DNA of 64,000 bases from Mumia quercus (GTDB lineage Bacteria > Actinomycetota > Actinomycetes > Propionibacteriales > Nocardioidaceae). Shown here in pieces: positions 1 through 64,000 of this stretch. Position numbers and translations under genes: made by a program. How positions within the stretch are numbered: the stretch's first letter is position 1; every line of letters starts with the position of its first letter. The DNA is taken from contig NZ_JANZYO010000004.1 of the NCBI RefSeq assembly GCF_025506335.1, positions 496,001 to 560,000 of the forward strand. The letters are read 5' to 3'. Under the pieces are notes generated by a model that did no database searches, had not been told where the DNA came from, and saw only the letters and a list, made by a program, of their open reading frames with translations.

Positions 1-2
1 CG

Positions 3-371
3 ACGGCCCCGCGCCCGAAGACGTGGGAGCCCGGCTACATGCCGCCCCTCGAGGACTTCGCGGCGGCCGTGGTCGAGCGCCTCGAGGAGGACATCGCTCC
101 GCTCCTCGCCGACTTCTCCGGTGTGGAGGTGCGCACGTGCGCCGTCCACGGCAAGCCTGCGCCGCGCCTCATCGAGGCCTCCGAGAAGGCGTCGACCGTG
201 GTGGTGGGTCGTCGCGGTCTCGGCGGGTTCAAGGGCCTGGTGCTCGGCTCGGTCAGCGAGCAGGTCGTCCGGCACGCGAAGGCGACCGTCATCGTGGTCA
301 ACCCCGAGGGTGAGGACGAGACCCCGGACGCCCGCAACGTCTTGGACTCGAGCCTGTCCGACGACGCCTGA
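3..371 (+). CDS. Universal stress protein, C-terminal part (5' truncated by window)
   Basis: This is the C-terminal half of a UspA-fold protein. The frame is open to the window edge; an ATG occurs at 39, but coding sequence continues upstream of it, so the true start lies outside. Residues GRRGLGGFKGLVLGS fit the Usp nucleotide-binding pattern G-x2-G-x9-G-S, so ATP binding is likely. It ends with an acidic tail (GEDETPD and following). The next gene starts 2 nt after the stop, suggesting co-transcription. Usp proteins act in the cytosol in stress or dormancy responses; the specific role here is unknown. Confidence 0.85.
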   Translation, partial: TAPRPKTWEPGYMPPLEDFAAAVVERLEEDIAPLLADFSGVEVRTCAVHGKPAPRLIEASEKASTVVVGRRGLGGFKGLVLGSVSEQVVRHAKATVIVVNPEGEDETPDARNVLDSSLSDDA

Positions 372-373
372 GC

Positions 374-667
374 ATGTGGGTCGGCACGATCGAGTTCGAC
401 CTGCTCCTCGGTGACGTCCACACCCTGAAGGAGAAGCGCGCCTTCGTACGCCCGCTGGTCGCCGACCTGCGGCGTACGTTCGACGTCGCGGTCGCCGAGA
501 CCGGGGAGCAGGACCTCTACCGGCGCGCTGCCGTCGGCGTGGCGGTCGTCGCCGGCGACAACGGTCACGTCATCGACGTGCTGGACCGCGTGGAGCAGTT
601 CGTGGCGGCGCGGCCCGAGGTCGACCTGCTGGCGGCGCACCGCGCGTTCTTCAACACCGACGACTGA
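374..667 (+). CDS. DUF503 (YlxP-like) protein
   Basis: A 97-residue protein of the DUF503 family, recognised from its MWVGTIEFDLLLGDVHTLKEK opening region, a central RRTFDVAVAETGEQDLYRRA-like stretch and the VxVVAGDNGHV strand. Length is normal for the family, which has a small ferredoxin-like alpha/beta fold and no firmly known activity; homologues often sit near translation or ribosome-assembly genes. Here it follows the universal stress gene by 2 nt and is probably co-transcribed with it. No RBS is obvious in the short gap, so translation may be coupled. Confidence 0.8.
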   Translation: MWVGTIEFDLLLGDVHTLKEKRAFVRPLVADLRRTFDVAVAETGEQDLYRRAAVGVAVVAGDNGHVIDVLDRVEQFVAARPEVDLLAAHRAFFNTDD

Positions 668-748
668 CGCCGCGGGCCCTTGCGGACGCGGCGGCCTGCG
701 GCGTACCGTCCTAAATACTCACTTTGTTGACTATGCAGGAGGGTCGCG

Positions 749-1184
749 ATGGCGAACGCCGCCGAAGGGTTCCGGGCTGGCGGTCGAGGCGCGTGACGTC
801 GACGCCTTCGACGCCGTGCTCGCGAGCGACGTCACGTTCCACAGCCCGGTGAAGTTCTCGCCGTTCCAGGGTCGCGACGTGGTCAAGCAGGTGCTCTCGC
901 TCGTGATGGTCGTCTTCGAGGACTTCCGGTACGTGGGCGAGCTCGACGGTGCTGGGTCGCGTGCCGACGAGGGCGACGACGTGCCGGCCGAGATCCTCGT
1001 CTTCCGTGCGACGGTCGACGGCAAGGCGGTGCACGGCATCGACATGCTTCACCTCGGCGAGGACGGTCTCGTGGACGAGCTCACCGTCATGCTCCGCCCT
1101 CTCTCGGCGGTCGAGGCGATGCGCGACGCGATGAACCGCAAGATGGTCGAGGCCGGACTCGCGCCCGCCTCCATCCTGGTCTGA
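749..1184 (+). CDS. SnoaL-like (NTF2-fold) protein, apparently frameshifted near the 5' end
   Basis: The ATG at 749 has a good RBS (AGGAGG, 738-743) and begins MANAAEGFRAGG, but that frame stops at 794-796. The conserved NTF2-like sequence (AVEARDVDAFDAVLASDV, then FHSPVKFSPFQGRD) is in the +1 frame and has only a GTG at 816 as a start, which would cut off the first helix. Dropping one G from the GG at 779-780 joins the two parts as FRAAVEARDVDAF. The simplest reading is a one-base insertion (mutation or sequencing error) in an intact polyketide-cyclase/ketosteroid-isomerase-like gene of about 145 codons. Its substrate is unknown. Confidence 0.7.
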
Positions 1185-1240
1185 GGGCGGTCTAGCCTGC
1201 GGGTCGCGTCTCGCGCCGCAGGCCCCACCGCAGCGTGCTG

Positions 1241-1266
1241 GCCCCACCGGACGTTTCCGGTGGGGC
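1241..1266. terminator. Convergent terminator hairpin
   Basis: A perfect 11-bp stem (GCCCCACCGGA / TCCGGTGGGGC) with a CGTT loop lies between the convergent SnoaL-like and WhiB genes. It lacks a clear T tract but is well placed to end both transcripts. Confidence 0.6.
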
Positions 1267-1306
1267 GTGCACTTTCCAGTGGGCCCAACGGAAAGCGCAG
1301 CGGCGG

Positions 1307-1618
1307 TCACGCCACGCACGGCTCGGGTTCGCAGTCCTCGCAGTCCTCGCGGGGTGCGACCTTGCGCACCCGGGGGCGTCCGCGTCCACGCTTCGCGGCG
1401 ACGGGGGTGCCCTTCACGAACACCTCGCCACCCCACACGCCCCACGGCTCACGGCGCTCGATCGCCGCCGTGAGGCACAGGTCGCGGATCGGGCACTCCA
1501 GGCACAGCGCCTTCGCTTGCTCGATCTCGTCGGTGTGCTCCGCGAACCACAGGTCGGGCCCGAGCACGCGGCACGGCACGTCAGGAGTGTCGAGCGCGAC
1601 CCTCGCCACGGCGGTCAT
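1307..1618 (-). CDS. whiB7: WhiB7-like Fe-S transcription factor with AT-hook and Cys-rich tail
   Basis: A 103-residue WhiB-family protein. Four cluster cysteines are C16, C39, C42 and C48 (C-x22-C-x2-C-x5-C), followed by the family turn EPWGVWGGE (57-65) and an AT-hook KRGRGRPR (76-83). The AT-hook is the mark of WhiB7, the redox-responsive activator of intrinsic antibiotic resistance that partners SigA. Unusually, it ends in DCEDCEPEPC, three more cysteines outside the core. Its ATG overlaps the stop of the transketolase C-subunit (ATGA), so it is translationally coupled. I see no room for the long upstream leader usual for whiB7. The WhiB7 subtype is inferred from the AT-hook. Confidence 0.85.
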   Translation of the reverse strand: MTAVARVALDTPDVPCRVLGPDLWFAEHTDEIEQAKALCLECPIRDLCLTAAIERREPWGVWGGEVFVKGTPVAAKRGRGRPRVRKVAPREDCEDCEPEPCVA

Positions 1619-2517
1619 CCGATCAGCTCCTTGGCTCGTGCGCGGATCCCCATGGCGTCAAGCCCGTGGGCTGCCGCGTGGTCCTTGGGCGAGCCGTAGC
1701 GCCGCAGTTCGACGTCGCGCGGCACGCCCACGTACGCGACGCGGCTGGCGCGGTCGGAGAGCGCGGCGGCCACGGCGGCCGCGCTCGTCCCCTCGAGGTA
1801 CGGCTCCACGACGGCGAGGACGGGGGCCGGGCCGGCGAGGGTCCGCAGGCCGGCGGTGTCGAGCGGGTGCGGGGTCGACGTGTACGCCACGCGTACGGGC
1901 AGGTCACGCGTCGCTTCGAGGACGGTGTCGAGCAGCGGGCCGACCGCGAGGACCAGCGGGCGTACGTGCGCGCCGCCACGGACGAGGTGCAGCAGGCCGT
2001 CCGCAGGGTGTGCGCGGGTGTTCTGCAGGGCCGACATCCGGATGTAGACGCGGTCGTCGGTGCCGGCCGCCCGGCGGAGCATGCGCGTGAGCTCGTCCGC
2101 GTGGCCGGGGACGTGCACCGTCCAGCCCGGCAGCGCCGAGACGAGCGCGACGTCCGCGGGCGCCTGGTGCGTACGGCCGGCAGTGCTGGCGTCGTACGAC
2201 GCGCCGGTGCTGACGAGGACGGCGCCGACGTCCTGGTGCCCGAGGTCGAGCTTGATCTGCTCGTACGCGCGCTCCACGAGGAACGGGGCGTAGGTGTGGA
2301 CGATCGGCCGGAGGCCGGTGAGGGCGAGTCCGCCGGCGACGCCGACCATGGCCTGTTCGCGGATCCCGACGTCGATGACGCGCTCCGGGTGGCGTGCGGA
2401 CACGTCGCCGAGGCTTCCGGAGCCGATCACGGCCAGGACCAGCGCCGTACGGGGCTCGGCGTCGAGCAGCGGCCCGACGTCGGCGTAGAAGCGCTCGCGC
2501 ATCGTCTGGCGAGTCAT
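1615..2517 (-). CDS. Transketolase, C-terminal subunit
   Basis: A 300-residue pyrimidine-binding plus C-terminal transketolase section. The VGIREQAMVGVAGGLA motif carries the Glu that activates thiamine diphosphate, and HTYAPFLVERAYEQIKLD follows as in split transketolases. It should pair with the upstream N-subunit to make a full enzyme moving two-carbon ketol units in the pentose phosphate pathway, or a related DXS-like enzyme. The start overlaps the N-subunit stop by 4 nt, and its own stop overlaps the whiB start, giving a tight three-gene operon. Transketolase supply of NADPH precursors would fit the oxidative-stress control suggested by the SoxR box. Confidence 0.9.
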   Translation of the reverse strand: MTRQTMRERFYADVGPLLDAEPRTALVLAVIGSGSLGDVSARHPERVIDVGIREQAMVGVAGGLALTGLRPIVHTYAPFLVERAYEQIKLDLGHQDVGAVLVSTGASYDASTAGRTHQAPADVALVSALPGWTVHVPGHADELTRMLRRAAGTDDRVYIRMSALQNTRAHPADGLLHLVRGGAHVRPLVLAVGPLLDTVLEATRDLPVRVAYTSTPHPLDTAGLRTLAGPAPVLAVVEPYLEGTSAAAVAAALSDRASRVAYVGVPRDVELRRYGSPKDHAAAHGLDAMGIRARAKELIG

Positions 2518-3260
2518 GCAGCGGTTCCCTTCGCGGTCGCGGTGGTGGTGTGTCCCAGGTCTGACTGGTGCGGGCGGCCGAACTCGTCGGTCGTGTGCGC
2601 GACGACGACCGAGGGCCGGTCGGGGTCGCTGCGGCGCAGGGCGGTACGCAGCGCCGCGTGGTCGTGCCCGTCGACGTCCGCGGTGGCCCAGCCCTCGACG
2701 GCGAAGCGGGCGGCGATCCCACCGGGCCAGCCGAGGTTGTCCGAGCGGTTGTCCACGACGACGCAGGTGAGGTTCGCCAGTCCGAACCGCCCGGCGACGG
2801 CGATCGCCTCGGCGTTGCTGCCCTCGTCGAGCTCGGCGTCGCCGACGAGGACGACGACGCGCGCGGGGTTGTCCTGGAGGCGCAGCCCGAGCGCGTTCCC
2901 GACGGCGAGGGGCAGGCCGTGGCCGAGCGACCCGCTGCCGATCTCGATGCCCGGCACGAGGGTGCGGTCGGGGTGGTGGCCGAGGCGCGAGTCCCACGCC
3001 GCGACGTCGTCGAGCCACGCGGCGGGGAAGAATCCCTTGGCCGCCAGCACGGCGTACGTGGAGGCCGGGCCGTGTCCCTTGGAGAGCAGGAAGCGGTCGC
3101 GGGCGGGGTCGTCGACACGGTCGGGGGCGACGTCGAGCACTCGGTCGTACAGCACCCAGACGACGTCGAGCGTCGAGTGGGAGCTGGGGTCGTGCTTCTC
3201 GTCACCGGTGACGCGAGACAGCAGGTCGAGAACGGGTGGAGGGACGGTCGTCGTGGCCAT
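2514..3260 (-). CDS. Transketolase, N-terminal (ThDP-binding) subunit
   Basis: A 248-residue N-terminal transketolase section. It contains LSKGHGPAS (substrate and cofactor His region) and the ThDP/Mg motif GDAELDEGSNAEA, ending in VVVDN. An upstream in-frame ATG exists at 3281, but MATTTVPPP at 3260 is preferred: it falls 7 nt after a -10-like element, which predicts a leaderless mRNA beginning at the ATG. It is the first gene of the transketolase-whiB operon and is divergent from soxR. The split into two genes is common in bacteria. Confidence 0.9.
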   Translation of the reverse strand: MATTTVPPPVLDLLSRVTGDEKHDPSSHSTLDVVWVLYDRVLDVAPDRVDDPARDRFLLSKGHGPASTYAVLAAKGFFPAAWLDDVAAWDSRLGHHPDRTLVPGIEIGSGSLGHGLPLAVGNALGLRLQDNPARVVVLVGDAELDEGSNAEAIAVAGRFGLANLTCVVVDNRSDNLGWPGGIAARFAVEGWATADVDGHDHAALRTALRRSDPDRPSVVVAHTTDEFGRPHQSDLGHTTTATAKGTAA

Positions 3261-3266
3261 GCCGGT

Positions 3267-3297
3267 ATCGTGCAAGTTCAAGTTGACTTGAGATCAA
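3267..3297 (-). promoter_or_regulatory. SoxR box inside an overlong promoter of the transketolase-whiB operon
   Basis: The palindrome TCAAGTTGACTTGA (3278-3291) matches the core of the known SoxR box (CCTCAAGTTAACTTGAGG). On the minus strand it sits between TTGATC (-35, 3297-3292) and CACGAT (-10, 3272-3267) with a 19-bp spacer, the stretched geometry of MerR-family activated promoters. Counting 7 nt on from the -10 lands on the A of the ATG at 3260. The palindrome and spacing are seen; activation by SoxR is inferred. Confidence 0.75.
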
Positions 3298-3325
3298 GTG
3301 TCGAACCGCACGTCCAGGAGGCACG

Positions 3326-3793
3326 GTGACGCCCGAGACCCACCTGACGATCGGCGAGCTCGCGGAGCGTAGCGGGGTGGCCGCCTCGGGGCTGCGCTAC
3401 TACGAGTCGCTCGGGCTCATCACGTCCGAGCGCACCGCTGGCAACCAGCGCCGCTACCTCCGCAGCACGCTGCGCCGCGTGGCGTTCGTCCGGACGGCGT
3501 CGCGCATCGGGCTCACGCTCGACGAGATCCGGGAGGCGCTCGCCACGCTCCCGGACGGGCGTACGCCGACGAAGAAGGACTGGAGCCGGCTCTCGCGCGC
3601 GTGGCGTCCGCGCCTGGACGCCCGGATCGCCGAGCTCGAACGCCTGCGCGACGAGCTCGACTCGTGCATCGGCTGCGGGTGCCTCTCGCTCCAGCGGTGC
3701 GGGCTCTACAACCCCGGCGACCGGGCGTCGCGGCTCGGGCCGGGGCCGCGCTTCCTCGAGGGCGACACCCCGGCCGACGCCGCGCAGGCGTGA
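3326..3793 (+). CDS. soxR: SoxR, redox-sensing MerR-family activator
   Basis: A 155-residue MerR-family regulator with a GTG start and RBS (AGGAGG). The N-terminal winged HTH (ELAERSGVAASGLRYYESLG, residues 11-30) is followed by a dimer helix and the SoxR [2Fe-2S] signature C114-x2-C117-x-C119-x5-C125 (CIGCGCLSLQRC). SoxR proteins respond to redox-cycling compounds or superoxide by oxidising this cluster. In actinobacteria they often control small local regulons. The box in the divergent promoter suggests it activates the transketolase-whiB operon and perhaps itself. Confidence 0.93.
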   Translation: MTPETHLTIGELAERSGVAASGLRYYESLGLITSERTAGNQRRYLRSTLRRVAFVRTASRIGLTLDEIREALATLPDGRTPTKKDWSRLSRAWRPRLDARIAELERLRDELDSCIGCGCLSLQRCGLYNPGDRASRLGPGPRFLEGDTPADAAQA

Positions 3794-3812
3794 CCCGTAC
3801 GCCGGGCCGCGG

Positions 3813-5003
3813 CTACGCGAACGGCATGCCTGCGTAGTTCTCCGCGAGGCCCGTCGCGCCGGCCTCCGACGAGGTCACCCAGCGCAGCTGCGACAGCTGG
3901 AGCTGCTCGTCGAACGGGTCGCCGCTGCGGTGCAGCATCGTCGTCATCCACCACGAGAAGTGCGTGCACCGCCAGACCCGCCGCAGCGCGGTCTGCGAGT
4001 ACGCGTCGGCGAGGCGTGCGTCCTTCTTGCGGACGAGGTCGGTGAGCGCCGGTGCGAGCAGCGCCACGTCGGCGATCGCGAGGTTGAGGCCCTTCGCGCC
4101 CGTCGGCGGGACGATGTGGGCGGCGTCGCCGGCGAGGAACAGCCTGCCGTGCTGCATCGGCGCGTGCACGTACGAGCGCATCGGCAGCACGCTCTTGTCC
4201 GTGACCGGGCCGGGCGTGAGCGTCCAGCCGTCCTGACCGTGGCCGAGACGCGTCGCCAGCTCGTCCCAGATCTGGTCGTCGGACCACGAGGCCGGGTCGG
4301 TGCCGGGCTCGACCTGGAGGTAGAGACGGCTCACGGACTCCGAGCGCATCGAGTGCAGCGCGAACCCGTTCGGGTGCCACGCGTAGATCAGCTCGTCGGT
4401 CGACGGCGCGACGTCGGCGAGGATGCCGAACCACGCGTACGGGTAGGTCTTCTCCCAGGTGCTTCCGCCCGGGATCGCACCGCGGCTCGGGCCGAAGGAG
4501 CCGTCGCACCCGGCGACCGCGACGGCCTCGACGCGGCGCGGTGCGCCCTCGGCGTCGGTGAAGGTGACGTACGGGCGGTCGGTGTCGACGTCGTGCAGCG
4601 CGGTATCGGAGATCGAGTAGAAGAACTGCTGGTCGTCGGCGTCGCGGGCGGCGACGAGGTCCGCGGTCACCTCCGTCTGGCCGTACACCCACACGCTGCG
4701 GCCGATCAGGTCCACGAAGTCGAGGTGGTGGCGCTCGTGCGGGAACTGCAGGTAGATCCCGCGGTGCTGGTCGCCCTCGCGCGCCAGCCGCTCTCCGAGC
4801 CCGGCCTCGGTCAGCAGGTCGACGCTGCTCTGCTCGAGGATCCCCGCGCGGATGCGCGCGGCGACGTAGTCGCGGGTGCGCGTCTCCAGCACCACCGACT
4901 CGACGCCCTGCGCGGCCAGCAGGTGGGAGAGGAGGAGGCCGGCGGGTCCGGCGCCGATGATGGCGACCTCGGTACGGAGGGTGTCGGTGCTCATGGCGTT
5001 CAT
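3813..5003 (-). CDS. pobA: 4-hydroxybenzoate 3-monooxygenase
   Basis: An FAD- and NAD(P)H-dependent aromatic hydroxylase of about 396 residues that makes protocatechuate from 4-hydroxybenzoate. The N-terminal Rossmann motif is IIGAGPAGLLLSHLL, the DG-type region includes VAGCDGSFGPSR, and the second FAD motif is GDAAHIVPPTGAKGLNLA. Overall order and length match PobA. The start may be ATG 5003 or ATG 4994 (MSTDTLRTEV); neither has a strong RBS. Its promoter carries a palindrome that recurs in front of pcaH, linking it to the protocatechuate operon. It ends 20 nt from the convergent soxR. Confidence 0.93.
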   Translation of the reverse strand: MNAMSTDTLRTEVAIIGAGPAGLLLSHLLAAQGVESVVLETRTRDYVAARIRAGILEQSSVDLLTEAGLGERLAREGDQHRGIYLQFPHERHHLDFVDLIGRSVWVYGQTEVTADLVAARDADDQQFFYSISDTALHDVDTDRPYVTFTDAEGAPRRVEAVAVAGCDGSFGPSRGAIPGGSTWEKTYPYAWFGILADVAPSTDELIYAWHPNGFALHSMRSESVSRLYLQVEPGTDPASWSDDQIWDELATRLGHGQDGWTLTPGPVTDKSVLPMRSYVHAPMQHGRLFLAGDAAHIVPPTGAKGLNLAIADVALLAPALTDLVRKKDARLADAYSQTALRRVWRCTHFSWWMTTMLHRSGDPFDEQLQLSQLRWVTSSEAGATGLAENYAGMPFA

Positions 5004-5039
5004 TGGACCGTGTCCGGCGCCACACGGCGAACTCACCCC

Positions 5040-5054
5040 TTCCGCTGGGCGGAA
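5040..5054. promoter_or_regulatory. Putative IclR operator upstream of pobA
   Basis: TTCCGCTGGGCGGAA is a 15-bp palindrome (TTCCGC / GCGGAA arms) lying 37 nt upstream of the pobA start. An almost identical site (TTCCGCTCAGCGAAA) lies in the iclR-pcaH intergenic region, so both promoters are probably bound by the IclR protein encoded between them. Inferred from the repeat and its placement. Confidence 0.6.
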
Positions 5055-5082
5055 CCCCCGCCCCCGCGCCCGCCCGCCCGCG

Positions 5083-5198
5083 GTTTGCCACGCCAGCGTG
5101 GGAGCCCGCGCGGGGTTTGCCACGCCAGCGTGGGAAACCGTGGTTGGCGCGGCAAGCACGCCGCGCCAACAGGAACTTGCCACGCTGGCGTGGCAAAC
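5083..5198. repeat. A-B-A palindromic repeat element, copy 1
   Basis: Between pobA and the downstream iclR gene lie one extra A palindrome (from 5083) and a complete A-B-A unit (5115-5198). A is a palindrome with arms GTTTGCCACG / CGTGGNAAAC around CCAG. B (5143-5170) has arms GTTGGCGCGG / CCGCGCCAAC with an 8-nt loop. The same A-B-A unit recurs twice at 43449-43679, so this is a dispersed REP/MITE-like family and not a local terminator. Confidence 0.8.
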
Positions 5199-5208
5199 CC
5201 CAAGCGGG

Positions 5209-5952
5209 TCAGAGCTGGCGGCTGATGCCCTGGGCGGCGACCTCGAGGGCGGTGACGAGGCGGGAGCGGTCGCGCTTGAGGTTCGCGACGACGATGCCGA
5301 TCGCTGCCACGACCTCGTCGCCCCGGCGTACGGGGACCGCGACCGAGCACGCGCCGAGCGTCATCTCCTCGTACGTGGTGGCGTACCCGTCGCGCCGGAT
5401 CCGGGCGAGCTGCTCGTCGAGCAGGCCGGGCCGGGTCACCGTGTAGCGGGTCACGCGGGTGAGCGAGCCGAGGACGCGCGCCCGTACGGCGTCCGGCGCG
5501 TGCGCGAGCAGCACCTTGCCGACGCCGGTGGCGTGCATCGGCAGGGTCGAGCCGATGGAGCTGACGACGGGCACCGACGTACGACCGCGCATCCGCTCCA
5601 GGTAGAGCACCTCGTCCCCGTCGCGCACCGCGAGGTGCACGGTCGCCCGCGTGGCGGCGTACACGTCGTGCAGGAACGGCTCCGCGACCTGCCGCAGTCC
5701 CGTCTCGACAGGAGCGAGCAGCCCGACGTCCCAGATCATCCGACCCACCACGTACCGGCCGTCGCCACGCTTGGTCAGCGCGCCGGCGGCCACCAGCTCG
5801 CCGACGAGGCGGTGCGCCGTCGGCAGCGGCAGCCCGGCCCGCCGCGCGAGGTCCGTGAGCGTGAGCGCGCGGTGCTCCGCGTCGAACGCGGCGAGCAGCG
5901 CGAGCACCCGCGACGCGACCGTCGTCCCGGGCGCCGACGTGTTCCCGGCCAT
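5209..5952 (-). CDS. IclR-family regulator (probable PcaR/PobR-type)
   Basis: A 247-residue IclR protein: N-terminal winged HTH (RVLALLAAFDAEHRALTLTD, then RRAGLPLPTAHRLV) and a C-terminal effector-binding domain with the family MHATGVGKVLLAH motif. The ATG at 5952 is preferred over the upstream GTG because of the RBS GGAAGGAG. It lies between pobA and pcaHGBL and is divergent from pcaH. Matching palindromes at both promoters suggest it controls both with protocatechuate or 4-hydroxybenzoate as signal. Effector and sign of control cannot be read from sequence. Confidence 0.88.
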   Translation of the reverse strand: MAGNTSAPGTTVASRVLALLAAFDAEHRALTLTDLARRAGLPLPTAHRLVGELVAAGALTKRGDGRYVVGRMIWDVGLLAPVETGLRQVAEPFLHDVYAATRATVHLAVRDGDEVLYLERMRGRTSVPVVSSIGSTLPMHATGVGKVLLAHAPDAVRARVLGSLTRVTRYTVTRPGLLDEQLARIRRDGYATTYEEMTLGACSVAVPVRRGDEVVAAIGIVVANLKRDRSRLVTALEVAAQGISRQL

Positions 5953-5961
5953 GCCCACTCC

Positions 5962-5976
5962 TTCCGCTCAGCGAAA
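5962..5976. promoter_or_regulatory. Putative IclR operator in the iclR-pcaH intergenic region
   Basis: TTCCGCTCAGCGAAA is a near-perfect palindrome 10 nt upstream of the iclR ATG and 45 nt upstream of pcaH. It matches the pobA site at 13 of 15 positions. The placement suits autoregulation plus control of pcaHGBL. Confidence 0.6.
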
Positions 5977-6020
5977 TCCTAGTCTCGCCCCGCGTGACCG
6001 CGATCACCTAGCGTGCACGC

Positions 6021-6815
6021 ATGACCACTCCCGCCCCGAGCCCAGGCGGTCCACTCGCCAGCCAGGCCGACATCTCCGCGGAGATCGCCGGCATCGAGCA
6101 GGCATACCAGCGGGCAGGCACCGAGGAGACGCAGCCGCGGCTCGACTACCCGCCGTACCGCAGCAGCATCCTCCGCCACCCCACGAAGGACCTGCACCAC
6201 GCCGACCCGGAGACCATCGAGCGCTGGGCCCCGTGCTTCGGCCACCGCGACGTCGACCCGCTCGAGGCCGACCTCACGATCCAGCACGGCGGCGAGCCGA
6301 TCGGGGAGCGGATGGTCATCACGGGTCGTGTCCTCGACGGCGACGGACGCCCCGTACGCCATCAGCTCGTCGAGATCTGGCAGGCCAACGCGGGCGGCCG
6401 CTACGTCCACAAGCGCGACCAGCACCCGGCGCCGCTCGACCCGAACTTCACGGGGGTCGGACGGTGCCTCACCGACGCCAACGGGACGTACCGGTTCCAG
6501 ACGATCAAGCCAGGCCCGTACCCGTGGAAGAACCACCACAACGCCTGGCGGCCGGCGCACATCCACTTCTCGTTGTTCGGGACGGACTTCACGCAGCGCA
6601 TGGTCACGCAGATGTACTTCCCCGGCGACCCGCTGTTCGCCCTCGACCCGATCTACCAGTCGATCACCGACGCGAAAGCGCGTGAGCGGCTCGTCGCGAC
6701 GTACGACCACGACCTCACCAGCCACGAGTGGGCGACCGGCTACCGCTGGGACATCGTGCTGACCGGCAGCCAGCGCACGTACATGGAGCCGGACGAAGAC
6801 GAGGCGGACGCATGA
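6021..6815 (+). CDS. pcaH: Protocatechuate 3,4-dioxygenase, beta subunit
   Basis: A 264-residue intradiol ring-cleavage dioxygenase subunit that carries the Fe(III) site. Candidate ligands are Y128 (GGRYVHK), Y167 (PGPYPWK), H180 and H182 (AHIHFS); their spacing (39, 13, 2) equals that of the Pseudomonas enzyme (Y108, Y147, H160, H162). With PcaG it opens protocatechuate to 3-carboxy-cis,cis-muconate. It is the first gene of pcaHGBL and overlaps pcaG by 4 nt (ATGA). Confidence 0.96.
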   Translation: MTTPAPSPGGPLASQADISAEIAGIEQAYQRAGTEETQPRLDYPPYRSSILRHPTKDLHHADPETIERWAPCFGHRDVDPLEADLTIQHGGEPIGERMVITGRVLDGDGRPVRHQLVEIWQANAGGRYVHKRDQHPAPLDPNFTGVGRCLTDANGTYRFQTIKPGPYPWKNHHNAWRPAHIHFSLFGTDFTQRMVTQMYFPGDPLFALDPIYQSITDAKARERLVATYDHDLTSHEWATGYRWDIVLTGSQRTYMEPDEDEADA

Positions 6816-7369
6816 GCACGCTGACCCCGACCCCAGGCCAGACCGTCGGCCCGTTCTTCCACTACGCCCTCCCGTACGACGGGGACCGTGACCTCGTGCC
6901 GCCGGGCACGGTGGGCGCGGTCCGCCTGCACGGCACGGTGTACGACGGGGCCGGCGACCCGATCCCGGACGCGCTGGTCGAGATCTGGCAGGCGGCCCCC
7001 GACGGCTCCGTCGTCCAGGAGCCGGGCTCGCTGCGGCGAGACGGGTGGACGTTCACCGGCTTCGGGCGGGCCTCGACGTCGCGGGACGGGACGTACTCCT
7101 TCTCCACGCTGACGCCTGGTCCGACCGAGGAGGGGGCGGCGGCCTTCTTCGCGGTGACGGTGTTCGCCCGGGGACTGCTCAACCGCCTGTTCACCCGCGC
7201 ATACCTGCCCGACGACACCGACGCCCTGGCCGCGGACCCGCTGCTCGCGTCCCTGCCGGAGGAGCGCCGCGAGACGCTCGTGGCCACGCGGGACGCCCAG
7301 GGCCTGCGCTTCGACATCCGTCTCCAGGGCGAGGGGGAGACCGTCTTCCTGCGTTTTCCGGGACACTGA
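6812..7369 (+). CDS. pcaG: Protocatechuate 3,4-dioxygenase, alpha subunit
   Basis: A 185-residue alpha subunit beginning MSTLTPTPGQTVGPFFHYAL, the usual PcaG start. It shares the intradiol dioxygenase beta-sandwich (VEIWQAAPDGS, FTGFGRASTSRDGTYSF) but lacks the iron ligands, as expected. It shapes the active site of the PcaGH oligomer. The ATG overlaps the pcaH stop and pcaB begins 4 nt after its stop, so translation is likely coupled. Confidence 0.95.
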   Translation: MSTLTPTPGQTVGPFFHYALPYDGDRDLVPPGTVGAVRLHGTVYDGAGDPIPDALVEIWQAAPDGSVVQEPGSLRRDGWTFTGFGRASTSRDGTYSFSTLTPGPTEEGAAAFFAVTVFARGLLNRLFTRAYLPDDTDALAADPLLASLPEERRETLVATRDAQGLRFDIRLQGEGETVFLRFPGH

Positions 7370-7373
7370 CCTT

Positions 7374-8639
7374 ATGGCGGACCTTCTCTGGCCCGGCGAC
7401 GAGCGGGCCGGGTCGCTCGTGAGCGACGGGGCGCTCCTGGCGGCGATGGTGCAGGTCGAGCAGGCGTGGATCGACGCCCTCGCGTCCGAAGGCGTCGCCC
7501 CGAGCACCGCGGACCTCGGCGGCCTGGTCGGCGAGGACGACGTGCATGCGATCGCCGTCGGCGCCGAAGGCGGCGGCAACCCCGTGCTCGGCCTCGTCGC
7601 GCTCCTGCGCGAGCGGCTCGGCGACGCGTCGGCGGCGTCGTGGCTGCACCGCGGTCTCACGAGCCAGGACGTCGTCGACACCGCGCTGGTGCTGTGCGTG
7701 CGCGACGTGCTCGACCGGGTCCAGGCCGAGCTGCGGAGCCAGGTCGACTCCCTCGTACGCCTCGCCGGCGCGCACCGCGGCTCGCTCATGGTCGGTCGGA
7801 CGCTGGCGCAGCACGCGGTCCCGACCACCTTCGGCCTCGTCGCCGCGATCTGGCTCGACGGCCTGGTCGACGCGGCCGAGGAGGTGGCACGCGTACGGGC
7901 AGGGTTGCCTGCCCAGCTCGGCGGTGCCGCCGGGACGCTCGCCGCCAGCACCGAGCTGGCCCGCCTGCGCGGGCTCGCCGACCCTGAGGCGGCGTCGTTG
8001 CTTCTCGTGCGTACGACCGCGGGCGCGCTCGGACTCGCGGACACCCTGCCCTGGCACGTCCGACGTACCCCGATCACCCGCATCGGTGACGCGCTCGTCA
8101 CCTGCACCGACGCGTGGGGGCACCTCGCGACGGACGTCGTGATGCTGTGCCGTCCGGAGGTCGGCGAGCTCGCCGAGCCGGTGGCTGAAGGACGCGGCGG
8201 CTCGTCGACCATGCCGCACAAGCAGAATCCGGTGCTGTCGGTGCTCGTCCGGCGTGCGGCGATCGCGGCTCCCGCGCTCGCCGCGACGCTGCACACCGCG
8301 TCCGCGCTCGCGGTCGACCAGCGGCCCGACGGTGCGTGGCACGCCGAGTGGGACACCCTCCGCACGCTCGCGCGCCGCACGGTCGTGGCGGCGTCGCAGA
8401 CCACGGAGCTGCTCGCGGGACTGCACGTGGACCACGAGCGGATGCGCCGCAACCTCGACGCCGCGGGGACGGACGTCCTCGCCGAGCGCGACACCATGCG
8501 ACGCCTGCACCCCTCTGCGGTGGACGAGACTGCTGCGGCCGACGAGGCCGACGACGAGCCCGTGTCCTACCTCGGCGCGGCGCCGTTGTTCGTCGACGCC
8601 GCGCTCACCCGCGCCCGTACCTATCTGGAGTCCGCATGA
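7374..8639 (+). CDS. pcaB: 3-carboxy-cis,cis-muconate cycloisomerase
   Basis: A 421-residue member of the fumarase/aspartase superfamily. The signature GSSTMPHKQNPVLS is intact, as are the HRGLTSQDVVDTAL region and the GRTLAQHAVPTTFG segment typical of bacterial PcaB. It converts 3-carboxymuconate to 4-carboxymuconolactone, the step after PcaGH. The stop overlaps the pcaL ATG by 4 nt. The C-terminus, rich in Asp and Glu (DETAAADEADDEPV), is slightly longer than in proteobacterial PcaB. Confidence 0.95.
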   Translation: MADLLWPGDERAGSLVSDGALLAAMVQVEQAWIDALASEGVAPSTADLGGLVGEDDVHAIAVGAEGGGNPVLGLVALLRERLGDASAASWLHRGLTSQDVVDTALVLCVRDVLDRVQAELRSQVDSLVRLAGAHRGSLMVGRTLAQHAVPTTFGLVAAIWLDGLVDAAEEVARVRAGLPAQLGGAAGTLAASTELARLRGLADPEAASLLLVRTTAGALGLADTLPWHVRRTPITRIGDALVTCTDAWGHLATDVVMLCRPEVGELAEPVAEGRGGSSTMPHKQNPVLSVLVRRAAIAAPALAATLHTASALAVDQRPDGAWHAEWDTLRTLARRTVVAASQTTELLAGLHVDHERMRRNLDAAGTDVLAERDTMRRLHPSAVDETAAADEADDEPVSYLGAAPLFVDAALTRARTYLESA

Positions 8640-9805
8640 CCACCCCCCGCATCCTCGGCGTCGAGCTCTCCGGCGACGCCTCGCTCCCCCTGCTGCTCGT
8701 CGGGCCGTCGCTCGGGACGTCGGCGTCGACGTTGTGGGGTGCGGTCGCGGCCGACCTCGGCGACGCGTTCCACGTGGTCGGCTGGAACCTCCCCGGGCAC
8801 GACGGCGGCCCGGTCGCCGACGGCTTCACGATGGCGGAGCTCGCCGAAGGGGTGCTCGCCTTCGCTCGGGGGGTCTGCGAGGCGCGCGGCGACGACGGGG
8901 CGCGGTTCGGGTACGCCGGCGACTCCGTCGGCGGTGCGGTCGGGCTCCAGCTCGCGCTCGACGCGCCCGACGCCGTGCGGTGGATGGTGCTGCTGTGCAC
9001 GGGCGCCCAGATCGGCGACGAGACGATGTGGCGCGAGCGCGCGGCGACCGTACGGGCGTCCGGCACGCCGTCGATGGTCAGCGGCTCGGCGCAGCGGTGG
9101 TTCGCCGATGGCTTCCTCGAGCGTCGGCCCGACGTCGGCGCAGCGCTGCTCCACGTGCTGCAAGGTGCCGACGCCGAGGGGTACGCGCAGGTGTGCGAGG
9201 CGCTGGCCGCCTTCGACGTGCGCGAGCGCCTCGCCGAGGTGTCCGTACCGGTGCTCGCCGTCGCAGGTGCGCACGACGTGGCGACCCCGCCGGTGAAGCT
9301 CGAGGAGATCGCGCACGGCGTCCCGGACGCCCGGCTCCTCGTCCTCCCCGAGGCCGCGCACCTCGCTCCCGCTGAGTGCCCTGCGGAGGTCGCGTCCGCG
9401 ATCCGTGGGGTGGCCGCAGCCGACTCCATGCCGACGGACGTGGCGGAGCGCGGCATGGCGGTTCGCCGGGCGGTGCTGGGTGATGCGCACGTCGACCGTG
9501 CGACCGCAGGTGCGGACGAGCTGACGCGCCCGTTCCAGGAGCTGATCACCCGGTACGCCTGGGGGGAGGTCTGGGGTCGCGACGTGCTCGACCGGCGGAG
9601 CCGCTCGATGATCACGCTGGCGCTGCTCGCCGCCCTCGGTCACGAGGGTGAGCTGGCGATGCACATCCGTGCGGCCCTGCGCAACGGCCTCTCCCGAGAG
9701 GAGATCGCCGAGGTGCTGATGCACACGGGCGTGTACGCCGGCGTGCCGGTCAGCAACTCCGCTCTCGCGGTGATGCAACGGGTCTTCGGAGACCCTCAAC
9801 CGTGA
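8636..9805 (+). CDS. pcaL: PcaL: fused 3-oxoadipate enol-lactonase and 4-carboxymuconolactone decarboxylase
   Basis: A 389-residue two-domain protein. Residues 1-255 are an alpha/beta hydrolase (PcaD) with nucleophile S97 in AGDSVGGAVG and a late His in PEAAHLAP. Residues 262-389 are the carboxymuconolactone decarboxylase (PcaC), with ITLALLAALGHEGELAMH and HTGVYAGVP. Together they turn 4-carboxymuconolactone into 3-oxoadipate. The PcaD-PcaC fusion is typical of actinobacteria (first described in Rhodococcus and Streptomyces). Upstream in-frame sequence belongs to a shadow of pcaB; the ATG overlapping the pcaB stop is the real start. Last gene of pcaHGBL. Confidence 0.95.
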   Translation: MTTPRILGVELSGDASLPLLLVGPSLGTSASTLWGAVAADLGDAFHVVGWNLPGHDGGPVADGFTMAELAEGVLAFARGVCEARGDDGARFGYAGDSVGGAVGLQLALDAPDAVRWMVLLCTGAQIGDETMWRERAATVRASGTPSMVSGSAQRWFADGFLERRPDVGAALLHVLQGADAEGYAQVCEALAAFDVRERLAEVSVPVLAVAGAHDVATPPVKLEEIAHGVPDARLLVLPEAAHLAPAECPAEVASAIRGVAAADSMPTDVAERGMAVRRAVLGDAHVDRATAGADELTRPFQELITRYAWGEVWGRDVLDRRSRSMITLALLAALGHEGELAMHIRAALRNGLSREEIAEVLMHTGVYAGVPVSNSALAVMQRVFGDPQP

Positions 9806-9830
9806 TAACCTGTTCACATTACGTACCGAT

Positions 9831-9845
9831 GTTCGCACAGTGAAC
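9831..9845. promoter_or_regulatory. Putative IclR operator upstream of pcaFIJ
   Basis: GTTCGCACAGTGAAC is an inverted repeat 48 nt upstream of pcaF. It differs at one base from GTTCGCATAGTGAAC at 19058-19072, in front of the aldehyde dehydrogenase operon. A further GTTCAC half-site occurs at 9812. The second IclR protein (19182-19967) is the likely ligand. Confidence 0.65.
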
Positions 9846-9892
9846 ACGTCCCAGTGAGCACGCACTGCGAACGAACGGCCCAGAGGAGTGCG

Positions 9893-11077
9893 ATGTCCGC
9901 GTACCTGTTCGACGCCGTCCGGACGCCGTTCGGCCGGTACGGTGGAGCGCTGTCCGGTGTCCGTCCCGACGACCTCGCCGCCACCGTGGTCTCCGCGACG
10001 CTGAAGCGCTCACCCGGGCTCGACCCGTCGGCGGTCGACGACGTGGTCTTCGGTGACGCGAACGGTGCGGGTGAGGACAACCGCAACGTCGCCCGCATGG
10101 CAGCCCTGCTCGCCGGCCTCCCGACGAGCGTCCCCGGTGTCACGGTCAACCGCCTCTGCGGCTCCAGCCTCGAGGCGGCGATCGTCGGCTCGCGCACGAT
10201 CGAGTCCGGTGACGCCGACGTCGTGCTCACCGGCGGCGTCGAGTCCATGAGCCGTGCCCCCTGGGTGATGCCGAAACCGTCGCGCGCCTTCCCTGCCGCC
10301 AGCGTTGAGGCGGTGTCGACGACGCTGGGCTGGCGCCTCGTCAACCCGCGCATGCCGAAGGAGTGGACGACGTCCCTCGGGGAGTGCAACGAGCAGCTCC
10401 AGGAGCGCTTCGCCATCTCCCGCGAGCGTCAGGACGCCTTCGCCGCCACCTCGCACCAGCGCGCGCACGCCGCGTGGGAGGCGGGGCGCTACGACGACCT
10501 CGTCGTGCCCGTCGACGGCGTCGACCTCGCGCGCGACGAGGGCATCCGCGCCGGCTCCACCCCTGAGGCACTCGCGAAGCTCAAGCCCGCGTTCCGCCCC
10601 GACGGCACCATCACCGCCGGCAACGCCTCGCCGCTCAACGACGGCGCCTCCGCCGTCCTCCTCGGCTCCGCGAGCGCCGCCGACCGCATCGGCCGCGACC
10701 CGCTCGCCCGCATCGCGGGCCGCGGCGTGATGGCGCTGGACCCGCAGGAGTTCGGGTACGCCCCGGTGGAGGCGGCCGACCGTGCGCTCGCCCGTGCCGG
10801 GATCGGCTGGGACCAGGTCGGTGCCGTCGAGCTCAACGAGGCGTTCGCCGTCCAGAGCCTCGCCTGCGTTGACGCGTGGCCCATCGATCCCGAGATCGTC
10901 AACCAGTGGGGCGGCGCGATCGCGATCGGGCACCCGCTCGGCGCGTCCGGCGGCCGCATCCTCGGCACCCTCGCCGCGGTGCTGCGTACCACCAACCAGC
11001 GTTGGGGCGTCGCGGCCATCTGCATCGGGGTCGGTCAGGGCCTCGCGGTCGTCCTCGAGAACGAGGCCGCCTCCTGA
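9893..11077 (+). CDS. pcaF: 3-oxoadipyl-CoA thiolase
   Basis: A 394-residue thiolase. The acyl-enzyme Cys is in NRLCGSSLEA, with the conserved ELNEAFA, GHPLGASGGR and the C-terminal catalytic Cys in AAICIGVGQG. In this context it cleaves 3-oxoadipyl-CoA to succinyl-CoA and acetyl-CoA. The start is chosen by the RBS GAGGAG just upstream of ATG 9893. It has its own promoter region with an IclR-type palindrome, separate from pcaHGBL, and its stop overlaps the pcaI ATG (TGATG). Confidence 0.92.
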   Translation: MSAYLFDAVRTPFGRYGGALSGVRPDDLAATVVSATLKRSPGLDPSAVDDVVFGDANGAGEDNRNVARMAALLAGLPTSVPGVTVNRLCGSSLEAAIVGSRTIESGDADVVLTGGVESMSRAPWVMPKPSRAFPAASVEAVSTTLGWRLVNPRMPKEWTTSLGECNEQLQERFAISRERQDAFAATSHQRAHAAWEAGRYDDLVVPVDGVDLARDEGIRAGSTPEALAKLKPAFRPDGTITAGNASPLNDGASAVLLGSASAADRIGRDPLARIAGRGVMALDPQEFGYAPVEAADRALARAGIGWDQVGAVELNEAFAVQSLACVDAWPIDPEIVNQWGGAIAIGHPLGASGGRILGTLAAVLRTTNQRWGVAAICIGVGQGLAVVLENEAAS

Positions 11078-11769
11078 TGCGTGTCCTCGACGCCGAGGAA
11101 GCCGTCGCCGACGTCGCGGACGGCTCGACCGTCCTCGTCGGAGGCTTCGGCACCGCCGGCATGCCGTTCACCCTCCTCGACGCCCTCGTCCGTCAGGGCG
11201 CGCGCGACCTGACGGTCGTCAGCAACAACGCCGGCAACGGCGAGACCGGCCTCGCCGCGCTGCTCGCCGCCGGTCAGGTCCGCAAGATGATCTGCTCGTT
11301 CCCGCGGCAGGCCGACTCGTACGTGTTCGACGCCCTCTACCGCGAGGGCAAGATCGAGCTCGAGGTCGTGCCGCAGGGCAACCTCGCCGAGCGGATGCGT
11401 GCGGCGGGCGCCGGGATCGGCGGCTTCTTCACGCCGACCGGGTACGGCACGATGCTCGCCGAGGGCAAGGAGACCCGCACCATCGACGGTCGCGACTACG
11501 TCCTCGAGGCGCCGCTGCGGGGCGACGTCGCCCTGATCGCCGCCCGGCGCGCCGACACGCTCGGCAACCTCGTCTACCACAAGACCGCCCGCAACTTCGG
11601 CCCCGTGATGGCGACGGCGGCGACCACGACGATCGTGGAGGTCGATGATGTCGTCGACGCCGGCGGGATCGACCCGGAGTGCGTCGTCACTCCCGGCATC
11701 TTCGTCGACCGCGTTGTCGCGGTTGGCGCCGAGCAGCGGGTGGCGGCCCGCGAAGGAGCGCGCGCATGA
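11077..11769 (+). CDS. pcaI: 3-oxoadipate CoA-transferase, subunit A
   Basis: A 230-residue family I CoA-transferase alpha subunit. The GGFGTAGMPFTLLDAL glycine loop and NNAGNGETGLAALL are typical of PcaI/ScoA, as is FFTPTGYGTMLAEGKETR. With PcaJ it activates 3-oxoadipate using succinyl-CoA. It overlaps pcaF by 1 nt and pcaJ by 4 nt, as expected for subunits made together. Confidence 0.93.
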   Translation: MRVLDAEEAVADVADGSTVLVGGFGTAGMPFTLLDALVRQGARDLTVVSNNAGNGETGLAALLAAGQVRKMICSFPRQADSYVFDALYREGKIELEVVPQGNLAERMRAAGAGIGGFFTPTGYGTMLAEGKETRTIDGRDYVLEAPLRGDVALIAARRADTLGNLVYHKTARNFGPVMATAATTTIVEVDDVVDAGGIDPECVVTPGIFVDRVVAVGAEQRVAAREGARA

Positions 11770-12458
11770 GCGTCGGCCAGACCGTACGAGACGCCACCAC
11801 GGTGGAGCACACCGACCGCGAGCCGCTGTCGCGCGACGAGATGGCGCAGGTCGTCGCCCGTGACATCCCGGCCGGGGCGTACGTGAACCTCGGGATCGGC
11901 CAGCCCACGCGCGTCGCCGACCACCTCCCGGACGAGAAGGGCATCGTCCTGCACACCGAGAACGGCATGCTGCGGATGGGGCCTCGGGCCGAGGGCGACG
12001 CGGTCGACCCGGACCTCGTCAACGCCGGCAAGATCCCGGTGACCGAGCTGCCCGGTGCGGCGTACTTCCACCACGCCGACTCGTTCGCGATGATGCGCGG
12101 TGGGCACCTCGACGTCTGCGTGCTCGGTGCGTTCCAGGTCTCCCAGCACGGCGACCTCGCCAACTGGCACACCGGCGACCCCGACGCGATCCCCGCCGTC
12201 GGGGGTGCGATGGATCTCGCGGTCGGGGCGAAGGACGTCTTCGTGATGATGACGATGTTCGCCAAGGACGGGTCGAGCAAGCTCGTCGAGAGCCTCACCT
12301 ACCCGGCGACGGGACTGGCGTGCGTGAGCCGTGTCTACACCGAGTACGGCGTGTTCGACGTCGGTGCGGACGGAGTCTCCGTCCGCGAGACGTACGGCAT
12401 CACCGTCGACGCCCTGCGCAAGCGGCTGCCGGTCGCGCTGCGCCGCCTCGAGGACTGA
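11766..12458 (+). CDS. pcaJ: 3-oxoadipate CoA-transferase, subunit B
   Basis: A 230-residue beta subunit. The catalytic Glu lies in the conserved LHTENGMLRMGP (ENG motif); GAAYFHHADSFAMMRGGHLD and VLGAFQVSQHGDLANW follow as in PcaJ. A slightly long N-terminus (about 25 residues before the LSRDEMAQ helix) is seen. It ends pcaFIJ and converges on mdlC with only 22 nt between stops. Confidence 0.93.
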   Translation: MSVGQTVRDATTVEHTDREPLSRDEMAQVVARDIPAGAYVNLGIGQPTRVADHLPDEKGIVLHTENGMLRMGPRAEGDAVDPDLVNAGKIPVTELPGAAYFHHADSFAMMRGGHLDVCVLGAFQVSQHGDLANWHTGDPDAIPAVGGAMDLAVGAKDVFVMMTMFAKDGSSKLVESLTYPATGLACVSRVYTEYGVFDVGADGVSVRETYGITVDALRKRLPVALRRLED

Positions 12459-12480
12459 CCGCCCGGCACCACCCCGCGCC

Positions 12481-14121
12481 TCACGGCGCGAAGTGGGTGT
12501 CCTGCGCGACCGCGACCTCGACGACGAGCGGGCCGCCGGGCTCCTCGAGTCGCGCGGCGGCCCCGGCGAGCGTCGTCTCGAGCCCTTCCTGGTTGTCGAC
12601 ACGGATCACGCGGCAGCCCAGCGCGTCGGCGAGCCGTCCCACGGACAGCTCAGGGAACGACGGCCACGGCGGCTTGCCGTCGACACGCTCGGCGAGCCGG
12701 TCCATGACCGCGTACCCGCCGTTGGCCATCACCAGGAACAGCACGCCGACGTCCTCCCGCGCCGCCGTCCACAGGGACTGGATCGCGTACATCGCCGACC
12801 CGTCGCCGACCACGGTGACGACCGGCCGCTCGGGCATCGCCATCTTCAACCCGATCGACGCCGGCATCGCGAAGCCCAGGCCCCCCATCGCCGCGGAGAC
12901 GAACCCGAGCGGCTCGCGGGCGGGCACCATTGCCTGGAGCAGCGGCCGTGACGACGGTGACTCCTCGACGAGGACGGTGTCGCGAGGGAGGACGTCGGCG
13001 AGGGTACGGAAGACGTCCGTGGCGGTGAGGGCCGACCTTTCGGTCTCGCCTCGCGTGGTGGGCGGCACCGGGGTCCGTACCGACGGCAGCGCCCCAGGCG
13101 GCGCCTCGAGCGCCTCCATCGCCACCAGCACGGGGTGCTTCAAGAGCGCCTCGAGCGCGACCGGCGGCGGCGCGATCACCGCCAGGTCGGCCGGTGAGCG
13201 GTACGCCTCCGCAGGGTCGGCGGTGACCACGGCCACCCGCGTGCCCTCCGGGACGAGACGCCCCTCGGCGTACGGGTACTGGCGGATCGCCGCCGCGCCG
13301 ACCACGAGGAGCAGGTCCACGCCCTCGAGCGCCTCGCGGACGCGCGGCCGGTCTGCAGGCAGGTGCCCGGCGAAGAGCGGATGGTCCTGCGGGAACCCGG
13401 CGCGCGCACCGAACGGCTCCTGCCACACCGGCGCGCGGAGCCGCTCCGCGAGCGCCGTGAGCACTCGCCAGCCGGCCGCGTCGTCGTTGCCCGACCCGGC
13501 GACGATCGCCGTACGAGTGCTGCCCGCGACCAGCGCCGCGAGCGGGTCGACGTCCACCGCCAGCGGCCGTGACGCCTGGACCTCGCGGGCCGCCGAGAGG
13601 TCGTCAGCGTCGTACGGGGCCTCCCAGTCGTCCATCGGCACGATGACGAGGACCGGGCCCTGGTCGGTACGGGCACGGTGAGCGGCGCGCTCGATCGCCG
13701 AAGGGACGTCCTGCGCCCGTACGGGCGCGAGGACGTCGAGCGGGTAGTCACCGGCAAGCCCCTCGAGCCGTCCCGCGAGGAACGGCTCGAGGGCGAGGTG
13801 CCTGCGGTCCTGCTGCCCGACCACCACGACCATCGGGGCACGGTTGACCCGTGCGGTGGCGATCGCACCGACGGCGTTGCCGAGACCCGCAGTGGTGTGC
13901 AGGAGGACGAAGGCGGGCTCGCGGCGCGCGATCGCCCACCCGGACGCGATCCCGACGACCGAGCCCTCGTGCAGGGCGAGGACGAAGTCGAGGTCGTCGG
14001 GCAGGTCGACGAGAAACGCGACCTCCGTCGAGCCCGGGTTCGAGAAGATCGTCGTCATGTCCTGACGACGCATCACCTCGTACGTGGCCTCGCGGACCGT
14101 CCCCGCCGCTGAACCACTCAC
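12481..14121 (-). CDS. mdlC: Benzoylformate decarboxylase
   Basis: A 546-residue thiamine-diphosphate decarboxylase closest in motif order to MdlC: FSNPGSTEVAFL (active-site Ser), LALHEGSVVGIASG (Glu for ThDP), LLHTTAGLGNAVGA (His as H70 of the Pseudomonas enzyme), QDHPLFAGHLPA (H281 region), and the ThDP/Mg motif VGDGSAMYAIQSLW ending in ANGG. It should convert benzoylformate, or a ring-hydroxylated form, to the aldehyde. The GTG start overlaps the stop of the ABC ATPase (GTGA). Last gene of a six-gene operon starting at the aldehyde dehydrogenase. Confidence 0.87.
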   Translation of the reverse strand: MSGSAAGTVREATYEVMRRQDMTTIFSNPGSTEVAFLVDLPDDLDFVLALHEGSVVGIASGWAIARREPAFVLLHTTAGLGNAVGAIATARVNRAPMVVVVGQQDRRHLALEPFLAGRLEGLAGDYPLDVLAPVRAQDVPSAIERAAHRARTDQGPVLVIVPMDDWEAPYDADDLSAAREVQASRPLAVDVDPLAALVAGSTRTAIVAGSGNDDAAGWRVLTALAERLRAPVWQEPFGARAGFPQDHPLFAGHLPADRPRVREALEGVDLLLVVGAAAIRQYPYAEGRLVPEGTRVAVVTADPAEAYRSPADLAVIAPPPVALEALLKHPVLVAMEALEAPPGALPSVRTPVPPTTRGETERSALTATDVFRTLADVLPRDTVLVEESPSSRPLLQAMVPAREPLGFVSAAMGGLGFAMPASIGLKMAMPERPVVTVVGDGSAMYAIQSLWTAAREDVGVLFLVMANGGYAVMDRLAERVDGKPPWPSFPELSVGRLADALGCRVIRVDNQEGLETTLAGAAARLEEPGGPLVVEVAVAQDTHFAP

Positions 14122-14960
14122 GCAGTGGCTCCGTTGCCTCGCTTGGCCTTCTGGATCTCCTCGTACACGTGCGCGCGCAGCTCGGTGAAGCGCGGCATCG
14201 ACCGCGTGGTCAGCTGGTCGCGCTCGGCCGGCAGGTCGATCGTGAGGTCCTCCTGCACGACGGTGGGCGAGTTGCTGAGGATCAGCACGCGCTCGCCCAG
14301 GTACACCGACTCGTCGATGTCGTGGGTGACGAAGAGGACCGTGACCCCGAACTCCTTCCACACGGTGCGGATGAGGTCCTCGAGGTCCGCGCGGGTCTGC
14401 GCGTCGACGGCCGCGAACGGCTCGTCCATGAGCAGCACCTCGGGCTGGTACGCGACGGCCCGGGCGATGGCGACGCGCTGCTGCATGCCGCCCGACAGCT
14501 GCCACGGGTACGAGCCGGCCGCGTGGTCGAGGCCGACGGCGTGCAGGGCCTTGTCGACGGCGGCGGTCCGCTCGGCCTTGCCCATGCCGGCGTTCTTCAG
14601 CGGCAGCTCGACGTTCTGGCGCACCGTCATCCACGCGAACAGGCTGCGCCCGTACTCCTGGAAGACGACCGCCATCTTCTTGGGCGGCTCGGTCACCTGG
14701 GCGCCGTCCAGCTCCACGGTGCCCGCGGTGGGCTCCAGGAGGCCGGCGATGCAGCGCAGCAGCGTGGTCTTGCCGCAGCCGGACGGGCCGACCAGGCAGA
14801 CCAGCTCGCCTTGGCGCAGCTCGAACGTGAGGTTGCGGACCGCCTCCACGTCACCGTTGTCGGACAGGTAGATCTTCTGCAGCCCGCGGACCGACAGGGT
14901 CACGGGGGCGTCGGTGCCCTTGCGGGCGTCGGACGCGGCGATGGCGCTGTCACCTGCCAT
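14118..14960 (-). CDS. ABC importer ATPase (SsuB/TauB type)
   Basis: A 280-residue ATPase with Walker A GPSGCGKTTLL, the Q-loop VVFQEYGRSLFAW, signature LSGGMQQRVAIARA and Walker B LLMDEPFAAVDAQT. It belongs to the nitrate/sulfonate/taurine-type group. It energises the two permeases encoded just upstream and overlaps the first by 11 nt. Position between an aromatic aldehyde dehydrogenase and a benzoylformate decarboxylase points to uptake of an aromatic acid, by inference. Confidence 0.9.
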   Translation of the reverse strand: MAGDSAIAASDARKGTDAPVTLSVRGLQKIYLSDNGDVEAVRNLTFELRQGELVCLVGPSGCGKTTLLRCIAGLLEPTAGTVELDGAQVTEPPKKMAVVFQEYGRSLFAWMTVRQNVELPLKNAGMGKAERTAAVDKALHAVGLDHAAGSYPWQLSGGMQQRVAIARAVAYQPEVLLMDEPFAAVDAQTRADLEDLIRTVWKEFGVTVLFVTHDIDESVYLGERVLILSNSPTVVQEDLTIDLPAERDQLTTRSMPRFTELRAHVYEEIQKAKRGNGATA

Positions 14961-15723
14961 GCTGCACCTCCTTCTGGCCGTAGTACCAATGCAGGATCCT
15001 GCGCTCGCAGAACTGGAAGACGATCGAGACGGCGACGCCGATGAGACCGAGCAGGATGATGCCGCTCCACATCTCCTGGATGGCGAACGACCGCTGGAAG
15101 ACGACGATCGTGAAGCCGAGCCCGGACGAGGACGCGAACATCTCGGAGATCACCATGAGGATCAGACCGATCGCCAGCGACTGGCGTACGCCGGCCATGA
15201 TCTGCGGGGCGGCGCTCGGCAGGGTCACGGTGCGCAGGCGTGCCCACCCCCGCAGCCCGTACGTACGGGCGGTGTCGAGGAGCACCGTGTCGACCGAGCG
15301 GACGCCCTCGATCGTGTTCAGCAGCACCGGCCAGATCGCACCGAAGATGATGACGATGACCTTCATGCGGTCGTTCGTCCCGATGAGCAGCGCCAGCACA
15401 GGCACGAGCACCGGCGGGGGGATGGCCCGGAAGAACTCGAGCATCGGCTCGAGCAGGCTGCGGACGCGGCGCACGGAGCCGATCCAGACCCCGGCGGCGA
15501 TCCCGAGGGCGATCGCCAGGAGAGTGCCGACGGCGAACCGGCCGACGCTCGGCAGCACGTCGCTGCGGAACCGCCCTCCGAACCACGTGTCGACGAACGT
15601 CTGGATCATCGTGTCGGGCTTGGGCATGTAGAAGCTCGTGCTGTTGCGGGCAGCGAGCCACCACAGGCCGATCAGCAGGATCGGCAGCCCGAGCAGGTAC
15701 GCGGTCTTCTTGAGCACGGTCAT
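14950..15723 (-). CDS. ABC importer permease 1 (SsuC-like)
   Basis: A 257-residue membrane protein with about six helices (YLLGLPILLIGLWWLA at the N-terminus). The cytoplasmic EAA loop is present (DTARTYGLRGWARLRTVTLP), as is the FFRAIPPPVLVPVLALLIG segment typical of the SsuC/TauC group. Start and stop overlap neighbouring genes. Together with permease 2 it may form a heterodimeric channel, which is less usual than the homodimer of this class. Confidence 0.88.
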   Translation of the reverse strand: MTVLKKTAYLLGLPILLIGLWWLAARNSTSFYMPKPDTMIQTFVDTWFGGRFRSDVLPSVGRFAVGTLLAIALGIAAGVWIGSVRRVRSLLEPMLEFFRAIPPPVLVPVLALLIGTNDRMKVIVIIFGAIWPVLLNTIEGVRSVDTVLLDTARTYGLRGWARLRTVTLPSAAPQIMAGVRQSLAIGLILMVISEMFASSSGLGFTIVVFQRSFAIQEMWSGIILLGLIGVAVSIVFQFCERRILHWYYGQKEVQHGR

Positions 15724-16562
15724 GCGACGGCCTCCCTGCGGACGGAGACGTGCCAACGCAGCGCGCGCTTCTCCACCGCGCGGGCCAGCAGGTTGATGGC
15801 GACGCCGATGAGGCCCGTGGCGACGACCAGGGCGTACATCTCGGTGACCGCGACACCCTGGGCGAGGGCGATCTGCGTGCCGAGACCGCCGCCGCCGATG
15901 ACGAGCTCGCCGGTGACGGTGAGGATCAGCGCGACCGCTGCGCCGAGGCGCAGGCCGGTCATCACGTACGGCAGCGCCGACGGCCACACGAGGTAGCGCA
16001 CCCGTGCCGTCCAGCCGAGGCCGTAGCTGCGGGCGGTGTCGTCGGCGACCGGGTCGACGTCGCCCGCGCCGTACAGGACCTGGATGAGGACCTGCCAGAA
16101 CGCGGCGTACACGACGAGCAGCAGGGTGGCCTGCATGGAGGTGCCGTACAGCAGCACCGCCAGCGGGATCAGCGCGACCGACGGGATGGGGCGGAGGAAC
16201 TCGATGGTCGAGTGTGTCGCCTGGCGCAGGAACCGGCTGGACCCGATGACGAGGCCGAGCACGATCGCGGCAACCCCGGCGACCGCGAGCCCGACGGCCC
16301 AGGTGCGGAGCGTGAGGCCGACCCACTCCCAGAAGGAGCCGGTCGCGGCGAGCGACGCGAGCTCGCCCAGCACAGAGCTCGCGGCGGGGAGGTACCGCGG
16401 CTCCACGAGCCCCGAGCGCACGACGAGCTCCCACGTCGCGAGGAAGCCGACGATGCCGAGCACCCCGAGCACGCCCGAGGGGACCGCCAACCCCCGGTGG
16501 CGGGGACGACCGGGGGGTGCGGCCGTCCCCGCCGCCGAGAGGGCGGAGTTCGCGGGGCTCAT
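15720..16562 (-). CDS. ABC importer permease 2 (SsuC-like)
   Basis: A 280-residue permease, paralogous to its neighbour: FLRPIPSVALIPLAVLLYG and the EAA loop DTARSYGLGWTARVRYLVWP mirror the same elements there. It has about 40 extra residues before the first helix. It overlaps the binding-protein gene and permease 1 by 4 nt each. Confidence 0.88.
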   Translation of the reverse strand: MSPANSALSAAGTAAPPGRPRHRGLAVPSGVLGVLGIVGFLATWELVVRSGLVEPRYLPAASSVLGELASLAATGSFWEWVGLTLRTWAVGLAVAGVAAIVLGLVIGSSRFLRQATHSTIEFLRPIPSVALIPLAVLLYGTSMQATLLLVVYAAFWQVLIQVLYGAGDVDPVADDTARSYGLGWTARVRYLVWPSALPYVMTGLRLGAAVALILTVTGELVIGGGGLGTQIALAQGVAVTEMYALVVATGLIGVAINLLARAVEKRALRWHVSVRREAVA

Positions 16563-17515
16563 GGCAGGAGCGCGTCCAGGTCGGGCTCGGACTTCAGCGT
16601 GTCGTACGTGACCGCGGCGGCGCCGAGGGTCTCCATCGACGCGCGGTCGAACTCCGAGCGGAAGACCGGCAGGACCATCTTGGCGCGGGTGGCCTCGTCG
16701 ATCTTGGTGTAGGTGCCGACGATGTCGCGCACCTCCTGGTCGTTCTCGCCGGCGTAGTCGAGCGACTTGTTCATCGCGCGGGTGAACCGCTCGACGACGT
16801 CCTTGTTCTCGGCGATGTACTGCTTGGTGGTGAAGTAGCCGGCGATGTCGAGCTGGGGCGACATCTCGACGTAGTTGTAGCTGACGACGCGGCCGCCGTC
16901 GGCGATCGCCTGCGACATGAAGGGCTCGAGGACCCAGATCGCGTCGACCTGCTTCTTGCTCAGCGCGGCAGGCGCGTCCGGGAACGGGACCTCGATGAAG
17001 TCGACGTCGTCGGGGTTGCCGCCGTCCTTCTCGATCGCGGCACGGACGGTGGTGTCGCCGATGTTCTTGAGGTTGTTGACGGAGACGGTCTTGCCCGTGA
17101 GGTCCTTGGCGGACTTGATCGGCGAGTCGGTCGGCACGATCACGGCGCCGAAGTCGGCGTCGGTCTGGCCGGAGGCCGACGTGCCGTTGGTGACGAACTC
17201 GACCGGGAGGCCCTGGTCGGCGGCCACCATCAGCGACATGACGTTCCCGAAGGCGAAGTCGAAGTCCCCGCTGACGACGCCGGGCACGGCAGCCGCACCG
17301 CCGGTCGTGGTGGTGATCTCGAGGTCGAGGCCCTCCTCCTCGAAGAAGCCCTTCTCCTTGCCGAGCCAGATCGGAGCGGTGTCGACGATGGGGATCACGC
17401 CGACCTTGATCTTGGTGTCGCCTTCGGCGTTGGTCTCCTCGGAGTCACCTCCGCCGCACGCGGCGACGAGGGTGAGAGCGGCAGCCGCGAGGACGGCTGT
17501 GGCGGTGCGACGCAT
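16559..17515 (-). CDS. ABC importer substrate-binding lipoprotein (NMT1/SsuA-like)
   Basis: A 318-residue lipoprotein: signal sequence with lipobox LVAAC (Cys about residue 20), then an Asp/Glu-rich linker and a periplasmic-binding fold of the NMT1/SsuA type (IKVGVIPIVDTAPIWLGKEK, GVVSGDFDFAFGN, LTGKTVSVNNLKNIGD). It should capture the substrate outside the membrane for the permease pair. Ligand is unknown; an aromatic keto- or hydroxy-acid fits the operon. Confidence 0.88.
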   Translation of the reverse strand: MRRTATAVLAAAALTLVAACGGGDSEETNAEGDTKIKVGVIPIVDTAPIWLGKEKGFFEEEGLDLEITTTTGGAAAVPGVVSGDFDFAFGNVMSLMVAADQGLPVEFVTNGTSASGQTDADFGAVIVPTDSPIKSAKDLTGKTVSVNNLKNIGDTTVRAAIEKDGGNPDDVDFIEVPFPDAPAALSKKQVDAIWVLEPFMSQAIADGGRVVSYNYVEMSPQLDIAGYFTTKQYIAENKDVVERFTRAMNKSLDYAGENDQEVRDIVGTYTKIDEATRAKMVLPVFRSEFDRASMETLGAAAVTYDTLKSEPDLDALLP

Positions 17516-17557
17516 GGTGGTTCTCCTAGCGCTCTTGCGGGGCGGGGGTTGCGGGGA

Positions 17558-19018
17558 TCAGAAGGGGTAGCTGGCTGGCTCGTCGCGCAGCGTGACCCAC
17601 CGGGTCTCGGTGAACGCCTCGATGTTGGCCTCGGCACCGCCGTGGCGGGAGCCGGTCCCGGACGCCTTCACCCCGCCGAAGGGGGCGTTGGCCTCGTCGT
17701 TGACCGTCTGGTCGTTGATGTGGACGATCCCGGTCGGGATGCGCGCCGCGACCTGCAGGCCGGCCGCCGCGTTGCTGGTGACGATGCCGAGGGACAGGCC
17801 GTAGCCGCTGGCGGAGGCGAGCTTGACCGCCTCGTCGACCGACGAGAACCGCACGACCGACGCGACCGGGCCGAAGACCTCCTCGGCGTACGCGGGGGCG
17901 TCCAGGGGCGAGTCCGCGAGGACCGTCGGGCGGTAGAAGAGGCCGTCGTACTCGCCGCCGGTGACCAGCCGCGCCCCTGCTTCGATGCTGCCGGTGACGA
18001 GCGCGTGGATCTTGTCGCGCTGGGCCTCGTCGATGATCGGGCCGAGGGCGACCTCGTCGGTCGCCGGGTTGCCGACGGGCAGGTGCGACGCCTTGTCGGC
18101 GAGCTTCGCGACGAAGTCGTCGTACAGGCTGTCGTGGACCAGGTGGCGGCCCACGGTCATGCAGATCTGGCCCTGGTGGAAGAACGCACCCCACGCTGCG
18201 AGGTTGACGGCCTTGTCGACGTCGGCGTCCTCCAGGACGACGAGAGCGGAGTTGCCGCCGAGCTCGAGGTGTGCCCGCTTGAGGTGCTTGCCGGCGGCCT
18301 CGCCGACCTTGCGGCCCGCCGCGGTCGAGCCGGTGAACGCGATGACCCGGACGTCCTCGTCGGTCGTGAGCGCCTCACCCACGTCCGCGCCGCCGGGGAG
18401 GACCTGGAGCACGCCGGCAGGCAGTCCGGCCTCCTCGAAGATCCGGGCGAGCACCACGCCGCCCGTGACGGCCGTACGCGGGTCCGGCTTGAGGATGACC
18501 GCGTTGCCGAGCGCGAGCGCGGGGGCGACGGCGCGGATGCCGAGGATGATCGGCACGTTGAACGGGGAGATCACCGCGACGACGCCGGCGGGCACGCGCT
18601 GGGTGAACGAGAGGCGCTGCTCCTCGGTCGCGAGGACCTGGCCGGTCGTGTGCGACGGGAGCGCGGCGGCCTCGTAGCACTCCTGAGCGCCGACCGACAG
18701 CGAGAACCCGGCCATGCCGGGGATCGCGCCGACCTCGCGGACGTTCCATCCCGTGATGGCGTCGGCGTGCGCGTGCCAGAGATCACCGGCACGCCGCAGC
18801 ACGGCGGCGCGCTCGCTGTGCGGGAGGGCCGCCCACTCGCGCTGGGCAGCGGTCGCGTGCGCGGCGGCGCGGCGGACATCGTCCGCGCTCGCCCTGCCGA
18901 CGCGGCCGAGCTCGTCACCGGTGGCTGGCTCGATGACCGGGTAGGTCTGCCCGTCGGACGGCTCGACCCACTCGCCTCCGAGGAAGATCTTGCCGGTCCA
19001 GATGGCGGGGTCGAGCAT
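17558..19018 (-). CDS. Aromatic (benzaldehyde-type) aldehyde dehydrogenase
   Basis: A 486-residue NAD(P)-dependent aldehyde dehydrogenase. The catalytic Cys is in HQGQICMTVGR and the general-base Glu in HLELGGNSALVV; the NAD site GSTAAGRKVGEAAG is intact. The GQICMTVGR form is common in benzaldehyde and vanillin dehydrogenases. It would oxidise the MdlC product to benzoate or 4-hydroxybenzoate, the PobA substrate. First gene of the six-gene operon; its promoter holds an IclR-type palindrome 40 nt upstream. Confidence 0.88.
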   Translation of the reverse strand: MLDPAIWTGKIFLGGEWVEPSDGQTYPVIEPATGDELGRVGRASADDVRRAAAHATAAQREWAALPHSERAAVLRRAGDLWHAHADAITGWNVREVGAIPGMAGFSLSVGAQECYEAAALPSHTTGQVLATEEQRLSFTQRVPAGVVAVISPFNVPIILGIRAVAPALALGNAVILKPDPRTAVTGGVVLARIFEEAGLPAGVLQVLPGGADVGEALTTDEDVRVIAFTGSTAAGRKVGEAAGKHLKRAHLELGGNSALVVLEDADVDKAVNLAAWGAFFHQGQICMTVGRHLVHDSLYDDFVAKLADKASHLPVGNPATDEVALGPIIDEAQRDKIHALVTGSIEAGARLVTGGEYDGLFYRPTVLADSPLDAPAYAEEVFGPVASVVRFSSVDEAVKLASASGYGLSLGIVTSNAAAGLQVAARIPTGIVHINDQTVNDEANAPFGGVKASGTGSRHGGAEANIEAFTETRWVTLRDEPASYPF

Positions 19019-19057
19019 GAGCGGCTGCCTCCTTGGTCGTGGTAGCGTTCACGAAGC

Positions 19058-19072
19058 GTTCGCATAGTGAAC
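19058..19072. promoter_or_regulatory. Putative IclR operator, aldehyde dehydrogenase/iclR intergenic region
   Basis: GTTCGCATAGTGAAC matches the pcaF promoter site at 14 of 15 bases. An extra GTTCAC half-site lies one helical turn away (19047). It sits 40 nt upstream of the aldehyde dehydrogenase start and about 110 nt upstream of the divergent iclR gene. Confidence 0.65.
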
Positions 19073-19181
19073 GTCTGTGCAATATCCGAACATACCGTGA
19101 CGCCCCTCACACGGCAACGGTGGGTTCGGCTTCCCTCAGGACGGTCCGCGAGGGCGCGTCGATCACGGATAAGGTGCGAGC

Positions 19182-19967
19182 GTGGCGATCACTGACGAGG
19201 GACGGCCGGTGGCGTCCGTGCAGTCGCTCCAACGAGGGCTGACCGTCATCCGCGCCTTCGACGCCGAGCACGCGCGCATGACGCTCTCGGAGGTGGCGAA
19301 GCAGACCGGCCTCACACGGGCGACGGCGAGGCGCTTCCTCCACACCCTTGTCGACCTCGGCTACACCGACACCGACGGCCGCGAGTTCTGGTTGCGACCG
19401 CGCGTGCTGGAGCTCGGGTACGCCTATCTGTCGAGCATCTCCCTGCCCGAGATCGCGACACCCCACCTCAAGAAGCTCACGGACCAGGTCAACGAGTCGT
19501 CCTCGGTGTCGGTGCTCGACGGCACCGAGATCGTGTACGTCGCGCGCGTCCCGACCCGCCGCCTGATGACCGTCGCGATCAGCGTGGGCACGCGCTTCCC
19601 GGCGTACGCCACCTCGATGGGGCGGGTGCTCCTCGCCGGTCTCGACCGTGCGGAGCGGAGCCGTGTGCTCGACGACAGCGAGCTGCAGGCGCTGACGCCG
19701 AGCACGACCACCTCGCGGGCCCGCCTCGACGAGATCCTCGACGCCGTCGCCGCGGACGGCTTCGCCCTGGTCGACCAGGAGCTGGAGGTCGGGCTGCGCT
19801 CGATCGCGGCGCCGATCCGCGATGCGCACGGCACGGTCATCGCCGCTGCGAACATCTCGATGAGCGCCACCCAGGGGACCGCCGACGAGGCACGCGACCG
19901 GCTGGTGCCGCCGCTGCTGGAGACAACGGCCCAGATCGGCCGTGACCTGCGGGTCAGCGCGCGCTGA
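19182..19967 (+). CDS. IclR-family regulator of the benzoylformate and pcaFIJ operons (probable)
   Basis: A 261-residue IclR protein with GTG start. The winged HTH covers VQSLQRGLTVIRAFDAEHA and KQTGLTRATARRFLHTLVDL; the effector domain has FPAYATSMGRVLLAGL and ends QEGTADEARDRL-like. This variant (VQSLQRGL, LTRATARRF) is close to the PcaR/PobR/CatR group. It is divergent from the aldehyde dehydrogenase operon, and the shared palindrome GTTCGCAYAGTGAAC suggests control of that operon and of pcaFIJ. Confidence 0.88.
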   Translation: MAITDEGRPVASVQSLQRGLTVIRAFDAEHARMTLSEVAKQTGLTRATARRFLHTLVDLGYTDTDGREFWLRPRVLELGYAYLSSISLPEIATPHLKKLTDQVNESSSVSVLDGTEIVYVARVPTRRLMTVAISVGTRFPAYATSMGRVLLAGLDRAERSRVLDDSELQALTPSTTTSRARLDEILDAVAADGFALVDQELEVGLRSIAAPIRDAHGTVIAAANISMSATQGTADEARDRLVPPLLETTAQIGRDLRVSAR

Positions 19968-20033
19968 GGCGGTCTCGCCAGGCCCTCCTCGACCCCTCGG
20001 TGACCTAGGCTTGCGCCGACCCGAGGAGGTCAC

Positions 20034-22505
20034 GTGGTGGAGCCCCCGCTCGCGTGGCGCCGCGCCCGCGCCCACGCCTGGCTGCTGGTTGCCCTCGCCA
20101 CGACGGCGACGGTGTTCGCGGTCCTCGTGGTCGGCCTCTCCTCGAGCAGCGCCGAGCAGGTCGAGGCGGAGGTCGCACGCGCCCTCTCCGACCCGCCGCC
20201 GCGCGGTGCCGCCCTGCGGGTGTCGGCGACGACGCGCCTCACCGACGAGGTCGACGCCGCTGCTGGCGTCGTCGAGCAGGCGCGGGAGGCCGGGCTGGAC
20301 GTCACCGCCGGGACGCGGTCCGACGGCATCGAGGCGGGCGCGCGCACGTACGTGGTCGCCGACTACCCCGACCTCTCCCGGCTCGCGAGCCTGAGCAGCG
20401 GTCGCTGGGGAGCAGCCGACGACGAGGCCACGCTGCCCGTCGCCGCAGCCGAGCGCCTCGGCGTCGGGGTCGATGACCGACTCGACCTGGGCGCGACCGA
20501 GGTCGTCGTGGTGGGCACCTGGACGCCCGACGACCCCGCAGACCCGCGCTGGTTCGCCGACCCGGCGGTGGCCTCCGGGGCCGACTCCGGGAACGTCGGA
20601 CCGGTGGTCGTGACGGCGACGACCCTCGAGCGACTCCCGGACTTCCGGACGTCGTCGTGGGTCCTGACCGTGCCGACCTCGCCGCGTCCCGACCTCGAGG
20701 CGCTGGCGACTGCGCTCCCGTCGCTCGTCCAGGCCGCGGACGACAGCCGGGTCACGCTCGAGGGTGGCCTCGGCGACCGCGTCCACGCGGTTGCCCGAGC
20801 AGAGGCCGCATCCTCGGCCGTCGCGAAGGTCGCGCTCGTGCTGGTCGGCGCCGTCGGTGCGCTGGTGCTGTGGCACGTCGCGGGCGCGCTGCGTGCCGCC
20901 CGGCGCAGCGAGGCGACGATCCTCGCCGCGCGGGGCGCCTCGCGCGCGCAGGTCCTGGTGTGGCATGGGGCGGACGCCGCCCTCGCCGGCCTCGTCGGAG
21001 CCTCGGTCGGAGTCGCTGTGACCGTGGCCGTGACCGGTACCCCCGCTCCGTACGCGCTCGTCCTCGCGTTGGCCCTCCCGGTCCTGGTCGCGCTGGTGCG
21101 GGCGTGGTCGCCGCCGACGTTGCGGCGCCGTACGGGACCACCGCCGGCGGGGACGGTCGCTGTGGCGCTGCTCCTGGCCGGCGCCGGCGTGATCCTGGCC
21201 GCGCGCACGGCCTGGCTGGGTGACGTCGTCGTAGTCTCTCCATCCGGCGAGGTACGGGTGGACGCGCTGACCGCCCTCGCACCGACGCTGCTCCTGATCG
21301 CCGCTGCCGTGCTCGTCGCCGCCGTCGCGCGCCCCCTCCTCGGGGCGGCCGCACGGTTCGTCGCGCGGCGAGACGACGGCCTCGCGCTGGTCCTCGGGCT
21401 GCGGCGGGCGGAGCGTCGTACGCGCGCGACAGCCGCCTCGTCGACGCTGGTTGCGCTCGTCGTCGGCACGGCGGTGGCCTCCGCCGTGGCCTCGGCATCT
21501 GCCGCGGCGCTCGTCGAGCAGACCCGGGCCAGCGCCGCTGGTGGCGACGTCCGCGTCTCGTTCGCCGTCGCGCCTCTGGTCGACGACCAGAACCCTCAGG
21601 TCGACCTACGGCCCTACGAGGACCTGCCAGGCGTGGAGCGCGTCCGAGCCGCCGTCGACGCGCCCGCGCGCATCGCCGACCTCCCGACGAGGCTGCTCGC
21701 GGTCGACGGTGGCGACGGCGCGGGCGACAGCAGCGGCGGGGAGGTGGCGGTCGCGATGACCTCGGGCCTGGCCGCCGACCTCGACGTCGAGGTCGGCGAC
21801 ACCATCGAGGTCCTCGTCCCCGCAGCCACCGCGACGTTCCCTGGTGTCGTGCGGCGGGTGTCTCGGTCGTTGCCCGGTCTCCCCGGCGCCGAAGGTCTGG
21901 TTGCCGACCGGGAGGCCGTCCAGGCCTCGCTCTCGTCGTCCGAGCGCGAGCTCGCCGTCAACACCTTGCTCGTCTCGAGCGCCGACCCGGCATCGACTGC
22001 CGAGGCCGTGCCCGCCGCCTCCGACCGTCCCGTCGCGGCCGTGACCGCACAGGGCGACTCCGGTGCGGTGTCGCCGCAGGTCGTGAGCGAGTCGTGGCGG
22101 TGGGCGGCGGTGGGCGTCGCCCTGCTCGGCGCGATCGGTCTCGCCGCCCTCGCGCTGGGCAGCTCCGGCGCCGACCGTCGGGAGTCGGCGGTCCTGCGGG
22201 CGCTCGGGGCGGGACGCGTGCTGCGACGGCGCGCGCGACGCGACGAGCGGGTCGCCGGTCTCGTCCTCGGCGTCGCCGCCGGGCTGGCCGGCGCCGCCGC
22301 GCTGACGGCGTCCGTGGTCCCGACGCTCTCGCGCGCGCTCGTCCCGGACGGGGCCCCCGACGTCGGACGTACGAGCGCGGTGGACGTGCCCGTCCTGGTG
22401 GTCGCGCTCGGGGTGTTCGCGGTCGTCTCGCTCGCCGCCGGTGCCGTGGTCTCTCGCGTCCACGACCGTCGGGCCGACGCCACGCTGCGCGAGGAGGACG
22501 TATGA
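20034..22505 (+). CDS. FtsX-like ABC permease 1
   Basis: An 823-residue membrane protein with GTG start and RBS GAGGAGG. An N-terminal helix (WLLVALATTATVFAVLVVGL) precedes a large extracellular region; helices then recur near residues 265-400 and 420-460 (ALTALAPTLLLIAAAVLVAA), followed by a second extracellular part and a final helix cluster near 690-800. This two-repeat FtsX layout is that of MacB/LolC-like systems, which work mechanically at the membrane and do not form an import channel. It overlaps the next permease by 4 nt. Confidence 0.82.
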   Translation: MVEPPLAWRRARAHAWLLVALATTATVFAVLVVGLSSSSAEQVEAEVARALSDPPPRGAALRVSATTRLTDEVDAAAGVVEQAREAGLDVTAGTRSDGIEAGARTYVVADYPDLSRLASLSSGRWGAADDEATLPVAAAERLGVGVDDRLDLGATEVVVVGTWTPDDPADPRWFADPAVASGADSGNVGPVVVTATTLERLPDFRTSSWVLTVPTSPRPDLEALATALPSLVQAADDSRVTLEGGLGDRVHAVARAEAASSAVAKVALVLVGAVGALVLWHVAGALRAARRSEATILAARGASRAQVLVWHGADAALAGLVGASVGVAVTVAVTGTPAPYALVLALALPVLVALVRAWSPPTLRRRTGPPPAGTVAVALLLAGAGVILAARTAWLGDVVVVSPSGEVRVDALTALAPTLLLIAAAVLVAAVARPLLGAAARFVARRDDGLALVLGLRRAERRTRATAASSTLVALVVGTAVASAVASASAAALVEQTRASAAGGDVRVSFAVAPLVDDQNPQVDLRPYEDLPGVERVRAAVDAPARIADLPTRLLAVDGGDGAGDSSGGEVAVAMTSGLAADLDVEVGDTIEVLVPAATATFPGVVRRVSRSLPGLPGAEGLVADREAVQASLSSSERELAVNTLLVSSADPASTAEAVPAASDRPVAAVTAQGDSGAVSPQVVSESWRWAAVGVALLGAIGLAALALGSSGADRRESAVLRALGAGRVLRRRARRDERVAGLVLGVAAGLAGAAALTASVVPTLSRALVPDGAPDVGRTSAVDVPVLVVALGVFAVVSLAAGAVVSRVHDRRADATLREEDV

Positions 22506-25168
22506 GCGGACGGATAGGCCTGGGGCGACTGCTCCTCCGCTACCTCGTCGCGATGCGTGGGGTTCTCGGCCTGGTCGCCGCGGTCGTCGCCGCCCTCGCC
22601 TTCGTCGTGTCCGTCGCGCCGGCCGCGCTCGAGAGCTTCCTCACCGACACCCAGCGCCACTCTGTGGAAGCAGCGGCGCCAGGCTCGCTCGACCTGGTCA
22701 CAGAGCAACGGCTGAGCCCGCCTCCGGCCGTCGTCGACGACGACTGGGCCCTGCTCCGCGACCGGCTCGCGCAGGCGCGCGAGGAGATGCCGGCCCGTCT
22801 GCGTGAGTTTGCTGCACCCGCGATGTTCACGGTGACCGTGGCGCCCCGGCAGGTCGCCGGCGCCCCGCCCGGTGCCCCGCAGCTGCCGAACTCCGTCCTC
22901 AACCTCAGCGCCAGCCCCGACCTGCAGCCGCACGTCACCCTGCGGGAGGGCACGCTCCCACGAGCGGCCACGGATGCGGGTTCGACGGCCGAGATCGTGC
23001 TGTCGCGTGAGACGGCCGAAGAGATGCGGTGGCCGGTGGGCGAGGCGCGCGGGCTCGCCGCTCCGGGCCAGCCCGAGCGCCGCTACCGGCTCAGCGGCAC
23101 GTACGAGGCGCGCGATCCTGACGGTCCGTTCTGGCGCCAGACCTCGGGCGCGGTCGGTCCCGTCATCACCGACGACGGCAAGACCCGCACGGTCACCGCG
23201 ACGGCGTGGGTGTCGGCGGAGAACCTCGACGCGCTCGCGCCCGTAGGCCCGTCGGACACCCGGCTCACGCTCTGGTACCCCCTCGCCCCGCAGAGCCTGA
23301 CCTCCGCCGACGCCGCCCCGGTCATCGACGAGCTGTCCGAGCTCACCCGCACCTCGGTCGAGGTGATCCCCGAGTACGAGGTGGTGCTCGACGGCATGGG
23401 CATCCAGCGGGTGCCTGCCGCCCGCGCCAGCTTCTCCACCCAGCTCACCGGCCTGCTGCGCGAGACGCAGGTGACCGCAGGGTCGCTGACGTCGCTCACC
23501 GCGCTGCTCGCGTCCGGGCCCGCGGCGGCCGCCCTCTGCGTGCTGGTCCTCGCGACCGGGCTGGTGCGTGCCCGCAGCGGCACGCTGCTCGTGCTCACCC
23601 GTGCCCGCGGCGCGTCGAGGGGACAGGTGGCCTGCGCGGCGGCGGTCGTCGGGCTGCTCGTCGGGATCCCTGCGGCTGCGCTCGGCGCCGGCGTGGCCGC
23701 TGCCGTCGCACCCCCGTACGGGACCCCGCCCTGGTGGCTCGTCGCGTGCTGCGGGCTGCTCCCCGTCGTCACGGCCGTGCTGGCCGCGACGGACAACGGA
23801 CCGCGCCGTGTCCCCCGGTGGGCGGTCGAGCTCGCCGTCGTCGCCCTGGCGGTCGCCGCGCTGGTCGCCGTCGCGCAACGCGGTCTCGGCGACCCGACCG
23901 CTGGTCTCGACCCCTTCCTGGTCGCCGCCCCCGTCCTCGTCTGCCTGGCGGGTGCGGTGCTCGCGCGGAGGCTCCTCCCCGTCGTGGCGCGTCGGGTCGC
24001 GGCGGTGCAGCGGCGGCGGACCGGGCTCGTCGGCCTCCTGGGTGCGTCACGGTCGCGCGCCGACCGCGTCTCCCCGGCGGCGGTCGTCGCGCTCGTCGCC
24101 GCGCTCGGCGTCACCACGTTCGCCGGGTGCGTGGTCGCCACCTTGGACGCGGGCCGCGCGTCGACCGCGACGGCCACCGCCGGAGCCGATCTGCGTGTCT
24201 CGGGCACGTCTCTCGACGCCGCCGCGGTCGACTCCCTCGCCGCGCTGCCCGGCGTCCGCGCGACCGCGCCGCTCGGCGACGGGGCCCGCGTCGACGTGGC
24301 GACCGTCAGCTCCACCTACGCGACACGCGTGCTCGCCGATGCGTCCGCCCTCGCCGAGGCCCAGGGCGACGGCGCCGGTTCCCTGCCGGGACTCAGCCGG
24401 CTCTCGTCGCGCGAGGACGACCGCGTCCCGGTGATCGTCTCGCCGGACGTGGCCGAAGCCCTCGGCGGTGAGCGCGACATCGAGGTCGACGGGGTCGAGT
24501 CGCGGGTCGTCGGCGTGGGGCCGGGCGTCCTCCCGGGCGTGCCCGTACGGCAGTGGCTGCTCGCCGACCCGGCCGCGCTGGGCGACGACGCGCCGTCGTA
24601 CGCACCGGTGGTGAGCGTGCTGGTCGGGCTGGATGATCCCGCCTCCCCGTCACTGGTGCGTCGCGTCGAGGAGCAGTTCCCCGGTGCGGCCGTCACGACG
24701 CCGCAGCACGAGGCGCGTGTCCTCGACGCGGACCCCGTCGTCTCCGGCGTACGGGCGGTAGCGTGGTCCGCCGCAGCAGGCTCAGCCGTGCTCGTGGCTG
24801 CCACCGTCGTGCTCGCGCTGATCGCCGGCGCGGGGTCGCGTACGCGTGACCTCGCTGTGGTCCGCGCGCTCGGTCTGCCGCTGCGCCGCGCGAGCGGCCT
24901 CCCGCTCTGGGAGGTCGGCCTGCTGGTCGCGGTAGCCGGGGCGGTGGGCCTCGCCGTCGGCGCCGCGCTGCCGCTGACCGTGCTCGAGGCGGTCGACCTG
25001 CGGCCGTTCACCAGCGGCGACGACCAACCGGCGACGACCTTCCCGCTGCTGTGGGGAGTCGGCGTCGTCGCCTGCATGGCGGTCGTGACGGTCCTCGGGG
25101 CTCTGCTCGCGGCCCTCGGCCCGTCGCGCCGCGAGCTCACCACCGCGCTCAGGATGATGGAGGAGTGA
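22502..25168 (+). CDS. FtsX-like ABC permease 2
   Basis: An 888-residue partner permease with the same design: N-terminal helix (VLGLVAAVVAALAFVVSV), a long extracellular domain, FtsX helix groups around residues 325-480 and a C-terminal group around 760-885 ending with the short TALRMMEE tail. The ATG overlaps the first permease stop and an ATPase gene begins 5 nt after this stop. Two different large permeases suggest a heterodimeric complex. Substrate is unknown. Confidence 0.82.
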   Translation: MSGRIGLGRLLLRYLVAMRGVLGLVAAVVAALAFVVSVAPAALESFLTDTQRHSVEAAAPGSLDLVTEQRLSPPPAVVDDDWALLRDRLAQAREEMPARLREFAAPAMFTVTVAPRQVAGAPPGAPQLPNSVLNLSASPDLQPHVTLREGTLPRAATDAGSTAEIVLSRETAEEMRWPVGEARGLAAPGQPERRYRLSGTYEARDPDGPFWRQTSGAVGPVITDDGKTRTVTATAWVSAENLDALAPVGPSDTRLTLWYPLAPQSLTSADAAPVIDELSELTRTSVEVIPEYEVVLDGMGIQRVPAARASFSTQLTGLLRETQVTAGSLTSLTALLASGPAAAALCVLVLATGLVRARSGTLLVLTRARGASRGQVACAAAVVGLLVGIPAAALGAGVAAAVAPPYGTPPWWLVACCGLLPVVTAVLAATDNGPRRVPRWAVELAVVALAVAALVAVAQRGLGDPTAGLDPFLVAAPVLVCLAGAVLARRLLPVVARRVAAVQRRRTGLVGLLGASRSRADRVSPAAVVALVAALGVTTFAGCVVATLDAGRASTATATAGADLRVSGTSLDAAAVDSLAALPGVRATAPLGDGARVDVATVSSTYATRVLADASALAEAQGDGAGSLPGLSRLSSREDDRVPVIVSPDVAEALGGERDIEVDGVESRVVGVGPGVLPGVPVRQWLLADPAALGDDAPSYAPVVSVLVGLDDPASPSLVRRVEEQFPGAAVTTPQHEARVLDADPVVSGVRAVAWSAAAGSAVLVAATVVLALIAGAGSRTRDLAVVRALGLPLRRASGLPLWEVGLLVAVAGAVGLAVGAALPLTVLEAVDLRPFTSGDDQPATTFPLLWGVGVVACMAVVTVLGALLAALGPSRRELTTALRMMEE

Positions 25169-25173
25169 TCGAC

Positions 25174-26085
25174 ATGGCCGCAGCCGACGTCGAGGGAGCG
25201 ATCGTGTGCTCCGACCTGGTCCGGGTGTTCTCCACCCGTGGCGTGGAGGTCCAGGCGCTGCAGGGTCTCAGCCTGCACGTCGATCCGGGCTCAGTGGTCG
25301 CCGTGGTGGGCGCGTCGGGCTCCGGGAAGTCCACCCTGCTGGGCATCCTGTCCGGGCAGGACGTCCCCACGGCCGGACGAGCGGAGGTCGCGGGGCACGA
25401 CCTGCTGGCGATGGGCAGGCGCGAGCGCATCGAGTTCCGCCGGCACAGCGTCGGGTTCGTCTGGCAGCAGACCGCACGCAACCTGCTCCCGTACCTGACG
25501 GCCGGCGAGAACGTCGCCCTGGTCGGCGCGGTCGGACGGATGTCCGCGCGGCGGCGTGCGGCCAGGGTCGACGAGCTGCTCGAGCTCCTCGAGGTCGGGC
25601 ACTGCCGCGACCGGCGTCCCTGGGAGCTGTCGGGCGGTCAGCAGCAGCGCGTCGCCATCGCGGTCGCGATGGTCAACGCACCACGGGTGCTCCTCGCGGA
25701 CGAGCCGACCGGTGAGCTCGACGACGCGGCGAGCGCCGAGGTCCTCGCGGCCATGAACGACGTCAACCGCGAGCACGGGACCACCGTCCTCGTCGTCACC
25801 CACGACGCGACCGTGAGCGAGCACGTCAGCCGGACGGTGCAGATCCGTGACGGGCGGACCTCCACGGAGGTGCTGCGGCGCTCCGCGGTCGACGAGAGCG
25901 GCGAGGACACGGTGGTCGCGGAGGAGTACGCGGTGCTCGACCGGGTCGGCCGCCTCCAGCTCCCCGACGAGTTCACGCAGGCGCTCGACCTGCGCGACCG
26001 GGTCCGCCTCGCGCTCGAGAGCGACCACGTCGGGGTGTGGCCCGCGGACCGGGAGACGACCAACGGCGACGGGAGCAGGCGATGA
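25174..26085 (+). CDS. ABC ATPase (MacB/LolD type) with AbrB-like C-terminal extension
   Basis: A 303-residue ATPase: Walker A GASGSGKSTLL, signature LSGGQQQRVAIAVA, Walker B LLADEPTGELDD, H-loop VVTHDA. ATG 25174 is favoured over an overlapping GTG (25165) by RBS spacing (GGAGGAG). After the core (about residue 230) there is a further segment, VLDRVGRLQLPDEFTQALDL, then RDRVRLALESDHVGVWP, which looks like an AbrB/SpoVT swapped-hairpin domain. That resemblance is my own pattern reading. Confidence 0.85.
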   Translation: MAAADVEGAIVCSDLVRVFSTRGVEVQALQGLSLHVDPGSVVAVVGASGSGKSTLLGILSGQDVPTAGRAEVAGHDLLAMGRRERIEFRRHSVGFVWQQTARNLLPYLTAGENVALVGAVGRMSARRRAARVDELLELLEVGHCRDRRPWELSGGQQQRVAIAVAMVNAPRVLLADEPTGELDDAASAEVLAAMNDVNREHGTTVLVVTHDATVSEHVSRTVQIRDGRTSTEVLRRSAVDESGEDTVVAEEYAVLDRVGRLQLPDEFTQALDLRDRVRLALESDHVGVWPADRETTNGDGSRR

Positions 26086-26792
26086 GCGAGGTGGCGGAGC
26101 AGACCGTCGTGTCCCAGGCCGCGGTGCGCGCACAGGCCGCGGGCCGGGTCTTCCGTACGCCCGTCGGCGAGGTCCACGCGTGCCGAGCGGTGACGCTCGA
26201 GGCGCACGCCGGCGAGCTGGTCGTCGTCCGCGGGCCGTCGGGGTCGGGCAAGACCACGCTGCTCAACCTGCTCGGCGGCCTCGACCGTCCGACGTCGGGG
26301 CGGGTCGAGCTCGCCGGCACCGACACCGCGCACGCCTCGGAGGAGACGCTCCTCGCGCTGCGCCGCGACACGGTGGGCTTCGTCTTCCAGTCGTTCGGGC
26401 TGCTCCCCGTCCTCACGGCCGTCGAGAACGTGGAGGTGCCGCTGCGGATCCGGCGTACGGACGCCGACGAGCGCGCCCGCCGGGTCGCGGAGGCGCTGGA
26501 GGCCGTCGGCCTCGCCGACCACGGGCGCCAGCGACCCGACGAGCTGTCCGGTGGCCAGCAGCAGCGGGTCGCGATCGCCCGCGCCCTGGTCGCCGAGCCC
26601 GCGCTCCTGATCGCCGACGAGCCGACGGGGCAGCTCGACAGCCGGACGGCCGCTGCCGTCATGGACCTGATCGTCGAGATCGTGCACACCCGGGGCATCG
26701 CCGCCGTGGTCGCCACCCACGACCCGCTCCTCGTCGAGAGGGCGGACCGTGTGGTGGCGCTGCACGACGGCGCTGCCGTCGCCGAGCGGTAG
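26082..26792 (+). CDS. ABC ATPase (MacB/LolD type)
   Basis: A 236-residue ATPase with Walker A GPSGSGKTTLLNLL, Q-loop FVFQSFGLLP, signature LSGGQQQRVAIARA and Walker B LIADEPTGQLDS. It lacks the C-terminal extension of its neighbour. Two ATPases with two FtsX permeases in one operon suggest a heteromeric pump or cell-envelope remodelling complex. Its stop lies 1 nt from the stop of the convergent secreted-protein gene, so no terminator separates them. Confidence 0.87.
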   Translation: MSEVAEQTVVSQAAVRAQAAGRVFRTPVGEVHACRAVTLEAHAGELVVVRGPSGSGKTTLLNLLGGLDRPTSGRVELAGTDTAHASEETLLALRRDTVGFVFQSFGLLPVLTAVENVEVPLRIRRTDADERARRVAEALEAVGLADHGRQRPDELSGGQQQRVAIARALVAEPALLIADEPTGQLDSRTAAAVMDLIVEIVHTRGIAAVVATHDPLLVERADRVVALHDGAAVAER

Positions 26793-26793
26793 C

Positions 26794-29700
26794 TCAGCGC
26801 ACCGTGAAGCCGGCCGACCCCTTCCGTACGGTGAACGCGCCGCGCACCTTCACGACCTCGCGGCCCTTGCCCGCTCGGACCTTGAACCGGACGACGACGG
26901 CACCGCGGGCGTCCGCGCGCAGCGACTTCCGCGAGACGACCTTGCCGCGGTAGCGGACGACGACCTTCTCGCCCTTGACCAGGCCCTTGATGCGGACGAC
27001 CTGGGTGGCGCCGCGGCGGACCTTCTTCGTCCCGACCGTGACCCGCAGCTTCTTGGCCTTGACGACGGTGACGGAGGTGCTCCCGGTCCGTCGCGCGTGC
27101 GCGCCGGTGACCGTCAGCGCGCGCGAGCCCTCGGCGACGCTGCGGGGGACGACGACCGACCGCGCGACGCGGCCGCGGGCGTCCGCCTTCCCGGTCGCGG
27201 CGAGCACCCCGCCGATCCGCACCTGGTACGACTCGGCGGGCAGGAGACCGCTCGCCGTCACCGGCACCGTACGACCGGCCAGGCGCGGGCCCGAGAGGCC
27301 GGCGACCGAGAGCTTCGCGGCGGCCGGTGTGACACGCCACGTGAACGTGTCGGCGAGGACAGCACCGTCGGGGTCGGCGATCCGCACCTCGACCTTGCGG
27401 TCCCCCGGTGTGTGCGGCACGTCGAAGGTGCCCTTGTCGAAGCACGGACGGTACGCGCCCGCCCCGTCGACACGGCACGTGACCTTGTAGCCGTGCGCGG
27501 AGTACGGCGTCTCGATCCACGCGCCGATGCTGGCCGCCTTCGGGTCGTAGAGCTCCAGCGAGAGCCGCTCGGTCAGGGCGGTGGGCTTGGCCGGGCCGAC
27601 CCGCGTGAACTCGGGCTGGATGAAGGTGGCACGCACCTTCGCCTCGTACGGCGCTCCTGTCGCGCGCGGGCCGACGGCCCACACCTTGGCGTCGTAGTCG
27701 CCGAACCTGCGCTCCTTCGGCCACGGGAACGGCTTGCCCGCGGCGCACTCCTTGCTGAACACCACCGAGCCGTGGAGGCGCAGCTCGCACATGACCTTCA
27801 GGTCGGCGGTTGCCGGAGGCTGCTCGCCCCACTGCTCGCCCTGGAACGTCACGTCGACGAGGTAGCTCGGCCAGTCCGTCCGGTGGGCGTGGACTCCCCA
27901 CGCGACGTTGGTCAGGTACGCCCGGTAGCCGGGCTCGACGTTCGGGCGGAGGTCGAGCGTCACGCGCGCCGGTGTCGCCCGTACGCCCGCGCCCTCAGGC
28001 TCCTGATCGACCGGGACCGCCAGCGTGTAGAGGCCCAGGTCGGCGCTCTCGGGCTTGCCGAAGACCTCGAGGTACGTACGGCCCTCGTCCTGCACGAGCT
28101 CCATCTGGAGCCCGGGCGGCAGCTGCCTCGTGAGCGCCTCGACGTACGGGCGGATCGTCAGGCGCTGGTCCGGGTACGTCGTCGCCGGCGTCACCTCGAC
28201 AACCCGTGTGCGGGTGAACGTGCCGACCGGGATCTGGACGTACGGCGCGGGGTCGACGAAGCGGGGACGGTGGTCACCGACGATCGGGAAGACCCGCGTC
28301 ACCTCCCGTCCGTGCGAGTTCGTGATCCGGACGGTCACGTGCGGGAGGAAGTCGTAGTCGTCGGGGATCCGGAACGACGGCGACTCCGACCAGTTGGCGT
28401 TGGTCGGTGCCGTCGGCGGACCCGCGTTGAGCGGGTCGGTCTCGCACGCGGTGGCGTTGAGCCGACGGCACACGACCGTGTAGCTCTTGACCAGCGGCTT
28501 GCCCGACAGGTCGTCCGCCCACTCGACCTCCACGTCGAACGTGTCGTTCGGGACGTCTTGGGTCAGGCGCAGGTCGAGCAGCAGCTTGCCGTCCAGCGTA
28601 CGGTCGTCCTTGAGCGAGGCGGTCATGATCTCCGGCTCGGGCGCGACGATCGTGAAGTCGACCGAGCCGGCGACGTCGTACGCCGTGCCGTCGTTGCCGC
28701 GGAAGGAGGCGGTGGCCCGGTACGAGCCGACCGTGTCGAAGCGCTGCTGGAAGCCGGAGAGGTTCTCGGCCTCCGTGCGCGTCCAGGTCTGCGCGACCTC
28801 GCCGTCGGCGTCGAAGCGCTCGATCCGCCAGCTGTAGCGCCCGGACATCACCTCGCTCGGGCGTGAGCGGTTCGCCTGGAAGGTGAGGGTCCGGCCCGGC
28901 AGCATGTCGCCGACCACCGACGGCAGCACGGTCAGCTCCGGGAGCAGCGGGGTCTGGCTGACCAGCGTCGCCGTACGGGGCGTACGGCCGTCGGACAGGT
29001 ACTCCCAGGTGTCGCTCACCTCCGAGCGGGTGCCGTCGGTGAGCAGGAACTTCCGCTGGAGGACGCCGTCGTCGTCGGCGTGGGCCACGACCGACATCTG
29101 CTTGTGCTTGCCGGCGTGGTCGAGGTAGCGCACGGAGAGCTTGGGCGTCGGACCCTGGTAGCCGCTCCCGGTGACGTACAGGTCGTCCATGAGCCAGCCC
29201 CGGCTGAAGTGGACGCGGTGACCGGAGAGCTTGCGCCCTTCCGTGTCGGTCTCGTCGCTGTACAGCGCGACGGAGTCCCGTAGTGCGCCGCCCACCCGGA
29301 ACTTCTTGTCGGCCGGCGTGCTTGCCGCGTCGTACCCGTCGACCGGGTCCTTGACGAGGACCTTGCCGCCGGCGGTGAAGAGCATCGAGTCGGCGAGCAT
29401 CGCCTGCATGGTGCTGCTGAACTCCGCCGACTGGTGGAGCGGGGTCGAGCCGTCGGCCGGCGTCTCGCGCGTCTCGTAGTCCAGATCCGCGTAGATCGGC
29501 TTGAGCGCCTCGATCCCGAGGGGGTCGTCGCTCGACCCCGCGTTCGCCGCACGTCGCTTGATCCGGCGGACACGGTTCTGCTCGTCGACCACCATCCAGA
29601 TGGAGACGCCGGTCATGACGGCGCCCACGAGGATGATCCCGACCACCCCGGCGGCGGTGCCGGCCCCGATCGCCGTCGCCGCCGTGGTGCTGATCGTCGC

Positions 29701-30735
29701 GTGCGCGGCCGCGTGGGCAGCGACGCCGGTGACCGCGATGACCGAGGCGGCGACGCCCGGGACCGTGGCGGTCACGACGCCCGCCAGTGCGCCCGCGGCG
29801 ACGGCGATGCCGACACCCGCCAGCGTCGCGTACGCGGCCGAGGTCCCCACGCTCATCGCCTTGAAGCTCGGGTCGGCGGCCACCGTCATCGTCGGGGTGG
29901 GGTTGCGGTAGCGCGCCCACGTCTCGAAGGTCTCCACCGGAGGCACGTCGTTGACGATCTGGAACGCGGTGGTGAGCTGGCTCCCTCGCTGGCAGCGCGG
30001 CAGCGTACGGACGGGGTTGGGGACGGGTTTGAGAGCGGAGGACGGCGGTGCCGGCGGGACGTATCCGCACGGATCGGCCTCCCACCGCTCGTACTCGGCG
30101 AGGGTCTGCTTGGCGTGGCTCGTCTCGCGCGTGTTGAGCGCCTGGATCACGGCGTCGTACGTGCCCCGCTCCCGTGGCGTGAGCGGGACGCCGTACAGCA
30201 CGCGGTCGAGGATGTCGCGGATGCGCATGTGGACGTACGCACGGATCTCGGGCCGCGCGTACATGCGGATCATCGACTGGTCGGGCACGTCGTGGCTGGA
30301 CGAGAGCGCGACGATCGCCTCCTCCACGATCCAGTCGTAGGCGCCGAGACGCGACAAGGTGTCGGCGTCGTGGAGGACGAGCTTGCCCTCGTCGGTCGGT
30401 GCACCCCCCACGGTCTGGTTGTGGGAGGTCCCGACGCACATCGTGTCGCCGAGGGTGAGGACAGCGGAGGTGACGTCGCTGACGGAGAAGCACTGCTCGG
30501 GGAGCGTCGTCGCCGCGCCGGGGTTGTTCACGACGAGGTTCGACCCGTCCAGGGTCACGGTGATCTGGCCGACGTCAGCGGTGATCACCGGCACCGGTGA
30601 CTGCACGATGACGACCGGCTCGTCGGCCGCCGAGGTCGTGGCGCTGGCCGGCGGGGCGCTGAGCAGTACCGCGCCCATGGCGACCGAGACGGTGGCGACG
30701 AGCGAGCGGGTCAAGGTTCGTGAGATCGAGCGCAC
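26794..30735 (-). CDS. Large secreted protein with hydrophobic core segment and Ig-like domains, function unknown
   Basis: A 1313-residue protein with GTG start and RBS GGAGG. A signal peptide covers about residues 1-32 (cut after PASA). Residues 40-290 have no recognised fold and contain Cys82, 100, 223 and 248. A Gly/Ala-rich hydrophobic block (299-384) with two or more likely membrane helices is followed by basic RVRRIKRRA. A PKD-like Ig domain (near 640-720) and several beta-sandwich domains follow; the C-terminus is a run of Ig-like domains ending in a Lys/Arg-rich tail. I do not recognise the family. It could be a surface, pore-forming or adhesin-like protein; that is speculation. Confidence 0.7.
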   Translation of the reverse strand: MRSISRTLTRSLVATVSVAMGAVLLSAPPASATTSAADEPVVIVQSPVPVITADVGQITVTLDGSNLVVNNPGAATTLPEQCFSVSDVTSAVLTLGDTMCVGTSHNQTVGGAPTDEGKLVLHDADTLSRLGAYDWIVEEAIVALSSSHDVPDQSMIRMYARPEIRAYVHMRIRDILDRVLYGVPLTPRERGTYDAVIQALNTRETSHAKQTLAEYERWEADPCGYVPPAPPSSALKPVPNPVRTLPRCQRGSQLTTAFQIVNDVPPVETFETWARYRNPTPTMTVAADPSFKAMSVGTSAAYATLAGVGIAVAAGALAGVVTATVPGVAASVIAVTGVAAHAAAHATISTTAATAIGAGTAAGVVGIILVGAVMTGVSIWMVVDEQNRVRRIKRRAANAGSSDDPLGIEALKPIYADLDYETRETPADGSTPLHQSAEFSSTMQAMLADSMLFTAGGKVLVKDPVDGYDAASTPADKKFRVGGALRDSVALYSDETDTEGRKLSGHRVHFSRGWLMDDLYVTGSGYQGPTPKLSVRYLDHAGKHKQMSVVAHADDDGVLQRKFLLTDGTRSEVSDTWEYLSDGRTPRTATLVSQTPLLPELTVLPSVVGDMLPGRTLTFQANRSRPSEVMSGRYSWRIERFDADGEVAQTWTRTEAENLSGFQQRFDTVGSYRATASFRGNDGTAYDVAGSVDFTIVAPEPEIMTASLKDDRTLDGKLLLDLRLTQDVPNDTFDVEVEWADDLSGKPLVKSYTVVCRRLNATACETDPLNAGPPTAPTNANWSESPSFRIPDDYDFLPHVTVRITNSHGREVTRVFPIVGDHRPRFVDPAPYVQIPVGTFTRTRVVEVTPATTYPDQRLTIRPYVEALTRQLPPGLQMELVQDEGRTYLEVFGKPESADLGLYTLAVPVDQEPEGAGVRATPARVTLDLRPNVEPGYRAYLTNVAWGVHAHRTDWPSYLVDVTFQGEQWGEQPPATADLKVMCELRLHGSVVFSKECAAGKPFPWPKERRFGDYDAKVWAVGPRATGAPYEAKVRATFIQPEFTRVGPAKPTALTERLSLELYDPKAASIGAWIETPYSAHGYKVTCRVDGAGAYRPCFDKGTFDVPHTPGDRKVEVRIADPDGAVLADTFTWRVTPAAAKLSVAGLSGPRLAGRTVPVTASGLLPAESYQVRIGGVLAATGKADARGRVARSVVVPRSVAEGSRALTVTGAHARRTGSTSVTVVKAKKLRVTVGTKKVRRGATQVVRIKGLVKGEKVVVRYRGKVVSRKSLRADARGAVVVRFKVRAGKGREVVKVRGAFTVRKGSAGFTVR

Positions 30736-30774
30736 GTGGGTCCCTCCGGCCGAGGCGGGAGGGGGCCCTCCCGC

Positions 30775-30798
30775 TAAGCGGACGATAGTGTCCGCTTA
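30775..30798. promoter_or_regulatory. 24-bp palindrome upstream of the large secreted-protein gene (probable TetR operator)
   Basis: Perfect 9-bp arms, TAAGCGGAC and GTCCGCTTA, flank GATAGT. It lies 40 nt upstream of the secreted protein's GTG and 20 nt downstream of the tetR stop. GCGGAC/GTCCGC arms are typical of actinobacterial TetR/AcrR operators. It could also act as a hairpin ending the tetR transcript. Confidence 0.55.
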
Positions 30799-30818
30799 AC
30801 CGGCCGGGTGCGTGTTTT

Positions 30819-31490
30819 TCACAGGTCGGTCGCGTGGTCGTGCACCATGGCGTGGAGCTCGTCGACGTGCAGGCCCGCGCCGTCGAGCCCAGGCCGCGGA
30901 GCACCGCTCCTCCGCAGTCCGTCGATCAGGATGCCGCGCTGGCGCGCGAACACCGCGTGGCGCATCGGCTCCGGGAATGACGCGAGGCTGCCGAGCAGGT
31001 ACGGCACGAGCGCGACGTCTGTCGGGCGGACGTCCGGCCGCAGCTGCTCCTCCGCGATCGCCGCGGCGACGTGCCGACGCAGCGGCTCCTCCCACCGGCG
31101 TCCGGGCCGGTAGCCCGGGTCGTTCTCCGCCTGCCGGTGCATGACTGCCGCCATCACGGGCGCGCCCATCATCACCTCGGCCGTGCCGTCGATGAAGGTG
31201 AGGACGGCGTCCCACCCGGTCGTCGCCTGCGCGCACCGGTCGGCGACCAGGTCGAGTCGTGCCACGAAGCGGTCGTACAGGCCGCGGACCAGAGCCGCGT
31301 GGGTCGGGAAGTGGCGGTAGAGCGTGCCGGCTCCGACGCCGGACCGCTCCGCGAGCCCGCGCAGCGGGGCGTCGATGCCGTGCTCGGCGAAGTACGCCTC
31401 TGCCGCGGTGAGGATCCGCTCGTGGTTGGCGACGGCGTCGCTGCGCTCGGCACGTCGTCGGCTCTGCGGACCAGGGTCCGAACGGGACAT
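30819..31490 (-). CDS. TetR/AcrR-family regulator
   Basis: A 223-residue TetR protein. The HTH spans ILTAAEAYFAEHGIDAPLRG and AERSGVGAGTLYRHFPTHAA; the C-terminal domain (MMGAPVMAAVMHRQAENDP, then ALVPYLLGSLASFPE) is of the type seen in small actinobacterial AcrR-like regulators. The ATG at 31490 with RBS GGAGG is the real start; the longer upstream frame runs into a tRNA gene. It lies directly upstream of the large secreted protein on the same strand. No copy of the 30775 palindrome is seen in its own promoter. Confidence 0.9.
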   Translation of the reverse strand: MSRSDPGPQSRRRAERSDAVANHERILTAAEAYFAEHGIDAPLRGLAERSGVGAGTLYRHFPTHAALVRGLYDRFVARLDLVADRCAQATTGWDAVLTFIDGTAEVMMGAPVMAAVMHRQAENDPGYRPGRRWEEPLRRHVAAAIAEEQLRPDVRPTDVALVPYLLGSLASFPEPMRHAVFARQRGILIDGLRRSGAPRPGLDGAGLHVDELHAMVHDHATDL

Positions 31491-31548
31491 TCCGCCTCCT
31501 CCGACTCGCAGACTAGCCCGGCCCGGGTGCTCGCCCTGTGCACGACAA

Positions 31549-31583
31549 AGGGCCCCGGTCAGCGACAAGCCGACCGGGGCCCT
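31549..31583 (-). terminator. Terminator of tRNA-Ser(GCT)
   Basis: A 12-bp stem (AGGGCCCCGGTC / GACCGGGGCCCT) directly follows the tRNA on the minus strand and is trailed by TTTGT, a standard intrinsic terminator. Confidence 0.8.
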
Positions 31584-31593
31584 CTGAGTCTGG

Positions 31594-31680
31594 CGGAGGT
31601 GGCGGGATTTGAACCCGCGAGAGGTTTCAACCTCAACCCGCTTAGCAGGCGGGCGCACTAGGCCACTATGCGACACCTCC
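31594..31680 (-). tRNA. tRNA-Ser (anticodon GCT)
   Basis: The minus strand starts GGAGGTG and ends CACCTCC plus G, with CCA encoded (31593-31591). The anticodon loop CTGCTAA gives GCT (codons AGC/AGU). A long variable arm (GGTTGAGGTTTCAACC region) and the T-loop GGTTCAAATCC support a class II serine tRNA of 87 nt. Confidence 0.95.
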
Positions 31681-31738
31681 AGGCGTGCCGCTCAAGGCTA
31701 CAAGGTCGTACCGGGCCCGATCCAATCGGGGCACCGGC

Positions 31739-32218
31739 TCAGGCCGACGGCGGCAGCGGCCGGTAGCCGTGCGAGGTGTTGAGCCGCTCGCGGATCTCGC
31801 GCTGCAGCTCCAGCCCTCGGGCTCCGAAGAGCATCATCGGGAGCCGTGTCGTACGCCCGTGCTCGAGACCGATGACGAGCTCGGTCCCGCCGTCGGGGCC
31901 CGGCTTGTCGTCGACCCGCTCGACCTGCGCCCAGCTGCCCGAGCGCACTCCCGCCCCGCGGACGCGGTGGACGCGGTAACCGGTCTCGGTGAGCGTGAGC
32001 AGGCGCGGGGGCCAGCGCAGCCCGGCGATCGAGACCACCACCAGCAGGGCGACCAGGACGGCGACGACGATCCCCCAGACGACGGCGGAGCCCCCGACGG
32101 TGATCAGGACCGCGGCAACGACGGCCCCGACGGCGGCGACCATCATGCGGAGGCCGAACAACCTCAGCGCCAGGACGAGCGTCAGGCGGTACGTCGTGGG
32201 TTGCATGGTGTCACTCAT
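31739..32218 (-). CDS. Two-helix membrane protein with PH-like domain
   Basis: A 159-residue hypothetical protein. Two adjacent helices (LFGLRMMVAAVGAVVAAVLI and VVWGIVVAVLVALLVVVSI) precede a soluble part whose strand pattern (LLTLTETGYRVHRVRGAGVR, WAQVERVDD, ELVIGLEHGRTTRLPM) and terminal helix suggest a bacterial PH domain. The ATG at 32218 is chosen because frames further upstream enter the tRNA gene. It lies between two serine tRNA genes. Function unknown. Confidence 0.75.
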   Translation of the reverse strand: MSDTMQPTTYRLTLVLALRLFGLRMMVAAVGAVVAAVLITVGGSAVVWGIVVAVLVALLVVVSIAGLRWPPRLLTLTETGYRVHRVRGAGVRSGSWAQVERVDDKPGPDGGTELVIGLEHGRTTRLPMMLFGARGLELQREIRERLNTSHGYRPLPPSA

Positions 32219-32238
32219 CTGTTGCGTGGTGGACGGAG

Positions 32239-32327
32239 CAGAGGGGGCGGGATTCGAACCCGCGGCTGACATCTCTGCCAGCGACCGCTTTCAAGGCGGT
32301 TCCGATCGGCCACTCCGGCACCCCTCC
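32239..32327 (-). tRNA. tRNA-Ser (anticodon TGA)
   Basis: The minus strand runs from GGAGGGGTGCC (5' end at 32327) to CCCCTCT plus G. The anticodon loop CTTGAAA gives TGA (codon UCA). The long variable arm and GGTTCGAATCC T-loop fit a class II serine tRNA of 89 nt. CCA is not encoded, unlike in its neighbour. Confidence 0.94.
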
Positions 32328-32385
32328 TCGGGCGTCACGCGTGCGCCACGCCCGGACTCGATTGTCTCAGGCGTCCTGATGCGGA

Positions 32386-33462
32386 CTACTTGAGGGCAGC
32401 GAAGCGCGGCGGCTCTGCGCGGACGAAGGCGTCGCCCTCCTCGCGACGCGCGGCGCGGCGGCCCGAGCGCGAGGTGGAGCCGGGGTCGAGCTTGCGGACG
32501 ACCAGGCCGAGTCCGAGCCCGAGGATGGCCGAGTAGAGCGTCGACAGGGCGACGTACGTGACGTCGGCGTTCGGCGAGGCCAGGCCGCTGGCCATCACCG
32601 CGGTGCCGACGACGCCGAACGCGCACATCCACCAGCCCTGCCGGCGGTTCGAGCGTGTGCTGATGCCCCACACCAGTGCGGGGAAGCCGATCAGCACCTC
32701 GGTGGGTCGAGGGACGCCGCCGATGGTGTCGCGCAGCCACACGACGGTGTCGTCGATCGCGCTGACCAGCTCAGGAGACCCGTACGAGCGCACGAACGTG
32801 CTGTAGACGAGCAGGACCGCGAGGGCACCCGCGCCGCCCACGATCAGCGTGACGCCACGCCTGCCGAGCCCGTGGAGGCCGGCGCCGAGGCTCCACACGA
32901 TCCCGAAGGTGGTCGCGAGCGCGGCCACCAGGACGAGCATGTAGTAGCGCTGCTGGACGACCGGTGCGTTCCACGCCGCGACGGCGACCGCCGCGCTGGT
33001 GGCCATCACGAGCGCGATCGCGTACTCGCGCAGCACGCCCGACAGCTTGTCGGCCGGTCTGGTGATGAGCACGGCGAGCACCGCGCCGAACGTCGCGGTG
33101 ACCACCGAGGCACCGGCCATCGCCCACGACCACTCGCTGAGCAGGGCGATCGCGCTGAGGATCGCGACGAGGACCGACCACAGCGTGCTGCGGCCCCCGC
33201 TGCGCCGGGCGACGCCCGCGGTGAAGACGACGGCGAGCACGGCGGCGCCGTACCGGGCGTAGCGGTCGGGGAAGCCGACCGCCACCACGGACGTGATCGC
33301 GACCGCGAATCCTGCCAGCCAGGCCAGGAACAGCCCGCTGACGCCCGCCGCCCGCAGCGCCTTCATGCTGAAGCGCGGCTCGCGGATCGGCGGGATGTAG
33401 CTCAGGGTGTCGCTGGCGCGCCTGCGCGGCGCGGCACGACGGCCGCCGGAGGTCTCGCTCAC
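32386..33462 (-). CDS. Multi-pass membrane protein, function unknown
   Basis: A 358-residue protein with GTG start overlapping the hydrolase stop (GTGA). A basic, Arg-rich N-terminus (RRAAPRRRASD) is followed by about ten hydrophobic helices from residue 38 on (GLFLAWLAGFAVAITSVVAV and so on), and a basic, charged C-terminal tail of about 40 residues. No transporter motif is recognised. Its coupling to the carbon-nitrogen hydrolase suggests a shared task, unknown. Confidence 0.75.
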   Translation of the reverse strand: MSETSGGRRAAPRRRASDTLSYIPPIREPRFSMKALRAAGVSGLFLAWLAGFAVAITSVVAVGFPDRYARYGAAVLAVVFTAGVARRSGGRSTLWSVLVAILSAIALLSEWSWAMAGASVVTATFGAVLAVLITRPADKLSGVLREYAIALVMATSAAVAVAAWNAPVVQQRYYMLVLVAALATTFGIVWSLGAGLHGLGRRGVTLIVGGAGALAVLLVYSTFVRSYGSPELVSAIDDTVVWLRDTIGGVPRPTEVLIGFPALVWGISTRSNRRQGWWMCAFGVVGTAVMASGLASPNADVTYVALSTLYSAILGLGLGLVVRKLDPGSTSRSGRRAARREEGDAFVRAEPPRFAALK

Positions 33463-34286
33463 GGGGCGACCACCTCTCCGGCGACCTCTCCCGCGACGCC
33501 GAGGCGGCGGTTGGCCAGCGACGGGTTGGTCGTACGGGCACGGGCGAGGCGCTCGGCCGACAGCGTCGCGCGCACGACCGCGGGCTCCTCGCCAGCGGAG
33601 GCCACGACGACGCCGAGCGGGTCGACCACCATGCTGTGTCCGACGTAGCCGCCGCACTGGTCGGCGGCGACGACGTCCACGGTGTTCTCGATCGCCCGCG
33701 CGCGCAGCAAGGTCGACCAGTGGTCCTCCTTGAGCGGCCCGCGGACCCACGCGGCGGGCACGCACAGGACGTCGGCGCCGGCGTCGACCAGCATCCGCGC
33801 CATCTCGGGGAACCGGAGGTCGTAGCAGGTCATCAGGCCCACCCGTCGCCCGGCGACGTCCACGACGGCGGGTGCGATCTCGCCGGGAGCGAGCCGCTCG
33901 GACTCGGCGTAGCCGAAGGAGTCGTAGAGGTGGATCTTGCGGTACGAGGCGGCGAGCGTGCCGTCGGGCGCGAACGCGAGGAGCACGTTGTACGGCAGGT
34001 CGGGCGCCCCGGCGGCGTCGTGGCGTCGCTCGAACCCGCCGGCGACGACGTGCGCGCCGAGGCGTACGGCGTGCTGCGCCAGCTGGCGGGCGAACGGGCC
34101 GTCGAGCGGCTCGGCGGCGTCCCGGAGGTCGTCCTCGGGGGTGCCGAAGTCGCGCATCGTCGCCTCGGGGAGGACGACGAGGTCGAGTCCGTCGTGCGGA
34201 CCCAGGGTGCCGAGGACGTCGTCGACCAGCGCTCGGTTCGTGTCGGCGTCGGTCGTCGCGCTCAGCTGGACGAGGGCGACCTGCAT
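33459..34286 (-). CDS. Carbon-nitrogen (nitrilase-fold) hydrolase
   Basis: A 275-residue nitrilase-superfamily enzyme. The Glu-Lys-Cys triad is visible: Glu in VVLPEATMRD, Lys in YRKIHLYDSFGY and Cys in LMTCYDLRFPEMAR. Length and the KIHLYD motif fit the Nit2/omega-amidase or deaminated-glutathione amidase branch (metabolite repair), but the true substrate cannot be told. It is divergent from mobA and coupled to the downstream membrane protein. Confidence 0.9.
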   Translation of the reverse strand: MQVALVQLSATTDADTNRALVDDVLGTLGPHDGLDLVVLPEATMRDFGTPEDDLRDAAEPLDGPFARQLAQHAVRLGAHVVAGGFERRHDAAGAPDLPYNVLLAFAPDGTLAASYRKIHLYDSFGYAESERLAPGEIAPAVVDVAGRRVGLMTCYDLRFPEMARMLVDAGADVLCVPAAWVRGPLKEDHWSTLLRARAIENTVDVVAADQCGGYVGHSMVVDPLGVVVASAGEEPAVVRATLSAERLARARTTNPSLANRRLGVAGEVAGEVVAP

Positions 34287-34331
34287 ACCTCCATCTTTGC
34301 AGGGCGCTCCAGCCTGCGGCAGGGTGAGGGC

Positions 34332-34931
34332 GTGCCCGTCTCACCGACTGTGCCGCCCGGCCACCCGCCGTACGACGTGATCGTTCTCGCGGGAGGGGCG
34401 TCTCGGCGGTTCGGGTCGGACAAGCTCGCGGCCCGGGTCGGTGGGGAGGCGCTCCTCGACCGCGTCCTCGCGGCGGCTTCCGGTGCCCGGCACGTGCACG
34501 CCGTCGGACCCCGGCGCCCGACCGTACGACCGGTGCAGTGGGCGCGCGAGGAGCCGCCGGGCGCGGGGCCCGCGGCCGCGGTCGTCGCCGGGCTCCGGGG
34601 CGCCGCCGACGGTCCTCCTGCCCCGTACGTGGCGCTGCTCGCGGGCGACCTGCCGTACGTGACCGGCGAGACGCTCGAACGCCTGGCCGCGGCCCTCGCG
34701 GAGGCGCCGACCTGCGACGGCGCCCTGCTCGTCGACGAGGGCGGCCGGGCCCAGTACCTGTGCAGCCTGTGGCGTCGCGAGGCGCTGGAGTCCGCCGCGT
34801 CGCGCCGTGACGACTGGCAGGGAGTGGCGCTCCGGGCGCTCCTCGAGCCGCTGCGCGCGCGGGAGGTCGCGCCGCGCGGGCGGGAGAGTCATGACGTGGA
34901 CCGGCCGGAGGACCTACCGTCGGACGCATGA
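34332..34931 (+). CDS. mobA: Molybdenum cofactor guanylyltransferase (MobA-like)
   Basis: A 199-residue NTP-transferase with GTG start. The signature LAGGASRRFGSDK (nucleotide binding) and VALLAGDLPYVT (metal-binding Asp) identify a MobA-like protein, which attaches GMP to molybdopterin. The final DRPEDLPSD is a normal MobA C-terminus. It overlaps the next small gene by 4 nt. A related CTP- or sugar-nucleotidyltransferase role cannot be excluded. Confidence 0.85.
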   Translation: MPVSPTVPPGHPPYDVIVLAGGASRRFGSDKLAARVGGEALLDRVLAAASGARHVHAVGPRRPTVRPVQWAREEPPGAGPAAAVVAGLRGAADGPPAPYVALLAGDLPYVTGETLERLAAALAEAPTCDGALLVDEGGRAQYLCSLWRREALESAASRRDDWQGVALRALLEPLRAREVAPRGRESHDVDRPEDLPSDA

Positions 34932-35188
34932 GCACTTCGACTGGACCCGAGCGCTCGCTCGCCGACTGGGGTGACGTCGTCTGCGCGACGCTCGGCATCG
35001 AGCCCGACTACGACCTCCACGCCATCCTCGACACGGCTCGCGAGGTCGCCCACGCGGTCGAGCGGCCTGCCGCCCCGCTGACGGCGTTCCTCGTCGGCTT
35101 CGCCGCTGCGCAGGCCGGCGGGAGCCAGGACGACCTCGACCAGGTCCTCGACCGCGTGACCGTGCTGGCCCAGGAGTGGGGCGCCTGA
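34928..35188 (+). CDS. DUF6457-type small protein
   Basis: An 86-residue helical protein (SLADWGDVVCATLGIEPDYD, ILDTAREVAHAVERPAAPLT, AFLVGFAAAQAG). Its ATG overlaps the mobA stop. Small proteins of this type are commonly found next to mobA in actinobacteria, suggesting a role in molybdenum cofactor use. The family name is from memory; function unknown. Confidence 0.75.
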   Translation: MSTSTGPERSLADWGDVVCATLGIEPDYDLHAILDTAREVAHAVERPAAPLTAFLVGFAAAQAGGSQDDLDQVLDRVTVLAQEWGA

Positions 35189-35208
35189 CCCGACGGTACG
35201 GTGTGGCC

Positions 35209-36186
35209 ATGCGTGCCGTGGTCGTGAAAGAGCCCGGAGGGCCCGAGGCGTTGAACGTGGTCGACCTCCCTGATCCGGTCGCCGGGCCAGGTGAGGTCGT
35301 GATCGACGTGGTGGCCGCAGGGGTCAACCGCGCCGACGTCCTGCAGCGGCAGGGCAACTACCCGCCACCGCCCGGTGCGAGCGAGATCCTCGGTCTCGAG
35401 TGCTCGGGGCTCGTCGCCTCGGTCGGCCCGGACGTCACCGCCTGGAAGGTGGGTGACCCGGTCGTCGCGCTGCTCGCGGGCGGCGGCTACGCCGAGAAGG
35501 TCGTCGTCCCGCAGGGACAGGTGGCGCCGCTGCCCGAGGGGATGGACCCGGTCGCCGCGGGCGGCCTGATGGAGGTGGCGGCCACGGTCTGGTCGAACGT
35601 CTTCATGACGGCCGACCTCCAGCCCGGGGAGCGCCTGCTCGTCCACGGCGGTGCCTCCGGGATCGGCACGATGGCGATCCAGATGGCCAAGGCCTTCGGG
35701 GCGTGGGTGGCCGTGACCGCGGGCTCCGAGGCGAAGCTGGAGGCGTGCCGCGACCTGGGCGCCGACGTCGCCATGAACTACCGCGAGATCGACTTCGTCG
35801 AGGGTCTGCGTGCCGCGACCGAGGGCCACGGCGCCGACGTCATCCTCGACAACATGGGTGCGGCCTACCTCCCGCGCAACGTCTCCGCGCTGGCGCACGA
35901 CGGGCGGCTCGTGGTGATCGGTCTCCAGGGCGGGGCGAAGGGCGAGCTGAACCTCGGCGCGCTCCTCGCCAAGCGCGGCTCGGTCGCTGCCATCGGCCTG
36001 CGTGGCCGCCCGAAGGACCAGAAGGCCGAGATCGTGCGCGACCTGGTGTCGAGCACGTGGGCGCTGTTCGCCGACCAGACGCTCAACCCGGTCATCCACG
36101 CGACGTTCCCGTTGGAGCAGGTCGCCGAGGCCCACCGGGTGCTCGACGAGTCGACCAACGTCGGCAAGGTCGTGCTCACGCTGTGA
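35209..36186 (+). CDS. NAD(P)H-quinone oxidoreductase (zinc-free MDR family)
   Basis: A 325-residue medium-chain reductase like QOR/PIG3: N-terminal GroES-like domain (AAGVNRADVLQRQGNYPPPP, ILGLECSG) and a Rossmann domain (HGGASGIGTMAIQMAKAFGA). Zinc-site cysteines are absent, as expected for quinone reductases. The ATG at 35209 is preferred because the MRAVVVKEPGGPEAL start is typical. It overlaps the epimerase gene by 4 nt. Confidence 0.9.
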   Translation: MRAVVVKEPGGPEALNVVDLPDPVAGPGEVVIDVVAAGVNRADVLQRQGNYPPPPGASEILGLECSGLVASVGPDVTAWKVGDPVVALLAGGGYAEKVVVPQGQVAPLPEGMDPVAAGGLMEVAATVWSNVFMTADLQPGERLLVHGGASGIGTMAIQMAKAFGAWVAVTAGSEAKLEACRDLGADVAMNYREIDFVEGLRAATEGHGADVILDNMGAAYLPRNVSALAHDGRLVVIGLQGGAKGELNLGALLAKRGSVAAIGLRGRPKDQKAEIVRDLVSSTWALFADQTLNPVIHATFPLEQVAEAHRVLDESTNVGKVVLTL

Positions 36187-37037
36187 TCGCGCTCGCGCAC
36201 GGCGCGTGGGCGGCGACCGTCAACCCGTACGGCGGCGGGCTCGCGACGCTCACCCACGACGGGGACGACGTCGTCGTCCCGCAGGACGGTGAGGGCGGCC
36301 ACCCCACGTACCGGGGTGCGGTTCTCGCACCGTGGCCCAACCGCCTCGAGGACGGCCGCTACACGTTCGACGCCGTCACCCACCAGGTGGCGCTCAACGA
36401 GCCCGAGACGCGTACCGCGCTGCACGGTCTCGTCTTCGACGTCCCGTGGGAGGTCGTGGAGCAGACCGCCCGCTCCGTCCAGCTCGCGGTTGACGTGCCG
36501 CAGGAATCCGGGTATCCCTTCTCCGTCCGCCTCGACCTCGCGTACGCCCTGTCCGACGACGGTCTCGACGCCGCGCTCGTCGCCACCAACACCGGCGACA
36601 GCCCCGCCCCGTACGGAGGAGGCTTCCACCCGTACCTCGTGGCCGACCCCGCTGCCGACACGGTCCTCACCCTCGACGCCGGGTGCTTCGTGGAGACCTC
36701 TGCCGACCGCCACCTGCCCACGCGCACGGTCGAGGTCGCCGGGTCCCCGTACGACTTCCGCGCGCCGCGCCCGCTCGGGACGACGGTGCTCGACGTCCCC
36801 TACGGCGACCTCCGGTCCTCGCAGGTGCGCGTGGGGCGGACCGTCGTCGGGCTCGGCGAGGGCGTCCGGTGGATCCAGGCCTATACGCCACCCGACGGGC
36901 GCTCCGTCGCGATCGAGCCGTGCTCGTGCCCGGCCAACGCGCTGCGGTCGGGGGACGACCTGGTCGTGCTCGCACCGGGCGATCGTCACACCCTCGCGTT
37001 CACGCTGTCGCGCCCGGCTCCGGCGGCCCGCGACTAG
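36183..37037 (+). CDS. Aldose 1-epimerase family protein
   Basis: A 284-residue galactose-mutarotase-fold protein with GTG start overlapping the preceding stop. Catalytic residues are likely the His in TALHGLVFD, the His in YGGGFHPYLV and the Glu in SVAIEPCSCPANAL. It would interconvert alpha and beta anomers of sugars such as galactose or glucose. Confidence 0.88.
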   Translation: MIALAHGAWAATVNPYGGGLATLTHDGDDVVVPQDGEGGHPTYRGAVLAPWPNRLEDGRYTFDAVTHQVALNEPETRTALHGLVFDVPWEVVEQTARSVQLAVDVPQESGYPFSVRLDLAYALSDDGLDAALVATNTGDSPAPYGGGFHPYLVADPAADTVLTLDAGCFVETSADRHLPTRTVEVAGSPYDFRAPRPLGTTVLDVPYGDLRSSQVRVGRTVVGLGEGVRWIQAYTPPDGRSVAIEPCSCPANALRSGDDLVVLAPGDRHTLAFTLSRPAPAARD

Positions 37038-37047
37038 AGTGGGCGCC

Positions 37048-37620
37048 ATGGCAGGCGAACCCTTCGATCCCACCGGCAGCGAGCACCACCAGGTCATCGG
37101 ACCCGACGGTCGACCCGTCGCAGAGCCCGAGCCCGAGGCCCCGACGGAGGCCGAGGACGACGTCCGCTCGGTCACCGAGCTGGTCGAGCAGCCGGCGAAG
37201 GTCATGCGGATCGGCAGCATGATCCGGCAGCTCCTCGAAGAGGTGAAGTCCGCCCCGCTCGACGAGGCCAGCCGTGCACGCCTGCGCGACATCCACCAGA
37301 CCTCCATCAAGGAGCTCGAGGACGGGCTCGCTCCTGAGCTCGTGGAGGAGCTCGAGCGGCTGAGCCTGCCGTTCAACGAGACGACTCCGTCCGACGACGA
37401 GCTGCGGATCGCCCAGGCCCAGCTCGTGGGCTGGCTCGAAGGGCTGTTCCACGGGATCCAGACGGCGATCTACGCCCAGCAGATGGCCTCGCAGGCCCAG
37501 CTGCAGCAGATGCGCCGTGCGCTCCCGGGCGGTCAGCCCGTCCAGATCCAGGGGCGCCCCGGGATGCCGGCTCAGACCGCCGACGACGGTACTCAGCAGC
37601 GGCCGGGCATGTACCTCTGA
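37048..37620 (+). CDS. bpa: Bacterial proteasome activator
   Basis: A 190-residue Bpa/PafE protein (DUF2587). The central helical part (QPAKVMRIGSMIRQLLEEVK, LVGWLEGLFHGIQTAIYAQQ) forms the four-helix ring subunit, and the C-terminus is GMYL, matching the GQYL-type hydrophobic-Tyr-x motif that docks into and opens the 20S proteasome gate. Bpa lets the proteasome degrade unfolded proteins without ATP. Its presence implies a proteasome elsewhere in this genome. Confidence 0.93.
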   Translation: MAGEPFDPTGSEHHQVIGPDGRPVAEPEPEAPTEAEDDVRSVTELVEQPAKVMRIGSMIRQLLEEVKSAPLDEASRARLRDIHQTSIKELEDGLAPELVEELERLSLPFNETTPSDDELRIAQAQLVGWLEGLFHGIQTAIYAQQMASQAQLQQMRRALPGGQPVQIQGRPGMPAQTADDGTQQRPGMYL

Positions 37621-37770
37621 TCGCGTAACCCGCCTGACCTGTCAAGGATGCGTGACAGAAACCTGCTGTTGGCCCTCTCGGCAGCTACTGTGTGACACGT
37701 ACGGCAGGTACTCGCCTGGCGATGAGTAGGCATTTATCAGCATCTGAGTACTTGCGCGCTGATTACTCTC

Positions 37771-37826
37771 TTGACACCGATGTTTGACTTTCTGCATCTC
37801 GAAGCACCCAAGGAGATGCAGAACCC
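37771..37826 (+). promoter_or_regulatory. Leader with RBS-overlapping hairpin
   Basis: CTGCATCTC (37792-37800) pairs perfectly with GAGATGCAG (37813-37821) across a 12-nt loop. The Shine-Dalgarno sequence AAGGAG (37810-37815) is half inside the 3' arm, so the stem would hide it. The ATG is at 37827. A TTGACA hexamer at 37771 may be a -35 element. Upstream (37700-37770) are several TACTC/GAGTA half-sites in an AT-richer tract. Confidence 0.6.
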
Positions 37827-38420
37827 ATGTACTTCGTCTCGGACCGCCGCCAGGTCGACTCGCACACCGACGTCGTTCCTGCGTGCACGCGGATGCCCGA
37901 TGTCTACGACACCCTGAGCGAGCCGCTCGAGGACCTCTCAAGGTCCGGGGCGAGCTGGGACGCGTGGTTGTCGGCCCACGCCCAGGCCCGCGAGGCCTGT
38001 GCCGCGTGCCCGCTCCTCACCCAGTGCCTCTACCGCGCCGTGGTCGACGGGGAGGTCGCCGGCTACGCCGCCTGCACCTCACCTGAGGACCGTGCGGAGA
38101 TGCGCTCACGGCTCGGCATCACGCTCACCGCCCCCGACATCGACCGCATCGCCGGTGTCCGTGCGGCCGGCTCACCTGTCGACCACGACGCGATCCTCGC
38201 CGCACGCCGCCTCTACCCGCGCGACACCTTCGCCCAGCTCGCCGAGCGCCTCGGGTGCTCGTTGTCCACGGTCAAGCGCCACCTCCGCGAGGCGTCGTCG
38301 AACAAGAAGCCCGCCACCCCCGCCCGTACGCGGACGACGCGGCCGACGGTCGACGAGGTGCTCGACGTCTTCGACGAGGTCGTCTCGGCCCGCGTCACTT
38401 CCTGCCCCCTCAGCGCGTAG
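37827..38420 (+). CDS. WhiB-like Fe-S domain fused to a C-terminal HTH
   Basis: A 197-residue protein. C20, C58, C61 and C67 (C-x37-C-x2-C-x5-C, in EACAACPLLTQC) match the WhiB cluster pattern, but the usual GVWGG turn is replaced by VAGYAACTSPEDR, which adds another Cys. Residues 125-155 (DTFAQLAERLGCSLSTVKRH) form a clear helix-turn-helix, unlike standard WhiB proteins, which lack one. It is likely an Fe-S-sensing DNA-binding regulator. The leader hairpin over the RBS suggests translational control. Confidence 0.75.
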   Translation: MYFVSDRRQVDSHTDVVPACTRMPDVYDTLSEPLEDLSRSGASWDAWLSAHAQAREACAACPLLTQCLYRAVVDGEVAGYAACTSPEDRAEMRSRLGITLTAPDIDRIAGVRAAGSPVDHDAILAARRLYPRDTFAQLAERLGCSLSTVKRHLREASSNKKPATPARTRTTRPTVDEVLDVFDEVVSARVTSCPLSA

Positions 38421-38463
38421 CCCTGAGTCCGACCGCGCACGGGGGCGGCCGGCCGAGGGGGTA

Positions 38464-38485
38464 GCCCCGGCGGAGCCGCCGGGGC
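38464..38485. terminator. Convergent terminator hairpin
   Basis: GCCCCGGCG and CGCCGGGGC arms (9 bp) with a GAGC loop lie between the convergent WhiB-like and HAD genes. Confidence 0.6.
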
Positions 38486-38490
38486 AGAGC

Positions 38491-39309
38491 TCAGAGGTAC
38501 TTCTCGAGCTCCCGGACGACCCCGTCGTTCTCCACGGTCTCGGTGACGTCGTCGGCCACGGACTGCACGTGCAGAGGGGCGTGGCCCATCGCGACCCCGC
38601 GCCCGGCCCACTCGAGCATCTCGACGTCGTTCGAGCCGTCGCCGATCGCCAGGACGTCCTTGCGGTCGACGCCCAGCTCCGCGCAGATCTTCTCCAGACC
38701 CGCCGCCTTGGACACGCCCTCGGGGGCGAGGTCGAGCCACGCGGTGTAGCCGACGTAGTAGTTCGTGCCCTCCAGCCCCAGCGAGTGGGCGAGCTCGGCG
38801 AACTCCTCGGCAGACGCGTCGGGGCTGCGGACGATCACGCGGCTCACCGGCTCGGCGATGAGGTCCTCGACGGGCTCGTGCGAGATGACGCCGCTCAGCT
38901 CACCGTCGGGGAACGCCTTGTTCATGCGGTAGCCGGTGCCGACGTTCTCCACCGCCACCGCGGCGTCCGGCACCGCCTCGAGCAGCGCGCGTACGGCCGG
39001 ACCGGCGTCGAACGTCACGGTGTGCAGGATCTTCACCGGGTCGTACGAGAACACGACCGAGCCGTTGCTCGCCACCGCGAGACCGTCGCTGAACCCGAGC
39101 TTGGCGACCGCGTCCATCACCCCCGGCACCGCGCGGCCCGTGGAGATCACGCAGTGCATGCCGGCCTCGGCGGTGGCGCGGACCACCTGGCGTACGGCGT
39201 CGGTCATCTCGTTGGCGTAGTCGACGATCGTGCCGTCCACGTCGAGGGCCACGATGCGTGGCCTCCAGGTCGTGGCGGCCCCGTCGGTGGTGTGCGAGGT
39301 CAACGTCAA
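38491..39309 (-). CDS. HAD-superfamily (Cof-type) phosphatase
   Basis: A 272-residue HAD hydrolase: motif [12 protein letters not shown], motif II ISTGRAV, motif III Lys region [13 protein letters not shown] and motif [14 protein letters not shown]. The C2B cap and length match Cof/YbiV-type sugar phosphatases. No ATG is available; TTG 39309 overlaps the serS stop (TTGA), and TTG 39303 is the alternative. It is probably coupled to serS. Confidence 0.85.
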
Positions 39310-40580
39310 GACAGCGGCTCCAAGATCTCTCGTCCTGCGAGGTAGGGCTGCAGCGCCAGGGGGACCCGGACGGACCCGTCGGCCTGCTGGTGGTTTTCGA
39401 GGAGGGCGATGATCGTCCGGGTCGACGCCATCAACGTGCCGTTGAGGGTCGCCAGCGGGGTGACCTGGTCGCCGTCGCGCATGCGGATGCCCAGACGGCG
39501 CGCCTGGAAGCTGGTGCAGTTCGAGGTGGAGGTCAGCTCGCGGTACTTGCCCTGGGTGGGGATCCACGCCTCGCAGTCGAACTTGCGGATCGCGGAGAGG
39601 CCGAGGTCCCCGGCCGCCACGTCGATCACGCGGTACGGGAGCTCGAGCGCGTCGAGCCAGTCCTGCTCGTGGCGCAGCAGCTCCTCGTGGACCGCGTACG
39701 AGTCCTCGGGCGTGGCATAGACGAACATCTCCACCTTGTCGAACCAGTGCACCCGGAAGATGCCCCGGGTGTCCTTCCCGTACGAGCCTGCCTCGCGGCG
39801 ATAGCACGGGCTGAACCCTGCGTAACGGCGCGGCAACGACTGGGCGTCGAGGATCTCGTCGGAGTGGTACGCCGCGAGCGGCACCTCCGACGTGCCGACG
39901 AGGTAGAGGTCGTCCTTCTCGAGGTGGTAGACGTCGTCGGCGGCCTGGCCGAGGAACCCGGTGCCCTCCATCGCCGATGGCTTCACCAGCGCCGGCGGGA
40001 TCATGGGCGTGAAGCCCCACGCGGCCGCGCGGTCCATCGCCATCTGGACCAGCGCCATCTCGAGCTGGGCGCCGATACCGGTCAGGAAGTAGAAGCGGGC
40101 GCCGCTGACCTTCGCGCCCCGCTCGATGTCGAACGCGCCGAGGCGCTTGCCGATCTCGATGTGGTCGAGCGGCTCGAAGCCCTCGGCGGCGAAGTCGCGC
40201 GGCTCGCCCACGACCTCGCGGACGACGAAGTCCTCCTCGCCGCCCTCAGGAGCCTCCGGCGCCGCCAGGTTGGGGAGCGTGGCGAGCAGCGTGTCGAACG
40301 TCGATGCCGCCGCGTCGGAGGCCGCGCTGGCCTCCTTGACCTGAGCGGCGAGCTCCTTCGTACGGGCAAGGAGCGCAGCCTTCTCGTCGCCCGACGCCTT
40401 CGCGACCTGCTTGCCGAGCTGCTTCTGCTCGGCCCGCAGCGCCTCGTACCGGCCGATCGACGATCGACGTGCCTCGTCGGCGGAGACCAGCTCGTCGACG
40501 ACAGCCTCGGACTCACCGCGGCGGCGCTGAGCAGCGCGGATCTCGTCAGGGTTGTCACGAAGGATACGAACGTCGATCAT
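39306..40580 (-). CDS. serS: Seryl-tRNA synthetase
   Basis: A 424-residue class II synthetase. The N-terminal coiled-coil arm (residues 25-105) grips the long variable arm of tRNA-Ser. Motif 2 ([20 protein letters not shown]) and motif 3 ([18 protein letters not shown]) are intact. It charges serine onto tRNA-Ser; two such tRNA genes lie 7-9 kb away. It is divergent from the PAP2-kinase gene with a 43-nt gap. Confidence 0.97.
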
Positions 40581-40623
40581 TCCCCCAGCCTATCGGCGTG
40601 GCTGACACGACTACCCTGTTCGG

Positions 40624-42225
40624 GTGCCGATCGACCTCCGCCGCGCACGTCCTGCGCGCCCTGCCCTCCTGCCCACGACGACCGGCGTCCTCTTCGTGCT
40701 CTTCGCTGCCCTCGCCGCTGCGGTGTGGTGGGAGTGGGCGCCGCTGACCGAGCTGGACCAGCAGGTGGCCGAGGCTGCGCACGGAGCGGTCGTGGGCAAC
40801 CAGGTCCTCTCGGACGTCTTCTTGTGGATCGGCGACTGGCTCGGCCCGTGGATGCTGCGTCTGGTCCTGGGGGCCGTCGCCGTGTACGCGCTGCTGCGGC
40901 GGTCGTACCGTGTCGCGTTCTGGATCGCGCTGACGATGGCCGTCCAGTTTGCGGCCGTCTACGGGCTGAAGCGGTTCGTCGAGCGAGCCCGACCGTCCTT
41001 CGACGAGCCGATCCAGGTGCTGGACACGTTCTCGTTCCCCAGCGGGCACGCCACGGCCGGGGGCACGTTCGCGACGGTCATGGTCATCGTCACCCTGCTG
41101 CTCGTACGCCGTGGTGTCCTGCGGTTGCTGCTGATCCTGCTGTGGCTGGCCGTCGGCGTGCTCGTCGGCCTCGACCGCCTGTTCCTGGGCGTCCACTTCC
41201 TGTCCGATGTCGTCGGCGGCTGGATGCTCGGGACGGCGGTGGCGCTCTTCTTCTGGTGGCTGTTCACCCGGTCGCTCTTCGACGCCGAGGAACCCGCCCG
41301 TCCCGCCGTCGCCGGCACGGGACGCCGTCAGGTCGGTGTGGTGCTCAACCCGGTCAAGGTCGGTGACGTCGAGGCGTTCCGTACGAGGGTGCGCGAGGCC
41401 GCGGCCCGGCACGGCTGGGCGGAGCCGCAGTTCTTCGAGACCACGGTCGACGACCCCGGCGCGTCGCAGGCCGTGGAGGCGCTCGAGGGCGAGGCCGACC
41501 TCGTCATCGTGGCCGGTGGCGACGGGACCGTACGCGAGGTGTGCGGCGAGCTCGCGCGCAGCGGGATCGGCGTCGGCGTGGTGCCGCTCGGCACCGGCAA
41601 CCTCCTCGCCCGCAACCTCTCGCTGCCGCTGCACACCGGCGACGCGATCGACAACGCGTTCGTGGGGCAGGACCGGGCGATCGACATCGTTCGGCTGTCG
41701 CTCGACGGGTCGGAGGAGTCGACCACGTTCCTGGTGATGGCCGGGCTCGGGTTCGACGCCGCGATCATGACCGGCACCAACGAGGACCTCAAGAAGCGGG
41801 TCGGCTGGCTGGCGTACGTGGTCTCGGGGGGCAAGCAGCTGTTGCGCTTCCCTCGGACGCGGGTGCAGATCTCGATCGACGACGGGCCGTTCGTCCGGCG
41901 CCGTGCGCTGACGGTAGTCGTCGGCAACGTCGGGTTCCTGCAGGGCGGTCTCCCGCTGCTGCCGGACGCGCAGATCGACGACGGCAAGATCGACGTGGTC
42001 GCGATCGCGCCGCCGCACAAGTTCGCCTTCCTTTCGGTGGGGCTGCGCCTGTTCACGCGCGGCAAGCGCACCGACGAGCGGCTCGACCGGATGACCGGGC
42101 GGACGGTGACGCTGCGGACCGACCGGCCCACGCCGATGCAGCTCGACGGCGACCCGATCGGCGATCACACCGAGCTTCGCGCTGTCGTCGAGCCGGGGGT
42201 CCTGCTGGTCCGCGTACCGCGCTGA
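40624..42225 (+). CDS. PAP2 phosphatase-diacylglycerol kinase fusion
   Basis: A 533-residue two-domain protein with GTG start. Residues 20-220 are a membrane PAP2 phosphatase with the motifs KRFVERARP, PSGHATAGG and FLGVHFLSDVVGG. Residues 235-533 are a lipid (diacylglycerol) kinase catalytic domain with GGDGTVREVCGELA and PLGTGNLLARNL. It could both phosphorylate and dephosphorylate lipids, such as undecaprenyl or diacylglycerol phosphates. Fusions of this kind occur in actinobacteria. Confidence 0.9.
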   Translation: MPIDLRRARPARPALLPTTTGVLFVLFAALAAAVWWEWAPLTELDQQVAEAAHGAVVGNQVLSDVFLWIGDWLGPWMLRLVLGAVAVYALLRRSYRVAFWIALTMAVQFAAVYGLKRFVERARPSFDEPIQVLDTFSFPSGHATAGGTFATVMVIVTLLLVRRGVLRLLLILLWLAVGVLVGLDRLFLGVHFLSDVVGGWMLGTAVALFFWWLFTRSLFDAEEPARPAVAGTGRRQVGVVLNPVKVGDVEAFRTRVREAAARHGWAEPQFFETTVDDPGASQAVEALEGEADLVIVAGGDGTVREVCGELARSGIGVGVVPLGTGNLLARNLSLPLHTGDAIDNAFVGQDRAIDIVRLSLDGSEESTTFLVMAGLGFDAAIMTGTNEDLKKRVGWLAYVVSGGKQLLRFPRTRVQISIDDGPFVRRRALTVVVGNVGFLQGGLPLLPDAQIDDGKIDVVAIAPPHKFAFLSVGLRLFTRGKRTDERLDRMTGRTVTLRTDRPTPMQLDGDPIGDHTELRAVVEPGVLLVRVPR

Positions 42226-42366
42226 GGGACGTCGTTTCGCCCCGTTGACGCCAATGTCACGGTTAGGTAACGGAACCCTGTGGCGTGTTCCTTTTGGGGT
42301 AACCGGGTGTTGAACTCGCTTTCGCATGTGGTGCAGATCGCACCGAATCCTCGGAGGGAGATCATC

Positions 42367-43311
42367 ATGCTCCAGTCTCAGCCTGCCCGGACGAAACGCC
42401 GCACACGCCTTGCGGCCGCGTCCACGGGCGCCGCGCTGGTCGCCGGTGTCGGCGGCCTCGTCATCGCCGGTGCGCCGGCCGCCAACGCCGCGAACGTCAA
42501 CCTCGACAAGCGGTTCAACTACACCTGCAAGGTCGACGCTGGCGCGCTTCCGCTCGGCAACCACGTCATCGGCGTCCGCGCCCAGGTGACGGTCCCGAGC
42601 GTGGTCTCGCGCAACCAGACGCTCCCGACCCGCAAGACCACGATCACGCTGACGCTCCCGGAGACGCTGCGCGACGCGACGTACAACCTGATCAACGGCC
42701 GCACGGCTGGGGGTGAGTCGAAGGACGCCAAGGTCACCATCTCGGCGCCTGGCGCTGCGGCGCTGACCGTTGGCATCGCCAACCTTCGGGCTCCGCAGGC
42801 GCCCGTCCCGGCGACGGCCGGCACTCCGTGGAACATCGCCACGGTCGGTGACGTCCCCGCGATCAAGGTCCCGGCACGCGCCCACACGCGCGCGTCGTTC
42901 AGCATGCCGGCGGCGTTCAGCATCGCGGCGACGGTCGTCAACTCCGGCGGCACCAGCATCCCGGTCTCGCTGGCGTGCAAGACCTCCGCCGCGCGTGTGA
43001 TCGGCTCGGTCAGCATTCCGAAGAACGCCGCCAAGGTGACCGCCAAGGCGTCGCCGAAGAAGATCAAGGCCAAGAAGACCAAGGCCAAGCTGGCCGTCAA
43101 GGTCTCCGCCGGCAGCCCCGCCGCCACCGGCAAGGTCACCGCCAAGATCGGCAAGAAGACCGTCGGCAAGGCCACCGTCAAGAACGGCAAGGCGACGATC
43201 AAGCTCAAGAAGTTCAAGAAGAAGGGCACCTACAAGATCAAGGTGACCTACAGCGGCTCGGTCTACGCCAAGAGCGCGACCAAGACCATCAAGGTGAAGG
43301 TCCGGAAGTAA
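42367..43311 (+). CDS. Secreted DUF6801-type protein with Lys-rich Ig-like C-terminus
   Basis: A 314-residue secreted protein with RBS GGAGGGAG. Signal peptide is about residues 1-41 (cut after ANAA). Residues 45-215 resemble DUF6801: FNYTCKVDAGALPLGNHVIG, RKTTITLTLPETLRD, then a late Cys in VSLACKTS. The final 90 residues are one basic Ig-like repeat (TGKVTAKIGKKTVGKATVKN, YSGSVYAKSATKTIKVK). It is a paralogue of the N-terminal domain of the 47117-49963 protein. Function unknown; the basic tail may bind cell-wall polymers. Confidence 0.8.
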   Translation: MLQSQPARTKRRTRLAAASTGAALVAGVGGLVIAGAPAANAANVNLDKRFNYTCKVDAGALPLGNHVIGVRAQVTVPSVVSRNQTLPTRKTTITLTLPETLRDATYNLINGRTAGGESKDAKVTISAPGAAALTVGIANLRAPQAPVPATAGTPWNIATVGDVPAIKVPARAHTRASFSMPAAFSIAATVVNSGGTSIPVSLACKTSAARVIGSVSIPKNAAKVTAKASPKKIKAKKTKAKLAVKVSAGSPAATGKVTAKIGKKTVGKATVKNGKATIKLKKFKKKGTYKIKVTYSGSVYAKSATKTIKVKVRK

Positions 43312-43377
43312 CGACCGACCGCACCGACTCGCGAGCACGTCAACGGCCCCCGGCGCCGTACGACCCTCCGAGGGGAC

Positions 43378-43410
43378 GAGTGCCCCGACCTGTCACGGGT
43401 CGGGGCACTC
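43378..43410 (+). terminator. Terminator after the secreted DUF6801-type gene
   Basis: Perfect 13-bp arms GAGTGCCCCGACC / GGTCGGGGCACTC with a 7-nt loop begin 67 nt past the stop; the strand continues GCTCGTTCTC. Confidence 0.75.
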
Positions 43411-43448
43411 GCTCGTTCTCCCCCGCTCCGCGCCGGCCCCGCTCTGTG

Positions 43449-43679
43449 GTTTGCCACGTCAGCGTGGCGTGTTGTGGTTGGCGCGGCTTGCTTGCCGCGC
43501 CAACCAGGGTTTGCCACGTCAGCGTGGGAAACCTTGGTGCGGGTACGGGGGGTTGCGGCGGTCGGTCGGGTTGGTGGGGGTGCCCCGGGCTGTGGTTTGC
43601 CACGCCAGCGTGGCGTGTTGTGGTTGGCGCGGTTTGCTTGCCGCGCCAACCAGGGTTTCCCACGTCAGCGTGGCAAACC
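43449..43679. repeat. A-B-A palindromic repeat element, tandem copies 2 and 3
   Basis: Most of the 407-nt gap between 43311 and 43719 is two 85-nt A-B-A units (43449-43533 and 43595-43679), almost identical and separated by 61 nt. A arms are GTTTGCCACG / CGTGGNAAAC. B is a 12-bp stem (TGGTTGGCGCGG / CCGCGCCAACCA) with an 8-nt loop. The same unit occurs at 5115-5198. No ORF is convincing inside. Confidence 0.85.
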
Positions 43680-43718
43680 GCGGAGGCGCGAGCCGACGGG
43701 GGGTGACTGGGCGAGGGG

Positions 43719-46214
43719 TCAGGGGTGCGGGACGGTGGCGGTGATGACGGAGCCGTCGGCGCGGCGGACGCCCTCGAGCGGCCCGGGGCCCGGGGTGCCG
43801 GGCAGCAGCGGGCCCTGGTCCTCGAGCGGGACGACGACCGGCTCGGCAGCCGTGACGTGCACGATCTTGCCGCGTACGGAGAACTTCGCGCCGGCGCCTT
43901 CCTCGACGGTCAGCTCGACGGAGTCGGCGGTGACGCGAACGCGGATCCGGCTCTTCTTGATCGTCAGCCGGAAGACGAGCTCGTCCCACGCCGCGGGCAG
44001 CCGCGGGTCGATCGAGAACTCGCCGTTGTAGTCCCGGAAACCACCGAACCCGTTCGCCAGCGCACCCCACACCCCGCCGGTCGACGCGACGTGGACGCCG
44101 TCGGAGGCGTTGCCGTGCAGGTCGGCCAGGTCGACGTACAGCGCCTCGGTGAAGTACCGCACCGCGAGGTCCGAGTAGCCCACCTCCGCCGCGATCAGCG
44201 CCTGGACGACCGCCGACAGCGTGGAGTCACCGGTCGTGATCGGGTCGTAGTACTCGAAGTCGCTGCGCTTCTGCTCGGTCGTGAACTGGTCGCCCTGCAG
44301 ATAGAGCGCGAGCACGACGTCGGCCTGCTTGAGCACCTGGAACCGGTAGATCACCAGCGGGTGGTAGTGCAGCAGCAGCGGCCGCTTGTCCCGCGGCGTG
44401 TGCGCGAGGTCCCACACCTCGCGCTCCAGGAAGTGCGAGTCCTGCGGGTGGATCCCGAGGTGCTCGTCGTACGGGATCGCCATCGCCTCGGCGGCGCGCT
44501 CCCACTCCTCGACCTCGTTGCTGTCGAGCCGCAGCCGCGCCACCATCCGGCTGTACGCCTGCGGCCACGCCCGCTCGAGCTCGCGTACGGCCCGCGCGGC
44601 GCGACGGAGGTTGAACCGCGCCATCACGTTCGTGAACAGGTTGTCGTTCACGACGGTCGTGTACTCGTCGGGTCCGGTGACGCCGTGGATGTGGAACGAG
44701 CCGCGCCCCTCGCTGCGCCAGAATCCGAGGTCGGTCCACAGGCGTGCCGTCTCGACGAGGATGTCGACCGCCTCGCGCATGAGGAAGTCGGTGTCGCCGG
44801 TCGCGTCCACGTAGCGGCTCAAGGCGTACGAGATGTCGGCGTCGATGTGGTACTGCGCCGTGCCGGCGGCGTAGTACGCCGACGCCTCCTCGCCGTTGAT
44901 CGTCCGCCACGGGAAGAGCGCCCCGCGGTTGGAGAGGTCGCGCGCGCGACGCCTCGCGGCGGGCAGCATGTTGTAGCGGAAGCGCAACGCGGCTCGGGCG
45001 AGCTGCGGGTACACGTACGTGAGGAACGGCAGGACGTAGATCTCGGTGTCCCAGAAGTAGTGGCCGCCGTACCCGGAGCCGGTGACGCCCTTCGCCGGGA
45101 TGCCTGCCCCCTCGGCGCGGGCCGACGCCTGCGCGACCTGGAAGAGGTTCCAGCGCATGGCCTGCTGCAGGGCGGGCTGTCCGCCGATGGTGACGTCGGC
45201 GCGTGCCCAGTAGTCGGCCAGCCACGACTTCTGGTCGTCGAACTGACGCTCGAGTCCTTCAGCCTTCACGCGGTCGAGGGTGCGGCGACACCGGTCGAGC
45301 AGCTCACGGGCAGGGACGCCGCGAGAGGTGTGGTACGAGGCGACCTTGGTGAGGCGGACGGGGTTCCCCGGCTGCGCGTCGATCTGGTACGCGACCTTCG
45401 CCATGTCCTCGTCGATGTGCACGCTGCGCTGGTGCGGGTCGACGGTCTCGAGGACGTGGTCGGCGGCGACGCCGAGCGTCATGCCGGACTCGGCGGCCTT
45501 GTAGCCGAGCATCACGCGACCGAGGTCCTCCACGGCCTCGTGGATCTGCGGCAGGAGCACGCGGCGCCCGAACCGCTCGGCCTTGCGCGGGTCCGCGCCT
45601 TCGCCCATGGCGGCCGAGCGGACGTGGTACTCGTCCTCGCCGTCCTGGCGGTTGAGGATCTGCGACGACAGCGTGATCGGTGCCGCGGCGTCGAGGAGCG
45701 TGACCTCGAACGTCATCACGGCGAGGTGGCGCTGGGTGAACGAGACCATGCGCTGGGACTTGATCCGTACGCGCTTGCCTGCAGGCGTGCGCCACACGAT
45801 CTCTCGGCACAGCACCCCCGTACGGAAGTCGAGCGTGCGTTCGTAGTCGATGAGGTCGGCGACCGGCAGCAGCAGCGGCTCGTCGTCGATGTAGAGCCGG
45901 ATGACCTTCACGTCGGGCGCGTTGACGATCGTCTGCCCGACCCGCGCGAAGCCGAACGCCTCCTCCGCGTGGTTGATCTTCCAGGTCTCGTGGAAGCCGT
46001 TCACGAACGTGCCGTGCGTGTGCGACTCGCGGCCTTCCTCGACGTTGCCCCGCATGCCGAGGTAGCCGTTGCCGACGGCGAACAACGTCTCCGTACGCCC
46101 GAGGTCCTCGGAGCTGAAGAACCGCTCGGACAGTCGCCACTCGTCGATCGGCCAGCGGTGCCGGTCGAGGTAGTCGGAGACCGGGCGGGGCGTGTCGCGA
46201 GGAACGGGGCTCAT
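43719..46214 (-). CDS. Glycoside hydrolase family 65 phosphorylase
   Basis: An 831-residue GH65 protein: N-terminal beta-sandwich (TLFAVGNGYLGMRGNVEEGR), then an (alpha/alpha)6 barrel with GYGGHYFWDTEIYVLPFLTY and the catalytic Glu in HGVTGPDEYTTVVND. The family phosphorolyses alpha-glucosides (maltose, trehalose, kojibiose, nigerose) to beta-glucose 1-phosphate and glucose. The coupled beta-phosphoglucomutase (4-nt overlap) would carry this into glycolysis, which supports a phosphorylase and not a hydrolase. Exact disaccharide unknown. Confidence 0.9.
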   Translation of the reverse strand: MSPVPRDTPRPVSDYLDRHRWPIDEWRLSERFFSSEDLGRTETLFAVGNGYLGMRGNVEEGRESHTHGTFVNGFHETWKINHAEEAFGFARVGQTIVNAPDVKVIRLYIDDEPLLLPVADLIDYERTLDFRTGVLCREIVWRTPAGKRVRIKSQRMVSFTQRHLAVMTFEVTLLDAAAPITLSSQILNRQDGEDEYHVRSAAMGEGADPRKAERFGRRVLLPQIHEAVEDLGRVMLGYKAAESGMTLGVAADHVLETVDPHQRSVHIDEDMAKVAYQIDAQPGNPVRLTKVASYHTSRGVPARELLDRCRRTLDRVKAEGLERQFDDQKSWLADYWARADVTIGGQPALQQAMRWNLFQVAQASARAEGAGIPAKGVTGSGYGGHYFWDTEIYVLPFLTYVYPQLARAALRFRYNMLPAARRRARDLSNRGALFPWRTINGEEASAYYAAGTAQYHIDADISYALSRYVDATGDTDFLMREAVDILVETARLWTDLGFWRSEGRGSFHIHGVTGPDEYTTVVNDNLFTNVMARFNLRRAARAVRELERAWPQAYSRMVARLRLDSNEVEEWERAAEAMAIPYDEHLGIHPQDSHFLEREVWDLAHTPRDKRPLLLHYHPLVIYRFQVLKQADVVLALYLQGDQFTTEQKRSDFEYYDPITTGDSTLSAVVQALIAAEVGYSDLAVRYFTEALYVDLADLHGNASDGVHVASTGGVWGALANGFGGFRDYNGEFSIDPRLPAAWDELVFRLTIKKSRIRVRVTADSVELTVEEGAGAKFSVRGKIVHVTAAEPVVVPLEDQGPLLPGTPGPGPLEGVRRADGSVITATVPHP

Positions 46215-46939
46215 ACGAGCTCACCCAGGTCGGCGACGACCACGTCGGCGCCGTGGTCGAGGAGGGTCTGGCGTCCGGCGCCGCGGTCGACGCCGATGAC
46301 GAGCCCGAAGTCGCCCGCCGCGCCCGCCTGCACTCCCGACACCGCGTCCTCGATGACGATCGCGTGGGCGTCGTCGGTCCCGAGCTGCTTCGCGGCGAAC
46401 GCGTACGTGTCGGGTGCGGGCTTGCCCGGGAGCCCGTGGTCGAGCGCGACGGCACCGTCGACGACGACCGGGAACCGGTCGGCGATGCCGGCTGCGGCCA
46501 GCACGGCGGGGGCGTTGACCGAGCTCGACACGACGGCGAGGCCGATCGGCAGGGTGGCGAGGTGGTCGAGGAGCGCGACGGAGCCCGGGTACGCGGCGAC
46601 GCCGTGCGCGGCGAGCTCGTGCTCGAACTCGGCGTTCTTGCGGTTGCCGAGCCCGCACACCGTCTCGGCGGTCGGTGGGTCGCTCGGGTCGCCCTCGGGC
46701 AGCGTCACGCCCCGCGAGGCAAGGAGCGTGCGGACGCCGTCGTAGCGGGGCTTGCCGTCGACGTACGCGAAGTAGTCCGCGTCGGTGTAGGGAGGTGAGA
46801 TCTGGTGCGCGCTCAGATAGGACGTGAAGAGCGCGGCCCAGGCGCGCATGTGCACCTCGGCAGTGGGGGTCAGAACCCCGTCGAGATCGAAGAGGGCAGC
46901 GTCGTAGTCGGCCCATCGGACCAGTGCGGACTCGGTCAC
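46211..46939 (-). CDS. Beta-phosphoglucomutase (HAD-IA)
   Basis: A 242-residue HAD protein. Nucleophile and acid/base Asp are in ALFDLDGVLTPTAEVH; further motifs are AVVSSSVNAP, GLPGKPAPDTY (Lys) and VIEDAVSGVQAG. The long N-terminal cap (YTDADYFAYVDGKPRYDGVR) matches the beta-PGM group. It converts beta-glucose 1-phosphate to glucose 6-phosphate, the step after GH65. GTG start at 46939. Divergent from the second DUF6801-type gene. Confidence 0.9.
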   Translation of the reverse strand: MTESALVRWADYDAALFDLDGVLTPTAEVHMRAWAALFTSYLSAHQISPPYTDADYFAYVDGKPRYDGVRTLLASRGVTLPEGDPSDPPTAETVCGLGNRKNAEFEHELAAHGVAAYPGSVALLDHLATLPIGLAVVSSSVNAPAVLAAAGIADRFPVVVDGAVALDHGLPGKPAPDTYAFAAKQLGTDDAHAIVIEDAVSGVQAGAAGDFGLVIGVDRGAGRQTLLDHGADVVVADLGELV

Positions 46940-47054
46940 CCTTCGAGGGTATGGGGTCGGCGCTCCAGGTGTGCGACGTGTCGGCCGAATCGGGGGGCCA
47001 CGGAGAAATCTGTGGCCGATTCCGGCATCTCGGCCCATGCTGTATCGCTGCGTG

Positions 47055-47078
47055 TCACACTGAGTTAACTCGGTGTGA
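47055..47078. promoter_or_regulatory. 24-bp palindrome upstream of the second DUF6801-type gene
   Basis: TCACACTGAGTT and AACTCGGTGTGA form a nearly perfect palindrome centred on TTAA (one symmetric mismatch), 39 nt upstream of the ATG. It may be a repressor operator, or a hairpin in the leader. The regulator is not identifiable here. Confidence 0.5.
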
Positions 47079-47116
47079 TCTGAGATACACCTTTGCGATT
47101 CTCTGGAGGGAGAACG

Positions 47117-49963
47117 ATGAAGCATGCCCCAGTGACGGCGAGAGGCCGTCGCGTGGTCGGCCCCGTCACCGCAGGAGCCCTCGTCGCCGGAACGCTGAGC
47201 GCGTTCGGCCTGGCGGCCGCAGCACCAGCAGCAGCGGCGACGGACCTGGCGAAGGACTACAACTACAAGTGCAACGTCGACGCGGCCGGCCTACCGCTGG
47301 GCGTGAAGGACGTCGGTGTCCACGCTGCGGTCGAGGTCCCTGACTCCGTCGCCCCTGGCGAGACGATCCCCGCGCGCAAGACCCAGATCACGCTGACGAT
47401 GCCGGAGGACCTGCGCGCCCCCACCGTCGGCCTGCTCGGCGCGAAGACCGCGGGCGGCAAGTCGACGGACGCGTCGATCACGATCACCGCGCCAGGTGTG
47501 AGCGATCCGCTGGTCGTTCCGATCGGCAATCTGGCGGCGCCGCAGACGGACGTCCCGACGGCGCCCAACGCTCTGTGGAAGATCCCCACCGAGGGCGACG
47601 TCCCGGCGATCACTGTGCCCGCCGGCGCGACCGAGGCGGCCACGCTGCGGATGCCGACTCGTTTCAACATCGCCGCCACGCTCGTGCAGGCCAACGGCAC
47701 CATCGTCGGCGGGGAGGGCGCGGTCAAGCTGGCCTGTGACCTCGACGCCGCTGGGCCGAACGGAGACGGCGTCTTCGGCGCCATCCCCATCGCTGCGCCT
47801 ACCAACCAGCCGCCGGTCGCGCGCGACGTCACGGTGTCTACGGGCGCGGGCGAGGCCGTCGCCGTGACGCTCGACGCCTCCGACCCGGAGGGCGAGACGC
47901 TCACGTACACCACCACCAACCCGAGCAACGGCACGCTGAGCGGCGACGCTCCGAACCTCACGTACACGCCCGCCGACGGCTTCGTCGGGACCGACTCGTT
48001 CACCTACACCGTCAGCGACGGTGTAGGTGAGGCGACCGCGACCGTGACCGTGAACGTCGACGGCGGCGCAGGACCGGTCACCACCCAGGACATCGACTGG
48101 GAGGATCCGGTGCACCGCGGCACATTCGCGGACCTGACCAAGATCACGCTGGCCGGCAGTGGCGGCGAGGGCACCCTCACGTACAAGCTGGGTGCGCTCA
48201 CCGGCCCGAACGGCGGCAGCAACGTGTGGTTGTCGGTCGCGGGCAAGGTCGCGACGATCCAGGTCTCGGAGGACGCTGGCGTCGGCGACTACAGCTTCAA
48301 CTACACCGCGACCGACGAGGCCGGCCAGTCGAGCACCTCGACGGTGCGGTTCACCGTGGTCAACGCCGTCCCCCTCGTCGCGGATCGTACGTTCACCACG
48401 ACGAAGGACAAGCCGTTCGACGGGTGGCCCTGGGCGCGGGACCTCGACTCCAACGGCCCGTTCGTCTGGAACACCCCCGAGACCCGGTTCACGTACGGGA
48501 CGCCGCAGCACGGCACGATCAGGGACTTCTTCACCGCCGACGACAACCCGGCGAGCCCGGACTCCCAGTTCGCGGCGATCAAGCACAAGTACACCTACGT
48601 GCCGGACCCGGGCTTCGTCGGGACCGACTCCTTCACGGTGACGATGACCGACAAGACCGGGGACTCGACGACGGGGACGGTGACGATCAATGTCGTCGAG
48701 CCCCCGAAGCCTGCGGCGGGCGTCCTGAACGACGTCCGGTACCGGTGCGAGTACGCGATCCGCACCGGCCCCGACGGGATGCCGACGACCGATCCGTCGG
48801 CTCCGATCGACCCGTCGCTGAGCGATCTCGTCGGCGCCATCATGGGCGGCGACGCCACGTTCCGCGTGGACGTGAAGGCCCACATGCCCCAGCAGCTGAA
48901 GCCGGGCGAGAAGTTCACCGTTCCCGACACCGACATCACCCTGAAGATGGCCCAGCCGATGGCGGAACTTCTCGCGGGCACCGACTTCAGCACGTCGCAG
49001 CCCGGCGAGTACCCGCCTCTCGACGAGACAGGGTTCGGCCAGACGGCCGTTGCCGGTCAGGCGACCGCGACGGCGGTGTTCACCGAGACGGCGACCGGAC
49101 GGACGTACGAGCTGCCGATGTCGGACCTCGAGTCCGCCGACGTGCCGATGTCGCTGCCGGTGCCCGCCGACGGCGTCGCGATCCCGGTGAAGGGCGGCCT
49201 GCCCGAGCTGACGGCACCGACGTCGGGTGCGCTCGAGGTCTCGATGCCGAAGAAGATGTTCATCAACTCCGTCCTCACGCCCGGCGTGCTCGGCGGGTTC
49301 ATCCAGGCTGTCGGGCTCGACTGCACCGCGATGGACGGTGAGGCGCTGACGATCGGCAGCATCGAGGTCAGCGACGAGCCCAGCACGCCGGCGCCGGTGG
49401 CGTCGTCGGTCAAGGCGTCGGCGGCGACGGCACGCTACGGCATCTCGCCGCGCGTGAACGTCGTGGTCTCGCCCGGCAAGGCCGGAGGCAAGGTCGAGGT
49501 CCGTCAGGGCAGCAGGCTGCTCGCCCGTACGACGGTCGTCAACGGCCGCACCACGGTCACCCTGCCCCGTACGGCGCTGAAGCCGGGGACGCACACCCTG
49601 TCGGTGCGCTACCTCGGTGACGCGTCCACCAAGCCGTCGTCGACGTCGCTTCGCCTGAAGGTCGTCAAGGCGAAGGCATCCGTGGCCGCGAAGGTGACGA
49701 CCAAGAAGGTCGTGGCCGGCAAGACGCGTGCCAAGGTGCGGGTGACGGTGAAGGCCAGCGGCTTCACGCCGTCCGGCAAGGTCGCGGTCTACCACCGCGG
49801 CAAGAAGGTCGGCACCGCGACGCTGCGTAAGAACGGCAGCGTGGTCGTCCGTCTCAAGAAGCTGCCGAAGGCAGGCAAGGGCACGCTGAAGGTGCGCTAC
49901 CTCGGCAACGCCACGACCGGTGCTGCGACCAAGACCATCAAGGTCTCGGTGAAGCGGCGCTGA
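47117..49963 (+). CDS. Large secreted multidomain protein (two DUF6801-like, cadherin-like and Ig-like repeats)
   Basis: A 948-residue protein with RBS GGAGGGAG. The signal peptide is about residues 1-41 (AAAPAAAA). Domain order: DUF6801-like (45-220; YNYKCNVDAAGLPLGVKDVG), a cadherin/tandem Ig-like repeat (230-315; TYTPADGFVGTDSFTYTVSD), a cadherin-like middle (330-410), another repeat with PGFVGTDSFTVTMTD (410-535), a second DUF6801-like domain (540-760; VRYRCEYAI) and two basic Ig-like domains (765-948) ending SVKRR. It is likely displayed on or bound to the cell surface as an adhesin or matrix protein, by inference. Confidence 0.8.
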   Translation: MKHAPVTARGRRVVGPVTAGALVAGTLSAFGLAAAAPAAAATDLAKDYNYKCNVDAAGLPLGVKDVGVHAAVEVPDSVAPGETIPARKTQITLTMPEDLRAPTVGLLGAKTAGGKSTDASITITAPGVSDPLVVPIGNLAAPQTDVPTAPNALWKIPTEGDVPAITVPAGATEAATLRMPTRFNIAATLVQANGTIVGGEGAVKLACDLDAAGPNGDGVFGAIPIAAPTNQPPVARDVTVSTGAGEAVAVTLDASDPEGETLTYTTTNPSNGTLSGDAPNLTYTPADGFVGTDSFTYTVSDGVGEATATVTVNVDGGAGPVTTQDIDWEDPVHRGTFADLTKITLAGSGGEGTLTYKLGALTGPNGGSNVWLSVAGKVATIQVSEDAGVGDYSFNYTATDEAGQSSTSTVRFTVVNAVPLVADRTFTTTKDKPFDGWPWARDLDSNGPFVWNTPETRFTYGTPQHGTIRDFFTADDNPASPDSQFAAIKHKYTYVPDPGFVGTDSFTVTMTDKTGDSTTGTVTINVVEPPKPAAGVLNDVRYRCEYAIRTGPDGMPTTDPSAPIDPSLSDLVGAIMGGDATFRVDVKAHMPQQLKPGEKFTVPDTDITLKMAQPMAELLAGTDFSTSQPGEYPPLDETGFGQTAVAGQATATAVFTETATGRTYELPMSDLESADVPMSLPVPADGVAIPVKGGLPELTAPTSGALEVSMPKKMFINSVLTPGVLGGFIQAVGLDCTAMDGEALTIGSIEVSDEPSTPAPVASSVKASAATARYGISPRVNVVVSPGKAGGKVEVRQGSRLLARTTVVNGRTTVTLPRTALKPGTHTLSVRYLGDASTKPSSTSLRLKVVKAKASVAAKVTTKKVVAGKTRAKVRVTVKASGFTPSGKVAVYHRGKKVGTATLRKNGSVVVRLKKLPKAGKGTLKVRYLGNATTGAATKTIKVSVKRR

Positions 49964-49972
49964 TCAAGCGTC

Positions 49973-50002
49973 GGCGCCGCCCGTCCCCCGACGGGCGGCG
50001 CC
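49973..50002 (+). terminator. Terminator after the large secreted gene
   Basis: Perfect 13-bp GC-rich arms (GGCGCCGCCCGTC / GACGGGCGGCGCC) with a CCCC loop start 10 nt after the stop. Confidence 0.8.
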
Positions 50003-50057
50003 GCACGAGGCGGTCACGGACTCACCCTCACGAGGCCGGGACCGCCGCCGCACAACG

Positions 50058-50096
50058 CTGAGGCCTCGGTCCCTCCCTCCGGGATCGAGGCCTCAG
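50058..50096. terminator. Second convergent terminator hairpin
   Basis: CTGAGGCCTCGGTCCC pairs with GGGATCGAGGCCTCAG (16 bp, one G-T pair) around TCCCTCC. It lies 14 nt from the stop of the convergent glutaryl-CoA dehydrogenase gene and likely ends that transcript. Confidence 0.7.
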
Positions 50097-50109
50097 TCGT
50101 GCACGGGGA

Positions 50110-51312
50110 CTAGCGGAACGCCGGCTGGCCCGTGAGCGCCTGGCCGAGCACCAGCGTGTGCATCTCGGTGGTCCCCTCGTACGTGAGGACGGACTCGAGG
50201 TTGTTCATGTGGCGGATGACGGGGTACTCCAGCGAGATGCCGTTGGCGCCCAGGATCGTACGGGCGGTGCGGCAGATCTCCAGCGCCTCACGGACGTTGT
50301 TGAGCTTGCCCATGCTCACCTGCTCGGGACGGAGCGTGCCGGCGTCCTTGCGTCGGCCGAGGTGCAGCGCGAGCAGGACACCCTTGGCGTACTCGAGCGC
50401 CATGTCGGCGAGCTTCTGCTGGGTCAGCTGGAACCCGCTGATGGGGCGGCCGAACTGCTCCCGCTCGCCTGCGTACGCGAGCGCGGCCTCGTACGAGGAG
50501 CGCGCCGCGCCCATCGCGCCCCAGACGATCCCGTATCGCGCCTCGTTGAGGCACGACAGCGGGCCACGGAGGCCGGTGGCTTCGGGCAGGACCGCGTCGC
50601 TGGGCAGGCGGACCTCGTCGAGCACGATCTCGCCCGTGACCGAGGCGCGCAGCGACAGCTTGTGCAGGATCTCGGGCGCGGAGAACCCGGGCGTACGGGT
50701 CGGGACGACGAACCCACGGACGTCCGCCGGGTCGTCGCTGGTCTGGGCCCACACGACGGCGACGTCGGCCACCGGCGCGTTCGTGATCCACATCTTGCGG
50801 CCGTTGAGGATCCAGTCGCCCCCGGCGTCGCGGCGGGCGCGGGTGCGCATGCTGCCGGGGTCGGAGCCGTGGTCGGGCTCGGTCAGGCCGAAGCAGCCGA
50901 TCGCCTCGCCCGCGGCCATGCGCGGGAGCCACGTCTCCTTGTGCTCCTCGCTGCCGAAGCGCCAGATCGCGTACATCGCGAGCGAGCCCTGCACCGACAC
51001 CAGCGAGCGAAGCCCGGAGTCGGACGCCTCGAGCTCGAGGCACGCGAGGCCGTACTCGGTCGCACTCATCCCGGCGCAGCCGTAGCCCTCGAGGTGCATC
51101 CCGAGGACGCCGAGCGCGCCGAGCTCCTTGGCGAGCCCGCGGATGTCAGGGATCGCGCCGCGCTCGAACCAGTCGGCGACGTACGGGTCGACCCGCTCGG
51201 CGCACAGGTGACGCACCGAGTCACGGACCGACAGCTCGTCCGCGCTCAGGAGGTCGTCGATCCCGGCCGGGTCGTGGGGGTTGAAGGCGGGGCGGGAGGA
51301 GGTGGCGGTCAT
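50110..51312 (-). CDS. gcdH: Glutaryl-CoA dehydrogenase
   Basis: A 400-residue acyl-CoA dehydrogenase. It carries the GCDH-type segments FGLTEPDHGSDPGSMRTRAR, GRKMWITNAPVADVAVVWA, GPLSCLNEARYGIVWG and KLNNVREALEICRTARTILG. The catalytic Glu is in LTYEGTTEMHTLVLG. It oxidatively decarboxylates glutaryl-CoA to crotonyl-CoA using FAD, in lysine and glutarate breakdown. The ATG overlaps the upstream aldehyde dehydrogenase stop. Confidence 0.93.
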   Translation of the reverse strand: MTATSSRPAFNPHDPAGIDDLLSADELSVRDSVRHLCAERVDPYVADWFERGAIPDIRGLAKELGALGVLGMHLEGYGCAGMSATEYGLACLELEASDSGLRSLVSVQGSLAMYAIWRFGSEEHKETWLPRMAAGEAIGCFGLTEPDHGSDPGSMRTRARRDAGGDWILNGRKMWITNAPVADVAVVWAQTSDDPADVRGFVVPTRTPGFSAPEILHKLSLRASVTGEIVLDEVRLPSDAVLPEATGLRGPLSCLNEARYGIVWGAMGAARSSYEAALAYAGEREQFGRPISGFQLTQQKLADMALEYAKGVLLALHLGRRKDAGTLRPEQVSMGKLNNVREALEICRTARTILGANGISLEYPVIRHMNNLESVLTYEGTTEMHTLVLGQALTGQPAFR

Positions 51313-52838
51313 GGACCTTCCTTCGTGGGCGGCTGCGCGTCGGTGGGCAGGGTGAGGCGTCCGTCGACACGGCGCGGGATGCCCCACGGGTTGTCGTCGC
51401 GCAGCGGAGCGGGCAGGGCCGACTCCGGGACGGACTGGTAGGTGACCGGGCGGGTGAACCGGCTGAGTGCGGCGGCACCGACCGACGTCGCCGTCGGGTC
51501 GGAGGTGGCGGGCCAGGGGCCGCCGTGGTGCTGGGCCCAGGTGTACGCGACGCCGGTCGGGAAGTCGCCGACGGTGACGCGTCCGGCCTTCGTCGTGAGC
51601 TGCGCGAGGACGCCCGGCAGGTCGGGATCGGACTCGTCGGCAGCCATCACGGCAGCGGCGAGGGTGCCCTGCAGGGACTCGACCGCACGCGCGAGCGCCT
51701 CGGTGTCGTCGTACTCGGCGACGAGCGCGACGGGGCCGAAGCACTCTTCGAGCAGGCGGCTGCCGGACTGCAGCGCGTCGAGCGGCACGGACAGGACGGT
51801 GGACGCGACGGACCAGCCGGCGTCGGGGCCGTCGACGGACGCGACGACCTCGGCACCGGCGTCGACGAGCTCGGCCACGCCCGTACGCGCCGCCTCGGCG
51901 ATGCCTTCGGTGAGCGACCAGCCCTGGGGTGCCGCCTCGCGGAGCGCGTCGGCGACCGCACGGGCGGCGTCGGAGCCGCGCGGCGCGAGCATCAGGCCGG
52001 GCTTGGTGCAGAACTGGCCGGCGCCGAGCGTGAACGACCCGACGAACCCGGACGCGATCTCGGCGAGCCGCGCCTCGGCAGCGGCGCCGGTGACCACGAC
52101 CGGGTTGACGGTGCCCATCTCGGCGAACACCGGGATCGGGACGGGGCGTCGTTCGGCCGCGTCGCGCAACGCCATGCCCGCGCGCTGCGAGCCGGTGAAC
52201 GCGACGGCCGTGATCTGCGGCGCCTCGACGAGCCGTACGCCGGCGTCGAAGCCGTGCACGATCCCGAAGACGCCGTCCGGCGCACCGGCCTCGCGCAGCG
52301 CGTCGGTCGCCAGGGCCCCGAGCCGCTGGCTGAGCAGCGGGTGCGCGGGGTGCCCCTTGACGACGACCGGGCAGCCCGCGGCGAGGGCGGACGCGGTGTC
52401 GTTGCCCAGCACGCTGAAGGCGAACGGGAAGTTGCTCGCACCGAAGACCGCCACCGGTCCGCGCGGCACGTTGACGCGGGCGAGCGACGGGTTGGCGCCG
52501 GACGCGTGGTCGATCGTGGCGCCGAGGTACGAGCCCTCGACCGCCACGTCGGCGTAGAAGCGCAGCTGGCCCGCGGTCCGGGCGACCTCGCCCTCCAGAC
52601 GAGGTCGCCCGAGCGCGGTCTCGGCGTCGGCGAGGTCGACGAGCTCGTCGCGTGCCGCCTCGAGGGCGTCGGCGATCGCGCCGGACCACCGCGCCCGCTC
52701 CGTCGGCGGCGTCGCGGCCACCTCCACCGCGCACGCCGCCGCAGCGGTGACGATCGCGTCCACCTCGGCCGTCGGCGTGACGGGCACCTCCCCGTTCGGA
52801 CGCCCGGTACGCGGGTCGTACGAGACATCAACGCTCAT
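51309..52838 (-). CDS. NADP-type semialdehyde dehydrogenase (KGSADH-like)
   Basis: A 509-residue aldehyde dehydrogenase of the 2,5-dioxovalerate (alpha-ketoglutaric semialdehyde) branch: NAD(P) region VFGASNFPFAFSVLGNDTAS and KGHPAHPLLSQ, Glu in VFAEMGTVNPVVV, Cys in LGAGQFCTKPGLML. The FPFAFSV and GQFCTKPG forms are typical of this group. In the cluster it may oxidise glutarate semialdehyde or another short semialdehyde. It is coupled to gcdH and separated from gabT by a repeat. Confidence 0.85.
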   Translation of the reverse strand: MSVDVSYDPRTGRPNGEVPVTPTAEVDAIVTAAAACAVEVAATPPTERARWSGAIADALEAARDELVDLADAETALGRPRLEGEVARTAGQLRFYADVAVEGSYLGATIDHASGANPSLARVNVPRGPVAVFGASNFPFAFSVLGNDTASALAAGCPVVVKGHPAHPLLSQRLGALATDALREAGAPDGVFGIVHGFDAGVRLVEAPQITAVAFTGSQRAGMALRDAAERRPVPIPVFAEMGTVNPVVVTGAAAEARLAEIASGFVGSFTLGAGQFCTKPGLMLAPRGSDAARAVADALREAAPQGWSLTEGIAEAARTGVAELVDAGAEVVASVDGPDAGWSVASTVLSVPLDALQSGSRLLEECFGPVALVAEYDDTEALARAVESLQGTLAAAVMAADESDPDLPGVLAQLTTKAGRVTVGDFPTGVAYTWAQHHGGPWPATSDPTATSVGAAALSRFTRPVTYQSVPESALPAPLRDDNPWGIPRRVDGRLTLPTDAQPPTKEGP

Positions 52839-52864
52839 CGGCTGTCCCCTCCCGTCCGCCCTGC

Positions 52865-52974
52865 CTCGTTGATCGAGTAGCCCGGAGCGCGAGCGGAGGG
52901 CGTATCGAGATCGGTCCTTGGTCTCGATACGCCGACTCCGCTAGCGCTCCGCCGGCTACTCGACCAGCCGAGGT
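52865..52974. repeat. Long imperfect inverted repeat (dispersed actinobacterial palindrome)
   Basis: The left arm (CGAGTAGCCCGGAGCGCGAG, on through CGTATCGAGA) and right arm (TCTCGATACGCCGACTCCGC, on through GGCTACTCGA) pair over about 40 nt around TCGGTCCTTGG. It fills the gap between the two aldehyde-metabolism genes. I recall similar CGAGTAGCC...GTATCGAGA palindromes between genes in many actinobacteria; number of copies here is unknown. Confidence 0.75.
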
Positions 52975-52983
52975 TGGGGACGC

Positions 52984-54324
52984 TCATGCCAGGCTCCGTA
53001 CGGCGGTGGCGAGGACGTCGAGGGCATCTTCGAGGAGCGCGTCGGAGATCACCAGCGGCGGCAGGAGCCGGATCACGTTGCCGTACGTCCCGCACACGAG
53101 GACGAGCACGCCCTCGCGGTGGCAGTGCGCGGCGACCTCCTGGGCGTACTGCGGTGCCGGGTTCGTCGTCCCGGGCTCCACGAGCTCGATCGCGAGCATC
53201 GCGCCCCGGCCCCGTACGTCGCCGATCCGCCCGCCGGACTCCGCCCGCATCGCTTCAAGCCGAGGCTTCACGAGCCGCTCGATCTCGGCGGCGCGCGCGA
53301 CCAGCCCGTCGTCCTCGATGGTCTCGATCGCGCCGAGCGCCGCGGCGCACGCGACGGGGTTGCCGGCGTACGTCCCGCCGAGCCCGCCGGGCGCGACCGC
53401 GTCCATGACGTCCGCGCGCCCGGTGACCGCGGCCAGCGGCATGCCGCCCGCGAGGGCCTTCGCGGTCGTGATGAGGTCCGGCACGATCCCCTCGTGCTCG
53501 CAGGCGAACATGCGCCCCGTCCGCGCGAACCCGGTCTGGATCTCGTCGGCGACGAAGAGGATCCCGTGCTCGCGCGCGAACTCGACGACCCCCGGCAGGA
53601 ACCCCTCGGCCGGGACGACGAACCCGCCCTCGCCCTGGATCGGCTCGGCCACGATCGCCGCCACGTTGTGCGCGCCGATCTGCGTGAGCACAAGGTCCTT
53701 CAGCTTCGCGAGCGCGTCGGCGGCGCACGCCTTCTCGTCGCCGTCGTAGCGGAACGGGTACGCCATCGGGGCGCGGTAGACCTCCGGCGCGTACGGCCCG
53801 AAGCCCTCCTTGTACGGCACGTTCTTCGCCGTCATCGTCATCGTCATCAACGTGCGCCCGTGGTACGCGTGGTCGAGCACGACGATCGCCGGACGGCCGG
53901 TGGCGGCGCGCGCGATCTTGACCGCGTTCTCGACCGCCTCGGCCCCGGTGGAGAAGAGCGCGGTCCGCTTCTCGTGGTCGCCCGGGGTCAGCCGGTTGAG
54001 CGCGGCCGCGACCTCGGTGAACCCCTCGTACTCGGTAACCATGAAGCAGGTGTGCGTGAACTTCGCCGCCTGCTCGGCGATCCGCTCCACGACCTGCGGC
54101 GCGGCGGCCCCGACGCTCGTGACGGCGATGCCGGAACCCATGTCGATGATCCGGTTGCCGTCGACGTCGACGAGCAAGGCACCGTCCGCGTGGTCGACGA
54201 ACACCGGCATCGTGATCCCGAAGCCGCGCGCCACCTGCTGCGCGCGCGCCTCGTGCAGCGCGACCGAGCGTGGCCCCGGGATGGCGGTCTTGAGGAGTCG
54301 TGCCTGGTCGGTCATGGTCGTCAT
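52984..54324 (-). CDS. gabT: 4-aminobutyrate/5-aminovalerate aminotransferase
   Basis: A 446-residue class III aminotransferase. PLP Lys is in ITTAKALAGGMPLAAVTG; GAEAVENAVKIARAATG, VLDHAYHGRTLMTM and FVADEIQTGFARTGRMF are the usual GabT motifs. It transfers the amino group of GABA or 5-aminovalerate to 2-oxoglutarate, giving succinate or glutarate semialdehyde. ATG 54324 overlaps the upstream stop; ATG 54315 is a second choice. Confidence 0.92.
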   Translation of the reverse strand: MTTMTDQARLLKTAIPGPRSVALHEARAQQVARGFGITMPVFVDHADGALLVDVDGNRIIDMGSGIAVTSVGAAAPQVVERIAEQAAKFTHTCFMVTEYEGFTEVAAALNRLTPGDHEKRTALFSTGAEAVENAVKIARAATGRPAIVVLDHAYHGRTLMTMTMTAKNVPYKEGFGPYAPEVYRAPMAYPFRYDGDEKACAADALAKLKDLVLTQIGAHNVAAIVAEPIQGEGGFVVPAEGFLPGVVEFAREHGILFVADEIQTGFARTGRMFACEHEGIVPDLITTAKALAGGMPLAAVTGRADVMDAVAPGGLGGTYAGNPVACAAALGAIETIEDDGLVARAAEIERLVKPRLEAMRAESGGRIGDVRGRGAMLAIELVEPGTTNPAPQYAQEVAAHCHREGVLVLVCGTYGNVIRLLPPLVISDALLEDALDVLATAVRSLA

Positions 54325-55766
54325 CCTTCGAGGTTGGCCATCACGTGCTTGATCCGCGTGTAGTCCTCCAGGCCGTACATCGACAGGTCCTTGCCGTACC
54401 CGGAGTCCTTGAACCCACCATGCGGCATCTCCGCGACGAGCGGGATGTGCGTGTTGATCCAGACGCAGCCGAAGTCGAGCGCGTTGGACATGCGCAGCCC
54501 GCGGCCGAGGTCCTTGGTCCACACCGACGAGGCGAGCGCGTACGGCACGCCGTTGGCCTTGGCGATGGCCTCGTCCTCGTGCTCGAAGGTCTGCACGGTG
54601 ATGACCGGGCCGAAGATCTCGTTCTGGATGAGCGCGTCCTCCTGCGCCAGGCCGTCGATCACCGTCGGCTCGACGTAGAACCCGCGGTCACCCTGGCGTC
54701 CGCCGCCGGTGGTGACGGTCGCGTGGTCGGGCACCTGCGACAGGAAGCCGAGGACGCGCTCGAGCTGTTGGGCGTTGTTGACCGGAGGCACCCACGCGTC
54801 CTCGTCGTCGCTCCCGCGCCCGTACGAGGTGGTGGCGGCCTTCGCCTGCTCGGTGAGCGCCGCGACGAAGTCGCCGTGGACGCGCGGGTGGACGAGGACG
54901 CGCGTCGCCGCCGTGCAGTCCTGCCCGGCGTTGAAGTAGCCGGCCATGGCGATGCCCTCGGCGGCCGCGGCGACGTCGGCGTCGTCGAACACCACGACCG
55001 GGGCCTTGCCGCCGAGCTCGAGGTGCACGCGCTTGAGGTCGTGCGAGGCCGCCTCGGCGACCTTCTTGCCCGCACCCACCGAGCCGGTGATCGAGACCAT
55101 CGCGGGCGTCGGGTGGGAGACGACTGCGGCGCCGGTCGTACGGTCGCCGCAGACGACGTTGAGGGCACCCGGCGGGAGGAACTCCGCGGCGATCTGCGCC
55201 ATCATCACCGTCGAGACCGGCGTGGTGTCGCTCGGCTTGAGGACGACCGTGTTGCCCGCGGCGAGCGCCGGGGCGAACTTCCAGACGGCCATCATCATCG
55301 GGTAGTTCCACGGCGCGACCTGCCCGACGACACCGACCGGCTCGCGGCGGATCCACGACGTGTGGCCGGCCATGTACTCCGCCGTCGCCCGCCCCTCCAG
55401 CACGCGCGCGGCACCGGCGAAGAACCGGATCTGGTCGACCATCGGCGGGATCTCCTCCGCCATGGTGACCGGCACGACCTTGCCGGTGTTGCGGCTCTCG
55501 GCGGCGACGAGCTCCTCGGCACGCTCCTCGATCGCGTCGGCGATCTTGAGCAGCGCCTGCTGGCGCTCCGACGGCGTGGTGCGCCGCCAGGTGTCGAACG
55601 CCTTGGCCGCCGACTCGTACGCGAGGTCGACGTCGGCCTGCCCGGACAGCGGCGCGTCGCCGTACGTCTCTCCGGTTGTGGGGTCGACGAGGTCGGTACG
55701 GCGTCCGTCGCGGGTGTCGACGAGCTGGCCGTCGACGAAGTTCTGGACGTGGACGGTGTCGGTCAT
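54321..55766 (-). CDS. Gamma-aminobutyraldehyde (aminoaldehyde) dehydrogenase
   Basis: A 481-residue aldehyde dehydrogenase of the PatD/aminobutyraldehyde group: APWNYPMMMAVWKFAPALAA, Glu in HLELGGKAPVVVFDDADV, Cys in NAGQDCTAATRVLVH, and EMPHGGFKDSGYGKDLSMYG at the C-terminus. It would oxidise 4-aminobutanal (from putrescine) to GABA, or 5-aminopentanal (from cadaverine) to 5-aminovalerate, feeding the next gene. Overlaps both neighbours by 4 nt. Confidence 0.9.
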   Translation of the reverse strand: MTDTVHVQNFVDGQLVDTRDGRRTDLVDPTTGETYGDAPLSGQADVDLAYESAAKAFDTWRRTTPSERQQALLKIADAIEERAEELVAAESRNTGKVVPVTMAEEIPPMVDQIRFFAGAARVLEGRATAEYMAGHTSWIRREPVGVVGQVAPWNYPMMMAVWKFAPALAAGNTVVLKPSDTTPVSTVMMAQIAAEFLPPGALNVVCGDRTTGAAVVSHPTPAMVSITGSVGAGKKVAEAASHDLKRVHLELGGKAPVVVFDDADVAAAAEGIAMAGYFNAGQDCTAATRVLVHPRVHGDFVAALTEQAKAATTSYGRGSDDEDAWVPPVNNAQQLERVLGFLSQVPDHATVTTGGGRQGDRGFYVEPTVIDGLAQEDALIQNEIFGPVITVQTFEHEDEAIAKANGVPYALASSVWTKDLGRGLRMSNALDFGCVWINTHIPLVAEMPHGGFKDSGYGKDLSMYGLEDYTRIKHVMANLEG

Positions 55767-57280
55767 GCGTTCTCTCCTGGATAGCGGGTGACGATGTTGA
55801 TGGCGTCGCCGTGGGCGGCGTCGGAGTTCCGGTACGGGCGGGCGACGAGCATGTAGACGAGCCCGACGCCGAGGACGATCACGGCGCCGAGCGCGACGAT
55901 CCAGTTGTCGTACCAGGGCGCGTCGGGCGTGCGCGGCCAGATCATGTTGAGCGAGGCCAGCAGCTGGTACGCCAGCGCGGCAACCGTCACGAGCAGGCCC
56001 CAGCGGCCGAGGGTGAACTTGCCGGACGGCTTCCAGCCGCGCAGGCGGGCGCGGAGCGCGGCGGCGACGACCATCATGAACGCGAGGTAGATGCCGAACG
56101 AGGCGAACGAGATGATCCGCACCAGCGCGTTGTCGGAGACCTGCGAGCCGAGGATGATCACGATCGGGATCGCGGCCGCCAGCGACAGCGCGTACGGCGG
56201 CACGTGGCGGGCCTGCGAGAACCGCTTGAGCAGCGTGCTGCCGGGCATCATGTCGTCGCGGGCGTAGGCGTAGATCATGCGGCTCGCGGCGGCCTGCAGG
56301 CTGAGCACGCACGACAGGAACGAGATCAGCACGATCACGAGCACGATGCGGAAGCCGACCGACCCGAAGGCGTTCTCGAGGACGGTGCTCACCGGGTCGG
56401 TGTCCTCGCCGGCGAACACGGCCTGGAAGCTCGGGACGCCGAGGATCAGCGCGAAGGTGATGAAGAACGCCGCGGCGCCGCCGATGTAGATCGTCATCCG
56501 CATCGCCTTGGGGATCTGGCGGCCCGGGTCGCGGACCTCCTCGGCGACGTCGCCGCACGCCTCGAACCCGTAGAAGAGGTAGAGGCCGATGAGCGCCGCA
56601 GCGGCGAACGCCGGGAAGTACGAGCCGTCGCCCTGGACGTCGTACGTGTCGAACAGCGCGGCGACGCTGTGGTGGCGCTCGGTGAGGAGCACCCACACGC
56701 CGACCACGATCGCCCCGACGAGCTCGGCGGCGAAGCCGAAGAACGCGATCTTGGCGAGCAGCTTCGTCCCGCCGAGGTTGAGCAGCGTCGTCAGCACGAT
56801 CAGGCCGATGGCGCACCAGACGGTGACGGCGGTGGTGGCGTCGATCCCGAGCACGATCGCGACGAAGGGGCCCGCGCCGTACGAGACGGCGGCGATGGTC
56901 ACGGTCAGCGCGATCATGTAGACCCAGCCGGTCGTCCACGCCCAGCGGCGGCCCCACAGGCGGCGCGCCCACGGGTAGACGCCGCCGGCTACGGGGTACT
57001 GCGCGACGATCTCGCCGTACACCAGCGCGACCAGCAGCTGGCCGAGCGCGGCGAGCACGATGGCCCAGATCATCGGCGGGCCGCCGCTGGCCAGCGAGGT
57101 GCCGAAGAGCGAGTAGACACCGACGACCGGCGAGAGGTACGTGAAGCCGAGGGCGAAGTTGCCCCAGAGGTTCATGTCCCGCTTGAAGTCGGAGGTGTAG
57201 CCGAGCGAGGCGAGGTGCGCGTCGTCGGAGTCGTGGTGCTGCGTGTGTCGTGCGGTGGGGTCGAGAGGCGAAGTCGTCAC
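55763..57280 (-). CDS. APC-family amino acid/polyamine permease
   Basis: A 505-residue APC transporter with about 12 helices and GTG start. The first helix has GFTYLSPVVGVYSLFG, and the conserved loop FYGFEACGDVAEEVRDPGRQ follows helix 6. It belongs to the GABA/polyamine permease branch by general look. First gene of the operon; likely imports the amine or amino acid used by the downstream enzymes. Divergent from the pucR-type regulator. Confidence 0.88.
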   Translation of the reverse strand: MTTSPLDPTARHTQHHDSDDAHLASLGYTSDFKRDMNLWGNFALGFTYLSPVVGVYSLFGTSLASGGPPMIWAIVLAALGQLLVALVYGEIVAQYPVAGGVYPWARRLWGRRWAWTTGWVYMIALTVTIAAVSYGAGPFVAIVLGIDATTAVTVWCAIGLIVLTTLLNLGGTKLLAKIAFFGFAAELVGAIVVGVWVLLTERHHSVAALFDTYDVQGDGSYFPAFAAAALIGLYLFYGFEACGDVAEEVRDPGRQIPKAMRMTIYIGGAAAFFITFALILGVPSFQAVFAGEDTDPVSTVLENAFGSVGFRIVLVIVLISFLSCVLSLQAAASRMIYAYARDDMMPGSTLLKRFSQARHVPPYALSLAAAIPIVIILGSQVSDNALVRIISFASFGIYLAFMMVVAAALRARLRGWKPSGKFTLGRWGLLVTVAALAYQLLASLNMIWPRTPDAPWYDNWIVALGAVIVLGVGLVYMLVARPYRNSDAAHGDAINIVTRYPGENA

Positions 57281-57378
57281 GGGATTCTCCCTGGGGGCGG
57301 GACGGTCGATGCTTCGCAGGCTAGAAGTGATGCGCACCACAGTGGCCCTGCCGAAACGGTGCGCCTGGCCTGCTCGAC

Positions 57379-57395
57379 ATGGACACTGTGTCCAT
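57379..57395. promoter_or_regulatory. 17-bp palindrome covering the PucR-type start
   Basis: ATGGACACTGTGTCCAT is a perfect palindrome (arms ATGGACAC / GTGTCCAT). It contains the first candidate ATG and ends one base short of the second (57394). A 7-bp inverted repeat (GCGCACC / GGTGCGC, 57332-57364) lies just upstream. Both are candidates for autoregulation. Confidence 0.5.
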
Positions 57396-58956
57396 GACCG
57401 CAGCGCCGACCAGCGAGCCTCAGGACGACCCGTACGGGGTCACGCTGGCGTGGCTCCTCGACCAGGAGGACCTCGGACTGCGCCTCGTCGAGCCCGAGGA
57501 GACCCCCGACGTCCGGCTGCGCTGGGCGCACGCGATCGAGGTGCTCGACCCGACGCCGTTCCTCGACGGCGGCGAGCTCGTCCTCACCACCGGCCTCCGG
57601 ATGCCGCGGGCACGCGACGAGCAGACGGCGTACGTGGAGCGGCTCGCGGCGGCCGGCGTGGTGGGGCTGGCCTTCGGTGTCGGCGTCCGGTTCGCGACGA
57701 TCCCCGTCGGCCTGCGCCAGGCGTGCCGTCGTGCGGGCCTGCCGTTGCTGGAGGTGCCCCTGCCGACGCCGTTCGTCGCGATCGCGCAGGCCGTGGCCGC
57801 GCACCGGGCGGAGCAGCAGAACGCGGTCATGCACCGTGCCGTCGCGTTCCAGCGCCAGATGACGCGGGCGGCGCTCGAGGGCGGGGTCGCGGGTCTGTCG
57901 GCGGCGCTGGCGCGGGAGCTGCGCGCCGCGGTCCTCGTCCTCGACGAGCTCGAGCACCCGGTGGCGTACGCCGGCGAGAGCCCGGGGTTGCGCGAACGCG
58001 TGGCCGCCGAGCTGGTCGCGCTCGCGGCGCGGCCGGGTCGGGCGAGCGTCGCGGTCGTGTCCGGCAGCGGCACTCTCGCCGTCCAGCGGCTGGGTGGGCG
58101 TGAGCGGCCGAGCGGGTGGCTCGCCGTGGAGGTGCCGGGCTCGCTGCCGGTCGGCGACCGGCTCCTGCTCAATCAGGCGGTCTCGCTCCTCACCCTCCAG
58201 CGCGACCGGCCGCGCGAGCTCGTCGACGCACGCCGGCGGCTCGGGGCGACGGTGCTCGAGCTGCTCCTCGACGACGACGCGGTGGCGCCCTCGCTGGTGC
58301 GGCACCTCGGCCACTTCGGGTTCGAGGCGGCCGACCGCGTACGGATGGTGGTCGCGGCGCCCGGCCACGGGCGTCCCTCCCCGCTCGACGTGGTGGCGCA
58401 CGCGCTCGACGCCGCGTCGGTCGCGCACGTCGAGACGGACGCGGAGGAGGGCGTCCTCGCCGTGGTCCGGGACGCCGACGTGCACGCGAGCGTCGAGGCG
58501 GTCGCCGACGGGTTGGCCCGCGCGGGACGCCACGACGTCGTCGTCGGCGTCAGCGGCGCACTGGCCGCGGGCGGGGTCGCTGCGGGGCGAGCGGCAGCCG
58601 TCCACGCCGTTGCGTCGGCGCGGGCGTCGCACCAGCAGGTCGGCTGGTACGGCGCGCTGACGCTGGAGGCGATCCTCGCCGACGACGTCGTACGAGCGCG
58701 GGTGGCGACCCTCGCGGCGTCACCGCTGGCGCCGCTGCTCGAGGGTGGCTCGGCGCGGGAGCGCGTTCTGGTGGAGTCGCTGGAGGTGTTCCTGCGCCAC
58801 AACGGCTCGTGGGAGACCGCGTCGCGGGCGCTCGGGGTGCACCGGCACACGCTGCGCAACCGGATGGCGCGCGTCGAGGAGCTGACCGGCGCCCGCCTCG
58901 ACGTCGCCGAGGACCGCGTCGCGCTCCTCCTCGGACTGCTGGCCCGCGAGGGCTGA
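57379..58956 (+). CDS. PucR-family transcriptional regulator
   Basis: A 525-residue regulator. Residues 20-145 are the PucR N-terminal ligand domain (RLRWAHAIEVLDPTPFLDGG, ELVLTTGLRM). A middle GGDEF-like part follows, and the C-terminus is the PucR HTH (VFLRHNGSWETASRALGVHR, HTLRNRMARVEELTG). PucR-type activators often control GABA, polyamine or purine use. It is divergent from the permease operon and probably switches it on. ATG 57394 (MTAAPTS) is an alternative start, clear of the palindrome. Confidence 0.88.
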   Translation: MDTVSMTAAPTSEPQDDPYGVTLAWLLDQEDLGLRLVEPEETPDVRLRWAHAIEVLDPTPFLDGGELVLTTGLRMPRARDEQTAYVERLAAAGVVGLAFGVGVRFATIPVGLRQACRRAGLPLLEVPLPTPFVAIAQAVAAHRAEQQNAVMHRAVAFQRQMTRAALEGGVAGLSAALARELRAAVLVLDELEHPVAYAGESPGLRERVAAELVALAARPGRASVAVVSGSGTLAVQRLGGRERPSGWLAVEVPGSLPVGDRLLLNQAVSLLTLQRDRPRELVDARRRLGATVLELLLDDDAVAPSLVRHLGHFGFEAADRVRMVVAAPGHGRPSPLDVVAHALDAASVAHVETDAEEGVLAVVRDADVHASVEAVADGLARAGRHDVVVGVSGALAAGGVAAGRAAAVHAVASARASHQQVGWYGALTLEAILADDVVRARVATLAASPLAPLLEGGSARERVLVESLEVFLRHNGSWETASRALGVHRHTLRNRMARVEELTGARLDVAEDRVALLLGLLAREG

Positions 58957-59079
58957 TTGCACGCTCCGTCGCGCGCCGCGGGCCCGGCTCACCGAGACTG
59001 GTGACACCGCCGGCTCGCTGCTCGAGCCCTCTCGTCCGCTGACGAAAGGAACCCCCGTGGACTCCCCGGGACCCGAGCC

Positions 59080-60444
59080 GTGACTCCGCACCACAGGGCG
59101 ACGACCGTCGGAGATCTCCTCCGGAGCCACCGCATCGAGCGTGACCTGACGCTGGAGCAGCTCGCCGAGCGGTCCGGGGTCAGCGACCGGGCGATCAGCG
59201 ACATCGAACGCGGTGTGAGCCGGCGGCCCCGCACCACCACGGTGCGGCTCCTCGCCGATGCGCTCGCGCTCGGCACGGACGAGAGGGAGCGGGTCGTGGT
59301 CGCCGCTCGCGAGAGCCGCCACGGTCTCGTGCGCGTCGGAACGCACCCTCTCCCGCTGCCGCCTGCTGTCCGTCACTTCGTGGGCCGACGGGCCGAGGCC
59401 TCGGACCTCGTGCGCAGGCTCGGGCCCGGGTCCGGACATGACGACTCCCCGTCGATCGCGGTGGTCACCGGTGCTCCTGGGATCGGCAAGACGGCACTGG
59501 CGGCTCGTGCGGCGGGCAGCCTGGCGCACACGTACGACGGCACGCTCTTCCTCGACCTCGGAGCCCTCGGGTCCCGCCCGCTCGATCCGCAGCGAGCGTT
59601 GCGACACCTGATCGCTGCCGCGCGCCCGACCGACGGTCCGCTGCCCGACGGTCTCGCCGAGGTCCGCGCGCTGTGGGACGAGACGTTCGCCCGACGACAG
59701 CTCCTGGTGGTGCTCGACGACGCCCGTGACGAGTCGCAGGTCCGGCCGCTGCTGCCCCGCGCAGGGCCTGGCGCGGTCGCCGTCACCAGCCGCAGGTCGC
59801 TCGCGGGGCTCGAGGGGGTGCACCGTCTCGACCTCCCCGCCCTCGCCGAGAGGGAGTCCGTCGCCCTGCTCCAGCACATCGTCGAGGACGTCGGGCCCGG
59901 CCAGTCGCCGGGTGCGCGCCCCGCCGAGCTGGCGGCGCTCGCCCGCCTGTGCGAGCACACGCCGCTCGCCCTGCGCGCCGCCGGCAGCCGCCTCGCCGCG
60001 CGACGCGGAGGCACCGTGGCCGACCTGATCCGTCGGCTGCAGTCGCGTGACCGCCGCCTCTCCGTCCTGACCGCAGGCGACCTCGTCCCCGCTGCGGTCG
60101 TCGCGCCGTCGTACGACCAGCTCTCGCCGACCGCGCAGACGCTCCTGCGACGCCTGGGAGCGACGGAGGGGACGACCTTCTGCCCCAGCCTCGCGGCCGT
60201 GCTCCTCGACACCGACCTCTGGATCGCCGAGGACGCGGTCGACGAGCTCGTCGAGGTCGGGTTCGCCCGGCCTGCGGGCGGAGGTGCGTTCGAGATGCAC
60301 GGTCTCGTGAAGCTGTTCGCGCACGCCCTGCACTCCGAGGAGGGCGGACCGCTCCACGAGCGCAGGGAGGTCGCCGCCCGCGCGCGCGAGTGGTTGCAGT
60401 TCGCGCGTCCCGAGTCGGCGCGAGGAGAGGCGCGTCTGGGGTGA
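59080..60444 (+). CDS. XRE HTH - NB-ARC ATPase regulator
   Basis: A 454-residue protein with GTG start. Residues 8-65 are an XRE HTH (LLRSHRIERDLTLEQLAERS, VSDRAISDIERG). Then an NB-ARC/STAND ATPase: P-loop VTGAPGIGKTALA, Walker B LLVVLDDA, sensor AVTSRRSL and HTPLALRAAGSRL. No TPR repeats follow, so it is shorter than many such actinobacterial regulators. Signal unknown. An 8-codon ORF (59057-59083, RBS AAAGGA) ends in an overlap with its start. Confidence 0.8.
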   Translation: MTPHHRATTVGDLLRSHRIERDLTLEQLAERSGVSDRAISDIERGVSRRPRTTTVRLLADALALGTDERERVVVAARESRHGLVRVGTHPLPLPPAVRHFVGRRAEASDLVRRLGPGSGHDDSPSIAVVTGAPGIGKTALAARAAGSLAHTYDGTLFLDLGALGSRPLDPQRALRHLIAAARPTDGPLPDGLAEVRALWDETFARRQLLVVLDDARDESQVRPLLPRAGPGAVAVTSRRSLAGLEGVHRLDLPALAERESVALLQHIVEDVGPGQSPGARPAELAALARLCEHTPLALRAAGSRLAARRGGTVADLIRRLQSRDRRLSVLTAGDLVPAAVVAPSYDQLSPTAQTLLRRLGATEGTTFCPSLAAVLLDTDLWIAEDAVDELVEVGFARPAGGGAFEMHGLVKLFAHALHSEEGGPLHERREVAARAREWLQFARPESARGEARLG

Positions 60445-60559
60445 CGTGGCGCGCGAACTGCGTGTCTTCTTCGTGGTCTCCACGACCGGCCGCACGGTCG
60501 AATCGAGAGGGGGAGCGAGCAGGACCGGCCTGGTCGACCTCGACGACAGAGGAGCACGG

Positions 60560-61381
60560 ATGCCGTACATCACTGCCGCGGACGGGGCGCAGATCTTCTA
60601 TAAGGACTACGGGAGCGGACAGCCGATCATCTTCAGCCACGGCTGGCCGCTGTGCTCGGACGCCTGGGACCTCGAGCTCAAGCTGGCCGCGCAGGCGGGC
60701 TACCGCGCGATCGCGCACGACCGCCGAGGGCACGGGCGCTCGACCCAGACGTGGGACGGCAACGACATGGACACCTACGCCGCCGACGTCTCGACGCTCG
60801 TCGACGAGCTCGGCCTCGACGACATCATCGTGGTCGGGCACTCGACGGGAGGCGGCGAAGCCGTACGGTTCGCCGCTCAGCACGGGCGCGGTCGCGTGTC
60901 CAAGGTCGCGACCGCCGGCGCCATCCCGCCCGTCATGCTCAAGTCCGAGGCCAACCCCGAGGGGACGCCCATCGAGGCCTTCGACGAGATCAGAGCCGGG
61001 GTGCTCCACGATCGCTCGCAGTTCTACAAGGACCTGTCCGCGCCGTTCTTCGGCGCCAACCGTGAGGGGTCGACGATCTCGCAGGGACAGCGCGACGACT
61101 TCTGGCGTCAGTCGATGCTCGCCGGGCTGCACCAGGCGTACGAGTGCGTGGCGGTGTTCTCGGAGACGGACTTCACCGAGGACCTCAAGGCGATCGACGT
61201 CCCGATGTTCATCGCCCACGGCGAGGACGACCAGATCGTGCCGGTCGACGACGCGGCGCGCAAGGCCGTCGACCTCGTCAAGAACGCGACGCTCAAGGTC
61301 TATCCAGGAGCGCCGCACGGCATCGCCGGTGCGTACCAGGAGGAGCTCGACCGGGACCTCTTCGCGTTCTTCCGCAGCTGA
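60560..61381 (+). CDS. Alpha/beta hydrolase (cofactor-free haloperoxidase/esterase type)
   Basis: A 273-residue hydrolase with RBS GAGGAG. Catalytic Ser is in VVGHSTGGGEAVRF, Asp in FIAHGEDDQIVPVDD and His in GAPHGIAGAYQEEL; the HGWP oxyanion loop is present. The sequence type (MPYITAADGAQIFYKDYG, HDRRGHGRS) is that of non-haem chloroperoxidases/arylesterases. It lies 115 nt after the NB-ARC gene, in the same direction. Confidence 0.9.
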   Translation: MPYITAADGAQIFYKDYGSGQPIIFSHGWPLCSDAWDLELKLAAQAGYRAIAHDRRGHGRSTQTWDGNDMDTYAADVSTLVDELGLDDIIVVGHSTGGGEAVRFAAQHGRGRVSKVATAGAIPPVMLKSEANPEGTPIEAFDEIRAGVLHDRSQFYKDLSAPFFGANREGSTISQGQRDDFWRQSMLAGLHQAYECVAVFSETDFTEDLKAIDVPMFIAHGEDDQIVPVDDAARKAVDLVKNATLKVYPGAPHGIAGAYQEELDRDLFAFFRS

Positions 61382-61411
61382 CCTCTCAGGCCGTACGCGA
61401 AGGAAGGATCG

Positions 61412-64000
61412 ATGGCAGGACACGCACGAGGGCGAGGGCGGGCGGCGGTGGCGGCGCTCGTCGTCGTCCTCGCGCTGTGCGGCGAGGGAACGGCTTCGGC
61501 CGTTGCCTCGACCGCGGACCGCCAGGCTGCTCCGGCTGCCGTCGTACGCGCCGGCACTCCAGCGCCCTCACGCGCGCCGGCCGGTGCGGTGCGGACGGAG
61601 GCGCGGCTGCGGGCCGCCTGGGCCGACCCGATGCGGCGCCGGATCGACCTCGGCGCCGACATCGTGCTCCGTGACTGCGACCGCGGGGATCCCGTGCGGG
61701 AGTCCCCGCGCCCGCTGGTGCTCGACGGGCACGGGCACGCGATCCGGCAGTCCTGCTTCGAGAACCGCGTGCTGCGCCAGGACGGCACGGGCTACCTCGA
61801 CCTCAGACGGGTGAGCCTCCTGCGCGGCGGATCGGACGGGCCGGGAGCCGCGCTGACCTCGCGCGGCGAGATCGCGATGTCGGACTGCTCGGTCAAGCAG
61901 AGCCTCGCCGAGGAGCCCGGCGGAGGAGTCTTCTCGATGCGCCGCGTCACCGTCCGCCGCTGCCACATCAACGGCAACCTCGCCAACGACGACGGTGGCG
62001 GGATCTACGCGCGCAGGGGCGGGGTCCAGGTGTACGACTCCGTGCTCAGCGCCAACCTCGTCGACGGGTCCGGAGGCGCGATCGGCTCGACCGGCGACAT
62101 CCTCGTCGTCCGGTCGCACGTCGACGCGAACACCACCGACGGGGACGGTGGGGCTCTTTACGCCGACGAGGACGGGGACGTGACGGTGATCGACTCGCTC
62201 GTCGACGGAAGCGACGCCGACGGACCAGGGGGCGCGATCTTCACCCTCGACGGGGACGTCGCGGTCTTCGGCTCCACCCTCGTCGGGAACAGGGCTGACG
62301 ACAGGGGCGGCGCGATCTCCGGAGAGGCCGACGTCCTGGTCGTGAACTCCACGGTGGCCAGGAACCTCGCCGTCGCCCACGTCGGCGGCGGCATCTGGGC
62401 GCGCGGTGACCTCGTGCTGGTCAATGCGACGGTGACGAACAACTACGCCGAGGGTGCGGGAGGTGGAGTGATGGCGGCGGGCGCGACCACGCTCGTGTCC
62501 TCGACGATCACGCGCAACATCGGCTCGGTGGCGGCGGATGTCGGAGCCGCAGGCCCGTTCGCGAGCGCGTCGTCGATCATCGGTCCCGCCGCTTGGGAAG
62601 GCGTCACCGGCGACACGATCCCCACACGGCGCAGCTGTCGCGTGTATCGCGTGCGCTCGTTCGGCCACAACCTCACCGCGGACCCGTCGTGCGTGCTGAA
62701 CTCCGCCACGGACCACACCGCCGACCACCCGGACCTCGCGCAGCTCGAGGACGACCCTGCCGGGTTCGTCCTGGTCCCGCGCCCCACCAGCCCCGTACGC
62801 GGGAAGATCCCCGCCGGGGAGTGCCGTGGCCGCCTGCCGTCGCCGCTGCCCGCCGGCCAGCTCCTCGAGCGGTGGGTGACGTGGAGCAGGGTGCTCAGCC
62901 ACGACGCCGTCGGCACGCCCAAGGGTGTCGCCGGCCGGCCGTGCGACATCGGTGCCGTGCAGGCCGCGGCAGCAGCAGGCTCCGCGCCGGCGTTGGCGCG
63001 CGTACCGGTGGCGAGGCCTGCGTCACCGACCACGACCGTCTCACCGCCTCGCACCCTCCGCCCCGCGCCTCCGGCTGCCCGCCGGGCTAGGGCCTCGCGA
63101 CCGGCGACGTCGCTACGGGCGGCCCTCCGCCGGATGACCAAGCGTCTGCGCGCGCTCGACCGGGGGTCGGCGCGCTTCGACCGCCTGCTCGCGTGCACGA
63201 GGAAGGTCGGGATCGCGCGCGCAGGTGGACGGGGTCGCGGGTTCTCCTACGACGAACGCGACGGTACGGGCACGCAGACCCGGCGGGCGCTCGTACGCGA
63301 ACGGGTGACGCCGAGGTGGAAGCTCCTGCGGCTGTCGCCGACCCGGCGATGCGCGAGCGCCGTGCCCGACCCCAACGGCTCGGGTGCCGACGCCAGGGTC
63401 GGACGCCCGCGTGTTCCCCGGGGCCTGGCTGCCCTCCGCAAGACGTTCCGACGGCTCGAGCGCATCGAGGAGCGGGTCGAGGAGCGTACGGAGCGGTTCG
63501 ACGCCTGGGAGTCCTGCCTCGTGTGGCTGCCCGTCACCGAGCACGGCGACGCCGAACAGCGACTGGGCTACCGGGTCGATCCCCGGCTCTCGCCGGGGCG
63601 TCGGGCGTACTCGCCCGCCGTCGACATCGATCGGGGCCGGTGGGACGACCCGGACTACCAGCTCCTCGCGGTGCGCCCGAAGAAGCGGGGGTGCGGGCGC
63701 GGACCCGGCGAGTCCGCGGATCGACTGGCGCCGCGTCGCCGATCGGACGACTCCAGGGAGGACCTCCGTCAGGACCTCCGCTCGATGCGCGAGGACGTCG
63801 AGGACCTCGTGGAGCCGGTGGGTGACATCGTCCGTTTCGACGAGTGCGCGTACACCGTGGGCATGCGCCAGACCCGCGGCTACCTGCACAAGGGGGCGCG
63901 CGGCAAGGTGACCCGGCGCCCGGCACTGTCGTTCGACATGCGCGGGCACCGACTGCCGCGCCTCGACGTGCTCGCCTTCCCGGGCGAGGAGCCGCCGCAG
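61412..64000 (+). CDS. Secreted beta-helix protein with long C-terminal region (3' truncated by window)
   Basis: The frame stays open for 863 codons to the window edge. Signal peptide is about residues 1-31 (VVVLALCGEGTASA). Residues 50-500 form a right-handed parallel beta-helix with many GG[AG]I turns (NDDGGGIYARRGGVQVYDS, GGAISGEADVLVVNSTVARN), ending RPCDIGAVQ, the C-cap of the choice-of-anchor-Q type. Unusually, more than 350 further residues follow: a Pro/Ala linker, then Arg-rich charged regions and a possible coiled coil (ERIEERVEERTERF). It is likely extracellular, carbohydrate-related or surface; function unknown. Confidence 0.75.
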   Translation, partial: MAGHARGRGRAAVAALVVVLALCGEGTASAVASTADRQAAPAAVVRAGTPAPSRAPAGAVRTEARLRAAWADPMRRRIDLGADIVLRDCDRGDPVRESPRPLVLDGHGHAIRQSCFENRVLRQDGTGYLDLRRVSLLRGGSDGPGAALTSRGEIAMSDCSVKQSLAEEPGGGVFSMRRVTVRRCHINGNLANDDGGGIYARRGGVQVYDSVLSANLVDGSGGAIGSTGDILVVRSHVDANTTDGDGGALYADEDGDVTVIDSLVDGSDADGPGGAIFTLDGDVAVFGSTLVGNRADDRGGAISGEADVLVVNSTVARNLAVAHVGGGIWARGDLVLVNATVTNNYAEGAGGGVMAAGATTLVSSTITRNIGSVAADVGAAGPFASASSIIGPAAWEGVTGDTIPTRRSCRVYRVRSFGHNLTADPSCVLNSATDHTADHPDLAQLEDDPAGFVLVPRPTSPVRGKIPAGECRGRLPSPLPAGQLLERWVTWSRVLSHDAVGTPKGVAGRPCDIGAVQAAAAAGSAPALARVPVARPASPTTTVSPPRTLRPAPPAARRARASRPATSLRAALRRMTKRLRALDRGSARFDRLLACTRKVGIARAGGRGRGFSYDERDGTGTQTRRALVRERVTPRWKLLRLSPTRRCASAVPDPNGSGADARVGRPRVPRGLAALRKTFRRLERIEERVEERTERFDAWESCLVWLPVTEHGDAEQRLGYRVDPRLSPGRRAYSPAVDIDRGRWDDPDYQLLAVRPKKRGCGRGPGESADRLAPRRRSDDSREDLRQDLRSMREDVEDLVEPVGDIVRFDECAYTVGMRQTRGYLHKGARGKVTRRPALSFDMRGHRLPRLDVLAFPGEEPPQ

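Follow-up and report, generated by a model that had tools for sequence, protein, structure and literature searches.

A WhiB-like protein without the sigma-contact tryptophan and with its own helix-turn-helix, downstream of a conserved putative operator

Introduction

It has long been discussed how WhiB proteins select specific promoters when they carry no DNA-binding domain. Canonical WhiB proteins dock on the main sigma factor, gripping its region 4 with a pair of phenylalanines (F-F) and the tryptophan of a GVWGG turn, the residues in contact with sigma-A region 4 being F17, F18 and W60 in WhiB1, and a typical Wbl protein is 81-139 aa long. In the sections of the Bush review that treat this point, Wbl proteins other than WhiB7 are described as having no recognisable DNA-binding domain (PMC6282962). 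One gene in the window analysed here (the whole stretch of 64,000 nucleotides from Mumia quercus) raises the question anew. Its open frame (37827..38420, + strand, ATG start, 197 aa), which we call WHTH, was described in an earlier note as a WhiB-like four-cysteine pattern joined to a separate helix-turn-helix (HTH), and it was proposed that it may be a distinct class of iron-sulfur regulator that binds DNA directly, possibly at TACTC/GAGTA sites upstream of its own gene. What kind of WhiB protein is this, and what reads the sites before it? A natural WhiB-HTH chain without the sigma-contact tryptophan would make cluster sensing separable from sigma docking and so offer a clean test.

Results and Discussion

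A WhiB domain lacking two of three canonical sigma-contact residues

WHTH carries four cysteines, the putative cluster ligands, at the spacing C-x37-C-x2-C-x5-C (C20 at 37884, C58 at 37998, C61 at 38007 and C67 at 38025; codons spanning 37884..38027, + strand). The Pfam model Whib (PF02467) matches narrowly above its curated cut-off (24.8 against 23.6 bits), the match being confined to residues 49-92 and to the final two thirds of the model. The WhiB-like pattern of the earlier note is borne out. No NCBIfam profile scored above its cut-off for WHTH in the window, matches of the single protein to PDB sequences were weak (16 bits, to WhiB1), and the length of 197 aa lies outside the typical Wbl range. 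The cysteines are strongly conserved. In a first alignment of 30 sequences C20, C58, C61 and C67 were kept in 30, 30, 30 and 29, respectively, and all four are present in 94 of the 95 entries that passed a motif filter. Two of 96 entries are without one cysteine, namely L065 (C67 changed), a draft MAG that did not pass the filter, and L103, in which no first cysteine was found. In a further alignment of 53 sequences (A2), C58, C61, C67, G79, T84, R89, R93 and R127 are invariant and C20 is nearly so.

The turn G[V/I]W[G/A]G is said to occur in all Wbl proteins in the relevant parts of two papers (PMC6282962, PMC10245118). At this place WHTH reads GYAACT (residues 79-84; 38061..38078, + strand), and tryptophan is found in the turn of 0 of 95 entries, which confirms the loss of GVWGG suspected from the window. 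The most frequent variants are GFVAGT (42 entries), GFVACT (13) and GYVGCT (8), with others in the remainder, and the invariant G79 and T84 of A2 frame the turn in 53 of 53 sequences. The F-F pair could be compared on a short, manual alignment, where F or Y stands first in 86 of 91 sequences, whereas F stands second in just 1 of 91, Q, L or D mostly taking its place. In the portion of PMC10245118 that deals with WhiB3, changing F31, F32 or W76 singly to alanine abolished binding to sigma-A region 4. Two of the three canonical sigma contacts, the second F and the W, are thus lost from WHTH as far as the alignments tell, and a sigma contact may still be conceivable given that one aromatic contact is retained. 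Inspection of the sequence revealed no AT-hook of the WhiB7 type.

Cys-x2-Cys pairs bind zinc in many proteins, and it could be argued that the four cysteines of WHTH hold a structural zinc ion in a DNA-binding protein that senses no redox change. However, WHTH shares its cysteine arrangement and its fold with WhiB proteins, to which the pertinent section of PMC6282962 assigns a [4Fe-4S] cluster, and we regard the zinc reading as unlikely.

A conserved HTH in the same chain

The HTH that had been seen as a separate attachment is also real by comparison. It occupies residues 120-158 (38184..38300, + strand), as supported by the invariant columns of A2, by three predicted helices and by the Pfam profile Sigma70_r4, to which all 53 family members gave matches at E <= 0.01. 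In the window protein itself Sigma70_r4 reaches 22.8 bits against a curated cut-off of 24.1 and comes first among several HTH profiles that fall within residues 122-158, all of them below their cut-offs. The recognition helix (residues 146-158) bears the motif CSxSTxKRHxR, and C144-S-x-S-T-x-K-R-H-x-R is invariant in A2.

An AlphaFold2 model computed on A2 (mean pLDDT 84.8, pTM 0.65) has a WhiB-like N-terminal part, HTH helices at residues 120-129, 135-142 and 146-158, and a C-terminal helix, VDEVLDVFDEVV, predicted with pLDDT > 90 at residues 175-191 (38349..38399, + strand). P173 and V178, around this helix, are nearly invariant in A2, and the helix could possibly serve in dimerization or docking. 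A Foldseek search of the model against the PDB gave no match at E <= 0.001, with WhiB1:SigA entries ranking first. With a second structure aligner the seven best matches were WhiB, WhiB3 and WhiB1, within residues 4-97, at modest Z scores (5.7-6.2; rmsd 2.6-6.6 over 70-77 residues), and for residues 113-162 the HTHs of Lrp/AsnC, resolvase, SETMAR and sigma chains tied. Because the two parts match in this manner, the N-terminal part, including the first cysteine, looks WhiB-like in the model and the HTH looks generic.

It would be tempting to take the Sigma70_r4 matches in all 53 members as a sign of sigma mimicry, in which the WhiB domain packs in cis on a sigma-4-like HTH and copies the WhiB:sigma-A4 complex. 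A precedent is on record, as the section of PMC6282962 on fusions describes WblP, in which a Wbl domain is fused to an ECF sigma factor. Yet WHTH has lost two residues of the known interface, the W and one F, its HTH resembles no one fold in particular, as seen from the tie above, and no sigma region 2 model (Sigma70_r2) is among the best 25 of the 26 Pfam families matched by the 53 members. We therefore hold cis packing of this kind to be unlikely, and binding of such a mimic to -35-like elements or to the RNA polymerase flap to be just as unlikely. Since two of the three sigma contacts are lost and an HTH lies in the chain, an ordinary site-specific regulator is most likely, and the conserved HTH makes direct DNA binding by WHTH likely. 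A fifth cysteine, C144 (38256-38258), is present just ahead of the recognition helix in 53 of 53 members, and a redox role for it is possible.

Relation to described Wbl proteins

Seven loci of the same genome score above the Whib cut-off, and six of them have GVWGG or GIWGG. The best PDB-sequence matches of five of these paralogs are WhiB of Streptomyces (148 bits), WhiB1 (136 bits), WhiB3 (88 bits), WhiB4 (97 bits) and WhiB7 (129 bits). As separate WhiB, WhiB1, WhiB3, WhiB4 and WhiB7 proteins thus occur in one genome, WHTH is a further kind. In 12 of 12 further genomes stronger Whib matches are likewise present alongside a weak one at the WHTH locus. In a tree of 36 rows and 90 columns, with long branches and without an outgroup, WHTH falls in a clade apart from the genome's six other WhiB proteins, with support 100/99. 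Assignment of WHTH to a described Wbl class was considered and rejected in view of the 16 bits to WhiB1, the tree split and the class members already present in its own genome. The earlier note had asked whether WHTH falls within a described WhiB subclass; profile search and phylogeny set it apart, and the proposal of a distinct class of WhiB-like iron-sulfur regulator draws support from four sides, namely the profile match, the alignment of the family, the fold and the tree. The sixth paralog (1307-1618 of the window, - strand) has an AT-hook-like RGRGRPR stretch and is WhiB7-like by sequence only, and another WhiB7-like gene is found in the same genome (L037).

WHTH shares the four-cysteine pattern and the WhiB fold with Wbl classes I-V (WhiB1/WblE, WhiB2/WhiB, WhiB3/WhiD, WhiB4/WblA and WhiB7/WblC), but differs from them in the absence of GVWGG, in its size (197 against 81-139 aa) and in having an HTH of its own. 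WblP, as described in that part of PMC6282962, resembles WHTH in joining a Wbl domain and a DNA-binding partner in one chain, whereas WHTH carries an HTH only; the two are set apart here by the description of WblP. A like arrangement of parts is seen in a plasmid WhiB-family protein of Streptomyces anulatus (WP_331759124.1), which has four cysteines, a turn without W (GIVAGTT) and, after the turn as in WHTH, a weak HTH_11 match at residues 128-149. It lies on the WHTH side of the tree, but unlike WHTH it is plasmid-borne, and the two are 38% identical over half the length. The plasmid protein is matched by 33 phage records, over its WhiB part only. Among phage WhiB-like families in PHROGs, phrog_664 spans both domains of WHTH (residues 54-177) and phrog_10071 covers residues 35-113, both at weak scores (24-31 bits).

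The literature searched, which took in few subscription papers, yielded no account of a WhiB-HTH class. We conclude that WHTH is a real, conserved variant, a WhiB sensor with an HTH, that is new to this literature; how it works biochemically we infer from the comparisons.

Distribution and gene neighbourhood

Matches to WHTH were obtained in 33 of 58 near genomes at E <= 0.001. A few weak ones among them are spurious: of three inspected, that of G025 and the second of G001 are chance hits in unrelated frames, and that of G033 was not reproduced. With the family alignment at E <= 1e-15, WHTH is present in 148 of 293 genomes of the order Propionibacteriales, in 25 of 37 genera, and no genome of genus g7 is among the matches listed for the order. 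Phylum-wide, the alignment matches 3 of 396 genomes at E <= 1e-10, one of them in the WhiB part only.

In a named collection 128 stretches encode WHTH relatives, and 80 of these loci were kept for neighbourhood counts, which include several contigs too short for both flanks. The kept loci come from Mumia, Aeromicrobium, Kribbella and many Propionibacteriaceae, including Cutibacterium (L119, L120). In 62 of the 80, WHTH lies between bpa, upstream on the same strand, and a convergent HAD gene. In the window these neighbours are bpa, the bacterial proteasome activator gene (37048..37620, + strand; Pfam BPA, 253 bits), located ahead of WHTH and in the same orientation at 64 of 80 loci; a HAD-type phosphatase gene (38491..39306, - strand; Pfam Hydrolase_3), convergent downstream in 67 of 80; and serS, for seryl-tRNA synthetase (39306..40580, - strand; identified with Pfam), downstream in 64 of 80. 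WHTH thus reaches Cutibacterium and, at many loci, Kribbella, usually beside bpa, and this wide spread within the order together with the placement between bpa and the HAD gene suggests an old, vertically kept chromosomal gene. A phage origin was rejected: tblastn with WHTH gave no match at E <= 0.01 in 50,697 phage records, and a scan of viral contigs found no relative.

Two side cases deserve mention. Mumia sp. zg.B17 (G002) has two tandem WHTH copies (L042:3100-4540), the first of which has a diverged recognition helix, CSVSTVKRRVR, and a short upstream region without a TGAGTA pair. A distant relative in genus g35 (L123) has four cysteines, the turn GYTAAT and a C-terminal stretch, VERILDAFD, like that of WHTH, and an HTH between the cysteine part and this stretch is not evident.

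A putative operator and its reader

Four half-sites precede WHTH in the window: TACTC (37709..37713, - strand), a direct pair of TGAGTA 22 bp apart (37723..37728 and 37745..37750, + strand), and a degenerate TACTC, read as TACTCT (37764..37768, - strand). The whole genome of 4.1 Mb has a single TGAGTA-N12..20-TGAGTA, and other Mumia loci that were read have direct pairs at 21-23 bp. As the half-site had been named from the window alone, the relatives of WHTH provide an independent check. In 57 non-redundant upstream regions the most enriched six-mer is TACTCA/TGAGTA (42 occurrences against 3.7 expected, in 20 of 57 regions). The palindrome TRRGTA-N4-TACYYA, a degenerate form picked after some relatives had been inspected, is present in 14 of 57 regions (200 shuffles: mean 0.005, maximum 1), and TGAGTA pairs at 21-23 bp are present in 8 of 57 (200 shuffles: maximum 0). 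Neither the palindrome nor such pairs were found in 32 upstream regions of bpa, 38 of HAD and 29 of serS, or at four other neighbours. The sites are, on this comparison, a real and conserved operator before WHTH. A third half-site often lies 22-23 bp from another at WHTH palindromes. The three Mumia genomes in the draw of the order have no TRRGTA-N4-TACYYA, direct TGAGTA pairs being found instead in the Mumia loci read, and the Kribbella and Aeromicrobium upstream regions read have no TGAGTA site.

Several other readings of the upstream region were rejected. The k-mer AGGTACAT was set aside as a regulatory motif because bpa ends with it: this conserved 3' terminus of the coding sequence reads PGMYL-stop. 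An HspR-type site was dismissed because a global heat-shock site would be expected elsewhere, the strict palindrome occurring only 0-1 times in each of 12 genomes; the spacing of HspR sites also differs from that of the TGAGTA palindrome. A wider regulon sought with one mismatch gave few sites, in most genomes not above the reversed control, and two extra one-mismatch sites in G460 adjoin unrelated genes. A scan for sigma-70 promoters and terminators found none.

The strict palindrome TGAGTA-N4-TACTCA occurs once each in 4 of 12 selected genomes, always at WHTH; the degenerate form is present in 11 of 13 selected genomes. Does WHTH itself read these half-sites, in a feedback switch with nearly a single target? 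There are several suggestive points. In 10 of the 13 selected genomes the degenerate form is present just once. The site stays with WHTH at L063, L117 and L118, where 8.5 kb shows no match to bpa or HAD, and a half-site spacing of about one or two helical turns fits an HTH dimer. In an unselected draw of the order the degenerate palindrome is found in 109 of 293 genomes. Within family f2 it is present in 49 of 85 genomes with WHTH and in 10 of 39 without, and of the 67 sites in the 49, 41 sit 126-254 bp ahead of the WHTH match, in 40 of the 85 WHTH genomes. Among the remaining 26 is a sequence that G643 (contig C1) has seven times, TGGGTATCGATACCCA, a repeated element or the site of another regulator.

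Against autoregulation, however, stand sites away from WHTH. In Kribbella a conserved strict palindrome lies elsewhere in the genome, and four of four copies read precede one kind of gene, whose membrane-spanning product has a pair of Cys at its N-terminus. The Kribbella WHTH has the same recognition helix yet no site at its gene in the regions read. Among 13 palindrome sites read in genomes without WHTH, at least six precede the same kind of membrane protein gene (gene calls by frame and third-position GC, membrane spans judged by eye), and some of these have a further GAGT half-site 7-8 bp on. As the palindrome precedes the membrane gene where WHTH is absent, it must be read there by something other than WHTH. 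Another, more widespread regulator, rather than WHTH, is on sequence grounds the more likely reader of the WHTH operator, the simplest view being that this same reader also controls WHTH; autoregulation we regard as possible and rather doubtful. The proposal that the TACTC/GAGTA sites are WHTH's own operator is thus retained in part: the operator is conserved, in 40 of 85 f2 genomes, but it also stands before another gene in genomes without WHTH. TGAGTA-N4-TACTCA points to the site of a further regulator across the order.

The membrane-gene palindromes are at L177, L179, L182-L184, L188-L190, L201 and L202. One copy of the Kribbella membrane protein that was scanned matched DUF2157 weakly, and two similar-looking membrane proteins from genomes without WHTH had no Pfam match. 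At L178:1186-1786, TGAGTATGCATACTCA is separated by a few bases from the start of a gene for a PadR-type regulator, after which come ABC transporter genes. Several Kribbella genomes have this PadR-linked palindrome at a distance of about 7 kb from WHTH, and it may belong to the PadR-type regulator.

Proposed mechanism

Comparison of sequences establishes the two-domain architecture of WHTH, its conservation, the loss of GVWGG and the operator, and from these we infer a cluster, its signal, DNA binding, a dimer and targets. The N-terminal WhiB domain would hold a cluster, most likely [4Fe-4S], on C20, C58, C61 and C67 and would sense O2, NO or redox state. DNA recognition would come from the HTH in the chain, nearest in sequence to sigma region 4, so that WHTH would act as a site-specific, probably dimeric regulator whose DNA binding depends on the state of the cluster. 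Its gene would be controlled through the TGAGTA half-sites, more likely by the more widespread regulator than by WHTH. We consider it probable that WHTH derives from WhiB proteins as a divergent, cluster-bearing one-component regulator that binds DNA and stands under a conserved operator. Whether it forms an order-wide sixth branch of WhiB proteins, which has given up sigma docking and now works self-sufficiently, through an HTH of its own, as an iron-sulfur one-component repressor or activator, we judge evenly balanced; if true, a WhiB sensor would be wired directly to a site-specific DNA reader, which is absent from canonical WhiB proteins.

A further element lies in the leader. A candidate 5'-UTR hairpin (37790..37823, + strand) has its 3' arm over part of the Shine-Dalgarno sequence AAGGAG (37810-37815). 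Its stem has 11 pairs in the window (-16.9 kcal/mol, z -3.58), and 1 of 200 shuffles was as good. Rfam returned only a chance miRNA match, and the shuffle control on conservation in Mumia is weak (76 of 500). A nine-pair core is paired in 98.1% of cells in six Mumia sequences, with one pair changed on both sides, from C-G to U-A, and the hairpin, as a candidate, may add translational control in Mumia by covering the ribosome-binding site.
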